DNA of 44,396 nt from an uncultured Verrucomicrobia subdivision 3 bacterium (lineage in GTDB: Bacteria; Verrucomicrobiota; Verrucomicrobiia; Limisphaerales; UBA11358). The stretch spans positions 1 through 44,396 of the forward strand of contig CAISEZ010000035.1 of NCBI GenBank assembly GCA_903884535.1, in the 5' to 3' direction. Position numbers and translations under genes: made by a program. The notes below the pieces were generated by a model. That model was not told where the DNA came from and made no database searches. It worked only from the letters and a program-made list of their open reading frames with translations. Below are positions 1 to 44,396 of this stretch, piece by piece (positions within the stretch are counted from its first letter, which is position 1; each line of letters opens with the position of its first letter).

Positions 1-1476
1 CACTTCGTTGATGATGCGGCTCGCCAGCTTTTCCAGCAGGTCGTAAGGCAGCTTCACCCAGTCGGCGGTCATGCCGTCCTGCGATTCCACGGCGCGGATG
101 GCGATGGTGTAATCGTAGGTGCGTTCGTCGCCCATCACGCCCACGCTGCGCACGGGCAGCAACACGGCGAAGCTCTGCCAAATCTTGTAGTAAAGTCCGC
201 TCGCCTTCATTTCCTCGACGACGATGGCGTCGGCGTTGCGCAAAATTTCGCAGCGCGACGGCGAGACTTCACCGAGGATGCGCACGGCCAGGCCGGGGCC
301 GGGGAACGGCTGGCGCCAGACGATTTCTTTCGGCAAACCGAGTTCCACGCCGAGCTGGCGGACTTCGTCCTTGAACAGACATTTCAGCGGCTCGACCAGT
401 TGAAACTTCATGTTCTTCGGCAAACCGCCGACGTTGTGATGGCTCTTGATGAGCGCGGCCGGATTGCCGGCGATCGGCACGGATTCGATGACGTCGGGAT
501 ACAGCGTTCCTTGCGCGAGAAATTTCGCCTTGCCGGCGCGCTTGGTTGCGGCCTGAAAAACTTCGATGAAAGTTTTGCCAATGATTTTCCGTTTGCGCTC
601 GGGATCGGTGACGCCTTTGAGCCGGTCGAGAAACAGCTTGGCGGAATTTTCGTATTGCAGCTTCAGTTTGAAATTGCGGCCAAAAACTTCCTGGACGACT
701 TCGGCCTCGCGGGCGCGGAGCAAACCGTTGTTGACGAAAATGCAGGTGAGCTGATCGCCGATGGCCTTGTGCAGCAACGCCGCCGCGACGCTGGAATCCA
801 CGCCGCCGCTCAAGCCGAGAATGACCTCGTCCTTGCCGACTTGCGCGCGGATTTCCTCGACGGCCTGGTCCACGTAATTGCGCATGTTCCAGCCTTTGCC
901 GCAGCCGCAGATGCCGTGGACAAAGTTGGCGATGATTTCTTTGCCACGCGGCGTGTGGACGACTTCGGGATGAAATTGGAGGCCGAAAAATTTCCGCGCC
1001 CGGTTTTCGATGGCGGCGAACTCGGAATTTTCCGTGACCGCCACGGGCTTGAAACCGGCGGGCAGCTTGGTGAGCTTGTCGCCGTGAGAATTCCAGACCT
1101 GCAACGATTTCGGCAGCTTGGCGAATAGCGCGCAGGAAGAATCTTTCACTGTGAGCGTGCCTTTGCCGTATTCGCGCTTGAGGCCTTTCTCGACGTTGCC
1201 GCCGAGAAATTGCGCGAAGAGCTGCACGCCAAAACAGATGCCGAGCACGGGCACCCCGAGATCAAAAACGGCTTTGTCCGGCAGCGGCGCGTCCTTGGCA
1301 TAAACGCTGGACGGTCCGCCTGACAAAATAATTCCGCTCGGCTTGAGCGCGGCAATCTCCACGGCGGGCGTGTGGAATGGCACGATGGTGGAGTAAACGC
1401 TGCACTCGCGGATGCGCCGGGCGATGACTTGCGTGTATTGCGAGCCAAAATCGAGGATGACAATTTTTTCGATCAT
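1..1476 (-). CDS. guaA: GMP synthase (glutamine-hydrolysing), 3' end cut by window edge
   Basis: Converts XMP to GMP with ATP and glutamine, the last step of guanine nucleotide synthesis in the cytoplasm. Reading leftward from ATG at 1476, the protein opens [16 protein letters not shown], the usual start of the class I glutamine amidotransferase domain. The nucleophile Cys81 lies in GICFGVQ and the His169/Glu171 pair in FHPEV. The ATP-pyrophosphatase P-loop SGGVDSS follows near residue 220. The C-terminal dimerisation domain is present up to SRIINEV at base 1, so only about 20 residues are missing compared with the usual 510-525. The frame is open throughout. Divergent from the pseudopilin gene at 1600, with about 120 bp between them. 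No Shine-Dalgarno is visible. Confidence 0.96.
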
Positions 1477-1599
1477 GAAATCAGAACGCAGATTTTCGGC
1501 GGCCGCCGCCGGTTTTGCCAGCGAAAAATACGTTTATCCGCGCCGCCGGCCCGGCAACTTCCGTTTGCCATCGGCGCGGGATTGCGTTACAAAGCCGGG

Positions 1600-2211
1600 A
1601 TGAAACCCTGTCAACGCCACGCCCGCGCGCCAAACGGGTTTTCGTTGATCGAGCTTCTGTTCACGCTGTTTTTGATGTCCGTGCTGACGGTCATGATGTT
1701 CAGTTTCGGCTCGGCCACCCGCCAGAAGTCGCAGAAAAAACTTTGCTCCGACAATCTCCAGAAAATTTATCTGGCGCTCCAGATTTACGCGAACGATTTC
1801 AAGGGCGCGCTGCCGCTCAACACCAACGCCGTCACGTCCGAGGACGTGCTGGACGCGCTGGTGCCGCATTATTCGGCGGACACCACCATTTTCACCTGTC
1901 CCGGCGGCCGCGACTCGCAGATCGCGTCCGGCGAAAAATTGCGCGATCATAAAATCAGCTACGCCTACTTCATGGGCCGGCGGCTGGACACGCCGGCGGC
2001 GTTTTTGATGTCCGACCGGCAGGTCAACACGTTGCCGAAGCGCGTGGGCGAATTTGTTTTTTCGGAGAAAGGCCGGTCGCCCGGCAACAACCATCACAAA
2101 TACGGCGGCAATTTTCTGCTGTGCGACGGCAGCGTGCAGGACAGCCCGGCGCAACTGACGTTTCCGCTGCCCGCCAATGACGGCGTCGTGCTCCTGAATC
2201 CCAAACCTTAG
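1600..2211 (+). CDS. Type II secretion/Type IV pilus-like pseudopilin
   Basis: A 203-residue protein with a prepilin signal: short basic leader ending in Gly13, cleavage expected before Phe14, Glu at +5, then the hydrophobic helix FSLIELLFTLFLMSVLTVMMF. The rest is a soluble head starting with an alpha-helix. The C-terminus has NNHHKYGGNFLLCDGSV, the His-Gly...Asp-Gly motif typical of the large pseudopilin families of Verrucomicrobia and Planctomycetes. The frame is open upstream to 1372, but the ATG at 1600 gives the normal leader length, so it is chosen. It should be an inner-membrane or periplasmic pseudopilin; which secretion or pilus system it serves cannot be told, as no assembly genes are nearby. 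The next gene starts 5 bp downstream, so the two are probably co-transcribed. Confidence 0.85.
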   Translation: MKPCQRHARAPNGFSLIELLFTLFLMSVLTVMMFSFGSATRQKSQKKLCSDNLQKIYLALQIYANDFKGALPLNTNAVTSEDVLDALVPHYSADTTIFTCPGGRDSQIASGEKLRDHKISYAYFMGRRLDTPAAFLMSDRQVNTLPKRVGEFVFSEKGRSPGNNHHKYGGNFLLCDGSVQDSPAQLTFPLPANDGVVLLNPKP

Positions 2212-2216
2212 CCACC

Positions 2217-4625
2217 ATGAAACTCCAATGCGCGTGCGGCGCAAAATACGCCTTCGATGTGACGCCGGAAATGGTGCAGAACCCGGTGCGCTTCGTCTGC
2301 CCGGCCTGCGGCCAGGACTCGTCGGATTTCGTCAACGAACTCGTGCGGCGCGAACTTGGCGCGCCCGCCGCCGTCACTCCGCCGCCACTGGCGCCCGCAC
2401 CGCCACCGCCGCCGTCACCCGCCGCCACGGCCGCGCCGCGCTTGCGAGTATCAATCACGGAAGCGGTGCCACCCGTGGAAGCGGCTCCGGTCGTCTCCCG
2501 GTTTTGTGCCCGGCACACCAATGTGCGGACCACGGAAAAATGCGCTGTCTGCCACAAACCGATTTGCCCGCGGTGTCTGGAAGCGTTCGGATATTTTTGC
2601 TCGCCGCTTTGCAAAAACAAGGCCGATGAGCAGAACATTATTGCGCCGGTTTATGCCGGCCAAAAATTCGAGGTCGAGGCGCGGTTCTGGCGCAAGATCA
2701 GATTGGTTTTCGGTTCAGTTGCCACGGCGCTCGTTTTATTTTTTGGCGTGTGGGTCTGGTGGGCGTGGTTCGCCACGGTGCCGCACACTTATTTTTCCGT
2801 GCGTTTCGACGACGGCGCCCGCGCGCACACCGGTCGCTCGCAACTGGTCGGCAAGGATCAGATCGTTTTTCTGCATGGCGGCACGCTGGCGCGTTACGAC
2901 ATGAAGACCAAAAAACAAATTTGGTCGCAGCAACTCGTGACGCCGCAGCAGATCACCGACAAGGTGAAAAGCGAGGACGAGGAAACCGCACGCGACAACG
3001 CAAAATACGGCGGCAGTTACGGCCGCGCCATCTTGCCCCGGCAGCACGAAAAAAACGTGCGCGACCGGCTAGAAAGTGCGCTGACGTTGCGCGTGTCCGG
3101 CTCGAACGTCTGGACGGGAAAAGTCGCTGAACGCACGAACTCGACGGACTTTTATACCCCGGCGGACTATCAGTTGACGCGATATGACTGGGACAGCGGC
3201 CGGATATTGCAGCAAGTGACGATTCCCGAAGACACGGGCGAATTCATCGAGCGCGACACTGAACTTGTTCTGCTCAAGCACACCGAGGTCGGCGCGCAGT
3301 TTGTGACGCACGTCAGCCTCGTGGACGGCACGGTGAACCGCGAGGAATTTTATGATCCCGGCGCGACCAAAGCCATCGCCTCCACTTCAACCGGCAGCGG
3401 CACCGGCGGCGGCAAACCGACGGGCGGCGGATTATTGTCGGCCAACGGCGGGCCGCTGGATCCGAATCTGGTCGCGCAGCAGGCGCAAAATTTGAAGCTG
3501 CCCGCGCGTGTCGCCTTGCCCGCCTTGCTGGCCAACGCGTCGCATGAACAGCAACTGGAGGCCGCGCTGCGGGACACTGATCCGCAACGACCGAAATCCG
3601 CCGGCCAAAAAGAACAGCACATCGCCGAGCGTTTCACGCTCATTCCCAGCACGCACGGCTATATCCAGTTTGGCTTCCATCTCATCGAGGCCAAATCCAT
3701 TTCGCACGTGGCCATGAAGGCGCCGCCAAAAAAATCCGTGCTGAACGATGCCAATCTGAACGCCTCGCAAACCGCGGATGTCGCGAATGAAATGCTCAAC
3801 GAACGCCAGCGCGCGAACGGCGGCGACGTGGTGACGGAAGACGTGAGCACCTATCAGGTTTCCATCCGCCGCACCGATTCGCCGGACGTGGTGGACTGGA
3901 CCGGCGAAGTCACCGGCCCGCCGAATATTTTTCCGCTGAAAACTGTGAACGTCCTCACCGCAGGCAAGACCGTCATCGTATTCGACAAGACGAACAAAAA
4001 ATTGTGGGAAGCCACGCTCACCTACAGCGTGCTGGGCGGCGATAAGGAATTTTATCAGGAAGCCGCGCCGTTCGGCGAAGGCCCGTGCGCGGAACACGGC
4101 GACGCGCTTTACGTTTTTGACCAGGCGGTTTTAAGCGCGTTTGACCTGACCACCGGCAACGCGCGCTGGCATCTTCCTTCCGTCGGCATCGTTGGTCTGT
4201 TTTTCGACGATCAGGGCATGGTATATGTCAACACCACCAGCAGCAGTCTGGACGACATCCGGTATTCGCGGCAGATTGACATCACCAAATCCGTGGACGA
4301 TATCCTGCTCAAGGTGGAACCGAAAACCGGCAAAACTTTGTGGCGCGTCAAACCCGGCGGATTCATTTCTTATGTGTCCGGCAAATTTATTTACACCGTC
4401 GAATCCAATGATCCGAACCCGACCGACGAAGAGGAATTGAGCGACACGATGTCCGGCCTGCAAAAACCACCTTATATGCGCATCGCGCGCGTCAGCCCGA
4501 AAGACGGGCACATCCTCTGGGATCACGAGCAGGACCGCTGCCCGGTGGACGTGCGGTTCAACGAAAACTCCATCCAGCTGCTGTTCAAAAAAGAAGTGCA
4601 GGTGTTGCGCTACCTGTCGTTCTGA
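2217..4625 (+). CDS. Zinc-finger, single-pass membrane protein with PQQ-like beta-propeller
   Basis: An 802-residue protein of unknown role. Residues 1-45 hold a zinc ribbon (Cys5, Cys7, Cys28, Cys31). A proline-rich linker (about 50-75) leads to a B-box-like cluster (Cys97, His100, Cys109, Cys112, Cys117, Cys120, Cys128, Cys132). A membrane helix spans about 161-186. The remainder shows blades of a PQQ-type beta-propeller, for example ARYDMKTKKQIWSQ, VFDKTNKKLWEA, AFDLTTGNARWHL, KVEPKTGKTLWRV and RVSPKDGHILWDH. By topology the zinc fingers are cytoplasmic and the propeller periplasmic. A glycine-rich, low-complexity stretch lies near residues 385-405. Starts 5 bp after the pseudopilin stop. 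Compare the gene at 16261, which has the same zinc ribbon-helix-beta layout. Ligands are unknown; PQQ binding is not implied. Confidence 0.8.
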   Translation: MKLQCACGAKYAFDVTPEMVQNPVRFVCPACGQDSSDFVNELVRRELGAPAAVTPPPLAPAPPPPPSPAATAAPRLRVSITEAVPPVEAAPVVSRFCARHTNVRTTEKCAVCHKPICPRCLEAFGYFCSPLCKNKADEQNIIAPVYAGQKFEVEARFWRKIRLVFGSVATALVLFFGVWVWWAWFATVPHTYFSVRFDDGARAHTGRSQLVGKDQIVFLHGGTLARYDMKTKKQIWSQQLVTPQQITDKVKSEDEETARDNAKYGGSYGRAILPRQHEKNVRDRLESALTLRVSGSNVWTGKVAERTNSTDFYTPADYQLTRYDWDSGRILQQVTIPEDTGEFIERDTELVLLKHTEVGAQFVTHVSLVDGTVNREEFYDPGATKAIASTSTGSGTGGGKPTGGGLLSANGGPLDPNLVAQQAQNLKLPARVALPALLANASHEQQLEAALRDTDPQRPKSAGQKEQHIAERFTLIPSTHGYIQFGFHLIEAKSISHVAMKAPPKKSVLNDANLNASQTADVANEMLNERQRANGGDVVTEDVSTYQVSIRRTDSPDVVDWTGEVTGPPNIFPLKTVNVLTAGKTVIVFDKTNKKLWEATLTYSVLGGDKEFYQEAAPFGEGPCAEHGDALYVFDQAVLSAFDLTTGNARWHLPSVGIVGLFFDDQGMVYVNTTSSSLDDIRYSRQIDITKSVDDILLKVEPKTGKTLWRVKPGGFISYVSGKFIYTVESNDPNPTDEEELSDTMSGLQKPPYMRIARVSPKDGHILWDHEQDRCPVDVRFNENSIQLLFKKEVQVLRYLSF

Positions 4626-4651
4626 AAAATGGCCGACGCCGGATTTTCAAC

Positions 4652-5212
4652 TCACGGCTTCGGCAGCGGCGGCAGAAACTCGCGGTAATGTTCTTTGGCG
4701 CAATTCTGGCAGAGCCCGTGCGTGAATGTCGCCTCGGTGTGGCTGGCGATGTATTTTTCCAATTGCACCCAGTCGCCGGTTTCGCTGCGGATGCTTTTGC
4801 AAAAGGAACAAATCGGCAGCAGCCCTTCCAGCAACCGCACCCGCTGGCGCAATTGCCGCGATTGCCGGCCGAGCAGCGTCGTCAGCGCCGCCAGCAGCAT
4901 CAGCACAAAGAAACACAGCATCGCATCAGCGAGTTCATCCACCACCAGCGGGCCTTGCGAAAAAATGAACTGATGGGAAATCCGGGTCAACGACATCGCG
5001 CCGGCGGTGGTCAGCGACAACCACAGGCCGCGATTCCATGCCACCAGCATGATTGGAAAAACAAACACAAACGGAAACACCATCACCGGGACCAGCGCCC
5101 AGTCCAGCGCCACGAACACCAAACATAACAGCAGCATGAACCACACGCGATTCCACAAACCTCGCTCAAACGGCGGAGCGGGAGCGGCGGCAGAAATGTT
5201 TTTGTCACTCAT
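4652..5212 (-). CDS. Small membrane protein with cytoplasmic four-cysteine tail
   Basis: A 186-residue protein with about four hydrophobic helices between residues 22 and 114, then a basic/coiled segment (GRQSRQLRQRVRLLEGLLP) and a C-terminal domain with two CxxC pairs (Cys135/Cys138 and Cys168/Cys171). The motif LLPICSFCKSIRSETGDWVQ...HGLCQNCAKEHY is known to me as the C-terminal module of many bacterial PAS/GAF sensors and response regulators (form PICSYCKKIRDD...HGICPEC). Here it is attached to a membrane domain without a sensor or kinase. It is probably a zinc-binding output or protein-interaction module. The start overlaps the stop of the upstream lipoprotein gene by ATGA, so translation is likely coupled. 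Function unknown. Confidence 0.75.
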   Translation of the reverse strand: MSDKNISAAAPAPPFERGLWNRVWFMLLLCLVFVALDWALVPVMVFPFVFVFPIMLVAWNRGLWLSLTTAGAMSLTRISHQFIFSQGPLVVDELADAMLCFFVLMLLAALTTLLGRQSRQLRQRVRLLEGLLPICSFCKSIRSETGDWVQLEKYIASHTEATFTHGLCQNCAKEHYREFLPPLPKP

Positions 5213-5568
5213 TGTTTGACCACTTTCACCGTGCCGGTCGTAGCATCATAAACCAGCTTCGTGCCGAACGGCGTGGGCGGCAGTTTTCCGATATAATTCG
5301 GCACCAGTTCATCCAGACTTTTCGGCAGGCGGCCTTCCTGCACGTTGAACAACTGGATCGCCTGGGTCAGCGCGGACACATCAATGACCTTTTCGGAATG
5401 TTTTTTGGCGTCCACCACCGCGCCCAGATAATCCGCCGGCGCCGTGAGCGGATTGCCGGAATCGTTTTTGGCCGCCGGGCTTGTGCCGGCAGTGGATTTC
5501 GTCGAGTCGCTCTGGCCGCAACCGGCGACTAGAAAAACCGCCGCCAGCGGGATGATGAAAGTTTTCAT
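5209..5568 (-). CDS. Small lipoprotein with pseudopilin-like C-terminal segment
   Basis: A 119-residue protein with a lipoprotein signal (MKTFIIPLAAVFLVAGC; lipid-anchor Cys at residue 17). A polar linker rich in Ser/Thr/Ala precedes a compact domain containing QLFNVQEGRLPKSLDELVPNYIGKLPPTPFGTKLVYDATTGTVKV. The pattern of an EGRLP(K)SLDELVP segment followed by GxKLVYDATTGxV resembles the soluble part of GspG-like pseudopilins, without the prepilin helix. Lies 4 bp after recG and overlaps the next gene by 4 bp, so the three are likely one operon. Function is not known. Confidence 0.75.
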   Translation of the reverse strand: MKTFIIPLAAVFLVAGCGQSDSTKSTAGTSPAAKNDSGNPLTAPADYLGAVVDAKKHSEKVIDVSALTQAIQLFNVQEGRLPKSLDELVPNYIGKLPPTPFGTKLVYDATTGTVKVVKQ

Positions 5569-5572
5569 GGGA

Positions 5573-7648
5573 TTAATTTACGCCCCGCACCGCAAAATCC
5601 AAATGCAATCTGACCAGCTCACGCGCCTGGCGGATCAGATTCAAATCCTCCGCCAGATCGCCAAAACGCAGCGGCGGCAGACCGCTTTGCTGCTGGCCGA
5701 GCAATTCGCCCGGCCCGCGCAATTTCAAATCCGCCTCCGCAATTTTGAAACCGTCGTTCGTCTCCGCCAAAACTTTCAGCCGCCCGATTGAGTCCGGCGT
5801 TTTCGCGTCCGAAATCAAAATGCAAAAACTTTCATGCGCGCCGCGCCCAATGCGCCCGCGCAATTGGTGCAACTGCGCCAGCCCGAACGCCTCCGCATTT
5901 TCGATGAGCATCACCGTCGCGTTAGGCACGTCCACGCCGACTTCGATCAGCGAGGTTGCCAACAATACCTGGTTATTATTCGCGCGAAATTCCGCCATCA
6001 CCGCCTCTTTTTCCGCGCCTTTCAAACGTCCGTGCAACAGCCCGACCTGGAACGGTGCGAGCAGCTTTTTCAGATGTTCAAATTCCTTCGTCACCGCCTT
6101 GAAGCCGTCGGCATTTTCCTCGACGCGCGGATACACCACGAACACCTGCCGGCCGCCGGAAATTTTTTCGCGGATGAAATCCCACACTTTCGGCAGCGTG
6201 TCCGCCGTGCGCACAAAAGTTTTGATTTTTCCGCGCCCGCTCGGCAGCTCGTCAATCACCGACACATCCAGATCACCGTAAAGCGTCAGGCCGAGTGTGC
6301 GCGGAATTGGCGTCGCCGTCATCACGAGCAGATGCGGATAATTGCCTTTGCGCACCAGCGTCTCGCGTTGCGACACGCCAAACTTGTGCTGCTCGTCAAT
6401 GATCACCAGACCGAGCATGGGAATGTCAAAGCCGGCCGTGAACAGCGCGTGCGTGCCGATGAACAGCGTTGAAGGTCGCAGGTTAAATGTTGAAGGTTTT
6501 CCGCGCGGCACGCGCTGGACTTTCGGCGCGTCGGCTTGAACCGTCTTCCGATTGCCCGTTTGCAATTCCACTTTGATGCCGAGCGGCTCGAACCACTTTT
6601 GGAAATTCCGAAAATGCTGTTCCGCCAGAATTTCCGTCGGCGCCATCAGCGCCACATTGAAACCGCTTTCAATCGCCATCAACGCCGAGCACGCGGCCAC
6701 GGCGGTTTTGCCGGAGCCGACATCGCCTTGCAACAGCCGCCGCATTGGATGAGCGCCGCCCAGGTCCGCGCGAATTTCGCGCAGCACGCCGGTCTGCGCG
6801 GCGGTGAGTTTGAAACCCAGCTCGGCGAGAAACGGTTTCATCAAGCGGTTGTCGCCGCCGCACGGCAGCGCCTTTGACAGCGCCTCGAATTTTTTCCGGC
6901 GCGACTGGATCTGAAATTGCAGCGCCACGAATTCGTCCAGCGCCAGCCGCTGCCGCGCGAATTCCACGTCCGTCAATTCGTTCGGAAAATGAATCATGCG
7001 GACGGCGTTCGCCCGCGCCGGAACGGTTTTCAAATCCAGCTTGATGGCCGGCTCCGTGATTTCGCTTTCATATTTTTCCAACGCGCGCCAGACGAGCGTG
7101 CGCATCACACGGGCCGTCAGCCCGTCGGTGAGCGGATGGATTGGCACGATGCGGTTGACGTGGATGAATTCGTCCTCACCCGGCTCGACCAGTTCGGTTT
7201 CGGGGTGCGTGAACGCGCGCGGTTTTTTGTCGTCGTCGAGTTTTCCGAAGATGAGAAACTCGCGGCCGACCGCATACCAATCCGGCATCCACGACTGCGC
7301 CTGCCACCAGCGGCAATGCAGCCGCGCCGTGCCGTCATCGAACACGCACTCGAACATCGTCCGCGCGCCTTTGCGAAAACGCTTCACGCCGGCGGCGATG
7401 ATTTTGCCGCGCACGGTCGCGGCCTCTTTCAATTTCAAATCGCGGATCGGAAGGAATTTCCGGCGGTCCTCGTAACGGCGCGGTTTGTGGAGCAGCAAAT
7501 CTTCGACGGTGAAAATGTCCAGTCGTGCGAGCAGCTTGGCGCGTTCCTCGCCGACGCCCCAGACGGTGGCGACGGGTCGGCGCAACGGCGGAACCACTTC
7601 GCCGGCGGGCGCAGCGGGCGGGGAAATTTTATTTTCCGGCGACGACAT
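5573..7648 (-). CDS. recG: ATP-dependent DNA helicase RecG
   Basis: Branch-migration helicase that remodels stalled forks and Holliday junctions. The wedge/OB domain is N-terminal. The helicase core shows Walker A GDVGSGKT, APTEILAEQH, the DEQH box in IIDEQHKFGVSQR, motif III MTATPIPRTL, then LLHGRLKGAEKE, ATSLIEVGVDVPNA and QLRGRIGRG. An ATG at 7648 (MSSPENK) is preferred to an upstream TTG. Odd feature: between the TG(N)RK segment and FIGTHALF lies an extra stretch, VQRVPRGKPSTFNLRPSTL (residues about 376-395), encoded partly by a four-unit heptamer tract (6467-6494). Normal RecG has about 20 residues here; this one has about 30. All motifs are intact, so the enzyme is probably active. Confidence 0.95.
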   Translation of the reverse strand: MSSPENKISPPAAPAGEVVPPLRRPVATVWGVGEERAKLLARLDIFTVEDLLLHKPRRYEDRRKFLPIRDLKLKEAATVRGKIIAAGVKRFRKGARTMFECVFDDGTARLHCRWWQAQSWMPDWYAVGREFLIFGKLDDDKKPRAFTHPETELVEPGEDEFIHVNRIVPIHPLTDGLTARVMRTLVWRALEKYESEITEPAIKLDLKTVPARANAVRMIHFPNELTDVEFARQRLALDEFVALQFQIQSRRKKFEALSKALPCGGDNRLMKPFLAELGFKLTAAQTGVLREIRADLGGAHPMRRLLQGDVGSGKTAVAACSALMAIESGFNVALMAPTEILAEQHFRNFQKWFEPLGIKVELQTGNRKTVQADAPKVQRVPRGKPSTFNLRPSTLFIGTHALFTAGFDIPMLGLVIIDEQHKFGVSQRETLVRKGNYPHLLVMTATPIPRTLGLTLYGDLDVSVIDELPSGRGKIKTFVRTADTLPKVWDFIREKISGGRQVFVVYPRVEENADGFKAVTKEFEHLKKLLAPFQVGLLHGRLKGAEKEAVMAEFRANNNQVLLATSLIEVGVDVPNATVMLIENAEAFGLAQLHQLRGRIGRGAHESFCILISDAKTPDSIGRLKVLAETNDGFKIAEADLKLRGPGELLGQQQSGLPPLRFGDLAEDLNLIRQARELVRLHLDFAVRGVN
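6467..6494 (-). repeat. Heptamer tract of four 7-bp units inside recG
   Basis: Read on the recG coding strand, the tract is TTCAACA-TTTAACC-TGCGACC-TTCAACG, four degenerate copies of a YTCAACY heptamer. It encodes PSTFNLRPSTL in the surface loop before FIGTHALF. The same unit occurs as perfect tandem copies at 40693-40720, and a variant occurs at 40513-40540. Confidence 0.7.
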
Positions 7649-7672
7649 GGCCGCACGATACAAACGGCAGAA

Positions 7673-8455
7673 TCAAATCTCAATCACCGTGATTTCCGGC
7701 CGGCAGTTCAAACGAAAGTCATACGGGCCGATGTAGCCGATGCCGGGATTGACATGCAGCGGGCCGGCGGCGGTTTGATACAAGCCGAGGTCGTATTCGC
7801 CCACATGCTTCGGCACAATGATCGAGCCCCAAAGCGGCAGCCGCACCTGGCCGCCATGCGAATGGCCGGCGAGCATCAGGTCAAACTTCCGGTCGCCCAA
7901 GCTTTTCACGTAGGCCGGGTAATGCGTGAGCAAAATATTTTTGGCCCGGGGGTTGGCCGGCGGCAGCGGCAGTTGCGGAAAAAGGCAGATGGTGCCGACC
8001 AGATTGATGTCTGTGCCGGGGATTTCGTGGCTGGCATTGAGCAGCCAGGCCCCGCCGGTCGCCGCAAAACATTTCACCACCGGCGCGAAGGAAATGCCGC
8101 TGAAAAAGTCGTGGTTCCCCGGCACGCCAAACAGGGGCGCCTTGATGCCTGACAAAATTTCCAGCGCCGCCGGCAGATGTTTTGCCTGTTCCACAATGTC
8201 CCCGGTAAAACAGACAAAATCCGGCGCGAGCGAATTGATCGTGTCCACCACGGATTGCAGATACGGCCGATCACCCTTGTGATGCACGTCGGAAAAGTGG
8301 AGCAGCCGGTGCGACGGCTTCGCGTTGTCGAGGCGCACGTGCCGCACGGTCAGCGCAGTCGGTTCAATGCAGGTCGCCTCCGCACACACCGCCCCGCCCG
8401 ACACCAGCAGGCTGGTGGCAAGAAACTGGCGGCGGCTGATTTTTTTGACCTTCAT
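7673..8455 (-). CDS. Exported metallophosphoesterase, YkuE-like
   Basis: A 260-residue calcineurin-type phosphoesterase. The N-terminus (KKISRRQFLATSLLVSGGAVCA) has a twin-arginine-type signal, so export by Tat is likely. Metal-binding motifs appear in order: HFSDVHH (D-x-H), FTGDIVE (GD), VPGNHDFF (GNHD), LLTHYP (H) and LAGHSHGGQ (GHxH). Members of the YkuE branch (B. subtilis YkuE, E. coli YaeI) are implicated in cell-envelope or phospholipid metabolism; the substrate here cannot be read from sequence. ATG at 8455 is preceded in frame by a TTG that is less likely. Lies upstream of recG on the same strand with about 24 bp between them, so part of the same transcript is possible. Confidence 0.88.
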   Translation of the reverse strand: MKVKKISRRQFLATSLLVSGGAVCAEATCIEPTALTVRHVRLDNAKPSHRLLHFSDVHHKGDRPYLQSVVDTINSLAPDFVCFTGDIVEQAKHLPAALEILSGIKAPLFGVPGNHDFFSGISFAPVVKCFAATGGAWLLNASHEIPGTDINLVGTICLFPQLPLPPANPRAKNILLTHYPAYVKSLGDRKFDLMLAGHSHGGQVRLPLWGSIIVPKHVGEYDLGLYQTAAGPLHVNPGIGYIGPYDFRLNCRPEITVIEI

Positions 8456-8462
8456 CAATCAA

Positions 8463-8479
8463 TTCGGCAATAAGCCGAA
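8463..8479. terminator. Short hairpin between dus and phosphoesterase gene
   Basis: TTCGGC - 5-nt loop - GCCGAA, a perfect 6-bp stem in the 56-bp gap after the dus stop. No U-run follows, so it may be a weak terminator, an mRNA stability element or chance. Confidence 0.3.
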
Positions 8480-8511
8480 CGAAACTCTGACATGACCATC
8501 GCCTCGTGTGT

Positions 8512-9555
8512 TCAAAATGCCTCGGGCAAGTCCAAGGCTTTTTCCGTCGCCGCCACCGGTTCCAGTGCCAGCGGTTCGTCGTGGTTCAAATGTTGTTCGC
8601 ACACGTGCCAGAAGCCGGCCGTCGTGGTGACGCGGCGGATGGCGTGGAGAAATTTGTCTGGCGACGGCACGCCTTCGCCGATGAAGTTCATGAACTTTTT
8701 CATGCGCTGCACCTGCGAAAGCTCGCGCACGCCGGGCGTGATTTCACCGGCCCACAGTTCGTGGACGTAGGCCAGCACGTCGCGACCAGTCGGCAGTTTT
8801 ATTATTTCACCGCGCAATTGCGCGCGGATTTGATCGAACAGCCACGGGTTGCGAATCGCGCCGCGCCCGATCATCAGGCCGCGCACGCCGGTTTCGGCGA
8901 GCAGTTGCTGCGCCTGCGCCGCGCTGTGAACATTGCCGTTCGCAAAAACCGGACAGCGCAATTCTTTTGCCGCCTGCGCGATCAAATCGTAACGCACGCC
9001 GGGCCGATACATTTGTTTGACCGTCCGTGCGTGGACGGTGAGCAAATCAATCGGATGTTTGGCGAATAATTTCAGCAGCGCGTCAAATTCCTCCGGCGAT
9101 TCAAAACCGAGCCGCGTTTTCACCGTGAACGGAATGGTCACCGCGTCGCGGAGCGCGCCGAGGATGGCGTCAATTTTCTGCGGTTCGCGCAGCAGTCCGC
9201 CACCGGCGCATTTGCGGTAAACGATTGGTGCGGGGCAGCCGAGGTTGAAATCAATCGCGGCGACGGGATAATGCTGCAGTTCCTTGGCCGTGCGGACGAG
9301 CGCCGGAATATCATTGCCGATGAGCTGCGCGATGACCGGCCGACCGGTGGGATTTTTGGTGATGGAATCGAGAATCCATTTCTCCGGCCGCGAAACATCG
9401 TGCACGCGGAAAAATTCCGTCCAGTAAACTTCCGGCCCACCGTAACGCGAGATGACGCGCATGAAATCGAGCGTCGTCACGTCCTGCATCGGCGCGAGCG
9501 AGAGCACCGGGGCATCGGCGCGGAGCAATTTTGAAAATGTTGCGGACGGAGTCAC
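8512..9555 (-). CDS. dus: tRNA-dihydrouridine synthase (DusB-like)
   Basis: Flavoenzyme that reduces uridine to dihydrouridine in tRNA D-loops. The TIM-barrel core shows LAPMQDVT (FMN site), PVIAQLIGND, FNLGCPAP with the nearby catalytic-loop Cys in YRKCAGGGLL, FTVKTRLGF, LTVHART, PVFANGNVHS and MIGRGAIRNPWLF. The frame is open to a TTG at 9597, but that start would overlap the upstream gene by 37 bp. A GTG at 9553-9555 begins 5 bp after the upstream stop and leaves 18 residues before LAPM, the usual Dus length, so it is chosen. The C-terminus extends with a helical recognition domain ending in EKALDLPEAF. Likely co-transcribed with the orphan gene upstream. Confidence 0.9.
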   Translation of the reverse strand: MTPSATFSKLLRADAPVLSLAPMQDVTTLDFMRVISRYGGPEVYWTEFFRVHDVSRPEKWILDSITKNPTGRPVIAQLIGNDIPALVRTAKELQHYPVAAIDFNLGCPAPIVYRKCAGGGLLREPQKIDAILGALRDAVTIPFTVKTRLGFESPEEFDALLKLFAKHPIDLLTVHARTVKQMYRPGVRYDLIAQAAKELRCPVFANGNVHSAAQAQQLLAETGVRGLMIGRGAIRNPWLFDQIRAQLRGEIIKLPTGRDVLAYVHELWAGEITPGVRELSQVQRMKKFMNFIGEGVPSPDKFLHAIRRVTTTAGFWHVCEQHLNHDEPLALEPVAATEKALDLPEAF

Positions 9556-9560
9556 CAGAA

Positions 9561-10157
9561 TTACCGGCAAGTTTTTTTCTTGCGCGAATTTTGCCAAAAA
9601 TTATCCCAAGAGGACAAATCAATCGCGCATTTGATTTCGTGAGTCCCCAAATCCAAAGTGAATTTTTCCTCCGCATTATCCTGCCCGACATCGGCCAAGC
9701 CGCTTACCATTTGGCCTTCAATTTTCAACTCTCGAATCCCAGCCAAAGCAATCCGTTTGCTTGCCCAAGTTTCTTTGCCTGCCTGAATAATCCGAAGTCG
9801 AATCCCGTCCGAAACGATAAAGTTTCCAGTTTTAGAATCATAAACAATTTCATCTGCCCAATCATTACAAAATTGGTTGGAAAGACTTCGGTTGGTTGCA
9901 TCTATCAAATAAGCATAACCGCCAGCACAAACAATAAACTTGTCGGGTTCTTCAATTTTTTTCACACGACGTGAACCCGATCTTTTTCCATCAGCAAATT
10001 TTCCAATCCATTCGTTGATTCCGTTCTTGTCAGAAAATTTAACCCACAAAGTATTTCCAAGTTCAGAACCAAATGGCACTTCTTCAAAAGCTCCGCTCAA
10101 AGGCTTTTCGTAAATGACTTCAGCCAGTTCGCACGGTTCTGGATTGTTTTGACTCAT
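9561..10157 (-). CDS. Hypothetical protein, AT-rich orphan
   Basis: A 198-residue soluble protein I do not recognise. It has no signal peptide or membrane helix. Aromatic and glycine residues alternate with short beta-like stretches (GNTLWVKFSDKNG, EWIGKFADGKRSG, KFIVCAGGYAYLID, GNFIVSDGIRLRIIQAG), and it includes ALAGIRELKIEGQMVSG, a pattern I associate with uncharacterised beta-rich proteins. Codon use differs clearly from its neighbours: many A/T-ending codons in a GC-rich setting. That points to recent transfer or weak expression. Its stop lies 5 bp before the proposed dus start. It is divergent from the ROK gene at 10245. Confidence 0.65.
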   Translation of the reverse strand: MSQNNPEPCELAEVIYEKPLSGAFEEVPFGSELGNTLWVKFSDKNGINEWIGKFADGKRSGSRRVKKIEEPDKFIVCAGGYAYLIDATNRSLSNQFCNDWADEIVYDSKTGNFIVSDGIRLRIIQAGKETWASKRIALAGIRELKIEGQMVSGLADVGQDNAEEKFTLDLGTHEIKCAIDLSSWDNFWQNSRKKKTCR

Positions 10158-10218
10158 TTCGTGGCTCTATGTTAAACGAGTTAAACAAGGAAACGCGAAT
10201 AATTCTTGCCTTTGAAAT

Positions 10219-10244
10219 GGTTGTCCGCAATTTAACGGGCAACC
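10219..10244 (+). promoter_or_regulatory. Inverted repeat abutting the ROK gene start
   Basis: GGTTGTCCG - 8-nt loop - CGGGCAACC: nine pairs (one G-T) ending at the base before the ATG at 10245. In RNA it would form a hairpin covering the ribosome landing region; in DNA it could be an operator. A direct repeat GTTAAAC-GA-GTTAAAC lies 35 bp upstream. Confidence 0.4.
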
Positions 10245-11282
10245 ATGAGCCAGAAAATTTTCATCGGCACGGACAGCGGCGCGACCACCACCAAATTTTG
10301 CGCCGTCCGTGAAAGCGGCGATGCCGTCAGCACCAAGCTGCTGCAGCGCCCGACCAGTTCGGAAAAAGGCCGCGAGGCCGTCATCAGCGGCTGGATCGCG
10401 GGCATCGGCGAATTTCTCGCGCAAAATAATTTGCAGTGGCCGCAGGTCCACGGCGTCGGCCTCGCGATTCCCGGACCTTACGAACGCTACGGCGTATTCG
10501 GCAAGTCGCCGAACCTGCCGGCGAGCTTTTGCGGCTGGGATGTTTATTCGGATTACCGCGCGGCGCTGGCCAAACAAGTCGGCCGCCCGGTGCCGCTGGT
10601 CGTCGGCAACGACGGCAATTACGGCGGCGTGGCCGAGGCGCGGCTCGCGCGCGGCGACACCAAGGCGTCGGTCGCCATGCTCATGCCCGGCTCCGGCCTC
10701 GGCGCGGCCTTCGTCGGCGCGGACGGGCTTTCGCTGGACGGCGACACGCTCGCCGGGATGGAAGCCGGCCACATGCCCGTGCCTTTGCAACTGCTCGGCG
10801 TCACCGGCAAGCCGTTTCCGTGCGGCTGCGGCCGCGACTGGGGCTGCGTCGAAGCTTACACCACCATTTCCGGTCTGCCGCATTTGCTGGCGGAAAAATT
10901 ATTAAAATATCCCGACCACGAACTCGCCAAGTCCGCCGCGCCGATCAAGGAAAAAGTTCTTTCGCTCCGTGGCCGGGCGCAAAAAGGCGACGCGCTGGCC
11001 GTGGAGATATTTGATTTTCAGGCGCGAGTCATGGGCTTGCACGTTGCAAATCTGGCGATGGCGCTGGATCCAGGCATCTTCGTCATCGGCGGCGGGCTGA
11101 TGGATCACGAGGCGACCACGCCGGAATTTCGCGAGCGGTATCTGCGCATCATCCGCGAGACGGCGCGGCCGTATCTCTGGCCGCAACAGCGCGACACCCT
11201 GAAAGTGGTTCCGGCGGAGCTGGGCGATTTATCGCAGGCCATCGGTGCGGCGCTCGTGGCGCTGTATCAAAGCCGCAGTTGA
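10245..11282 (+). CDS. ROK-family sugar kinase (glucokinase-like)
   Basis: A 345-residue cytoplasmic protein of the ROK/ASKHA family. The phosphate-1 motif is IGTDSGATTTKF. The catalytic Asp lies in VVGNDGNYGGVAEA (VxNDxN), and the ATP-binding glycine turn in LMPGSGLGAAFVG. The ROK zinc motif appears as CGCGRDWGCVEAY, preceded by MEAGHMPV, whose His is the family's metal/sugar ligand. There is no N-terminal helix-turn-helix, so it is a kinase rather than a repressor; glucose or N-acetyl sugar is the likely substrate, but which one is not clear. A strong inverted repeat abuts the start codon. leuC follows 34 bp downstream on the same strand with no terminator in between. Confidence 0.88.
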   Translation: MSQKIFIGTDSGATTTKFCAVRESGDAVSTKLLQRPTSSEKGREAVISGWIAGIGEFLAQNNLQWPQVHGVGLAIPGPYERYGVFGKSPNLPASFCGWDVYSDYRAALAKQVGRPVPLVVGNDGNYGGVAEARLARGDTKASVAMLMPGSGLGAAFVGADGLSLDGDTLAGMEAGHMPVPLQLLGVTGKPFPCGCGRDWGCVEAYTTISGLPHLLAEKLLKYPDHELAKSAAPIKEKVLSLRGRAQKGDALAVEIFDFQARVMGLHVANLAMALDPGIFVIGGGLMDHEATTPEFRERYLRIIRETARPYLWPQQRDTLKVVPAELGDLSQAIGAALVALYQSRS

Positions 11283-11316
11283 ACTTGCCGGCCGCATCAG
11301 CTAACTTAAACGGCTT

Positions 11317-12690
11317 ATGACGTTGACGGAAAAAATTCTTGCGCGCGCCGCCGGCAAAACTTCGGTTCAGGCCGGCGACAACATCTGGGTGAATGCCGAC
11401 GTGCTGATGACGCACGACGTTTGCGGGCCGGGCACCATCGGCGTGTTCAAACGCGAATTCGGCCAGACCGCAAAGGTCTGGGACAAAAATAAAATTGTCA
11501 TCATCCCCGACCATTACATCTTTACCGCCGATTCAAAGTCTAACCGGAACGTGGACATCCTCCGTGATTTTTCGCGTGAGCAGGGCATCGAGTATTTCTA
11601 CGACGTGATTGATGACTCGAATGGCCACTGGGTTTTCGATGCGGCGAAAGGCAACATGAAGCGCCAATACGGTTCGCGCTACGCGGGCGTTTGCCACACA
11701 GCGCTGCCGCAAAAAGGTCACACGCGTCCCGGCGAAATTCTGTTCGGCACCGACTCGCACACCTGCATGGCGGGCGCATTCAACCAGTTTGCGACGGGAA
11801 TCGGCAATACTGACGCGGGTTTTGTGATGGGCACGGGCAAGCTGCTCATCAAGGTTCCCGAGACGATGCACTTCCGGCTCGAAGGCAAATTGCAGCCCGG
11901 CGTCATGGCGAAGGACATCATCCTTCATTGCATCGGCGAAATTGGCTTCGACGGCGCGACGTATCGCGCGTTGCAGTTTGACGGCGAAGGCGCCTTGAAT
12001 CTCTCGATTGACGACCGCATGACCATCGCAAACATGGCCATCGAGGCGGGCGGCAAGAACGCGATGTTTGAATTCGATTCGCGCACGGCGGAATATGTGG
12101 ATGCGCGCGTAAAATTGAACGGCACGAAATCCACTTACGAACCCGTCGCCCGCGACAAGAACGAAAAATTTGTTTATGAACTCGTCGTGGATTTGAGCCA
12201 GCTCGAACCCACCGTCGCGTGCCATCCGGATCCGGGCCAGCGCAAAAAAGCGAAGGACATGGACATGAAATTGGATCGCGCCTACGTCGGCTCCTGCACC
12301 GGTGGCAAGACCAGCGACTTCGTGGAATTCGCCCGCGTGCTGCGCGGCAAGAAAGTCGTCATTGATACCTTCGGCGTGCCCGCGACGCCGGAAATCGTGC
12401 GCGATTTGCAATCCACTTACTGGGGCAACACGACCATCTGGGACGTGCTCGTAAACGCCGGTGTGCAGATGACGGAAAACGCCGGCTGCGCCGCGTGCCT
12501 TGGTGGCCCGGTGGACACGTTTGGCCGCATCAACAAATCCGGCATCAAGTGCATCAGCGCGACAAACCGGAATTTTCCCGGCCGCATGGGGGACAAGGAA
12601 TCGCAGGTGTTCCTCGCGTCGCCGATGACGGTGGCGGCAAGCGCGCTGACCGGCAAGGTCACTGACCCGCGCGAGTATTTGGGGAATTAA
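11317..12690 (+). CDS. leuC: 3-Isopropylmalate dehydratase large subunit family (LeuC/HacA type)
   Basis: Aconitase-superfamily [4Fe-4S] enzyme of leucine synthesis: isomerises 2- to 3-isopropylmalate with a small LeuD subunit. Motifs seen: MTHDVCGPGTIGVF, FGTDSHTCMAGAFNQFATGIGNTD, VGSCTGGKTSDF (first cluster Cys) and NAGCAACLGG (the other two). At 457 residues it fits the large subunit. The order GSCTGGKTSDF and the ending SALTGKVTDPREYL are typical of the homoaconitase/isopropylmalate dehydratase group used by many non-proteobacterial lineages. LeuC and related enzymes (homoaconitase, citramalate pathway) cannot be separated with certainty. No leuD is adjacent in this window, which is unusual. 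A convincing terminator follows at 12706. Confidence 0.85.
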   Translation: MTLTEKILARAAGKTSVQAGDNIWVNADVLMTHDVCGPGTIGVFKREFGQTAKVWDKNKIVIIPDHYIFTADSKSNRNVDILRDFSREQGIEYFYDVIDDSNGHWVFDAAKGNMKRQYGSRYAGVCHTALPQKGHTRPGEILFGTDSHTCMAGAFNQFATGIGNTDAGFVMGTGKLLIKVPETMHFRLEGKLQPGVMAKDIILHCIGEIGFDGATYRALQFDGEGALNLSIDDRMTIANMAIEAGGKNAMFEFDSRTAEYVDARVKLNGTKSTYEPVARDKNEKFVYELVVDLSQLEPTVACHPDPGQRKKAKDMDMKLDRAYVGSCTGGKTSDFVEFARVLRGKKVVIDTFGVPATPEIVRDLQSTYWGNTTIWDVLVNAGVQMTENAGCAACLGGPVDTFGRINKSGIKCISATNRNFPGRMGDKESQVFLASPMTVAASALTGKVTDPREYLGN

Positions 12691-12705
12691 AACATCCACA
12701 GAATC

Positions 12706-12745
12706 AAATTGCCGCTTGAGCTATGGCCAAGCGGCAATTTTCTTT
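12706..12745 (+). terminator. Rho-independent terminator after leuC
   Basis: AAATTGCCGCTTG - 9-nt loop - CAAGCGGCAATTT: a perfect 13-bp stem followed by TCTTT. On the opposite strand the stem is also flanked by A/T, so it may end the leftward TlpA-like gene (stop at 12757) as well. Confidence 0.85.
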
Positions 12746-12756
12746 GACGTTCAAAT

Positions 12757-13548
12757 TCAATTGGAATATCTCGCAAGGATGTCAGCCACAACTTTTTCGT
12801 TCAGCTCATATCCCTCTAAAAATGGAAAGCCTTCCCAGCGGACGAAACCCTGCGGGTCAATGATAAGCACATGCGGGATGCCGGTCACTTCGATGGCTTT
12901 TTTAGTGCGCGCCTGAGTGTCGATTGCGATGGAGTATTTGATTTGTGGATCGGTCAAGCGCCTCACGGCTTGTTCGGTTTCTTCAGAGATGCCAATGACC
13001 ACAAGCTTGTCACCGAATTTTTCATGAAAGGAATTCAATTCAGGAATTGCTGCACGACATGGCGGACACCAAGTCGCCCAAAAATCAATCAAGATAAATT
13101 TCCCCCGGCAATCAGGTTGGTCGGTTAACCATTTTTCGACAAATAAATCGGGCGCTTTCTGATTCAACAAAGACTTCGCCCAGATTTTTTTGGCGGTGGC
13201 CGGCGGGGCTTTATCCACCGCGCTGACATCGGATGAACGCGGTGTCGGAGGGTGTTTCAGCAATTCCCCGTGATACTTCACCTTGTTTTCGGCCTGCTGC
13301 TGTTCAACTTTTCCGGCCTTGGTCGGATCAAAATGAAAATGCTTCTGCAGGTCGGGGGAAAGGTTTTTAATTTTCACGTTCACCAGGCCGCCGGCGTAAG
13401 TGAAAAAAACATCCGTGGCGGAAACCTTGGTGACCGTGACGTTGGTGTAAATCATCCCGCCGACCGGAAGTATCGGCAATTTTTCATCCGCAGAGGCGGC
13501 GACGAGGCTCCCGGCCAAAATGAGCGTGCTGAAATATTTCGCGCTCAT
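12757..13548 (-). CDS. Exported TlpA-like thiol-disulfide oxidoreductase
   Basis: A 263-residue protein with a signal peptide (MSAKYFSTLILAGSLVAASA, cleavage near 20). Residues 25-75 form a small SHD1-like or beta-rich domain (GGMIYTNVTVTKVSATDVFFTYAGGLVNVKIKNL), common at the N-terminus of exported proteins in this phylum. A linker leads to a thioredoxin fold at about 128-260 with active site WATWCPPC (Cys161/Cys164), then PELNSFHEKFGDKLVVIGIS and the cis-Pro region VTGIPHVLIIDPQG. It should reduce or maintain thiols outside the cytoplasm, for example in cytochrome maturation. The frame extends upstream to 13776 but overlaps the neighbouring kinase gene; ATG at 13548 gives the signal peptide. 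The kinase gene stop lies 8 bp upstream, so the two may be co-transcribed. Confidence 0.87.
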   Translation of the reverse strand: MSAKYFSTLILAGSLVAASADEKLPILPVGGMIYTNVTVTKVSATDVFFTYAGGLVNVKIKNLSPDLQKHFHFDPTKAGKVEQQQAENKVKYHGELLKHPPTPRSSDVSAVDKAPPATAKKIWAKSLLNQKAPDLFVEKWLTDQPDCRGKFILIDFWATWCPPCRAAIPELNSFHEKFGDKLVVIGISEETEQAVRRLTDPQIKYSIAIDTQARTKKAIEVTGIPHVLIIDPQGFVRWEGFPFLEGYELNEKVVADILARYSN

Positions 13549-13556
13549 GATTTGGT

Positions 13557-14858
13557 TCACTGCACCAGCTCTGCCCCCGGCAGGTAAATCGTGAACGTCG
13601 TGCCTTCGCCCACCATGGTGTGGCACTGGAGCGCGCCATGGCCCTCCTTGACGAGCCGCTGGACAATATTGAGGCCGAGGCCGGTGCCCTGCCGCGGGCC
13701 TTTGGTGGTGAAGTAAGGTTGGAAAATTTTTGGCAGCACTTCCGGCGGAATGCCGGGGCCGGTGTCGCGCACCCACAATTTCACCAGCGGCGCGGTGTTG
13801 TTCAAACTTTCGACGTTGAGCAGACGGTCATTCGGACTGTCCTTCAAATCCGCCAGGTTCAGCGGCGCTGACAACACTTCACCGCCCACCATGACGGCGT
13901 GGGTCTGCGGCGCGCTTTGAAACGCATTCACCGTCAGGTTGAGCAAAATCTGGATTAAATCCGTGCCGTTGATTTTCACGCACAAGTCGGTGGCCAGCGG
14001 GGTGAGGCGGAATTCATTGCCGTGCAAACTCGGATGCACCCGCACCAGTTGTTCGAGGTCGTGCAACAACTGGTTCACGCTCACCGGCGCGGTCTCATTG
14101 CCCTGCTGCCGCAGGAAGCCGAGATAGCGCCGCGAAATCTCAATGCAGTTGCTCACCTGCCGCTCGATGATGCGCAGCCGTTCGCGGATGAACTCCAAAT
14201 CTTCCAGCTCCATCCGCTGGGAATGGTTCAGCTTCTTGTTCAGCAACTGGACGAAACCGGAAATCACCGTGAGCGGCCCGTTAATGTCGTGGATGATGCT
14301 CGCGTAAATATCGCCGCGCGTTTTGGCAATCTGCTCCTCGACGCGCTGGCTTTGCAGTTCATCCACCAGTTCGGTGACTTTTTCCGCGCTGGTGTGGATT
14401 TCGCTTTCCAGCATCCGGCGCTGCATCGCTTGGTTGACGGCGGAGCGGATGGTGGCAATGTCAAACGGCTTGTTGATGTAATCGCAGGCCCGCAGCCGCA
14501 ACGCCTGGCGGATCGTGTCCGTCGTCTCGAACGCCGTCATCATGATCGCTTCGATGTTCGGATTTACATATTTGAGCCGTTCCAAAACTTCAATGCCCGA
14601 CATGCCGGCCATGCGGATGTCCAGCACCGCCACGTCAATGGTATGTTTCTGCGCGAGCTCAATCGCCGTCGGCCCGTCCTCCGCCATGAGCAGGTCGTAA
14701 CTGTCCTTGAAAATCACCCGCAACGACATGCGCGGTCCTTCCTCGTCGTCCACAATCAACAGCTTCCCGCGCCGCTTGGGCACTGGCGGAGACACGACCG
14801 CGGCATAGTCGGCAACGGCCGGGTTTGACTGCGCGAGCGGGTCAACGAGGGCGGACAT
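13557..14858 (-). CDS. Response regulator-histidine kinase fusion (REC then HK)
   Basis: A 433-residue soluble signalling protein. The receiver domain (about 31-148) has the acidic pair in VDDEE, phospho-acceptor Asp80 in VLDIRMAG, Thr108 in MMTAF and Lys130 in YINKPF. A coiled linker (about 150-182) leads to a dimerisation helix with phospho-His190 in SIIHDINGPLTVISG. The ATPase domain follows with N-box LNLTVNAFQSA, G1 DTGPGIP, F-box IFQPYFTTK and G2 GTGLGLNI. No membrane helix or sensor domain is present. The receiver is thus the input: phosphorylation by another kinase probably tunes this kinase, and it must pass phosphate to an unlinked regulator. No partner is adjacent. The TlpA-like gene follows after 8 bp. 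Confidence 0.9.
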   Translation of the reverse strand: MSALVDPLAQSNPAVADYAAVVSPPVPKRRGKLLIVDDEEGPRMSLRVIFKDSYDLLMAEDGPTAIELAQKHTIDVAVLDIRMAGMSGIEVLERLKYVNPNIEAIMMTAFETTDTIRQALRLRACDYINKPFDIATIRSAVNQAMQRRMLESEIHTSAEKVTELVDELQSQRVEEQIAKTRGDIYASIIHDINGPLTVISGFVQLLNKKLNHSQRMELEDLEFIRERLRIIERQVSNCIEISRRYLGFLRQQGNETAPVSVNQLLHDLEQLVRVHPSLHGNEFRLTPLATDLCVKINGTDLIQILLNLTVNAFQSAPQTHAVMVGGEVLSAPLNLADLKDSPNDRLLNVESLNNTAPLVKLWVRDTGPGIPPEVLPKIFQPYFTTKGPRQGTGLGLNIVQRLVKEGHGALQCHTMVGEGTTFTIYLPGAELVQ

Positions 14859-14891
14859 ATAGCTCTGACATTAACCAAAAACAAAGATGCC

Positions 14892-16151
14892 TCAAGCAGA
14901 AAGCGTCTGCCGCAGCCATTCCAAAGCCTGCGTCGCCGTCACGTCCTTGAATGTCGCGCGGTCCCATGAGTTCAAAAACAGTTTTACCTCCACGCCCGCT
15001 GCCGAGGCCAGCGCGAGGAAAACGGTGCCCTCCGGCTTGTCCGCCGTGCCGCCGCCCGGCCCGGCAATGCCCGTGATCGCCACCGCCAAGTCCGCGCCAA
15101 ATTTCCCCCGCGCGCCGATGGCCATTTCGCGGGCCACCGCTTCGCTCACCGCGCCGTGCGCCGCGAGCGATTCCGCGCGCACCCCCAGGAATTTTTCCTT
15201 GGCCGAATCGGCGTAGCTGATCACGCCGCCGAGAAAAACCTCCGACGCGCCCGGCACATTCGTCAGCCGCTGCGCCACATTGCCGCCGGTGCAGGACTCC
15301 GCCAGCGCCAGCGTCTTTTTATTTTGCGCCAGAAGTTTCACCACCACGCTTTCAATTTCGTCATCGTCAAAACCAAAAATATTCGCGCCCAGATTTTTCT
15401 GCACGGCCGCCTCGCCGGCACAAACCAGTTTTTCCGCGCCCACGCCGCTGGCGGTCAACCGCACGTCCACCGCGCCGGGCCGGGCGCAGTAGCCGACCTC
15501 CAAACCTGTTTTCACCAGCGGCTGCAAATCGCTTTCCACCTTGTTCTGCACACTCGATTCGCCGACGCCGGTGGACCGGAGCGTGCGGCAGACAAAAATT
15601 TCGTCCGCACATTCGCGCCGGATCAGCGGTGTCACCGCCGCATCAAACATCGGCCGCAGCTCGCGCGGCGGGCCGGGCAACATCACCAGCCAGGACGGTT
15701 TTTTGTCCGCGCGAAAGGGATTCGACTCGATCTTCATCGCCAAGCCGGGGGCCGTTCCAGTTGCGTTCAGGAAAACCAGTGCGCCCTCCGGCACCATCGT
15801 TTCCACCGTGGTTTTCGCCGGCCGCGGCCGATTTCGTTTCGCAAAAAACTTTTCGATGTGCGCCAGCACGTCCGGGTTCGCCACCAGTTTTTTGCCGAGC
15901 AGTTCCGCGATGAGTTCGCGCGTGATGTCATCGGAGGTCGGACCGAGACCACCGGTGGTGATGACCAAGTCTGCGCGGCTCAAAGCTTCACGCACGGCTT
16001 GCTGAATTTCATTGCCCGCATCGGCAATCGCCACCTGCCGGGTGACGACATGACCGAGATCGGCGAGGCGGCGGCAAAGCCATTGCTGGTGGGTGTTCAG
16101 CACGCGGCCGAGCATCAGTTCGCTGCCGGTATTGACGAGTTCAATTTTCAT
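14892..16151 (-). CDS. cinA: CinA-like protein (competence/damage-inducible; NMN deamidase domain)
   Basis: A 419-residue protein with the standard two-domain layout: an N-terminal molybdopterin-binding-like (MoCF) domain starting MKIELVNTGSELMLGRVLNTHQQWL with ITTGGLGPTSDDITRE, and a C-terminal amidohydrolase domain with LALAESCTGGNVAQRLTNVPGASEVFLGGVISYADSAKEKFLGV and AITGIAGPGGGTADKPEGTVF. Family members carry ADP-ribose pyrophosphatase and/or NMN deamidase activity in NAD recycling. The frame is open upstream to 16448 but that stretch overlaps another gene antisense-free and has odd composition; ATG at 16151 matches the family start. The upstream gap carries octamer repeats (16165-16254). 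Confidence 0.93.
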   Translation of the reverse strand: MKIELVNTGSELMLGRVLNTHQQWLCRRLADLGHVVTRQVAIADAGNEIQQAVREALSRADLVITTGGLGPTSDDITRELIAELLGKKLVANPDVLAHIEKFFAKRNRPRPAKTTVETMVPEGALVFLNATGTAPGLAMKIESNPFRADKKPSWLVMLPGPPRELRPMFDAAVTPLIRRECADEIFVCRTLRSTGVGESSVQNKVESDLQPLVKTGLEVGYCARPGAVDVRLTASGVGAEKLVCAGEAAVQKNLGANIFGFDDDEIESVVVKLLAQNKKTLALAESCTGGNVAQRLTNVPGASEVFLGGVISYADSAKEKFLGVRAESLAAHGAVSEAVAREMAIGARGKFGADLAVAITGIAGPGGGTADKPEGTVFLALASAAGVEVKLFLNSWDRATFKDVTATQALEWLRQTLSA

Positions 16152-16164
16152 GGCGATAAATAAA

Positions 16165-16254
16165 ATCAGGAAGGCGAAAAATAATCGAATTTTCCCCGGT
16201 TCCTGCCTTCTTGCTTTCCTGATCAAAAACTTGGCAGTCGTGGCGTCTTGGCGG
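16165..16254. repeat. Octamer micro-repeats upstream of cinA
   Basis: Three tandem octamers TTCCTGCC-TTCTTGCT-TTCCTGAT occupy 16200-16223, with an inverted copy ATCAGGAA at 16165-16172. Next to them, at 16230-16254, are CTTGGCAG and CTTGGCGG units around TCGTGGCGT. The second set resembles the tandem octamers upstream of argH. The region fills most of the 109-bp gap between cinA and the next gene. Confidence 0.5.
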
Positions 16255-16260
16255 TTGAAT

Positions 16261-17691
16261 TTATTTCTTCGGCTGCTTTGGCTTCGGCTTGCGGGCGTCG
16301 GCGGTGAAGGTTCCGAGCAGATAGCTTTTTTCCGCGTCGGGCAGGCACAGATAAATTTTCCCCGGCAGCCGGTTTTTTTCCAGCGCACCGAATTCCAGCC
16401 GCATCGCATAGCCGGCGTCGTAACTTCCCTTTTGCGCCTGGTCGTCATCCTTCCAGCGCACCGTCACGCGCGCCGCTTTGTCCGCATTCGTGTCGATATT
16501 GAGGGTCTGGCCGGAAAGTGACTCGGCTAGCGCGCCGCTGAAGTTGATCGTCACGCCAAACTCCGGCGGACCATGCGTGCCTTGCCGTAAGGTCAATGTT
16601 CCGTTTTGAAAGGTCGCGCGCTCGGAAATAAAATCCCGGCCGTGGATCCGGCCGGCCACCGGCGCGTCGGGAATCGCGTTGGTGCCCAGCGTCAGCAGCC
16701 AGTTTGTGTCGCTCGCGGGCGGTGCGATTATTTTCGGCGGGGCATGCGCCGGCGCGCGCGTTGCCGCGTCCGCCTGCAAGGTTATCTGGTCAAATTGGGC
16801 CTGGCATAACATTCCGGCGTTGTGCGCGCAGACGATGAGGCCGATTTGCACGGCGGAAGCCATGTTGATTGTTTGTTCCGTGCCGAGCGTTTCCCAGTTT
16901 CCGTCGGCGGTCAATTTGTAAAATGCGCTGAAACGGTTGCCGCTCCGCGTCACCTTCACCCATTTGGGATAGCCGTTGCCGCCCGCCAAGTCCGAGGCTT
17001 CCGCCGGCGCGCCCTTGGCTTTGCGCCAAATGAATTGCGCCTGGCCATCGGCGCGCAGGCTGGCCAGGGCGAATCCCGAACTGGCATTGGTGGTTTCCCG
17101 GATCATCACACCGGCCTTGGCCCACTCGTCGGTGTTCTTGATGTTGAGAATTTCCGCCGTGAGCGAACCATCGCCGTTCAGCGGCTGAAAGGCGTAATAA
17201 AAACCATCGGCTTGTTGCCAGATATCCGCGCCCGAGCCGGTGAGCGAAATGAGCCCCTTGGCCGCGCTGAACGAACCGGCGGCACCCACTTCGCCGATGT
17301 CACCCAACCGCCAGGCCGCCGCCGCTACGGAACGCGCCGAATTGCCGCCGACGGGTGCGGCGGCTTTTCCGCCGCCGCGTTTTTCGGCGATGAAAAAAAC
17401 CCCGGCCCCCCCAGCCGCCAGAACCACGATGAGCAGGATGATGACCCACTCCGGAAGTTTATTTTCCGCCGGCACCCTGGGCTGGGCGGCGGCATTGAGG
17501 AGCGAAGCCGGATTTTTGTTTTCGACGAATTTCTGGCCGGTCAGGATGAATTTCTGCTCGTCCGACGCGGGCGCATGCGGCGCGGTGATTTTCTGGAAGC
17601 ACGTCGGGCAATCCATCACCGTGCCACCCTGCGACGTGTCGCACTTCATGTGCTGGCCACAGACGGGACATGCAAATTTGAATTCGCTCAT
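16261..17691 (-). CDS. Zinc-ribbon, single-pass membrane protein with exported beta-sandwich
   Basis: A 476-residue protein. The N-terminal zinc ribbon (Cys8, Cys11, Cys28, Cys31 in FKFACPVCGQH...MDCPTC) is cytoplasmic. A linker leads to a membrane helix at about 80-103 (WVIILLIVVLAAGGAGVFFIA). The outer part contains a segment like the DUF1349/concanavalin-like beta-sandwich (IWQQADGFYYAFQPLNGDGSLTAEI...WAKAGVMIRET...GFALASLRADGQAQFIWR), which in other proteins binds glycans. A lysine/proline-rich tail ends the protein. ATG at 17691 starts the zinc ribbon directly; an in-frame ATG at 17712 is possible. Same general plan as the protein at 2217. No function can be assigned. Confidence 0.75.
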   Translation of the reverse strand: MSEFKFACPVCGQHMKCDTSQGGTVMDCPTCFQKITAPHAPASDEQKFILTGQKFVENKNPASLLNAAAQPRVPAENKLPEWVIILLIVVLAAGGAGVFFIAEKRGGGKAAAPVGGNSARSVAAAAWRLGDIGEVGAAGSFSAAKGLISLTGSGADIWQQADGFYYAFQPLNGDGSLTAEILNIKNTDEWAKAGVMIRETTNASSGFALASLRADGQAQFIWRKAKGAPAEASDLAGGNGYPKWVKVTRSGNRFSAFYKLTADGNWETLGTEQTINMASAVQIGLIVCAHNAGMLCQAQFDQITLQADAATRAPAHAPPKIIAPPASDTNWLLTLGTNAIPDAPVAGRIHGRDFISERATFQNGTLTLRQGTHGPPEFGVTINFSGALAESLSGQTLNIDTNADKAARVTVRWKDDDQAQKGSYDAGYAMRLEFGALEKNRLPGKIYLCLPDAEKSYLLGTFTADARKPKPKQPKK

Positions 17692-17762
17692 GCTGCAATG
17701 CCAACATTTCACATCCGCAGCGCGCTGGCAATGTGGATTTTCGGGGCGGTTTCAACGTCAAT

Positions 17763-17828
17763 GTGCAAAGGCGCAGAGGCGAAAAGCAAAAAAACTCTTT
17801 GCGTCTTGGCGTCTTGACGTCTTTGCGT
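17763..17828. repeat. Inverted array of 8-bp units upstream of argH
   Basis: Four tandem octamers CTTTGCGT-CTTGGCGT-CTTGACGT-CTTTGCGT occupy 17797-17828. Three units of opposite orientation (GTGCAAAG-GCGCAGAG-GCGAAAAG) occupy 17763-17786, separated by an A-rich 10-bp spacer. Together they could form an imperfect hairpin or cruciform ending 18 bp before the argH ATG. Confidence 0.7.
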
Positions 17829-17846
17829 TAAAACCTGACCGTGAGT

Positions 17847-19247
17847 ATGAACAAAAAATCTCCTGTTTCCCGCAGCGGACGTTTCCAATCCGGCCCCGCC
17901 GCCGATGTCGCGCAGTTCACCGAGTCCATTTCCTTCGACTGGCGGCTATGGAAGCACGACATCGCCGGCTCGATTGCCCATGCGACCATGCTCAAAAAAA
18001 TCGGCGTGCTGAAGCAAAACGAACTGAGCGCCATCGTCAAAGGCCTGAATCAAATCCACAAGGAAATCGCCACCGGCAAGTTCCAATGGAAACCGGAGCT
18101 CGAGGACGTCCACATGAACATCGAGGCCGAGCTGACCAAGCGCGTTCCCGCCGGCGCGAAACTCCACACCGCCCGCTCGCGCAACGACCAGGTCGCGCTC
18201 GACATGCGGCTCTGGCTGCGTGATGAAATCACCGTGCTACTCGGCGATATAGCCAGCCTACAGCGCGCGCTCGTTTCGCTCAGCGAGAAAAATGCCGACG
18301 TCATCATTCCCGGCTATACGCATCTGCAACGCGCGCAGCCCGTTTATCTCGCGCACCATCTGCTCGCTTACGTCGAGATGCTCGAACGCGATTGCGAGCG
18401 GCTTTGGGACTGCCATTCGCGGGTGAACATTTGCCCGCTCGGCAGCGGCGCGATCGCCGGCAGCACATTGCCGCTCGACCGCGCACTTGTCGCCAAGCTG
18501 CTTGGCTTCGTGAATGCCAGCGGCCAGGTCCAGCTCACGCAAAACTCCATGGACGCCGTGAGCGACCGCGATTTCGCCGTCGAATTTTGCGCTGCCGGCG
18601 CGCTGCTGGCCGTGCATCTTTCGCGGCTCGCGGAGGACGTGATTCTCTGGGCTGGCGCGGAATTCAATTTCATCAAGATCGCCGATGCCTACACCACCGG
18701 CTCGTCGCTCATGCCGCAGAAGAAAAATCCCGACATTGCCGAGCTCGCGCGCGGCAAGACCGGGCGCGTCTTCGGCAACCTGATGTCGCTGCTCACGCTG
18801 CTGAAAGGTTTGCCGATGACCTACAACCGCGACTTGCAGGAGGACAAGGAACGGCTGTTCGACACTGCCGATACTGTGCGCGCTACGACGCGGCTGATGG
18901 CTGCGATGTTGAACAACACCAAGGTGAACAAATCCGCCTGCGCCGCCGCCGCGAGCGACCCGGCGTTGCTGGCAACCGACTTGGCGGATTATCTCGTGCG
19001 CAAAGGCATGGCGTTCCGGCCGGCGCATCACGTGGTGGGCGCGGTGGTGGCGCTGGCGGAAAAAACCGGCAAACCGCTGAACCAACTGACGCTCGCGGAA
19101 CTGCAAATGGTTGACAAAACTTTTGGCCGGGACGCGCTGGGCGTGTTCAATCTGAAAACCGCGATGGCGAAACGGAACCTGACCGGCGCACCGGGCACAA
19201 AGGAAGTCGCGAAGCAATTGGCCCGCTGGCGGGAACAGCTATCCTAA
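17847..19247 (+). CDS. argH: Argininosuccinate lyase
   Basis: Cleaves argininosuccinate to arginine and fumarate, the last step of arginine synthesis; cytoplasmic homotetramer. A 466-residue protein with the aspartase/fumarase superfamily fold. Visible motifs: DWRLWKHDIAGSIAHA, EDVHMNIEAEL, LHTARSRNDQVALDMRLW, GYTHLQRAQPV (His acid/base region), NICPLGSGAIAGSTLPLDR and the signature GSSLMPQKKNPDIAELARGKTGR. The C-terminal domain ends RWREQLS. A GTG at 17841 lies two codons upstream; ATG at 17847 is preferred. No argG lies nearby. An array of octamer repeats sits directly upstream, so the promoter is within or above it. Confidence 0.96.
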   Translation: MNKKSPVSRSGRFQSGPAADVAQFTESISFDWRLWKHDIAGSIAHATMLKKIGVLKQNELSAIVKGLNQIHKEIATGKFQWKPELEDVHMNIEAELTKRVPAGAKLHTARSRNDQVALDMRLWLRDEITVLLGDIASLQRALVSLSEKNADVIIPGYTHLQRAQPVYLAHHLLAYVEMLERDCERLWDCHSRVNICPLGSGAIAGSTLPLDRALVAKLLGFVNASGQVQLTQNSMDAVSDRDFAVEFCAAGALLAVHLSRLAEDVILWAGAEFNFIKIADAYTTGSSLMPQKKNPDIAELARGKTGRVFGNLMSLLTLLKGLPMTYNRDLQEDKERLFDTADTVRATTRLMAAMLNNTKVNKSACAAAASDPALLATDLADYLVRKGMAFRPAHHVVGAVVALAEKTGKPLNQLTLAELQMVDKTFGRDALGVFNLKTAMAKRNLTGAPGTKEVAKQLARWREQLS

Positions 19248-19294
19248 AATAAACTTGGCAGGCGCGCGGCGTCATCGTAGCCATACCTAAACTT

Positions 19295-19684
19295 TCATCT
19301 CCAGTGTTTCACTAGCTGCGTCTGCGAAACCCGGTTGCTTTCATCAAATGAAACCCACAGCATATAGTCATGCTGGATTCCGCCGCCGGCCACGCCGCCG
19401 CCGCCGCCCGAACCGGCCGCAATAAACCAGATCGCCTTTACCTTACTCCATTTGTAGCCGTAGCTTTGATCCATATCGATGCCGCAGTCTGGTTCGCCCA
19501 ACAGCAACAAAACATCCTCCCGCGTGGTTACCCCGATCACCAGATTCGTTTGCGTCAGGAGATTGAGGTTGTGCCGTGAGTTCGATTCGTAATAATTGGT
19601 CGGCACAATCAGGCAACCGGCCAGCAGAGCCACGCCCGCCAGCATCAGCAACAGAACCCCCCAATGTTTTGAAACCCGTGGCAT
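19295..19684 (-). CDS. Small BamE/SmpA-like lipoprotein
   Basis: A 129-residue lipoprotein: MPRVSKHWGVLLLMLAGVALLAGC with the lipid Cys at residue 24. The mature part contains NLVIGVTTREDVLLLLGEPDCGID, which fits the BamE/SmpA/OmlA pattern (xGxTxxxVxxLLGxP), then WSKVKAIWFIAAGSGGGGG and FDESNRVSQTQL. The frame runs up to 19741 but that start would overlap the upstream gene; ATG at 19684 fits the signal peptide. It is the second of two tandem lipoprotein genes, 10 bp apart. It is probably periplasmic and anchored to a membrane. A role in outer-membrane assembly is only a family-level guess. Confidence 0.75.
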   Translation of the reverse strand: MPRVSKHWGVLLLMLAGVALLAGCLIVPTNYYESNSRHNLNLLTQTNLVIGVTTREDVLLLLGEPDCGIDMDQSYGYKWSKVKAIWFIAAGSGGGGGVAGGGIQHDYMLWVSFDESNRVSQTQLVKHWR

Positions 19685-19694
19685 AACGAGATCC

Positions 19695-20036
19695 TCATTG
19701 CACGGGCACAAGATTATGGCGTTGGAGCACGCCTTGGTCATCGAACACTAACACCAAACTGTATTGCACGTTCTGCCACGCCTGCGCTGTATTCGGGACG
19801 ATCAAATAATATCCCCGGTGGGGGTCTTCACTCAATCGGTAAGTCAGCACCATCTGATGTTCGTATGCAGCTGAAGGCTGGCCAAGCTGTAGCAATACTT
19901 CTACGCGCTTTGTTTTTCCGTCCTCGATAAACTTCAGTAGATTGGGATTTGCAGCCTGATTAGTCGCGCAGCCGGTTAACAATCCCACCAGTAACATTGG
20001 AAGAAGACTGTTTCGCAAGCAATGAGAGCATTTCAT
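19695..20036 (-). CDS. Small lipoprotein, tandem with BamE-like gene
   Basis: A 113-residue lipoprotein: MKCSHCLRNSLLPMLLVGLLTGC with lipid Cys at residue 23. The mature part has FIEDGKTKRVEVLLQLGQPSAAYEHQMVLTYRLSED, a BamE-like helix-turn with LGQPS in place of LGEPD, and then SLVLVFDDQGVLQRHNLV. The C-terminal strand pattern matches that of its downstream neighbour (V-F-D-x-x-x-x-x-x-x-H), so the pair may have arisen by duplication. Likely the first gene of a two-gene operon. Function unknown. Confidence 0.75.
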   Translation of the reverse strand: MKCSHCLRNSLLPMLLVGLLTGCATNQAANPNLLKFIEDGKTKRVEVLLQLGQPSAAYEHQMVLTYRLSEDPHRGYYLIVPNTAQAWQNVQYSLVLVFDDQGVLQRHNLVPVQ

Positions 20037-20183
20037 AAACTTCCTTTGGACGAATTTAATTTAAACTGATGCCGGTTGTAGCTCTAAGTCAAGCTAATTA
20101 ATATCGCGACCCGTGTTTGAAACCGGGCTTCCTTCCATAAAATAATGGTTGAATCGAGTTGTTCTGCAACGCCGTTGTGCGTT

Positions 20184-20280
20184 CCTGCCCCAGCGCCGGA
20201 GGCGCGGCAGGTAGTAGCCCGCAGTGAAACCGTGGGTCTCGACGCCCCCGTGTCATCCAGCCTCGGATGGGGCGAAGGAA
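20184..20280. repeat. Palindromic interspersed element (REP-like)
   Basis: Three hairpins follow one another. The first is CCTGCC-cca-GCGCC-gga-GGCGC-GGCAGG (20184-20211), a near-perfect 11-bp stem. The next is CCCGC...GTGGG (about 20218-20236), and the last is CATCC-AGCCTC-GGATG inside GCCCC...GGGGC (about 20249-20272). The order and wording match, from memory, the interspersed palindromic repeats seen between genes in Verrucomicrobia and Planctomycetes. No transposase is adjacent. Confidence 0.55.
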
Positions 20281-21292
20281 TCCTCCACCGTTGATTGTCT
20301 GCCGCCCGGCCGCGGGCTGGGAAATGCGCTGCCGCTTCAGCCGTTTTGATTGGCGAGCGGCAGGGAGAAGGTCACGACCAGACCGCTGCGATCCGTTCTT
20401 CACCTCGGTCAATGTGACCGGCGTGCAGGTCGGGTTCACCAACGAGATTGACCACGGCACCAGCGCGACTAATTGGGGCAACACCGATTGGTCCAATGCG
20501 TATTCGTCTTGGTCCTTCACCAATTACGCCTCGCCGTCGCCACCCTTTGGGATCACGTGGACGATCCGGAGTTCGGAAACCGCCTACAAACTGCAAACCA
20601 ACCGCTTCAACGGGGATGCGTTGGTGCAGTCTTTTTTAATTCTGACCGGCATTTATCCGGGCGTTTTAAGCGGCGGCGTTTGGAGCCAAAACATACTCGG
20701 CTGCGCCAGCATGCCCTGCCTGGTGCCGTGCCGGCCGGAGGCGGCGGATAATTCGCCGACCAATTTTGTTTATGACCTGAAATTGGCCCCGGATGTGTTG
20801 ATCAAACAGTTGATCCAAACCAATGGCGAGATTTACGGCGTGGATTTTCTGTGGGATTCGGCGGCGACCTTCCTGCTTCAAGGCACTGCTGATTTCAAGA
20901 ACTGGACCAACATCACTTATATTTGGAGCACTCCGCCCGAAACGATTTGGATCACCAATGCAACCTTGAACAGTCGCGATCCTTACTACCGGTTGGAGTT
21001 GCTGGCCGATGGCTATAGCACAAACCTTGCACCGCTGGTTTCCCAGCAAATTTTTATTCCGAAAATACCAGGCGTCCACTTGCCGGTAATAACCGGTTGT
21101 CGGTTGACCGGTGGGAATCTGGTGGTGAGTTTCACTTCGAGTCCGGGGCTGGTTTGTTACGTTCAGGCCTTGGATTCGAGCCTGGTGGTTCGGCAAAGCC
21201 AGCAAGTCATTCCGACCAGCACTGCGACCACCGCCAGCTTTGACCCCGCCAGTCTGCCCAACCCAGTTTTTTTTCGGATCGTTCTCCAATAG
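20267..21292 (+). CDS. Chimeric ORF: fragment of an exported protein with foreign 5' end
   Basis: The reading frame encodes 341 residues. The first 43 (MGRRNPPPLIVCRPAAG...) come from the edge of a palindromic repeat and from a 91-bp copy of a histidine kinase gene end read antisense, so they are not a real N-terminus. From about 20400 on the sequence looks authentic: Asn/Thr/Trp-rich beta-type protein (GTSATNWGNTDWSNAYSSWSFTNYASPSPPFGITW), then FLLQGTADFKNWTNITYIW...TLNSRDPYYRLELL, the W...YRL domain common in exported Verrucomicrobial proteins. There is no signal peptide. Most likely a 5'-truncated pseudogene whose frame happens to stay open; expression from the chimeric start cannot be excluded. 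Confidence 0.5.
   Translation: MGRRNPPPLIVCRPAAGWEMRCRFSRFDWRAAGRRSRPDRCDPFFTSVNVTGVQVGFTNEIDHGTSATNWGNTDWSNAYSSWSFTNYASPSPPFGITWTIRSSETAYKLQTNRFNGDALVQSFLILTGIYPGVLSGGVWSQNILGCASMPCLVPCRPEAADNSPTNFVYDLKLAPDVLIKQLIQTNGEIYGVDFLWDSAATFLLQGTADFKNWTNITYIWSTPPETIWITNATLNSRDPYYRLELLADGYSTNLAPLVSQQIFIPKIPGVHLPVITGCRLTGGNLVVSFTSSPGLVCYVQALDSSLVVRQSQQVIPTSTATTASFDPASLPNPVFFRIVLQ
20306..20396 (+). repeat. 91-bp direct repeat, copy A (displaced histidine kinase 3' end)
   Basis: Identical to 29312-29402 except one base (T at 20330, C at 29336). It contains, on the minus strand, the last 19 codons and the stop of the kinase gene plus 31 bp of its downstream DNA, here without the rest of that gene. Confidence 0.93.
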
Positions 21293-21355
21293 CTTGCGTT
21301 CTAGTCAACCGCGAATAATCTCACTTCCACTGTCAAAGTCAAACGGGCGGCGATA

Positions 21356-24300
21356 TTAAATCCTGATTCCATTTTTTGAATCTTCAATGCCGCCTTTGCG
21401 CTCGTTCGCCATGAAATACAGCAGCGGCACCAGCACCGTCGCGGTGAACATTGAAATCAAACTGCCTGCCATGAGCGCAATCGCCAGCCCTTGAAAAATT
21501 GGATCCGTCAGAATTACCGTGGCACCCGCAACCACCGCCAGCGCCGTGAGCATGATGGGACGAAACCGAATCATGCCTGCCTCAATCACCGCCTCGGCCA
21601 GCGGATGACCTTCGGCCAGCCGCATTTCGATGAAGTCCACGAGGATGATGGAATTGCGCACCACGATGCCCGCGCCCGCCATGAAGCCGATCATTGAAGT
21701 CGCGGTAAAAAAGGCGTGCAGGATTCCGTGGGCCGGCAAAACGCCGATGAGCGAGAAGGGAATCACAATCATCACGATCAGCGGCGTGAGGAACGACTTG
21801 AACCAGCCAACCATCAAAACGTAAATCAGCACCAGCACGGCGGCGAAAGCCAGGCCGAGGTCACGGAACACTTCAAGTGTGATGTGCCATTCGCCGTCCC
21901 ATTTCATTGAGGGTTGTTGGTCCGAGAACGGCAGCACGGCGTTATAAATTTTCAACGGCGAGCCGTCACCGCCGAATTCACGCGTGTCGAGTTTCGCCAG
22001 CGCGTCATTCATTTTCAAAATCGCATACACCGGACTCTCCACCACGCCGGCCACGTCACCGATGACATAAGTAACCGGCATGAGATTTTTGTGATAGATG
22101 CTTTTGTCGGTAATGGTGTTTTTCACCCGCACAAGTTCGCGCAACGGCACGAGCGGCGAACCTTGCGGTTGGCCACCATTTGCAATCAAGCCGGGCTCGG
22201 GTAAAGCGTTGGCGTCGCCGGAACGCACGCGCAGCGCCAGCAATTCTTCCGGGTTGCTCCGGCTGGCGAGCGGCAGTTGCAGGACGATGTTCACGTCTTC
22301 TTTCTCGCGCGGGACATGGAGCAAATCCACCGACGCGCCGCCCACGGCAATTTTTAGCGTTTGCGAAATTGTCTCCGCGCTGATGCCGTGGAGCGCCGCT
22401 TTTTCCTTATCAATGACGAATTCCACTTTCGGCTGATCAGCCTCGATATACCAGTCCGTGTCCACGACGCCCGAGGTGTTGTGAAAAATATCAATCACCT
22501 TTTGTGCCATCTTCAAACGGTTTTCTTCGGTCGGGCCGTAAATTTCCGCAACCAGCGTTTGCAACACCGGCGGGCCGGGCGGCACTTCGGCCACGGCGAC
22601 GCGGGCGCCGAATTTCGCGGCGATCTCCGCGACGCGCGGGCGCACCCGCTTGGCAATATCGTGGCTTTGCGCCTTGCGTTCGTTCTTAGGCACCAGGTTG
22701 ATTTGCTCATCCGTCACGTTCGCGCCGCGCCGCATGAAATAGTGGCGCACCAAACCGTTGAAGTTGAACGGTGACGCAACGCCGGCATAAATTTCGTAAT
22801 CTGTCACTTCCGGTTCGGTGCGGACGGTCGCGGCAATTTCGCGCGCAGCTTGGGCGGTGCGTTCGAGCGAACTGCCTTCCGGCATGTTGAGGATGATCTG
22901 AAATTCGCTCTTGTTGTCGAACGGCAGCATTTTCACCTTCACCCAGCCGACATAAACCAGCGACATGGAGACGAGCAGTAGCACGACGAGAGCGCCGAGA
23001 AATTGATGCCGCCGTTTTGCGCTGGCGATCAGCGGGGTCATCAGCCCGCGATACTTCCGGCCAAAGAAATTTTCACTGGCCGATTCACGATCCGGCGCGT
23101 GGCTGTCAGCCGCTTGGATTTTCTTCCGCCACTGCAAAATGCGGATGGCCGCCCAGGGCGTGACGATGAAGGAAATCGCCAGCGAGAAAAACATTGCCGC
23201 GCTCGCGCCAATCGGGATCGGCCGCATGTATGGCCCCATCAGTCCGCCGACGAACGCCATTGGCAGCACGGCGGCAATAACCGCAAACGTCGCAAGGATG
23301 GTGGGATTGCCGACTTCGCCCACCGCTTCGATGGCCACCACCGCCCGGCTACGACCTTTGTTTTCCGGCAGATGAAAATGGCGGACGATGTTTTCCACGA
23401 CCACGATGGCGTCGTCCACCAGGATGCCGATGGAGAAAATCAGTGCGAAGAGCGTGATGCGGTTCAGAGTAAAACCGTAGAGATAAAAAACCAGCAGTGT
23501 CAGCGCGAGCGTCGCAGGAATCGCCAGCAGCACGATGATGGATTCACGCCAGCCCAGCACCAACAGAATCAAGAACGACACGCTCACCACCGCGAGCAGC
23601 ATGTGCCAGAGCAGTTCGTTGGATTTATCTTCCGCCGTCACGCCGTAGTTGCGCGTGATGCTGACCTGGACATCGGCGGGAATGATGTAACCCTTCAGCG
23701 TGTCCACTTTTTTCAAAACCTGCCGGGCAACCGAAATCGCATTTGCACCGGGCCGCTTGGCGATAGAGATCGTCACAGCCGGTTCATCAGCGGAAACTTC
23801 ATTCGCCGCCCCCGCGCCGAAGAATACATACTGGCTAGGTTCTTCCGCGCCATCCTTGATGTCCGCCACATTGCGCAGATAAACCGGCTTGCCGGAATAG
23901 GCACCCACTACCACGTTGCCCACGTCATCAGCGGTTTGCAAAAACGCGCCCGTTTCAACGATAACTTCATGGTTGTCACTTGTCAGTCCGCCGGCGGAAT
24001 ACTGCTTGTTCGCCTGCTGCAACATCGGCACCAAGCCGGCGGGCGAAAGATTGCGCGCCGCCAGCCGCACCGGATCCAGCAGCACGCGCACCTGCCGTTG
24101 CGCGCCGCCAATGATTGTCGTCTCGGCCACCAGCGGCACCTGCTTAATGGAATCATCCACTTGCGCGGCCAACCGCCGCAGCGTGAGGTGATCGTAACGA
24201 GGACTGTGGAGCGTCAGCGCTAGAATCGGCACGTCGTCAATCGTCCGTGCTTTGATGAGCGGCGTGGAAACACCGTGGGGGATGCGGTCGAAATTTTGCT

Positions 24301-24682
24301 GCATCTTCTGGTTCAGCTTCACCAAGCTGCTTTCCATATTTTCCCCGACCTTGAACCGCACGATGACCGTTGACTGTCCCTCGCTGGAAGTGGAGTAGAT
24401 GTATTCCACGCCGGGAATTTCCCAGAGCAGCTTTTCCATCGGGCGCGTGGCGCGTTCCTCAACTTCCTTCGCATGGAAGCCGGGCATGGACACCAGCACA
24501 TCAATCATCGGCACCTTGATTTGCGGCTCCTCCTCACGCGGCAGCATCACCACGGCAAACACACCGAGAAGCAGAGATGCAATGACAATCAGCAGCGTCA
24601 GCTTGGAATCAATGAATGAGGCTGCAATGCGCCCGGCGATGCCCAAGTGTGCGCCTGTTGATTTTTCGTCGCTGGCTTTCAC
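21356..24682 (-). CDS. RND-family efflux permease
   Basis: A 1108-residue inner-membrane transporter of the AcrB/HAE or metal-efflux type. It starts with GTG, overlapping the adaptor stop by GTGA. The N-terminal helix ([30 protein letters not shown]) is followed by the first periplasmic porter domain. Helix 4 carries the proton-relay pair in [17 protein letters not shown]. The second half begins near [20 protein letters not shown] and ends with [26 protein letters not shown] and [17 protein letters not shown] at the start of the porter and the [16 protein letters not shown] segment are typical of the subgroup often found beside ArsR and DUF2892 genes. The substrate is unknown. Last gene of a DUF2892-adaptor-permease operon. 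No outer-membrane channel gene follows. Confidence 0.93.
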
Positions 24683-25698
24683 GGTTTGATCGTCACAGGT
24701 TGCCCATCAACCAAGTCCGCAGCATTTTCGGTCACGATTTGCTCGCCGGAATTCAAGCCGGATACCAGTTCAATTTCATCACCAACCCGGCTTCCCGCTT
24801 TGACGAGCCGCAATTCCGCGTGGCTGTTGGCAACCACGAAAACCATTTCCATCTGTCCGCGCTGAATCAGGGCAGCAGCGGGAATACGAATCGCGCTCAC
24901 CTCTCCGACAGGAACGGCGACACGGCCAAACTGCCCGGAACGCAAGCCCATCGCGCCGGCCAAGTCCAGTTTCACCAAATAGGTGCGGCTGTTGGGGTCG
25001 GCGGTGGGCGACAACTCGGCAACCTTGCCTTCAATTTCACTACCGACAGCAGCAATACGCACGGCAAGTTTGTCGCCGAGTTTCACGTTGCCGATGAGCG
25101 CTTCCGATACGTCGGCCTCGAAGCGCAACGTGCCGGGGTTTTCCATTTGCAGCAGCGGTTTGCCCGGCGCGGCAAGGTCGCCCACGTCGGCAAGCTTGCG
25201 CGTAATGACGCCGGCAAACGGCGCGATGATGTCCGTGTAACCCAGCATGGTCTTGACCTCGGCCTCGGCGGCGGCGGCGATGCGGAACTTGGACTGCGCG
25301 TTGTCGAACTCCGCTTGCGAAAGAATTTTTTGCTCCAGCAGCGAAGTGAACCGCTTCAAATCGTTCTCGGCCTGCTGCCGCGCGGCGGCGGTCTGATCCA
25401 AGCGCGATTGAATTTCGTGCGCGTCGAGCTGGGCCAGTCGTTCGCCGGCCTTCACCGTCTGGCCGGGCACGACGAGCATTTGCTCGATGCGCCCGCTGAC
25501 CTTGGCCTCGATGGCCGCGCTCAACTTCGGCCGCACCGTGCCGACGACATCCTCGGTGGCGGCGCGCGACTTACGCTCGACCGTTTGGACGCGGACAGTG
25601 ACGGACAAACGTTCCGTTTGATTTTGCTCTGAAGCTTTATGGCAACCAGAGAAAAACGGAGTTGCCGCGACGAGCGTTGAAAGCAGAAGACGTTTCAT
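24679..25698 (-). CDS. RND periplasmic adaptor (membrane fusion protein)
   Basis: A 339-residue adaptor linking the inner-membrane RND pump to an outer-membrane channel. The N-terminus [19 protein letters not shown] is a lipoprotein signal (Cys19). The lipoyl/barrel halves are seen in [40 protein letters not shown] and [30 protein letters not shown], separated by a hairpin of heptad type ([50 protein letters not shown]). The beta-barrel and membrane-proximal domains follow ([50 protein letters not shown]). A 10-bp palindrome GTAACGTTAC lies in the 17-bp gap to the upstream gene. Overlaps the permease gene by 4 bp, so the pair is co-translated. Confidence 0.93.
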
Positions 25699-25715
25699 GG
25701 CGTAACGTTACGGTG

Positions 25716-25949
25716 TCACGAACAGCACGAACTGTCGGACTTTTTCTCGCCGCCGCCGCAAGTCTCGCCCGCGCCAATCTTTTTCAATACGATTTGAAGC
25801 GGGCAGAAGTTCGTGAATGACGATTGCAGCAGGTTGAAGCCGACAAACGCGGTGAACCAGAGCCAGTTCGGGTTGTGATAGTGCGCGAGCAGCAGGCTGG
25901 CGAGGATGAACGTGCCGGCAAACCGGCGGACGAGGAGGTGTATTTGCAT
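25716..25949 (-). CDS. DUF2892/YgaP-like two-helix membrane protein
   Basis: A 77-residue inner-membrane protein: RRFAGTFILASLLLAHYHNPNWLWFTAFVGFNLLQSSFTNFCPLQIVLKKIG. The pattern RxxxGxxxL...Y...W...F.G.NLLQSxFTxFCP matches the DUF2892 domain, which in E. coli YgaP is fused to a rhodanese. Here it stands alone, with a short cysteine-rich tail (GAGETCGGGEKKSDSSCCS: three Cys) that could bind metal or carry persulfides. First gene of the operon with the RND adaptor and permease, divergent from ArsR 1, with an AT-rich palindrome between. In other genomes DUF2892 proteins are often regulated by ArsR-type thiol sensors; its exact role is not known. Confidence 0.8.
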   Translation of the reverse strand: MQIHLLVRRFAGTFILASLLLAHYHNPNWLWFTAFVGFNLLQSSFTNFCPLQIVLKKIGAGETCGGGEKKSDSSCCS

Positions 25950-25999
25950 GGCGTCAGGATATTTTTTATTTGAACCGGCGGTCCGGTCGTGGTATCAAT

Positions 26000-26019
26000 A
26001 TATAACCATATAGTTATAT
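26000..26019. promoter_or_regulatory. Putative ArsR operator 1
   Basis: ATATAAC - 6 bp - GTTATAT, a perfect AT-rich palindrome overlapping the ATG of the ArsR gene (26018), in the 68-bp divergent region with the DUF2892-RND operon. Position and shape fit ArsR-family repressor sites controlling both directions. Confidence 0.65.
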
Positions 26020-26323
26020 GTCAAACAAAAAAACTGCGCCGCTGTCGGCGGACGAGCTGGCCCGGGTCGCCGGGCGGTTCAAGATGCTCGGCGAGCCGAT
26101 GCGGCTGAAGATTTTGCAGGCGGTCTGCCGGGAACCGCGCACCGTCAACGACATCGTGGCCGCGACCGGCGCGACGCAGGCGAACGTGTCCAAGCACCTC
26201 GCGCTACTGGCCGCCGCCGGGATTTTGGAGCGGGAAAAAGACGGCCAGTGTGTTTATTACGGCGTCAAAGACCGGCTCGCCATCAAGATGTGCGAACTGG
26301 TGCGGGCGCAACTTGCGGATTGA
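26018..26323 (+). CDS. ArsR/SmtB-family transcriptional regulator 1
   Basis: A 101-residue winged-helix repressor: ADELARVAGRFKMLGEPMRLKILQAV (dimer and first helices), TVNDIVAATGATQANVSKHLALLAAAGILERE (recognition helix) and GQCVYYGVKD (wing). Three cysteines: Cys37, Cys78 and Cys92. The CVC metal box of classic ArsR/SmtB proteins is absent. Cys37 and Cys92 lie in the regions used by thiol/persulfide-sensing members (BigR, SqrR, YgaV), though not in strictly the same positions. It is divergent from the DUF2892-adaptor-permease operon and probably represses it. Convergent with the cytochrome gene, 62 bp apart. Paralogous to the regulator at 28962. Confidence 0.92.
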   Translation: MSNKKTAPLSADELARVAGRFKMLGEPMRLKILQAVCREPRTVNDIVAATGATQANVSKHLALLAAAGILEREKDGQCVYYGVKDRLAIKMCELVRAQLAD

Positions 26324-26362
26324 ATCCGCCCGTTGCGCCCGCAGTTGATCCAGCCCGCGGCG

Positions 26363-26379
26363 CGCGTTGAAATCCAACG
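26363..26379. terminator. Small hairpin between convergent genes
   Basis: GCGTTG - 5 nt - CAACGC, a perfect 6-bp stem in the gap between the ArsR 1 stop (26323) and the cytochrome stop (26386). No strong U-run follows on either side; a weak bidirectional terminator is possible. Confidence 0.3.
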
Positions 26380-26385
26380 CATAAT

Positions 26386-28797
26386 TTACCACGGCTGGCG
26401 GACACGGAAAAAGCGGTTGCCGCCGGTCACGGGCAGATTCACGCTTGAATTATCCGGCCCAACTACCGGGAGATTCGTCACGACGGTCCAGATCGCATTG
26501 GCCAACGAGTCTGATTGTTCAACCGCCACATCCGGCATGGACGAAGGCCATGACAGGCTCAATGACGTATGACTGGCTGGAACCATCGCCAGGGCCGCCG
26601 GTGCGTTGATAACGAGATTGCCGGTATTGGTGGCTGCTGCTGTTCCCGCCGTGGCCACCACCTGCCACGAGTAAATTCCCGGCGCGCCAAAGACGTGCTG
26701 CGCGAACTGGTTGGTGCTGGCGGCTGAACCATCGCCGAAGTTCCAGGTGAAATTGACCGGCGCGATGGTGTTGACCGGCGTGGCGACAACGTCAAACGCC
26801 ACCGGCCAGCCCGCCGGAGCGTTGGTCGTAACATGCGCAGCGATGGTCAATGAAATCGGCCCTTGTGCAACTGTGACTGTTCCCGTGGCGAGCATGGAAT
26901 TTTTGGAGCCGTCCCATGCGGCGTAAGTGAACGTGGCGTTGCCCACAAACCCAGCGTCCGGGAAATACGTCAGCACGTTGCTGCTCACGCCAACCGAGCC
27001 ATTGGCGGGCTGGGAAATAATTCGCAACGAGGCGGTGACCGGCGTGATCGTAACCGGCAAATTCAACGGCGTGTTGTTGGGCGTGCTGCCGGAAACATTG
27101 TTCACGGTGGGCACCGCGTTGGTGTTGCTGGTATCACTGCCCGGCCCTTTGTGACAGGTGTAGCAGCCGATGATGGTGCCGCGGAAAAATGTCTTGGTGC
27201 CGAAGGCGCTCAAGGTGCGGTCCGCCTGCATTCGCGAAAGCACCGTGCCGCGATAATCCGTCCCGTGACACGCCTGACACTGCGAGGCGCCGGAGTTTTC
27301 GACAAAATTCGGATGAGCGGAAACCCACGACGATCCCACTGGATGCATCCCGTGCGGTCCGCCGACGTAGTTGGTCGGCGTGGTGGTATGGCAGGCGGTG
27401 CATTCCACCATCATGCCTGCGTGGCCCTGAAGCTTGATGTTCCGCACGTTGTCATTGGCGTGCGTGCTCGGAAATTCCGCATGCGTTGAACCGTGGCAGG
27501 CGGAGCATTGCAGGCCGCCATGCCCCTTTGAAAAACGATAAAGCGAGATGCCATTTGCTGGAATATTTGGCTGCGTCGAGAAAGTCTGGTTCACCGGCAC
27601 GCGCACGGTGCCGTTGGTGTCGGTGAAGATGGAGGCGTAACGAATCTGGCCATTGTTGCTGGTCGCCGTGCCCGTATGGCAGCTCGCGCAATTCGGTTCC
27701 ATGAACCAGCCAACGCGACTGGAGGAGCCGACCGTGCTCATGTTGCCGTGGCAGCTCTGGCATTGCATGGACATCGAGCCATCGGTGGCAATCGCGCCGC
27801 CCATCGCGCCGCGCAGACATTTCGTGGCGGAGCCAGGATGGCAGCGGTAGCACGCTGAACGGTTATCGGAGCTGTCGAGCGTGAGGCTGGAAATAGGATC
27901 CATGACATGCGCGTGGAAAGCGTGAATCGAAGTCGTCAACTGCGGAACCGTGGGGAAGCTCGGCTTGCCCAGGGCTTCCGAGGCGTGACATGCCGCGCAG
28001 AGGACCGGTTGGTTGTCGGCGACCACGCCGCGATAAAGCCCCTGCGGATTAAAACCGTTGGTCGCCAAGGCCGCCTGATAAACCGTCCCGTGCTGGGCAA
28101 ACTGATGTTCATCGTGCAGCCGCAGAATGTTCAGCCGAAAATCGCGCTCCTGAATGCCGCTCCACACCCAGCCCGCAGCGGGTTTTGCGGCCGCCTGCGT
28201 GCCGGAAGCATGACACGCGCGACAGTCCATTTCATCGGAGACGGGCAGCACGATGTCATTCGTGGCGATGGGCGTCGTGCCGTTTTTGGCGATGAGCCGC
28301 ATCATGGGATACGCATTTTTAAGATGCGCGTCGTCGTAGGGCGTAATCGGAATACCTTCCGCGCGCCACCAGTTGACCGGCGTGGCGACGCCGGCGGCGG
28401 GATGATTCGTCGACTCAAACAACATTCCCTGCGGCGTGTTGCTGACGCCCGGCATGTTCCAGCCCGCCAGTCCGCCTTCCGGCGCGAGCCCCGCACCGTA
28501 GATGGCCTGCGCGTAAGTGTAGTAATTTCCCTTGCCCATCGCGGTGGTATTGATTGATCCACTGGGATCGGCGACCGCCTGATAAGTGACCGTGTAGCCG
28601 CTGCCGTTCGTGACGAGCTTGCCGCCGACGATGAGATGCGCTTCGATGGTGTTGTAAGGCGGCAGGATGCTGAACACCGAGTAATCACTGTCCATGCAGT
28701 GCATCCCCAGGTTGTTCCAGCCGAGAATCTGGTTGTTCGCCGCCCAAAGCGGCAACGCCAGCGCCAACACCACCGCTAAAAAAAGTCTGGTTTTCAT
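26386..28797 (-). CDS. Exported nonaheme cytochrome c with PKD domain
   Basis: An 803-residue exported protein (signal MKTRLFLAVVLALALPLWA). The N-terminal domain begins NNQILGWNNLGMHCMDSDYSVFSILPPYNTIEAHL, a motif known from multiheme proteins of environmental bacteria. Nine CxxCH heme sites follow in order: CRACH, CAACH, CYRCH, CQSCH, CASCH, CSACH, CTACH, CQACH and CYTCH (about residues 190-550). Next come a cadherin/Ig-like repeat (about 575-650), a PKD domain with NFTWNFGDGSAAS...HVFGAPGIYSWQV, and a C-terminal W...FFRV domain. It probably carries electrons in the periplasm or at the cell surface; donor and acceptor are unknown. Divergent from ArsR 2, with a palindrome between them. TlpA-like and CusF-SCO1 genes elsewhere in the window could help heme or copper-protein assembly. 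Confidence 0.92.
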   Translation of the reverse strand: MKTRLFLAVVLALALPLWAANNQILGWNNLGMHCMDSDYSVFSILPPYNTIEAHLIVGGKLVTNGSGYTVTYQAVADPSGSINTTAMGKGNYYTYAQAIYGAGLAPEGGLAGWNMPGVSNTPQGMLFESTNHPAAGVATPVNWWRAEGIPITPYDDAHLKNAYPMMRLIAKNGTTPIATNDIVLPVSDEMDCRACHASGTQAAAKPAAGWVWSGIQERDFRLNILRLHDEHQFAQHGTVYQAALATNGFNPQGLYRGVVADNQPVLCAACHASEALGKPSFPTVPQLTTSIHAFHAHVMDPISSLTLDSSDNRSACYRCHPGSATKCLRGAMGGAIATDGSMSMQCQSCHGNMSTVGSSSRVGWFMEPNCASCHTGTATSNNGQIRYASIFTDTNGTVRVPVNQTFSTQPNIPANGISLYRFSKGHGGLQCSACHGSTHAEFPSTHANDNVRNIKLQGHAGMMVECTACHTTTPTNYVGGPHGMHPVGSSWVSAHPNFVENSGASQCQACHGTDYRGTVLSRMQADRTLSAFGTKTFFRGTIIGCYTCHKGPGSDTSNTNAVPTVNNVSGSTPNNTPLNLPVTITPVTASLRIISQPANGSVGVSSNVLTYFPDAGFVGNATFTYAAWDGSKNSMLATGTVTVAQGPISLTIAAHVTTNAPAGWPVAFDVVATPVNTIAPVNFTWNFGDGSAASTNQFAQHVFGAPGIYSWQVVATAGTAAATNTGNLVINAPAALAMVPASHTSLSLSWPSSMPDVAVEQSDSLANAIWTVVTNLPVVGPDNSSVNLPVTGGNRFFRVRQPW

Positions 28798-28868
28798 AGG
28801 TAAATCATTTTGTTTTCAAGTTCGGCTAGGCAGCCTAGCAGGGGAAGATTAAGGCTGAATTAATACAC

Positions 28869-28886
28869 TATGAATATGTATTCATA
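28869..28886. promoter_or_regulatory. Putative ArsR operator 2
   Basis: TATGAATA-TG-TATTCATA, an 18-bp perfect palindrome in the 164-bp divergent region between the cytochrome gene and ArsR 2. It is strikingly AT-rich for this genome. Confidence 0.6.
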
Positions 28887-28961
28887 TATCGGCTCTGTCA
28901 AAAACAACTTGCTAAGCGGATCAAAACCCTATTGCTTGTGCCCGCCAGTTTTAACCGAGCC

Positions 28962-29306
28962 ATGCCAAAGCAAAAAAGCAAGATTTTGTCCGCCGACCAA
29001 CTCGCGGCCGTGTCCCGGCTGTTTGCCGTGCTGTCCGAAGCCAGCCGGCTGGCCCTGTTGCAGGCGCTGCACGCCGGGCCGCTGACAGTCAATGAACTGG
29101 TGGCAGCCAGCGGGCTGAAGCAGGCCAATGTCTCCAAACAACTGGCGATTCTTCACGATCATCATTTGGTGAAGCGGGAACGCGACGGCACTTCCATCCG
29201 CTACGAAATCGCCGATCCGATGGTTTTTTCGCTGTGCAACCTGGTCTGCGGCAAGATGGCGAAGGATGCCAAATGCGCCGTCGCCGTGTTTCATCCAGAG
29301 ATTTGA
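28962..29306 (+). CDS. ArsR/SmtB-family transcriptional regulator 2
   Basis: A 114-residue winged-helix repressor, clearly paralogous to the one at 26018: SADQLAAVSRLFAVLSEASRLALLQAL, TVNELVAASGLKQANVSKQLAILHDHHLVKRERDG. Its cysteines are all in the C-terminal helix and tail (Cys92, Cys96, Cys105). Cys92 aligns with Cys92 of regulator 1, while Cys37 has no counterpart. The CVC box is again absent. ATG at 28962 is preferred to a TTG ten codons upstream. It is divergent from the nonaheme cytochrome gene and convergent with the histidine kinase gene, 36 bp apart. It probably represses the cytochrome. Inducer unknown: a metal or a reactive sulfur/thiol species is plausible. Confidence 0.92.
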   Translation: MPKQKSKILSADQLAAVSRLFAVLSEASRLALLQALHAGPLTVNELVAASGLKQANVSKQLAILHDHHLVKRERDGTSIRYEIADPMVFSLCNLVCGKMAKDAKCAVAVFHPEI

Positions 29307-29311
29307 CGGTG

Positions 29312-29402
29312 CCGGCCGCGGGCTGGGAAATGCGCCGCCGCTTCAGCCGTTTTGATTGGCGAGCGGCAGGGAGAAGGTCACGACCAGACCGCTGCGATCC
29401 GT
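29312..29402 (-). repeat. 91-bp direct repeat, copy B (native histidine kinase 3' end)
   Basis: Pairs with 20306-20396, with 90 of 91 identical bases and the same orientation. This copy is in its native place: it holds the last 19 codons and stop of the kinase gene and the 31 bp beyond. Confidence 0.93.
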
Positions 29403-30713
29403 CCGATTGCGGGCCGCGATGTGGCCATTGTGGAGGGTCACGATGCTTTTGCAAATGGCCAGCCCGAGGCCCGCCCCGGAACCGGGTTCGGAGCGCGGCG
29501 CGATTTGCACGAAGCGCTCGAAGATGTCGTTGAGGCGGTCTGGGGGCACACCAGTTCCTTCATCCCAAACTTCCACGTTCCATTTTCCGCCAGCGCTGCG
29601 TGAGTTAAATGTGATGATTCCATTTGGCGGGCTGAACCGCATGGCATTGGACAGGAGGTTGAACAACACCTGACGCAACCACCCCTGATCAAAGGTTGCC
29701 GTGCCGACGTCGTTTTGGGTCAGCACCATTTTCAAGCCCCGACTCTCGGCCAGCAACAAAGCATCCTCGGCGAACTGCCCGACGAACTCATGGACGGCGA
29801 CCGGCTGAAGCTTGAGCGGCAGCGCGGTGGCATCCGCCTTGGCGAGCATCAGCAGGCGCTCGAGCGTGTCGGTCAGATGCAGCGTTTCTTGCAATTGTTC
29901 TTCGACCGAGTGGTGGTATTTCGCCGGCAGCTCCGGGTCGTTCAGCAGCCGCTCGGTGTGCAGGCGGATGATAGACAAGGGCGTCATCAGTTCATGAGAA
30001 ACGTCGGCGGTGAAACGCTTCGCGTGGTTGAAGGATTTTTCGAGCCGGTCAATCATGTCATTCAACAACCGGGCGAGATCGGCCATTTCTCCGCCACGGG
30101 GAGAAACGACGATGCGTTCACCTAGGTTGCTGGCGCTGATACGCTGGGCAGCCGACTGCATCAGGCGGACCGGGCGCAGCGTGGAATCGCGCAACGCCGT
30201 GCCGAACCAAATGCTCAAAATCGCGATAAGCGGCACGCCGATCAAAAAAACCCGGACGAAACTGTCGTTGATGCTTTGAAAATTCTGCAATGACATTGCA
30301 ATCTGCAAATGAATCGTTGGCGTATGGTATTCCGCCACGCGCAGCAGACCGAGCGGCGGCAGCGTGAGCGTGCGTTTGTCCAAGCCGCCAGTCAGGTCGG
30401 TCAAGGACTGCTCCCCCAAATTGGGCGAGTGGTAAATGACTTTGCCGGCCGGCTCATGCACCTGGAAATAAAACTGCGCCTCGTCATATTCGGTGTGTTC
30501 CTTCAAGGCCGCCGCTATCTTTTCGGCCTCAATCGGCGGCGGGATTTGCGCAATGCGGGAAAGAATTTCTTTGCTCTCCGCATCGAGCAAAAAATCATTG
30601 CCGGTGAGCATTTGCCCGCGAATGAACCAAAAGCCGAACCCGACCGCCAGCGTGACTGTCAGCGTCACGACGGCGGCGTAGAAGACAACATGCGAGGTGC
30701 GCAGCGGAATCAT
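29343..30713 (-). CDS. Membrane sensor histidine kinase (CusS-like)
   Basis: A 456-residue sensor kinase. Two membrane helices (about 8-31 and 153-172) flank a periplasmic sensor of about 120 residues. A HAMP domain (about 173-225: STLRPVRLMQSAAQRISASNLGERIVVSPRGGEMADLARLLNDMIDRLE) leads to phospho-His240 in FTADVSHELMTPLSIIR. The ATPase domain has N-box LFNLLSNAMRFSP, G1 WDEGTGVP and G2 GSGAGLGLAI. The periplasmic loop plus HAMP layout resembles the heavy-metal sensor kinases CusS/CzcS, but no metal-binding pattern stands out. Start overlaps the regulator stop by 4 bp, so the pair is co-translated. Its final 60 bp are duplicated at 20.3 kb. Confidence 0.92.
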   Translation of the reverse strand: MIPLRTSHVVFYAAVVTLTVTLAVGFGFWFIRGQMLTGNDFLLDAESKEILSRIAQIPPPIEAEKIAAALKEHTEYDEAQFYFQVHEPAGKVIYHSPNLGEQSLTDLTGGLDKRTLTLPPLGLLRVAEYHTPTIHLQIAMSLQNFQSINDSFVRVFLIGVPLIAILSIWFGTALRDSTLRPVRLMQSAAQRISASNLGERIVVSPRGGEMADLARLLNDMIDRLEKSFNHAKRFTADVSHELMTPLSIIRLHTERLLNDPELPAKYHHSVEEQLQETLHLTDTLERLLMLAKADATALPLKLQPVAVHEFVGQFAEDALLLAESRGLKMVLTQNDVGTATFDQGWLRQVLFNLLSNAMRFSPPNGIITFNSRSAGGKWNVEVWDEGTGVPPDRLNDIFERFVQIAPRSEPGSGAGLGLAICKSIVTLHNGHIAARNRTDRSGLVVTFSLPLANQNG

Positions 30714-31378
30714 GCGAGTTTGTAGCCCACGCCGCGCACACTCTGAAACAGCGGCTCGGTTTCGCCGTTGCGGCGCAGCTTGGAGCGCAGCTTGGCGACA
30801 TAGACGTCCACGAGGTTGGTTTCCATGTCGAAGTGGCAGTCCCAGATTTTCTCGGCGATCTGGGTGCGGGTCAGCACGCGGGCGGGATTTTGCAGAAAAA
30901 ATTCCAGGAGCGCAAATTCGCGCTGCGTCAGCTCCACCCGCTTGCCGGCGAGGGAGACTTCGTGCGCCAGCAAATCCAGCCGGAGGTCGCGCCGCTCGAG
31001 CACGGTTTTTTTCTGGCCGGAATGGCGGCGGACCAGCGAACGCAGCCGTGCCAGCAATTCGCCGAAGCTGAACGGCTTGGTCAAGTAATCATCCGCGCCG
31101 AGATTCAGGCCGGCGATCTTATCGTCCACTTCGTGCCGGGCGCTCAAGATGAGCACCGGGGCGGCGAGTTTTTTGTCACGCCATTCGGTCAGCAATTGCA
31201 GGCCGTTGCCGTCGGGCAGGCCGATGTCGAGGACGACGACGTCAAACTGGCCGTCCGCCACCGCCGCGCGCGCCTCCTGGCAACTGCGCGCCCAGGTGGT
31301 GCCGCACGAGACCTCTTCCAGTCCTTTCTTCACGAACTGGCCGATCTTCCGGTCATCTTCCACCAGTAAAATTTTCAT
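30710..31378 (-). CDS. OmpR/PhoB-family response regulator
   Basis: A 222-residue regulator. Receiver: VEDDRK (acidic pair), phospho-acceptor Asp51 in VVLDIGLPDGNG, Ser79-region LILSARHEVDD and Lys101-region DDYLTKPFSF. The C-terminal winged helix has ELTQREFALLEFFLQNPARVLTRTQIAEKIWD, METNLVDVYVAKLRSKL and VRGVGYKL. The CusR/CopR type is the closest general class. It forms a two-gene operon with the kinase downstream. It is divergent from the large exported protein at 31666; paired direct repeats in the gap (31570-31606) are candidate binding sites. Confidence 0.93.
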   Translation of the reverse strand: MKILLVEDDRKIGQFVKKGLEEVSCGTTWARSCQEARAAVADGQFDVVVLDIGLPDGNGLQLLTEWRDKKLAAPVLILSARHEVDDKIAGLNLGADDYLTKPFSFGELLARLRSLVRRHSGQKKTVLERRDLRLDLLAHEVSLAGKRVELTQREFALLEFFLQNPARVLTRTQIAEKIWDCHFDMETNLVDVYVAKLRSKLRRNGETEPLFQSVRGVGYKLA

Positions 31379-31665
31379 GGTTGAACGCCTTGAAGCTGCG
31401 CCGCCCGCGCGGCCAAGTCAAACCATCAAATGCCGGCAAATCGCGTGGCCGGGAGGCTGGCACCCTTGCGCCGCGGTTTTCCGGCGCCTTCAAAACGGCC
31501 GGCCCGCGTGTTATCAGCCCAATCCTCCGTGTGTCGCCGGTTGGGACCGGTTCCGTCCCCGCCGGATGATTAACAAAAATTCATCCGCAATTAACCTAGG
31601 CTTCATGGTGCGGTGCTAGGCTGATGGCAGAAAATTCAAAACCCGAAAAATTAAAAAGAAAAACT
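31379..31665. other. Divergent intergenic region
   Basis: About 290 bp between the regulator start and the exported protein start. The left part is GC-rich and shows only a small CCGGT-4-ACCGG hairpin (31537-31550). The right part is AT-richer and holds the paired direct repeats and, just before the ATG, a purine-rich tract 31630-31664 (GAAAATT-CAAAACC-CGAAAAA-...) that resembles the proA heptamers. A promoter for the exported protein is expected here, but no clean -35/-10 pair is seen. Confidence 0.4.
31570..31606 (+). promoter_or_regulatory. Paired direct repeats, possible response regulator box
   Basis: TTAAC-5-TTCAT (31570-31584) is followed by TTAAC-6-TTCAT (31591-31606); the starts are 21-22 bp apart, two helical turns, on one DNA face. 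This is the layout used by OmpR-type regulators. It lies between the regulator gene and the divergent exported protein gene. Confidence 0.35.
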
Positions 31666-33459
31666 ATGGAAATTCCGTTTCGCAAAAAAAAGTCAGGCGA
31701 CCTCTGGCAGGCCTCCTTTTCACCGCTGGCACAACTTTGTTTGTTTGGGCTGTGCCTGCTGGCCGTGAGCGGTTTCACTGCCCGTGCCAGCCAGGCTTAC
31801 GGCACGGTCAACAACTTTGACACCGTGAATGACAACGGCGTGCCGGCGCACGGCTTCGAGATCGAGTTAGATGACTGCCACAGCGCGGAGCTCAGTTACA
31901 CTTTTGATTACAATCACTACGGCACACCAAAAATAACGGAGACCACCGCCTTTATTTCGGGAGCCTGGCATACCAATGTGCTTGTGGATTATCAGGCCGT
32001 CTGGACGAACACCGGCTGGTCGGCTTACACCGCGGTTCCTGCCGGGCCGATTCCGCCGACGATGGGTCATCAATTCACCAATCCCGGCACTAATTTCGGC
32101 GGCGAACATTTCGGCGTCGGCTACCGCACCAACCCCAGCAAGGTTTTGTATTTTTGGATGATTGACAATGGCGGCCACACGCTGACTCGCGGCGGGCAGG
32201 TGAACGTCACCACGCCGGTTTTTAACTACACTCAGCCGGGTGTTGGAGTGCCAGCCGTCGCTGCGGCTGTCATCCCGGCCCCCGTTCCCGTCGCGCCGCC
32301 CGCGTATGAGTTCAGCGATGCCAGTTGGGTCAAAGTGATCACCACCACTTCGCACACCAATACCGAAGTGAAGATTGGAGACTTGATGAGTATCGATCCG
32401 GCCAATCCGAACGGCAAAGACTGGCGCAACGGCCAGACCAATGTGGAAGTCGAAACCGAGTGGCAGCTGCTGCAAATTGATTATATGTCCAGCGACTACA
32501 ATCCGACCAACGGCATCGGCGGACCGAACGGAAAACTGGCGGGACCAAATCATAATCTGGGCAACAGCGACGACGTGGTCACCTATCGCTACGAATATTA
32601 CGCCTATGTCGGACCGTATGACGTTACCGAACCGCCGACGCACGAAGCGCTCTGCCAGATGCCCGGAACGGACGGTATTCACGGCACGGGCACCTATTCC
32701 AACACCGTTGTCGTCGGCAAATTTCTGGGCGCGCAAATGTCTGCCCTGGCCGGCTCGCCGCCGCTGGGTTTGATTGATCATCTGCCCGACGGCCAAGTCG
32801 GCGTGCCGTATCCCACCCGCAGCCTCGTCATTGCGCAGAACACGAATTTCGTTGCGACCACCAACGGAATCCTGCCCAGTGGCATGGCCTTTGATGCCGT
32901 GAATGGCCGCGTTTATGGCACGCCCGGCGTCGCCGGAAATTACCTGCTCACCGTGACCGTCACGGCCAGCAACAATGCCGTGCTGGTTAAAAAATATCCG
33001 TTCATGGTCAGCGCCGGCGCATTCATGCCGCCGCACAGCGCGGTGGATACCTTGGCTTCGCCGCTCATCGGCGGCACAACCGCTGGCGACAGTGTTTATA
33101 CCAATGGCACCAAGGTGACCGTCACCGCCGCGCCGAACGCCGGGTATGGTTTTGCAAACTGGACGGCCAATGGCGCGGTCGTGAGCACTTCGCCCAGTTA
33201 CTCTTTCACGACGATTATGAATCAATCGCTGGTGGCCAATTTTGTTCCGCAGTTGGCGCTCGCTGCACCGCAGCCGCACGCGCTGGTCGTCACCTGGCTG
33301 ACGAATTTCACCGGCTATTCCTTGCAGCGGAACACGGATTTGCGCACGACCAACTGGTTAACCCTGACGAACAGTCTCAATATCATGGGCGCAAATTATC
33401 AAGCGACCATTCCCACGACGAACAATGGCCCCAACTTCTTTCGGCTCATGCACCCATGA
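31666..33459 (+). CDS. Large exported protein with Ig-like and InlB-type repeat domains
   Basis: A 597-residue exported protein. A long signal region (MEIPFRKKKSGDLWQASFSPLAQLCLFGLCLLAVSGFTARASQA) is followed by a beta-rich domain I do not recognise (AYGTVNNFDTVNDNGVPAHGFEIELDDCHSAELSYTFD, continuing to about 370). Next is a putative Ig (He_PIG) domain (PDGQVGVPYPTRSLVIAQNTNFVATTNGILPSGMAFDAVNGRVYGTPGVAGNYLLTVTVTAS), an InlB/Big-type repeat (NGTKVTVTAAPNAGYGFANWTANGAVVS...NQSLVANF), and a C-terminal W...FFRL domain. The frame opens 14 codons earlier (31624), but ATG at 31666 is preferred because it gives a normal basic n-region. Probably surface-exposed. Divergent from the two-component genes, which may control it. 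Confidence 0.82.
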   Translation: MEIPFRKKKSGDLWQASFSPLAQLCLFGLCLLAVSGFTARASQAYGTVNNFDTVNDNGVPAHGFEIELDDCHSAELSYTFDYNHYGTPKITETTAFISGAWHTNVLVDYQAVWTNTGWSAYTAVPAGPIPPTMGHQFTNPGTNFGGEHFGVGYRTNPSKVLYFWMIDNGGHTLTRGGQVNVTTPVFNYTQPGVGVPAVAAAVIPAPVPVAPPAYEFSDASWVKVITTTSHTNTEVKIGDLMSIDPANPNGKDWRNGQTNVEVETEWQLLQIDYMSSDYNPTNGIGGPNGKLAGPNHNLGNSDDVVTYRYEYYAYVGPYDVTEPPTHEALCQMPGTDGIHGTGTYSNTVVVGKFLGAQMSALAGSPPLGLIDHLPDGQVGVPYPTRSLVIAQNTNFVATTNGILPSGMAFDAVNGRVYGTPGVAGNYLLTVTVTASNNAVLVKKYPFMVSAGAFMPPHSAVDTLASPLIGGTTAGDSVYTNGTKVTVTAAPNAGYGFANWTANGAVVSTSPSYSFTTIMNQSLVANFVPQLALAAPQPHALVVTWLTNFTGYSLQRNTDLRTTNWLTLTNSLNIMGANYQATIPTTNNGPNFFRLMHP

Positions 33460-33495
33460 CCCGCGCCGCAGCGCCGGCGTTGGAAACGGTGCAAA

Positions 33496-33861
33496 TCACT
33501 GTCCGGCCAGAATTTTCTGCGCCCGGCTGTAAGAACCGAGATTGAAGGCATTCGTATAACCCAGGCTGTTCAATTTTTTTTGCGCCACGCCGCTGCGCAT
33601 TCCGCTCTGGCAGTGGAGCAGCAGCACCCGGCTTTTGTCGGGCCAGCGCTGCGGCACGGCGGTGGCGATTTCATCCAGCGGGATGTTGATGGCGTTGGTC
33701 AGATGACCGGAGTTGAATTCGCCGGGGCTGCGCACGTCAATCACCACCGCGCCAGTTATCAGATAAGCCGCCGCATCTTTGGCCGATATTTGGCCACCTT
33801 TGGAGACCATCAAAAAGGCGGCAAGAATAACCGTGGCGAGCAGGAGGATTGTCCAATTCAT
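33496..33861 (-). CDS. Membrane-anchored single-domain rhodanese
   Basis: A 121-residue protein: an N-terminal membrane helix (NWTILLLATVILAAFLMV) followed by one rhodanese domain with ISAKDAAAYLITGAVVIDVRSPGEFNSGHLTNAINIPLDEI. The active-site loop is HCQSGMRSG with the persulfide-carrying Cys84. Six-residue active loops of this kind favour sulfur substrates. The domain is expected outside the cytoplasm or at the membrane. Such anchored rhodaneses are often found with DUF2892 and ArsR genes, which fits the block at 25.7-29.3 kb, although this gene is 4 kb from it. An ATG at 33897 would add 12 residues without a clear purpose; the ATG at 33861 starts the helix. No partner is adjacent on its strand. 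Confidence 0.85.
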   Translation of the reverse strand: MNWTILLLATVILAAFLMVSKGGQISAKDAAAYLITGAVVIDVRSPGEFNSGHLTNAINIPLDEIATAVPQRWPDKSRVLLLHCQSGMRSGVAQKKLNSLGYTNAFNLGSYSRAQKILAGQ

Positions 33862-33937
33862 ATTTTTAGTTGTCGGGCTGGAAATTTCTCTTTCCATTTT
33901 TTGCGCAAAACTTCGTGCATCCGTTCAGCCCTTTGGA

Positions 33938-35224
33938 TTAAGTCCGGACCTGCCCAGTGCCAAAGCCGAGCCATTTGTAACTGGTCAATTCGTCCAAGCC
34001 CATCGGACCGCGCGCGCCGATTTTGTCGGTGCTGATGCCGATCTCTGCGCCCATGCCGAATTCGCCGCCGTCGGTGAAGCGCGTGCTGGCGTTCCAATAC
34101 ACCGCCGCCGAATCCACCTCGGCAAGGAACTGCTTCGCGTGCGCCTCGTTATTCGTGACGATGCTGTCCGAATGCGCTGAGCCGTAAAAATTGATGTGGT
34201 CAACCGCGGCCCGGACGCCGTCCACCACGCGGATGTTCAGGATGTAGTCATTGTATTCCGTGAACCAATCCTGCTCGCTGACGGCGCGTAGTTTTGCGTT
34301 TTGAATTTTCAGTTTTGCATTCAAGACTGCGCGCGTCGCCTCATCGCCGCGGATCTCGACGTGCTTGGCAAAAAGTCTTTCGCCGATGCGCGGAAGAAAA
34401 TTCTCCGCCACGGTTATATCCACGAGCAAGGTCTCGGCCGCGTTGCACACGCCGGGGCGCTGGACTTTGGCGTTGAAAACAATTTCTTCCGCCATTTTCA
34501 AGTCGGCATCGGCGTCCACAAAAACGTGGCAGACGCCCTTGTAATGTTTGATGACGGGCACCTTCGAGCAGTCCGCCACGGCGCGGATGAGGCTCTCGCC
34601 GCCGCGCGGCATGCAGAGGTCCACATATTGCGTGAGCGACAGCAGAATCGGAATCGCCTCGCGAGCGGGCGTGGGCACGACCTGGATCGCGTGTTCGGGA
34701 AAGCCTTGGCAGGCGGCTTTGCCGGCATCAATCATGGTCTTGGCGATGATCTGGTTGGAGTTCAGCGCCTCCTTGCCGCCGCGCAGAATCGTGGCATTGC
34801 CGGATTTGAAACACAGGCTCGCCGCGTCTGCCGTGACGTTCGGGCGCGATTCGTAAATGATCACCACGACGCCGATGGGCGTGGAAATTTTTTGCAGCTT
34901 CAGCCCGTTCGGCCGGATGCGCTCGTCCAGAATTCTGCCAACCGGGTCTGGCAGCGCCGCGACTTCGCGCAATCCCTTCGCCATGCTGGAAATTCTTTTG
35001 TCATCCAGCTTGAGTCGGTCCAGCATCGCGGCCGATAAATTCAATTTCGCGCCCACTTCCATGTCCAGCGCGTTGGCGGCTTTGATGGCGGCGGCGTTTT
35101 GTTCCAGCGCCGTGGCCATCGCCAGCAGGCAGGCATTTTTCTCCGCCGTAGTTAGCTTCGCCAGTTCGCGCGAAGCGGCTTTGGCCTGTTTGGCCAATTG
35201 CTTCATCTGTTCCGTCAGATTCAT
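33938..35224 (-). CDS. proA: Gamma-glutamyl phosphate reductase
   Basis: Reduces gamma-glutamyl phosphate to glutamate semialdehyde with NADPH in proline synthesis; cytoplasmic. A 428-residue protein of the aldehyde dehydrogenase superfamily. Motifs: GLKLQKISTPIGVVVIIYESRPNVTADAASLCFKSGNATILRGGKEA, CMPRGGESLIRAV, PVIKHYKGVCHVFVDADADL, catalytic Cys in QRPGVCNAAETLLV, and GEFGMGAEIGISTDKIGARGPMGLDELTSYKW at the C-terminus. Odd feature: where the family usually has a short PxxxPAT(E)EDW segment, this protein has LNAKLKIQNAKLRAVSEQDW, encoded by a four-unit heptamer tract. proB is not adjacent in the window. Confidence 0.95.
   Translation of the reverse strand: MNLTEQMKQLAKQAKAASRELAKLTTAEKNACLLAMATALEQNAAAIKAANALDMEVGAKLNLSAAMLDRLKLDDKRISSMAKGLREVAALPDPVGRILDERIRPNGLKLQKISTPIGVVVIIYESRPNVTADAASLCFKSGNATILRGGKEALNSNQIIAKTMIDAGKAACQGFPEHAIQVVPTPAREAIPILLSLTQYVDLCMPRGGESLIRAVADCSKVPVIKHYKGVCHVFVDADADLKMAEEIVFNAKVQRPGVCNAAETLLVDITVAENFLPRIGERLFAKHVEIRGDEATRAVLNAKLKIQNAKLRAVSEQDWFTEYNDYILNIRVVDGVRAAVDHINFYGSAHSDSIVTNNEAHAKQFLAEVDSAAVYWNASTRFTDGGEFGMGAEIGISTDKIGARGPMGLDELTSYKWLGFGTGQVRT
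34290..34317 (-). repeat. Heptamer tract of four 7-bp units inside proA
   Basis: On the proA coding strand: CAAAACT-GAAAATT-CAAAACG-CAAAACT, 28 bp, encoding AKLKIQNAKL at residues about 303-312. A different heptamer from the recG family, but with the same length and unit number. A looser version stands just before the ATG at 31666. Confidence 0.7.
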
Positions 35225-35323
35225 GCCGCAGCTTATGCCAGTTTGACCGCTGAAAAAAGCGCAAAGACACGCGGCCGTTCCCGCTAAAACTGCAGCGTTT
35301 CAAGATTTCGCCGATAACGACGC

Positions 35324-36079
35324 ATGAACGTGAGCATGTGGATGACGCGCGGCCCGGCGACCGTGGTTCCGGAAACGCCGGCGGCCGAAGCGGCCAAGCT
35401 GATGGCGCAAAAAAAAGTGCGCCGGCTGCTGGTCGTGGAACCATGGCCGGACGGCCCGCGCCTGCTCGGCATCATCTCGGCGAAAGATGTGATCCACGCC
35501 TTTCCGCCGCACGTCAATCCGTTCGCCATCGAAGGCCCGGACGCGCGGCTCACGTCCACGACCGTCGCGCAAATCATGACCGCCAGCCCGCGCAGCGTCA
35601 CGCCGGACACGCCCATCGAGGAGGCTGCGGCGTTGATGTGCGCGCACAAAATCGGCGCCTTGCCGGTGCTGCGGGATCGCACGCTCGCCGGCATCATCAC
35701 CGAGTCGGATATTTTCCGCGCCTTTGTCAGTCTGTTCGCCTCGGATGAAAAAGGCGCGCGCATCACGTTCGACGCGACGCAGAGCGAAGACGTTTTTGAG
35801 CTGGCCGGCAAATTGTCGCGGCGTCACCAGCTGAAAGTGATCAGCCTCATTTGGACTCGCCACGAGGAATTACCGGTCTGCGTTGTGCGCGTGGTGGGCG
35901 ACGGCGTGGACAAAATGTTGGAAGAGCTTTGGAGTTCCGGCCATCCCGTCGTGAACGTCCTGCGGTTTGCGGGCGAGGTGATGGAATTCATTCAGCCGTC
36001 CACGCCGAGTTTGCCGCACCACAAATCCTCTGAACCCAGCCCGTCGAATTTGTATCCTTCCGCTGACCGGCGCGGCTGA
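35324..36079 (+). CDS. CBS-domain pair protein, AcuB-like
   Basis: A 251-residue cytoplasmic protein. Two CBS motifs form one Bateman module: MWMTRGPATVVPETPAAEAAKLMAQKKVRRLLVVE...LLGIISAKDVIHAF (about 5-58) and IMTASPRSVTPDTPIEEAAALMCAHKIGALPVLRDRTLAGIITESDIFRAF (about 84-134). Such modules bind adenine nucleotides and sense energy state. The remainder (about 148-222) has an ACT-like alternation of strands and helices (EDVFELAGKLSRRHQLKVISLIWTRHEELPVCVVRVVGDGVDKMLEELWSSG). The C-terminal 25 residues are Ser/Pro-rich and probably disordered. The layout resembles AcuB, but the target is unknown. Convergent with the gene at 36084, 4 bp apart. Confidence 0.83.
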   Translation: MNVSMWMTRGPATVVPETPAAEAAKLMAQKKVRRLLVVEPWPDGPRLLGIISAKDVIHAFPPHVNPFAIEGPDARLTSTTVAQIMTASPRSVTPDTPIEEAAALMCAHKIGALPVLRDRTLAGIITESDIFRAFVSLFASDEKGARITFDATQSEDVFELAGKLSRRHQLKVISLIWTRHEELPVCVVRVVGDGVDKMLEELWSSGHPVVNVLRFAGEVMEFIQPSTPSLPHHKSSEPSPSNLYPSADRRG

Positions 36080-36083
36080 ATAA

Positions 36084-36947
36084 TTATTGGTTGCGCGCGG
36101 CTTCGGCGATCGCGTCGGCGAGTTGTTGCGGCGTCCAGTCGTTGCCGTCGAACTGCCGGAAAATTTTCCCGCTGGCATCCAGCACGACCGTCCGCAAATT
36201 ATGCGAAATGGAACCGTTCTCGCGCCAGAAATGCAGATCCACCGCGGGCGACAGTTCGGCCAGCGTGTTCGTCGTCGCCACGGTGAACAGCCAGCGGTTC
36301 GTGTCGTCACCGCGATAATATTTGCCGTAGCCCGACAAGATTTCCGGGGTGTCAAAATGGGTGTCGAACGAAATGGAAAGGAACTGCCAGTTCGCCGGCG
36401 CGTTCGTGTCGGCCAGCAGGATTTTCCGCGCCTCGGAAAAATTCCGGTTCATGCGCGGGCAAAATTCCGGCAGCGGGCAGCTCGTGAAAAAAAATGTGAA
36501 CGCCACCGCGCGCCCGTGAAAATCGGAAAACCGGATCAGGCTGCCAGCTTCGGTCGTCAGCTCGCCGTCCGGCAACCGGTCGCCCACTTTCAGTTCCGGC
36601 GCATCGGCATGAAACACAAAAACGTGATTCGTCACCTGGCCCACGTGATGGGAGACGAAATGGATATTTTCAATCCAGCTTTCATTTTCCGTCACGGCGA
36701 GCGTGAATGTGATTTCATCGTTTGGCGAAATGCCGCTCAACTCGTTGGTTGCGTTCACGGAAAAATCCATCGTCATCGCGGCCATGTAGCCGGGAATCGC
36801 CTCGTGCTGGATGGTGGCCGTGCGCCGGTCAGTGGAAATTTGCTGAACAATTCCGCGCGCGGCGAAAGTCTGGTTGGTCTGCGCAAAAACCCGGCCGGAA
36901 AAAAGCGGCAGCGCGAAACACAAAACCAACACCCATTTTATTTTCAT
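36084..36947 (-). CDS. CusF-like copper-binding domain fused to SCO1/SenC domain
   Basis: A 287-residue exported protein (signal MKIKWVLVLCFALPLFSGRVFA). Residues 28-96 match the CusF-type fold: ARGIVQQISTDRRTATIQHEAIPGYMAAMTMDFSV, with His48, Met55, Met58 and Met60 as copper ligands of the H-E-x-I-P-G-Y-M-x-x-M-T-M type. Residues 117-285 form a SCO1/SenC thioredoxin fold: Cys157 and Cys163 in TSCPLPEFCPRMN and His249 in ISHNLRTVVLD are the copper site. The CxxxxxC spacing (CPLPEFC) is the longer variant known in part of the SCO family, not CxxxC. It probably delivers copper to an oxidase CuA site or protects against copper. No oxidase genes are in the window. Convergent with the CBS gene. 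Confidence 0.88.
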   Translation of the reverse strand: MKIKWVLVLCFALPLFSGRVFAQTNQTFAARGIVQQISTDRRTATIQHEAIPGYMAAMTMDFSVNATNELSGISPNDEITFTLAVTENESWIENIHFVSHHVGQVTNHVFVFHADAPELKVGDRLPDGELTTEAGSLIRFSDFHGRAVAFTFFFTSCPLPEFCPRMNRNFSEARKILLADTNAPANWQFLSISFDTHFDTPEILSGYGKYYRGDDTNRWLFTVATTNTLAELSPAVDLHFWRENGSISHNLRTVVLDASGKIFRQFDGNDWTPQQLADAIAEAARNQ

Positions 36948-36965
36948 AGGATTTGCCGGTGAAAT

Positions 36966-38993
36966 TTACCAGACGCGCACCAGCACGACGCCGTGGCGCG
37001 GCACGCTGGCGCTGAACGCATCCTGGAATTTCCCAAGATCTTTTTGCCGCCACAAATCGCGCACCGGATGTTTGCCGGTGAGGCCGAGGTCATACCAGTT
37101 CACGGTCACGCTGGTTTCGGTTTCGCCGCGGTTGAACAAGCCGATGGATTTTGAGCCGTCGGCCATGTTCTTGGCCCAAACTTCCAGTTTGCCGTTTTGA
37201 GAAATCCGCGCGGCCTGTTTGCCGAGCGCGTCCTGATCCACGGCCAGCACTTCGTCGTTGCTCAACAAACTCAGGGTGAAATCGTCCAGTTGCGACATAT
37301 CGCAGCCGATGAGCAGCGGCGAGGCCAGCAGGCACCACAAGCTGATGTGCGTGTATTGTTCGTTCGGCGTGAGGCGCGTCGGCCGCAGTTTGCCCCAGCC
37401 CAATTTGCCGACGACCAGCATGTCGGGATCATTCCAGTGCCCCGGCCCGGCGAAATCTTCGTGGCCCGCGGATTTGAAACCGTTGCCGGTCATGCTGCCC
37501 CAGGTGTCGGTGATGTCGCCGGTCGTGCGCCAGCAATTGCCGCCGACCTGCGTGCCCCATTTCCACACGTCGCCCATGCCGTATTGGCAAAGACTGAAAA
37601 CGATGTCGCGGTTCGCCCGCTCCAGCGCCGCGTGCATCACCGAGTAGGGATAAATTAACTCGGCGACATTTTTGGTCCTGACCCTCGACCAGCTTTTAAT
37701 GCCGGCCGAATTGGTGAGGGCATCGCGCTGCGCTTCCAGCTCCGGGCTGTAGGAACACCAGTCGTATTTCAGATAATCAAAACCCCACGCCGCGTATTGC
37801 TGCGCGTCCTGTTGCTCGTGGCCGAAACTGCCGACACAGCCGCCGCAGGTCCACGGGCCGGGCGAGGAATAAAGTCCGATGCGCAAACCTTTACCGTGAA
37901 CATAATCCGCCAGACCTTTCATGTCCGGAAAACGCGGATTCGGCAGGATGCGGCCGTCGGCGGCGCGCGCCGGCCCTTGCAGCGTCGGGTCTTTGGAATC
38001 GCGGTGTGTCTGCCAGTAGTCGTCAATGTTGATGTAGGTCCAGCCGTGGTTTTGCAGGCCGCTTTGGATGAAGGCATCGGCGGCGGCCTTGACTTTTTCC
38101 GCCGACACCGCGCCGGCAAAACAGTTCCAGCTGTTCCAACCCATTGGCGGGGTGAGCGCGATTTGGTCGCCGCAGATAATTTTCAACGCACGCTTGGTTT
38201 TGCCGATTTTATTTTTGGCGCGCAGCGTCACCACATATTCGCCGCGCTTCGCCACCGTGCCGGTGATGAACCCGGTTTGCGGGTCGAGCTTCAGCCCTTT
38301 CGGCAAATGGTCGGCGGAAAATGTCATCGGCCGGTCGCCGGTCGCCGCAATCGTGAACAGAAAATCGTGGCCGGGCCGCACGCCGAAAATGGGCGCGCCA
38401 TTGATGCGCGGCGTGGCCGGAGCCGGCGGTGTCAAAATCACCGCGTCATTCACCCCTGCTTCAGACGCCGAAGAAATCGTTTCCGGCCGCGCTCCGGAAA
38501 TTTCAAATTTTGCGTCCGCCCAGTCGGCGTGGTCGTATTCTATGCCGTCGCCGGCGTCGCCGACTTGCAGCACCAGCAATTTGACGCCGGTGAGCTTGAC
38601 GTCGAGCGCCTTGGCCGGATCGCCGGGCCGCATCACGCCGCTCTGCCAAAGGGTTTCCCCATCGCCAATCACGGAAAATTCCACGGTGCCCGGATGAGTT
38701 TTCGCTTCATCGTCCACGCCGACCGACGCCGAGAATTTTTCCGCGCTGCCGTTGAGATTCAGCCGCAGTTCGCTTTCGGCATGCGTGCCGAGGCCGTGTT
38801 GGAACGTCACGCCGCCGATGCTCAACGCGTGGCCCTCGACGGACTGGTTTTTATGCGGCTCGCCCCAACCCTGCGTGGTCTTGCTCATGTCCAATTCGTC
38901 TAGCCAGACCGGCGCAGCGGATAGTTTTAAGCCCAGCAGCAGCGCCAGCGCACCGATTTGAAAACGCCCGAAGTGGAATGTCCGTTGTTTCAT
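36966..38993 (-). CDS. GH27 alpha-galactosidase with NPCBM and Ig-like domains
   Basis: A 675-residue exported enzyme (signal MKQRTFHFGRFQIGALALLLGLKLSAAP). Residues 28-170 form an NPCBM carbohydrate-binding domain (VWLDELDMSKTTQGWGEPHKNQSVEGHALSIGGVTFQHGLGTHAESELRLNL). Residues 195-275 are a putative Ig domain. The GH27 barrel starts at TPPMGWNSWNCFAG, with YINIDDYWQ, FDYLKYDWCSY (nucleophile Asp411), CWRTTGDITDTW (acid/base Asp493) and GHWNDPDMLVVG. A beta-sandwich with VDQDALGKQAARI and GLFNRGETETSVTV ends it. It should remove terminal alpha-galactose from plant or algal glycans, outside the cytoplasm. The frame extends 15 codons upstream; ATG at 38993 starts the signal. No polysaccharide utilisation genes surround it. 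Lies 18 bp upstream of the CusF-SCO1 gene. Confidence 0.94.
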   Translation of the reverse strand: MKQRTFHFGRFQIGALALLLGLKLSAAPVWLDELDMSKTTQGWGEPHKNQSVEGHALSIGGVTFQHGLGTHAESELRLNLNGSAEKFSASVGVDDEAKTHPGTVEFSVIGDGETLWQSGVMRPGDPAKALDVKLTGVKLLVLQVGDAGDGIEYDHADWADAKFEISGARPETISSASEAGVNDAVILTPPAPATPRINGAPIFGVRPGHDFLFTIAATGDRPMTFSADHLPKGLKLDPQTGFITGTVAKRGEYVVTLRAKNKIGKTKRALKIICGDQIALTPPMGWNSWNCFAGAVSAEKVKAAADAFIQSGLQNHGWTYINIDDYWQTHRDSKDPTLQGPARAADGRILPNPRFPDMKGLADYVHGKGLRIGLYSSPGPWTCGGCVGSFGHEQQDAQQYAAWGFDYLKYDWCSYSPELEAQRDALTNSAGIKSWSRVRTKNVAELIYPYSVMHAALERANRDIVFSLCQYGMGDVWKWGTQVGGNCWRTTGDITDTWGSMTGNGFKSAGHEDFAGPGHWNDPDMLVVGKLGWGKLRPTRLTPNEQYTHISLWCLLASPLLIGCDMSQLDDFTLSLLSNDEVLAVDQDALGKQAARISQNGKLEVWAKNMADGSKSIGLFNRGETETSVTVNWYDLGLTGKHPVRDLWRQKDLGKFQDAFSASVPRHGVVLVRVW

Positions 38994-39096
38994 GTTTTGG
39001 ATTCGTTCAATGTGGGAATAATTCCGTGGTCGTTTCAAGAACTAAAACGGCGACGGCGCTTGAGTTCCCGTAAATCCCGCACTAAATTCAGCGGCC

Positions 39097-40077
39097 ATGA
39101 GCAAACCGTTGAAAGAACAGGTCGCGGAAACTTCGGCTTGGATCCGGACGCTGCGCACCGAAGTCGGCCGCGTGATTGTCGGCCAGGAACAACTCGTCGA
39201 GCGCCTGCTCGTCGGTCTGCTCGCCAATGGCCACGTCCTGCTCGAAGGTGTGCCCGGCCTGGCCAAAACGCTTTCCGTCCGCACGCTCGCGGCGGCGGTG
39301 CAGGCGAGTTTCCGGCGCATCCAGTTCACGCCCGACCTGCTGCCCGCAGATATTGTCGGCAATTTAATTTATTCGCCGCAGGACGGCAAATATCACGTCA
39401 CGCAGGGACCGGTGTTTGCGAATTTTGTGCTCGCCGATGAAATTAACCGCGCGCCGGCCAAAGTTCAAAGTGCGTTGCTCGAAGCCATGCAGGAACGCCA
39501 AGTCACGCTCGGCGGCGAAACGCGCAAGCTGCCGTCGCCGTTTCTCGTGCTGGCCACGGAAAATCCGATTGACCAGGAAGGCACGTATCCCTTGCCCGAG
39601 GCGCAGGTGGACCGCTTCATGTTCAAAGTGATTTTGGATTATCCGTCGTTTGCGGAAGAGCGGCACATTTTGGATCGCATGGCGTTCACCGCGCCGGAGA
39701 CCGTCATCAAACCCGTGGTCGGCCTCGACGAAATTCTGGCCACGCAAAAAATCGTGGACCAAATCCACGTGGACGAAAAAATCCGCGACTACATTGTCAA
39801 ACTGGTTTTCGCCACACGCAAGCCGGACGAACACAAACTTGAACTGAAACATTTCATCCAGTTCGGTGCGTCACCGCGCGCGACGATTTATCTGACCATC
39901 GCCGCCAAAGCCTGGGCGCTGTTGCAGGGCCGCGATTATGTGATCCCGGAAGATGTGAAAAGCATCGGGCCGGATGTGCTGCGGCATCGCATCATTTTGA
40001 CTTACGAAGCCGAGGCGCAATCCGTGACCAGCGACGCCATCGTCAAAAAAATTCTAAACGCTGTGCCAGTGCCGTAA
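39097..40077 (+). CDS. MoxR-family AAA+ ATPase
   Basis: A 326-residue cytoplasmic chaperone-type ATPase. Motifs: EVGRVIVGQEQLVERLLVGLLANGHVLLEGVPGLAKT (Walker A), FTPDLLPADIVGNLIY, FVLADEINRAPAKVQSALLEAMQERQVT (Walker B and the MoxR signature), LVLATENPIDQEGTYPLPEAQVDRF (sensor 1 region) and FGASPRATIYLTIAAKAWALLQGRDYVIPEDV (sensor 2 and lid). MoxR proteins usually act with a DUF58 protein and von Willebrand-type proteins encoded just downstream. Here no such partner follows; the next gene is an unrelated ATP-grasp-like protein. The start lies about 100 bp from the divergent galactosidase gene. Confidence 0.93.
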   Translation: MSKPLKEQVAETSAWIRTLRTEVGRVIVGQEQLVERLLVGLLANGHVLLEGVPGLAKTLSVRTLAAAVQASFRRIQFTPDLLPADIVGNLIYSPQDGKYHVTQGPVFANFVLADEINRAPAKVQSALLEAMQERQVTLGGETRKLPSPFLVLATENPIDQEGTYPLPEAQVDRFMFKVILDYPSFAEERHILDRMAFTAPETVIKPVVGLDEILATQKIVDQIHVDEKIRDYIVKLVFATRKPDEHKLELKHFIQFGASPRATIYLTIAAKAWALLQGRDYVIPEDVKSIGPDVLRHRIILTYEAEAQSVTSDAIVKKILNAVPVP

Positions 40078-40101
40078 ATCACGCGCCGCCGTCCTGATTT
40101 T

Positions 40102-41436
40102 GTGAACACGCCTGCCGACCAAGCCAGATTCATCCGCGCTGCCATTCCCGCTGGCGGGCTGTTTGCCGGACTGGACTGGAAGATTTCGCCGGCGCCGTTT
40201 CCGCTGGGCGAAAATCTGGCGCAGGAAATCGAATCGCTGGGGCGCGTGCTGCTGCAGTTTTATCGCGCGACCAATCTGCTTTACCGCAAGAGCGTCGAGG
40301 GCAAGCAGCCGGAATGGGTCGCGCGCTGGCTGGACTTGGGCAAGCCGCGAGAATTGATCGAGCTGCAGCGTGCCGCCGCTTTCAAAAACGACGTCCCGCG
40401 CGTCATCCGGCCGGACATTTTGCTGATGGAAAATGGTTTCAGCGTCACGGAACTGGATTCGGTTCCCGGCGGCATCGGGCTGACGGGGTGGTTGAACAAA
40501 ACGTATTCTGCCCTCAACTCTCCACCCTCAACTCTCCACCCGCTTGGCGGCGCGGACGGAATGCTGCGCGGCTTTGAAAGTATTTTTGGCGATGCGAAGC
40601 AGGTTCACCTCGTCGTCTCTGAAGAAGCTGCGACTTACAAACCGGAAATGGCGTGGCTGGCCGAACAGCTAAATCAGCGCGGCGGCGCAACTTTCAACCT
40701 TCAACCTTCAACCTTCAACCAGTTTTCCGAAGGCGCCGCCGTTTATCGTTTCTTCGAGCTGTTCGATTTGCCCAATGTTGCCAATGCGAAACAGATTTTC
40801 GAACTCGCGGCGGAAAAGAAAATCCGCCTGACGCCGCCGCCGAAGCCGCTGTTTGAGGAAAAGATGCTGTTCGCGCTGCTGTGGAACCGGAACCTGCACA
40901 GCTTCTGGCGGCAGGAACTGGGCGAAGGTTTTCTGGCGCGGCTGAAGAAAATCATTCCCTACACCTGGCTCGTGGATCCGACGCCGCTGCCGCCGCACGC
41001 GGCCATTCCGGAACTCAATCTCACGGACTGGGCGCAGCTCAAGGCGATGTCGCAGCGCGAACGAGATTTGATTTTGAAGGTGTCCGGCTTTTCCGAAAAT
41101 GCCTGGGGCGCGCGCGGCGTTTATCTTGGCAGCGATTTATCCGGCGCGGACTGGAGCGCGGCGGTGGATGCGGCGCTGAAGAATTTTGAGACGTCGCCAA
41201 GCGTGTTGCAGCGTTTCCACAAGCCCTCGCAAGTGGACGCAAGCTGGTTTGATTTCGCGAAGAACGAATTGGTGCCGATGAAGGGCAGGGCGCGGCTGTG
41301 TCCGTATTATTTTGTGAGCGGCGAGGGTGACAATTTGCGGTCCGCGCTCGGCGGCGTGCTGGCGACGATTGTGCCCGCCGACAAGAAAATCGTCCACGGC
41401 ATGGCGGACGCGATTCTAGCACCGTGTTCGGTTTAA
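40102..41436 (+). CDS. Hypothetical protein, possibly ATP-grasp-like, with two repeat insertions
   Basis: A 444-residue cytoplasmic protein starting with GTG. I do not recognise a named family. Features that recall ATP-grasp enzymes are RPDILLMENGFSVTELDSVPGGIGLTGWLN, VVSEEAATYKPEMAWLAEQLNQRGG, PYTWLVDPTPLPPHAAIPEL and the SQRERDLILKVSGFSENAWGARGVYLGSDLS segment (Lys plus glycine-rich loop). The last part, RARLCPYYFVSGEGDNLRSALGGVLATIVPADKKIVHGM, looks conserved. Two in-frame low-complexity insertions interrupt it: SALNSPPSTLHP (about 136-147) and TFNLQPSTFNQ (about 196-207), each from a 28-bp four-heptamer tract. It follows the MoxR gene by 24 bp and is probably co-transcribed. ATP-grasp assignment is tentative. 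Confidence 0.75.
   Translation: MNTPADQARFIRAAIPAGGLFAGLDWKISPAPFPLGENLAQEIESLGRVLLQFYRATNLLYRKSVEGKQPEWVARWLDLGKPRELIELQRAAAFKNDVPRVIRPDILLMENGFSVTELDSVPGGIGLTGWLNKTYSALNSPPSTLHPLGGADGMLRGFESIFGDAKQVHLVVSEEAATYKPEMAWLAEQLNQRGGATFNLQPSTFNQFSEGAAVYRFFELFDLPNVANAKQIFELAAEKKIRLTPPPKPLFEEKMLFALLWNRNLHSFWRQELGEGFLARLKKIIPYTWLVDPTPLPPHAAIPELNLTDWAQLKAMSQRERDLILKVSGFSENAWGARGVYLGSDLSGADWSAAVDAALKNFETSPSVLQRFHKPSQVDASWFDFAKNELVPMKGRARLCPYYFVSGEGDNLRSALGGVLATIVPADKKIVHGMADAILAPCSV
40513..40540 (+). repeat. Heptamer tract CTCAACT/CTCCACC x2 in the 40.1-kb gene
   Basis: CTCAACT-CTCCACC-CTCAACT-CTCCACC, exactly four units, as a perfect tandem of a 14-bp dimer. It encodes LNSPPSTLH. It matches the YTCMACY consensus of the recG tract and of 40693-40720. 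Confidence 0.85.
40693..40720 (+). repeat. Perfect (TTCAACC)x4 tract in the 40.1-kb gene
   Basis: Four identical heptamers TTCAACC in tandem, encoding FNLQPSTFN in frame. This is the cleanest member of the family and probably the youngest. Confidence 0.93.
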
Positions 41437-41742
41437 AAAACGGGGCCATTTGTCGGGGGGCCAAGTTGCCTGTGAAGTTTAACGCCATGCCTTGAACATG
41501 TCCGTTTAATGTCAGGTCAAGGGGTAACTGGCTAAATGCGCCAATCAGGTTGTTTGTTTTGCGCTGCGACGGCAAATGCAATACCGATTCTCGCGGGAGG
41601 TAACTTTTTTAAGACAGGTTTGTAATCCAAGAGTATCACGTTTGTTACCTGATACTCTTAGAATCGACATAATCTATTTCTATTCTCTTGCTCGAGGTTG
41701 CGCCTTCTCTGAAATGGATGAGATGCGTTTCCACGAGCAATA
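41437..41742. other. Intergenic region upstream of pseudopilin gene
   Basis: A 306-bp stretch, AT-richer in its right half, with no open frame worth calling. It holds a GGGAGG stretch (41595-41600), a perfect inverted repeat (41629-41659) and a region with several TATTCT-like words before the pilin ATG. No riboswitch I know fits. It probably contains the pilin promoter. Confidence 0.5.
41629..41659. promoter_or_regulatory. Perfect 10-bp inverted repeat upstream of pilin gene
   Basis: AAGAGTATCA - 11 nt - TGATACTCTT, about 84 bp before the pilin ATG. There is no U-run behind it, so an operator or leader hairpin is more likely than a terminator. Confidence 0.5.
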
Positions 41743-42567
41743 ATGACTCACAAAACAAAATCCAAGCGGTTTGGTTTCACTTTGATTGAACTGCTGGTGG
41801 TGATAGCCATCATCGCCATCTTGGCGGCGATGCTTTTACCGGCTCTGGCGAAAGCCAAATCTAAGGCTCAACAAATCGCGTGCTACAATAATTTAAGGCA
41901 ATGGGGTCTGGCGGATACGATGTATGTGGACGATAACAGCCAAGTCTTTCCTTTTCCCCGGTATCAGGTCAGCTCGCTGCCGCAACAGGACACGCCCACG
42001 TGGGGCGACATTAACACATTTCATCTGGTCGGCACCGGCAATGACGTGTGGTTTAATGCGCTGCCTTCGTATGTTGCGGATAAGCCGCTTTACAGTTGGG
42101 TTAGCGATCCCGCGACATTTGCCACAAAAAAATCTATTTTCACCTGCGGCAAGGCACAGGCTGATGGTGTCGCCGCAGAAGACATCCCGCAGAATCACGG
42201 CTGGCTGGATGCGACCAAGCGGCCACTCTTCAACTTCGCGATGAACTCAAAATCACTGGCGAACGAGAGTGCCACGGTTCTCAGATCGCAGATGGTGGCG
42301 CATCCCTCGGCGTTCGTGCTGTTTTCAGATGTGCGCAACGGGTCGGCGGAGACGCCGTTCAATGGCAGCGCGGCGAACCAGATTGATCTAGCCACGCCGC
42401 ATGGTTACACCACGCGCTTCTCGGCCCGGCACAGCAATGGCGGGGACATCGCTTTCTCCGACGGGCATGTAGGTTATTTCAAATACGCCTACGTGGTTAA
42501 TTCGAGCGGCAAAGATCCCGGCGAACCAGACATCAACTGGGATTGCAGTGGCAAAACAGTGCCGTGA
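41743..42567 (+). CDS. Type II secretion/Type IV pilus-like pseudopilin with H-x-G-DG motif
   Basis: A 274-residue pseudopilin: leader [11 protein letters not shown], cleavage before Phe12, Glu16 at +5, helix [46 protein letters not shown]. The head contains [17 protein letters not shown] and ends with [23 protein letters not shown], the His...Gly-Asp...Asp-Gly motif common to the large pseudopilin families of Planctomycetes and Verrucomicrobia (DUF1559-like). Such genes occur in many copies per genome. Longer than the one at 1600, with a textbook signal. It probably sits in the inner membrane before assembly. The exported protein at 42678 follows after 110 bp and may be its partner or cargo. 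Confidence 0.9.
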
Positions 42568-42609
42568 ATTAGAACCGACCACAATAATAAAAAATAATTT
42601 CCCCGGGCT

Positions 42610-42621
42610 TTCACTAGTGAA
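42610..42621. promoter_or_regulatory. 12-bp palindrome before exported repeat protein
   Basis: TTCACTAGTGAA, a perfect palindrome in the 110-bp gap between the pilin stop and the ATG at 42678. Possible operator; no family can be named. Confidence 0.3.
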
Positions 42622-42677
42622 TAGCCAGTCACTTAAACCATTCAATCGAACAACCCACAACCATTTACTAAACTCAA

Positions 42678-44396
42678 ATGAAATTAATTAGAACCCTTGC
42701 CGCCATCGCCGTCGTGGCCTTGTCCGCGATCACCGGCCTCGCCCAAAGCACTATTTATTCGCAAAACTTCGGAACGACCGCCACGTTACCGACGGGCTGG
42801 ACTGCATCGGGAAATAACTCGGCGAATATCATCGGGTCAACCGGCTCCGCTTCCACAGGTTATTCTACCCCCATTACGGCATCCGGCGGTGCAAATTTGG
42901 CTGATAACAGCGCCACCGGGACTAGCTTCACCGGCGTGGCAATGGTTTCCGGTGTCATTTCCACCGTGGGTTACAACAATATTCAATTTATCTACGCAGC
43001 CAGTCGAAGCACCAAATATACTTATCCCGTTGCGATTGATTGGAGCGCCGACGGCACCACGTGGAACTCGGTTGCATTCACCGACGTCGCTCCCAATGGT
43101 GGGTGGATGGTTGTGAATGGAGGGGCTTGGATTACTTTACCAGTTGGGGCGGCCGGTCAACCCAATCTCCGTTTCCGTTTCACATTCAATCGCACTGCTA
43201 CTTCGGGTAACATACACATTGATGACTTCACGGTGCGGGGCACGGCCAACATTGCGCCTTCGGTGACGGCTTCGGCTGCCACCAGCATTGGCAACACAAC
43301 CGCCACGTTGAACGGCAATGTCACTTCCGCCGGCAGCGCAACGGTTACGGACAGCGGTTTTTGCTACAAGACCAGCGCGGGTGTGACCACGAATGATAAT
43401 TTTACTTCGGTGGGGGTAACGGCAGGCGCTTACACATTGTCCCCAACCTTGAGCGTTAACCAGCATTATTATTTTGTGGCTTACGCTGTCAACGCGGTGG
43501 GCACCACCTTGTCCACGCCGGAACTTAATTTCTGGACACTAGCCAATACGCCGACGGCACCGACGGTCAACGGTCCGACGACCAGCAGCTTGAATGTGGC
43601 AGTGGGCGCCGGCGACGGCAATCCTTCAACCACGGCTTACGCGATTCAAGAAACGACGGGCGGCAACTATGTTCAGGCAAATGGCGCTTTGGGAGTAAGC
43701 GCAGTATATCAAACGGCCACAACTTGGGGCACCAAGACGGTGACCGGACTGGCCCCGGCGACGGCTTATACTTTCCAAGCCATCGCCCAAAACGGCGCCA
43801 ACATGGCCACGGCTGGAGGGCCGACCACGAGTGGCACCACTAGCGCGTCTGTGACGCCCACGATTTCAGTCAATCCGAGTTCAGTCAATTTTTCACCCAC
43901 AGCGGTGAACGGCACTTCGGCGAACCAGACCTACGCGGTTTCGGGTGTGAACCTGACGGCCAACATCACCATCACCGCGCCGGCGAATTTTCAGATTTCC
44001 ACTTCAGCTAGTTCAGGTTTTGGCAGTTCAGTTAGCTTGACGCCGAGCGGCGGCTCCGTGGCCAGCACCATCATTTACATCCGCTTTAATCCGTCCGCGC
44101 AAACTGGCTATTCGGCTAACATCACCCACACGAGCACAGGCGCCAACAGCCCGAATGTGGCTGCGACCGGCATTGGTGCCAATGCTCCCGTCGTCACGAC
44201 GCAGGCGGCTTCTAGTCTGGCCACGGTTGGTGCGACTTTGAACGGCACGGTTACCGCATCCAATAACGCCGTGATCGTTGACCGTGGTTTCTATTACAAC
44301 AGTGCGTCCGGTGTTACCACCGCAAACACGCAGGTTTCCGAAGGTGGGACGACAGTGTCCGCTTACTCGACCGCGATTGCCGGTTTGAACCCTAAC
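42678..44396 (+). CDS. Large exported repeat protein, 3' end beyond window
   Basis: At least 573 residues, open to the window edge. Signal peptide MKLIRTLAAIAVVALSAITGLAQ. The first domain (STIYSQNFGTTATLPTGWTASGNNS...NIHIDDFTVRG, about 24-195) is a jelly-roll-like domain of the kind found at the start of exported proteins. It is followed by fibronectin-type repeats: AATSIGNTTATLNGNVTSAGSATVTDSGFCYKTSAGVTT and, again at the window end, AASSLATVGATLNGTVTASNNAVIVDRGFYYNSASGVTT. Between them is another FN3-like unit and a domain ISVNPSSVNFSPTAVNGTSANQTYAVSGVNLTANITITAPANFQIS. Rich in Thr/Ser/Asn/Gly. Probably a cell-surface or secreted adhesin-like protein. Shorter frames on either strand here are shadows. 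Confidence 0.88.
   Translation, partial: MKLIRTLAAIAVVALSAITGLAQSTIYSQNFGTTATLPTGWTASGNNSANIIGSTGSASTGYSTPITASGGANLADNSATGTSFTGVAMVSGVISTVGYNNIQFIYAASRSTKYTYPVAIDWSADGTTWNSVAFTDVAPNGGWMVVNGGAWITLPVGAAGQPNLRFRFTFNRTATSGNIHIDDFTVRGTANIAPSVTASAATSIGNTTATLNGNVTSAGSATVTDSGFCYKTSAGVTTNDNFTSVGVTAGAYTLSPTLSVNQHYYFVAYAVNAVGTTLSTPELNFWTLANTPTAPTVNGPTTSSLNVAVGAGDGNPSTTAYAIQETTGGNYVQANGALGVSAVYQTATTWGTKTVTGLAPATAYTFQAIAQNGANMATAGGPTTSGTTSASVTPTISVNPSSVNFSPTAVNGTSANQTYAVSGVNLTANITITAPANFQISTSASSGFGSSVSLTPSGGSVASTIIYIRFNPSAQTGYSANITHTSTGANSPNVAATGIGANAPVVTTQAASSLATVGATLNGTVTASNNAVIVDRGFYYNSASGVTTANTQVSEGGTTVSAYSTAIAGLNPN

Follow-up and report, generated by a model that had tools for sequence, protein, structure and literature searches.

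Heptanucleotide arrays with differing units at orthologous sites in conserved genes of a Verrucomicrobia genus

Results

The window gene and its two heptamer tracts

The window, here the whole stretch of 44,396 nucleotides analysed from an uncultured Verrucomicrobia subdivision 3 bacterium (contig CAISEZ010000035.1), contains one gene with two tandem heptamer tracts and, in another open reading frame, a degenerate array. The features are listed below.

34290-34317, minus strand: degenerate heptamer array inside the open reading frame 33938-35224 (TRF period 7, 4 copies, 71% match), encoding KLKIQNAKL
39097-40077: gene for a MoxR-type AAA ATPase, with the host gene of the tracts directly downstream
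40102-41436, plus strand: host gene, called as an open reading frame of 444 aa
40513-40540, plus strand: tract 1, CTCAACT-CTCCACC-CTCAACT-CTCCACC, 28 bp, part of the coil after helix 125-136 of the protein
40693-40720, plus strand: tract 2, (TTCAACC)x4, a periodic run that with its flank spans 40688-40720, in strand 197-201 and the coil after it

The two 28-bp tracts described in the initial annotation of this DNA were confirmed in position and frame, tract 1 being translated as LNSPPSTLHP and tract 2 as FNLQPSTFNQ. They are far from chance, with 8 two-unit YTCMACY matches (at most one mismatch) in the window versus 0.45 expected and none of 100 shuffles reaching 8. In the whole source genome two-unit matches numbered 38 (reversed-pattern control 15) and three-unit matches 16 (control 3); the control is not neutral, its pattern being a heptamer word in its own right. 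A run of 2.6 copies of GCCGGTC at 38330-38347 may be due to chance.

A Pfam search of the host protein gave no match. The AlphaFold2 model (mean pLDDT 89.3) matched human glutathione synthetase best in Foldseek (8fbz_A, E 1.2e-13), and the predicted fold is that of a glutathione-synthetase-type ATP-grasp ligase, the synthetases matched being of the eukaryotic type. A conserved protein of this predicted fold is thus encoded next to the MoxR-type ATPase gene. Both tracts were identical in a contig of the same species (L017, 99.56% identity over 4,519 bp). The bin of that contig, KR_bin-4047, may mix two species, since two different window-gene orthologues (L017 and L024) come from it. Three further orthologues at 62-83% identity (L019, L046 and L059) are titled Methylacidimicrobium fagopyrum or Akkermansia muciniphila, labels that look doubtful.

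Period seven and the heptamer vocabulary

A 430,642-bp sample of the source genome, composed of the window and 20 stretches from contigs with YTCMACY hits, contained 26 arrays of score at least 14 at period 7, 5 at period 14 and 1 at period 19; none was found at the remaining periods from 4 to 24, and one order-2 Markov simulation likewise gave none. A second sample of 194,746 bp, for which contigs were picked by number and those already taken for hits left out, contained 5 arrays at period 7 versus 0-1 at the other periods from 4 to 20. When six genomes of the genus were pooled (1,808,597 bp, several stretches being chosen around TTCAACC hits), arrays of score at least 14 numbered 78 at period 7 and 13 at period 14, with at most 5 at each other period from 4 to 20.

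At a score of at least 12 the six-genome sample contained 95 period-7 arrays in 46 unit classes, whereas 300 random draws of 95 heptamers gave at least 80 classes with a mean of 87.8. The largest class held 16 arrays versus no more than 4 in the draws. The TTCAACC class is inflated, many stretches having been chosen by TTCAACC hits; with this class removed there were 45 classes among 79 arrays versus at least 66 (mean 73.9) in random draws. The vocabulary of heptamers is small but not single. The wider repeat family proposed in the initial annotation is accordingly borne out as a genome-wide heptamer phenomenon, but not as one spreading word, YTCMACY being one of many units (46 classes). In the source genome GCGGAAA was found at 10 loci, 9 of which contained exactly two overlapping 21-mers. 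Both the restricted vocabulary with its large leading class and the GCGGAAA loci speak for a spreading family, in which copies of arrays would move and insert into loops and the small vocabulary would reflect a few active words; the orthologue comparisons described below make this reading unlikely. A compound array was observed at L329:16171-16220, where three copies of GATTCTG are followed in phase by four of CTTTCCG.

The YTCMACY word is largely confined to the lineage. Arrays of TTCAACC were found in 20 of 40 genomes of the genus and in 3 of 145 genomes of the phylum, and GCGGAAA arrays in 3 of 77 genomes of the order, the source genome being counted each time. The reversed control pattern matched 3 times in the genus run and, across the phylum, 19 times in three genomes (14 in G182, 3 in G105 and 2 in G077); since it is a heptamer word, other words occur further out, and these three lineages may have words of their own. 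No period-7 array of score at least 12 was found in 60 kb of the same-class genome G127, in 11 kb of G153 or in 50 kb of E. coli MG1655, and two were found in 18 kb of a G185 contig chosen for a hit.

Location, orientation and length of arrays in genes

The 95 arrays were assigned with a simple gene caller written for the analysis, a crude tool that gave a coding fraction of 0.851 in the sampled DNA and 0.719 in a small sample of E. coli. By number most arrays (71 of 95) fall within predicted genes, 56 of them well inside and 15 within 75 bp of the predicted start. The remaining 24 lie outside, which at the above coding fraction corresponds to a per-base density about 1.9-fold higher outside predicted genes, the density within genes being about nine tenths of the genome average. 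Host genes identified by NCBIfam above curated cut-offs encode MnmE, HemW, MurF, TsaE and DnaG. AroA scored 271.0 bits, under the cut-off of 287.25, and matched solved EPSP synthases at E 2.1e-54; also below cut-off were an RluA-family protein, a broken Mfd and an rRNA methyltransferase. In the source genome four neighbouring genes at L107:13267-19147, three of them similar at the N-terminus in a long shared motif, carry arrays near their starts with units TTCTGCC, CGCTTTC, GGCAACC and TTCTGCC.

The expectation that the repeat is tolerated in genes in its stop-free orientation was upheld for the YTCMACY family, with 15 sense arrays and 1 antisense in the sampled stretches. For all words together the predicted sense strand was free of stops in 53 of the 56 arrays well inside genes; the other 3, which hold a stop word there, are perhaps errors of the caller. 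Since a heptamer presents all reading frames over three units and a stop in any of them ends the gene, the sense orientation reflects survivorship. Peptides like FNLQPSTF recur among the arrays, as selection for a repeated heptapeptide would produce. The period is 7 nt and not 21 nt, however, and since a lag of 7 nt runs across codon frames, protein selection would not be expected to generate it; moreover, different words at one site encode unrelated peptides. Selection of this kind is therefore an exceedingly improbable cause.

Arrays of 26-35 bp accounted for 44 of the 56 in genes versus 11 of the 24 outside (Fisher p 0.0075). Exact TTCAACC arrays, found at 78 loci in 20 genomes, had one 20-mer match at 31 loci, two at 44 and more at 3; two of the three longest loci (G018, 45 and 61 bp) are outside predicted genes. 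The preference for about four units noted at the outset was therefore recovered. Starting from one unit, four is the lowest copy number at which the added length is divisible by three. A frame filter therefore fits, and the four units in genes are best explained by the reading frame.

The frames of MnmE, MurF, TsaE, DnaG and AroA remain open through the arrays. Those of HemW (L106:9429-10208) and Mfd (L121:9002-10702) in the draft source genome stop just past the array, the remainder of Mfd continuing in another frame by comparison with orthologues and that of HemW presumably doing likewise; either break could be true slippage or a draft-assembly error. Such breaks are what would be seen if the arrays were contingency loci, at which gain or loss of one unit switches a gene on and off. 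This role is very doubtful given the five frames that stay open, the possible assembly errors and the stability of units between the orthologues L028 and L040, which are 90% identical.

Turnover of units at orthologous sites

The initial annotation had called for alignment with orthologues lacking the tracts. Among the 61 related loci returned by a search, relatives have different heptamer words at this position, an outcome it had not foreseen. The window gene was aligned with 57 rows besides L017, some of them partial. The units at site 1, the position of tract 1, include GCGGAAA, AGAATCC, CAACTCC, GGAAATC and AGAAGTC among others, and those at site 2 are TTCAACC, TTCAAAA, TTCAGAA, GTTCAAG, GTGCGAA or a degenerate TTCNNNN. 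A quick tree covered 54 of the 60 orthologues and was built with the two sites left out. Site 1 had 15 arrays with 9 units, for which the array-bearing rows require no fewer than 9 changes of unit, and site 2 had 26 arrays with 9 units and no fewer than 14 such changes. The presence of an array changed at least 12 times at each site. With one same-species contig (L017) compared, no gain at the level of strains was seen.

Four other genes were compared over 30 loci each, as returned by a search of 40 genomes of the genus. In MnmE the loop after NKxDLP contained an array in 9 of 30 orthologues, with 8 different units. Arrays were present in 5 of 30 DnaG orthologues at one site and in 3 or 4 at another, and in 5 of 30 AroA orthologues. 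The 30 Mfd orthologues contained 35 arrays in eight site clusters, one site having 10 arrays and many degenerate relatives at a common position in a region of 24-27 bp in 26 of 30 rows. These genomes are drafts of 30 to 760 contigs, which might raise the suspicion of assembly artefact or contamination. The arrays recur, however, in many independent assemblies, in frame and at matching sites, are present on a contig of 569 kb (G001) and are shorter than usual short reads, so that this explanation has almost no likelihood.

Inserts of another kind, judged palindrome-like by eye, were seen in frame in the AroA loop of L170, L172-L176, L179, L187 and L193, and in window-gene orthologues L037 and L054 in the same loops as heptamer arrays. 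The peptides encoded by palindrome-like inserts include HRDTESTEK..SSVPQWQKK, GRAGSPLPADAS..RRARSDAP and GRDAFHRVP..GDAVERVPT.

Replacement and insertion

The tracts had been described as inserted. This holds in part, site 1 being a loop of varying length and site 2 a stretch that is nearly constant in length in most orthologues. In a scan of 36 arrays against the best array-free orthologue, with the window-gene set and 20 arrays lacking a usable partner left out and with decayed arrays such as L169 included among the partners, the best deletion was 0 in 24 and 21 in 1. The length of an array is thus often that of the array-free orthologue, and the arrays rewrite sequence as much as they insert. 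A clean gain of 21 bp as the sole mode was rejected as a general account, with the caveat that the comparisons are divergent. Alignment of 13 in-gene orthologue pairs (at most 86% identical where listed) indicated mostly replacement, with some longer extra blocks (DnaG L207 and L211), and visual inspection revealed no boundary sequence shared by the pairs. The spreading family considered above would gain from the other inserts, palindrome-like by eye, in the AroA loop of other species. It is opposed by the unchanged length at 24 of 36 arrays, by the many different words at one site across species and by the want of a common boundary in the 13 pairs.

Rows with no scored array were examined for residual periodicity. 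The lag-7 match was 0.45-0.55 at four Mfd sites and at window site 2, the gene-wide value being 0.26. Seven further sites, with MnmE, DnaG, AroA, two Mfd sites and both column clusters of window site 1 among them, gave 0.30-0.34, an excess so weak, with other lags equally high in AroA, that old arrays are not established there. Identity within arrays was 0.82 at an Mfd site (8 rows) and 0.86 at window site 2 (15 rows). Between species it was 0.51 and 0.70 in register versus 0.21-0.31 and 0.13-0.41 out of register, respectively; in DnaG (4 rows) the phases were not clearly separated. Part of the similarity in register may be due to constraint on the protein. The pattern of identities is that which concerted evolution would leave, the alternative being recurrent replacement under protein constraint. 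Spread of variant units in blocks was also considered; a first count was positive by a detection that favoured blocks, and a bias-free recount was negative (AABB 10, ABAB 6, ABBA 10).

Arrays at S23/IVP loci

An S23/IVP-like open reading frame was found in the source genome (L120:13480-13912, contig C138) between the arms of a perfect 33-bp inverted repeat containing CTCTCAA. The corresponding family, PF05635, was present in 20 of 21 genomes of the genus versus 0 of 14 control genomes. The source genome had 7 matches, 6 of them over the cut-off and none on the contig of the window, so that the association is genome-wide and does not concern the window locus. Thirty PF05635 loci from the genus list were compared with 33 controls drawn from 90 AroA, DnaG and MnmE loci. 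An array of score at least 8 was within 120 bp of the match end at 23 of the 30 versus 2 of the 33 controls, a 35-fold difference in density, and an inverted stem of score at least 12 was present at 23 of 30, the controls reaching 7-12. At a position shared by two species (L358 and L315) the words differ and the arms are complementary in each.

These results, together with the intervening sequence in the 23S rRNA of the Q-fever agent, for which PMC4990558 describes an S23 open reading frame, an inverted terminal stem and tandem heptamers upstream of the frame, would suit a process in which S23/IVP four-helix-bundle elements have heptamer arrays as arms and the machinery behind these arms also writes or homogenises heptamers at other loci. 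Seven of the 30 loci have no clear stem, however, and two relatives without the element at the shared position (L147 and L157) showed neither arms nor an array footprint. Nor did the number of IVP elements correlate significantly with array density in 18 genomes (rho 0.32, p 0.20), on which ground IVP dose was set aside as the cause of that density. Perhaps the elements require no more than a stem and are subject to the same slippage as other loci. A heptamer-writing process tied to S23/IVP elements is thus improbable, although the tie provides a first candidate partner for such a process.

Discussion

Origin of the arrays

The two tracts of the window gene are considered to be two cases of short period-7 arrays that arise from a process at the level of DNA acting genus-wide, most likely slippage or template dislocation by 7 nt, a reading to which a probability of roughly 0.6 is assigned. 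The polymerase would slip, or the template be dislocated, in steps of 7 nt and so write arrays, which would then be rewritten to new units and decay. In genes the survivors would mainly be arrays located in tolerant loops that leave the frame intact and have a sense strand free of stops, a filter that would leave in-gene arrays about four units long. Repeated rewriting of the same loops would explain why orthologues carry arrays at the same place and often of the same length with different words, whether turnover at a site proceeds by concerted evolution of an old array or by recurrent replacement. The presence of the arrays, their period, their placement in conserved genes, the change of units at fixed sites and the limited vocabulary are observed; the 7-nt cause and the filter behind four units are inferred. 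Plain slippage acting on the sequence locally present would not predict the restricted vocabulary (46 classes versus at least 80), which counts against this explanation. Also against it are the rarity of a clean 21-bp gain, the longer extra blocks in some pairs, the negative recount of variant units, the weak lag-7 excess at seven sites, the identical tracts of the same-species contig and the higher density outside predicted genes. A putative dedicated period-7 rewriting process, possibly linked to S23/IVP proteins, would impose a small lineage-specific vocabulary both on the inverted S23/IVP arms and on essential-gene loops, the word being exchanged with copy number and complementarity of the arms retained; such a process is rather unlikely.

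One would expect genes to be purged of repeats whose unit length cannot be divided by three. In this genus heptamers reside in primase, EPSP synthase and MnmE, with the same loop carrying different words according to species. The question of why bacteria favour sevens becomes testable with orthologous sites as replicates. Loops of this kind can also mislead alignments, peptide-based annotation and phylogenies.

Comparison with known systems

Judged by titles and abstracts, and with most subscription papers outside the scope, the open literature yielded neither a description of heptamer arrays in Verrucomicrobia nor one of units turning over within protein genes. Heptamer excess, the preference for four units and heptamers beside an S23 open reading frame are already in print for other systems; word turnover inside essential genes was not found in the literature so searched. 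The STRR of cyanobacteria are mainly between genes, unlike the present arrays, 71 of 95 of which are in predicted genes even though the density is 1.9-fold higher outside. Rickettsia palindromic elements are an example of foreign DNA that protein genes tolerate in frame; the arrays described here differ in that they are tandem, not palindromic, and have no fixed sequence.

The arrays belong to the broad class of heptanucleotide simple sequence repeats, being tandem 7-nt units above chance with period 7 preferred. As summarised in PMC4679880 and PMC4692102, Mrazek (2007) found 7-nt units to be the commonest of the longer repeats in most of the surveyed genomes and proposed polymerase-linked slippage; relative to the repeats so summarised, the present ones lie mostly in conserved genes and their words turn over at orthologous sites. 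The TAACTGA repeats of Beggiatoaceae, as far as described in PMC4679880, are likewise short direct heptamers with a genome-wide distribution and sporadic taxonomy, but consist of one word that is abundant between genes and in most cases just upstream of start codons, whereas many words are found here and mostly in predicted genes. The intervening sequence of PMC4990558 lies inside rRNA as described there, and the S23-associated copies reported here occupy other loci with differing words.

The GGGNATC heptamers of Xanthomonas and Nostoc, in the account given by PMC4692102, have a clear preference for four units, which is shared by the arrays described here, and vary in length and sequence between close relatives; they are over-represented in non-coding DNA and tied to G-quadruplexes. 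Unlike them, the commonest classes here (TTCAACC/AACCTTC and GCGGAAA/AAAGCGG) contain no GGG on either strand, so that the quadruplex explanation of four units does not carry over, and G-quadruplex formation is weakened as a general reason for that number. In the P6b region of the Nostoc trnL intron, an RNA stem that PMC4476775 describes as having two heptamer classes, one repeatedly replacing the other, heptamers are again found at a fixed site with replacement of class; P6b is not protein-coding, whereas the loops of the genus examined here undergo this exchange of words within protein genes.
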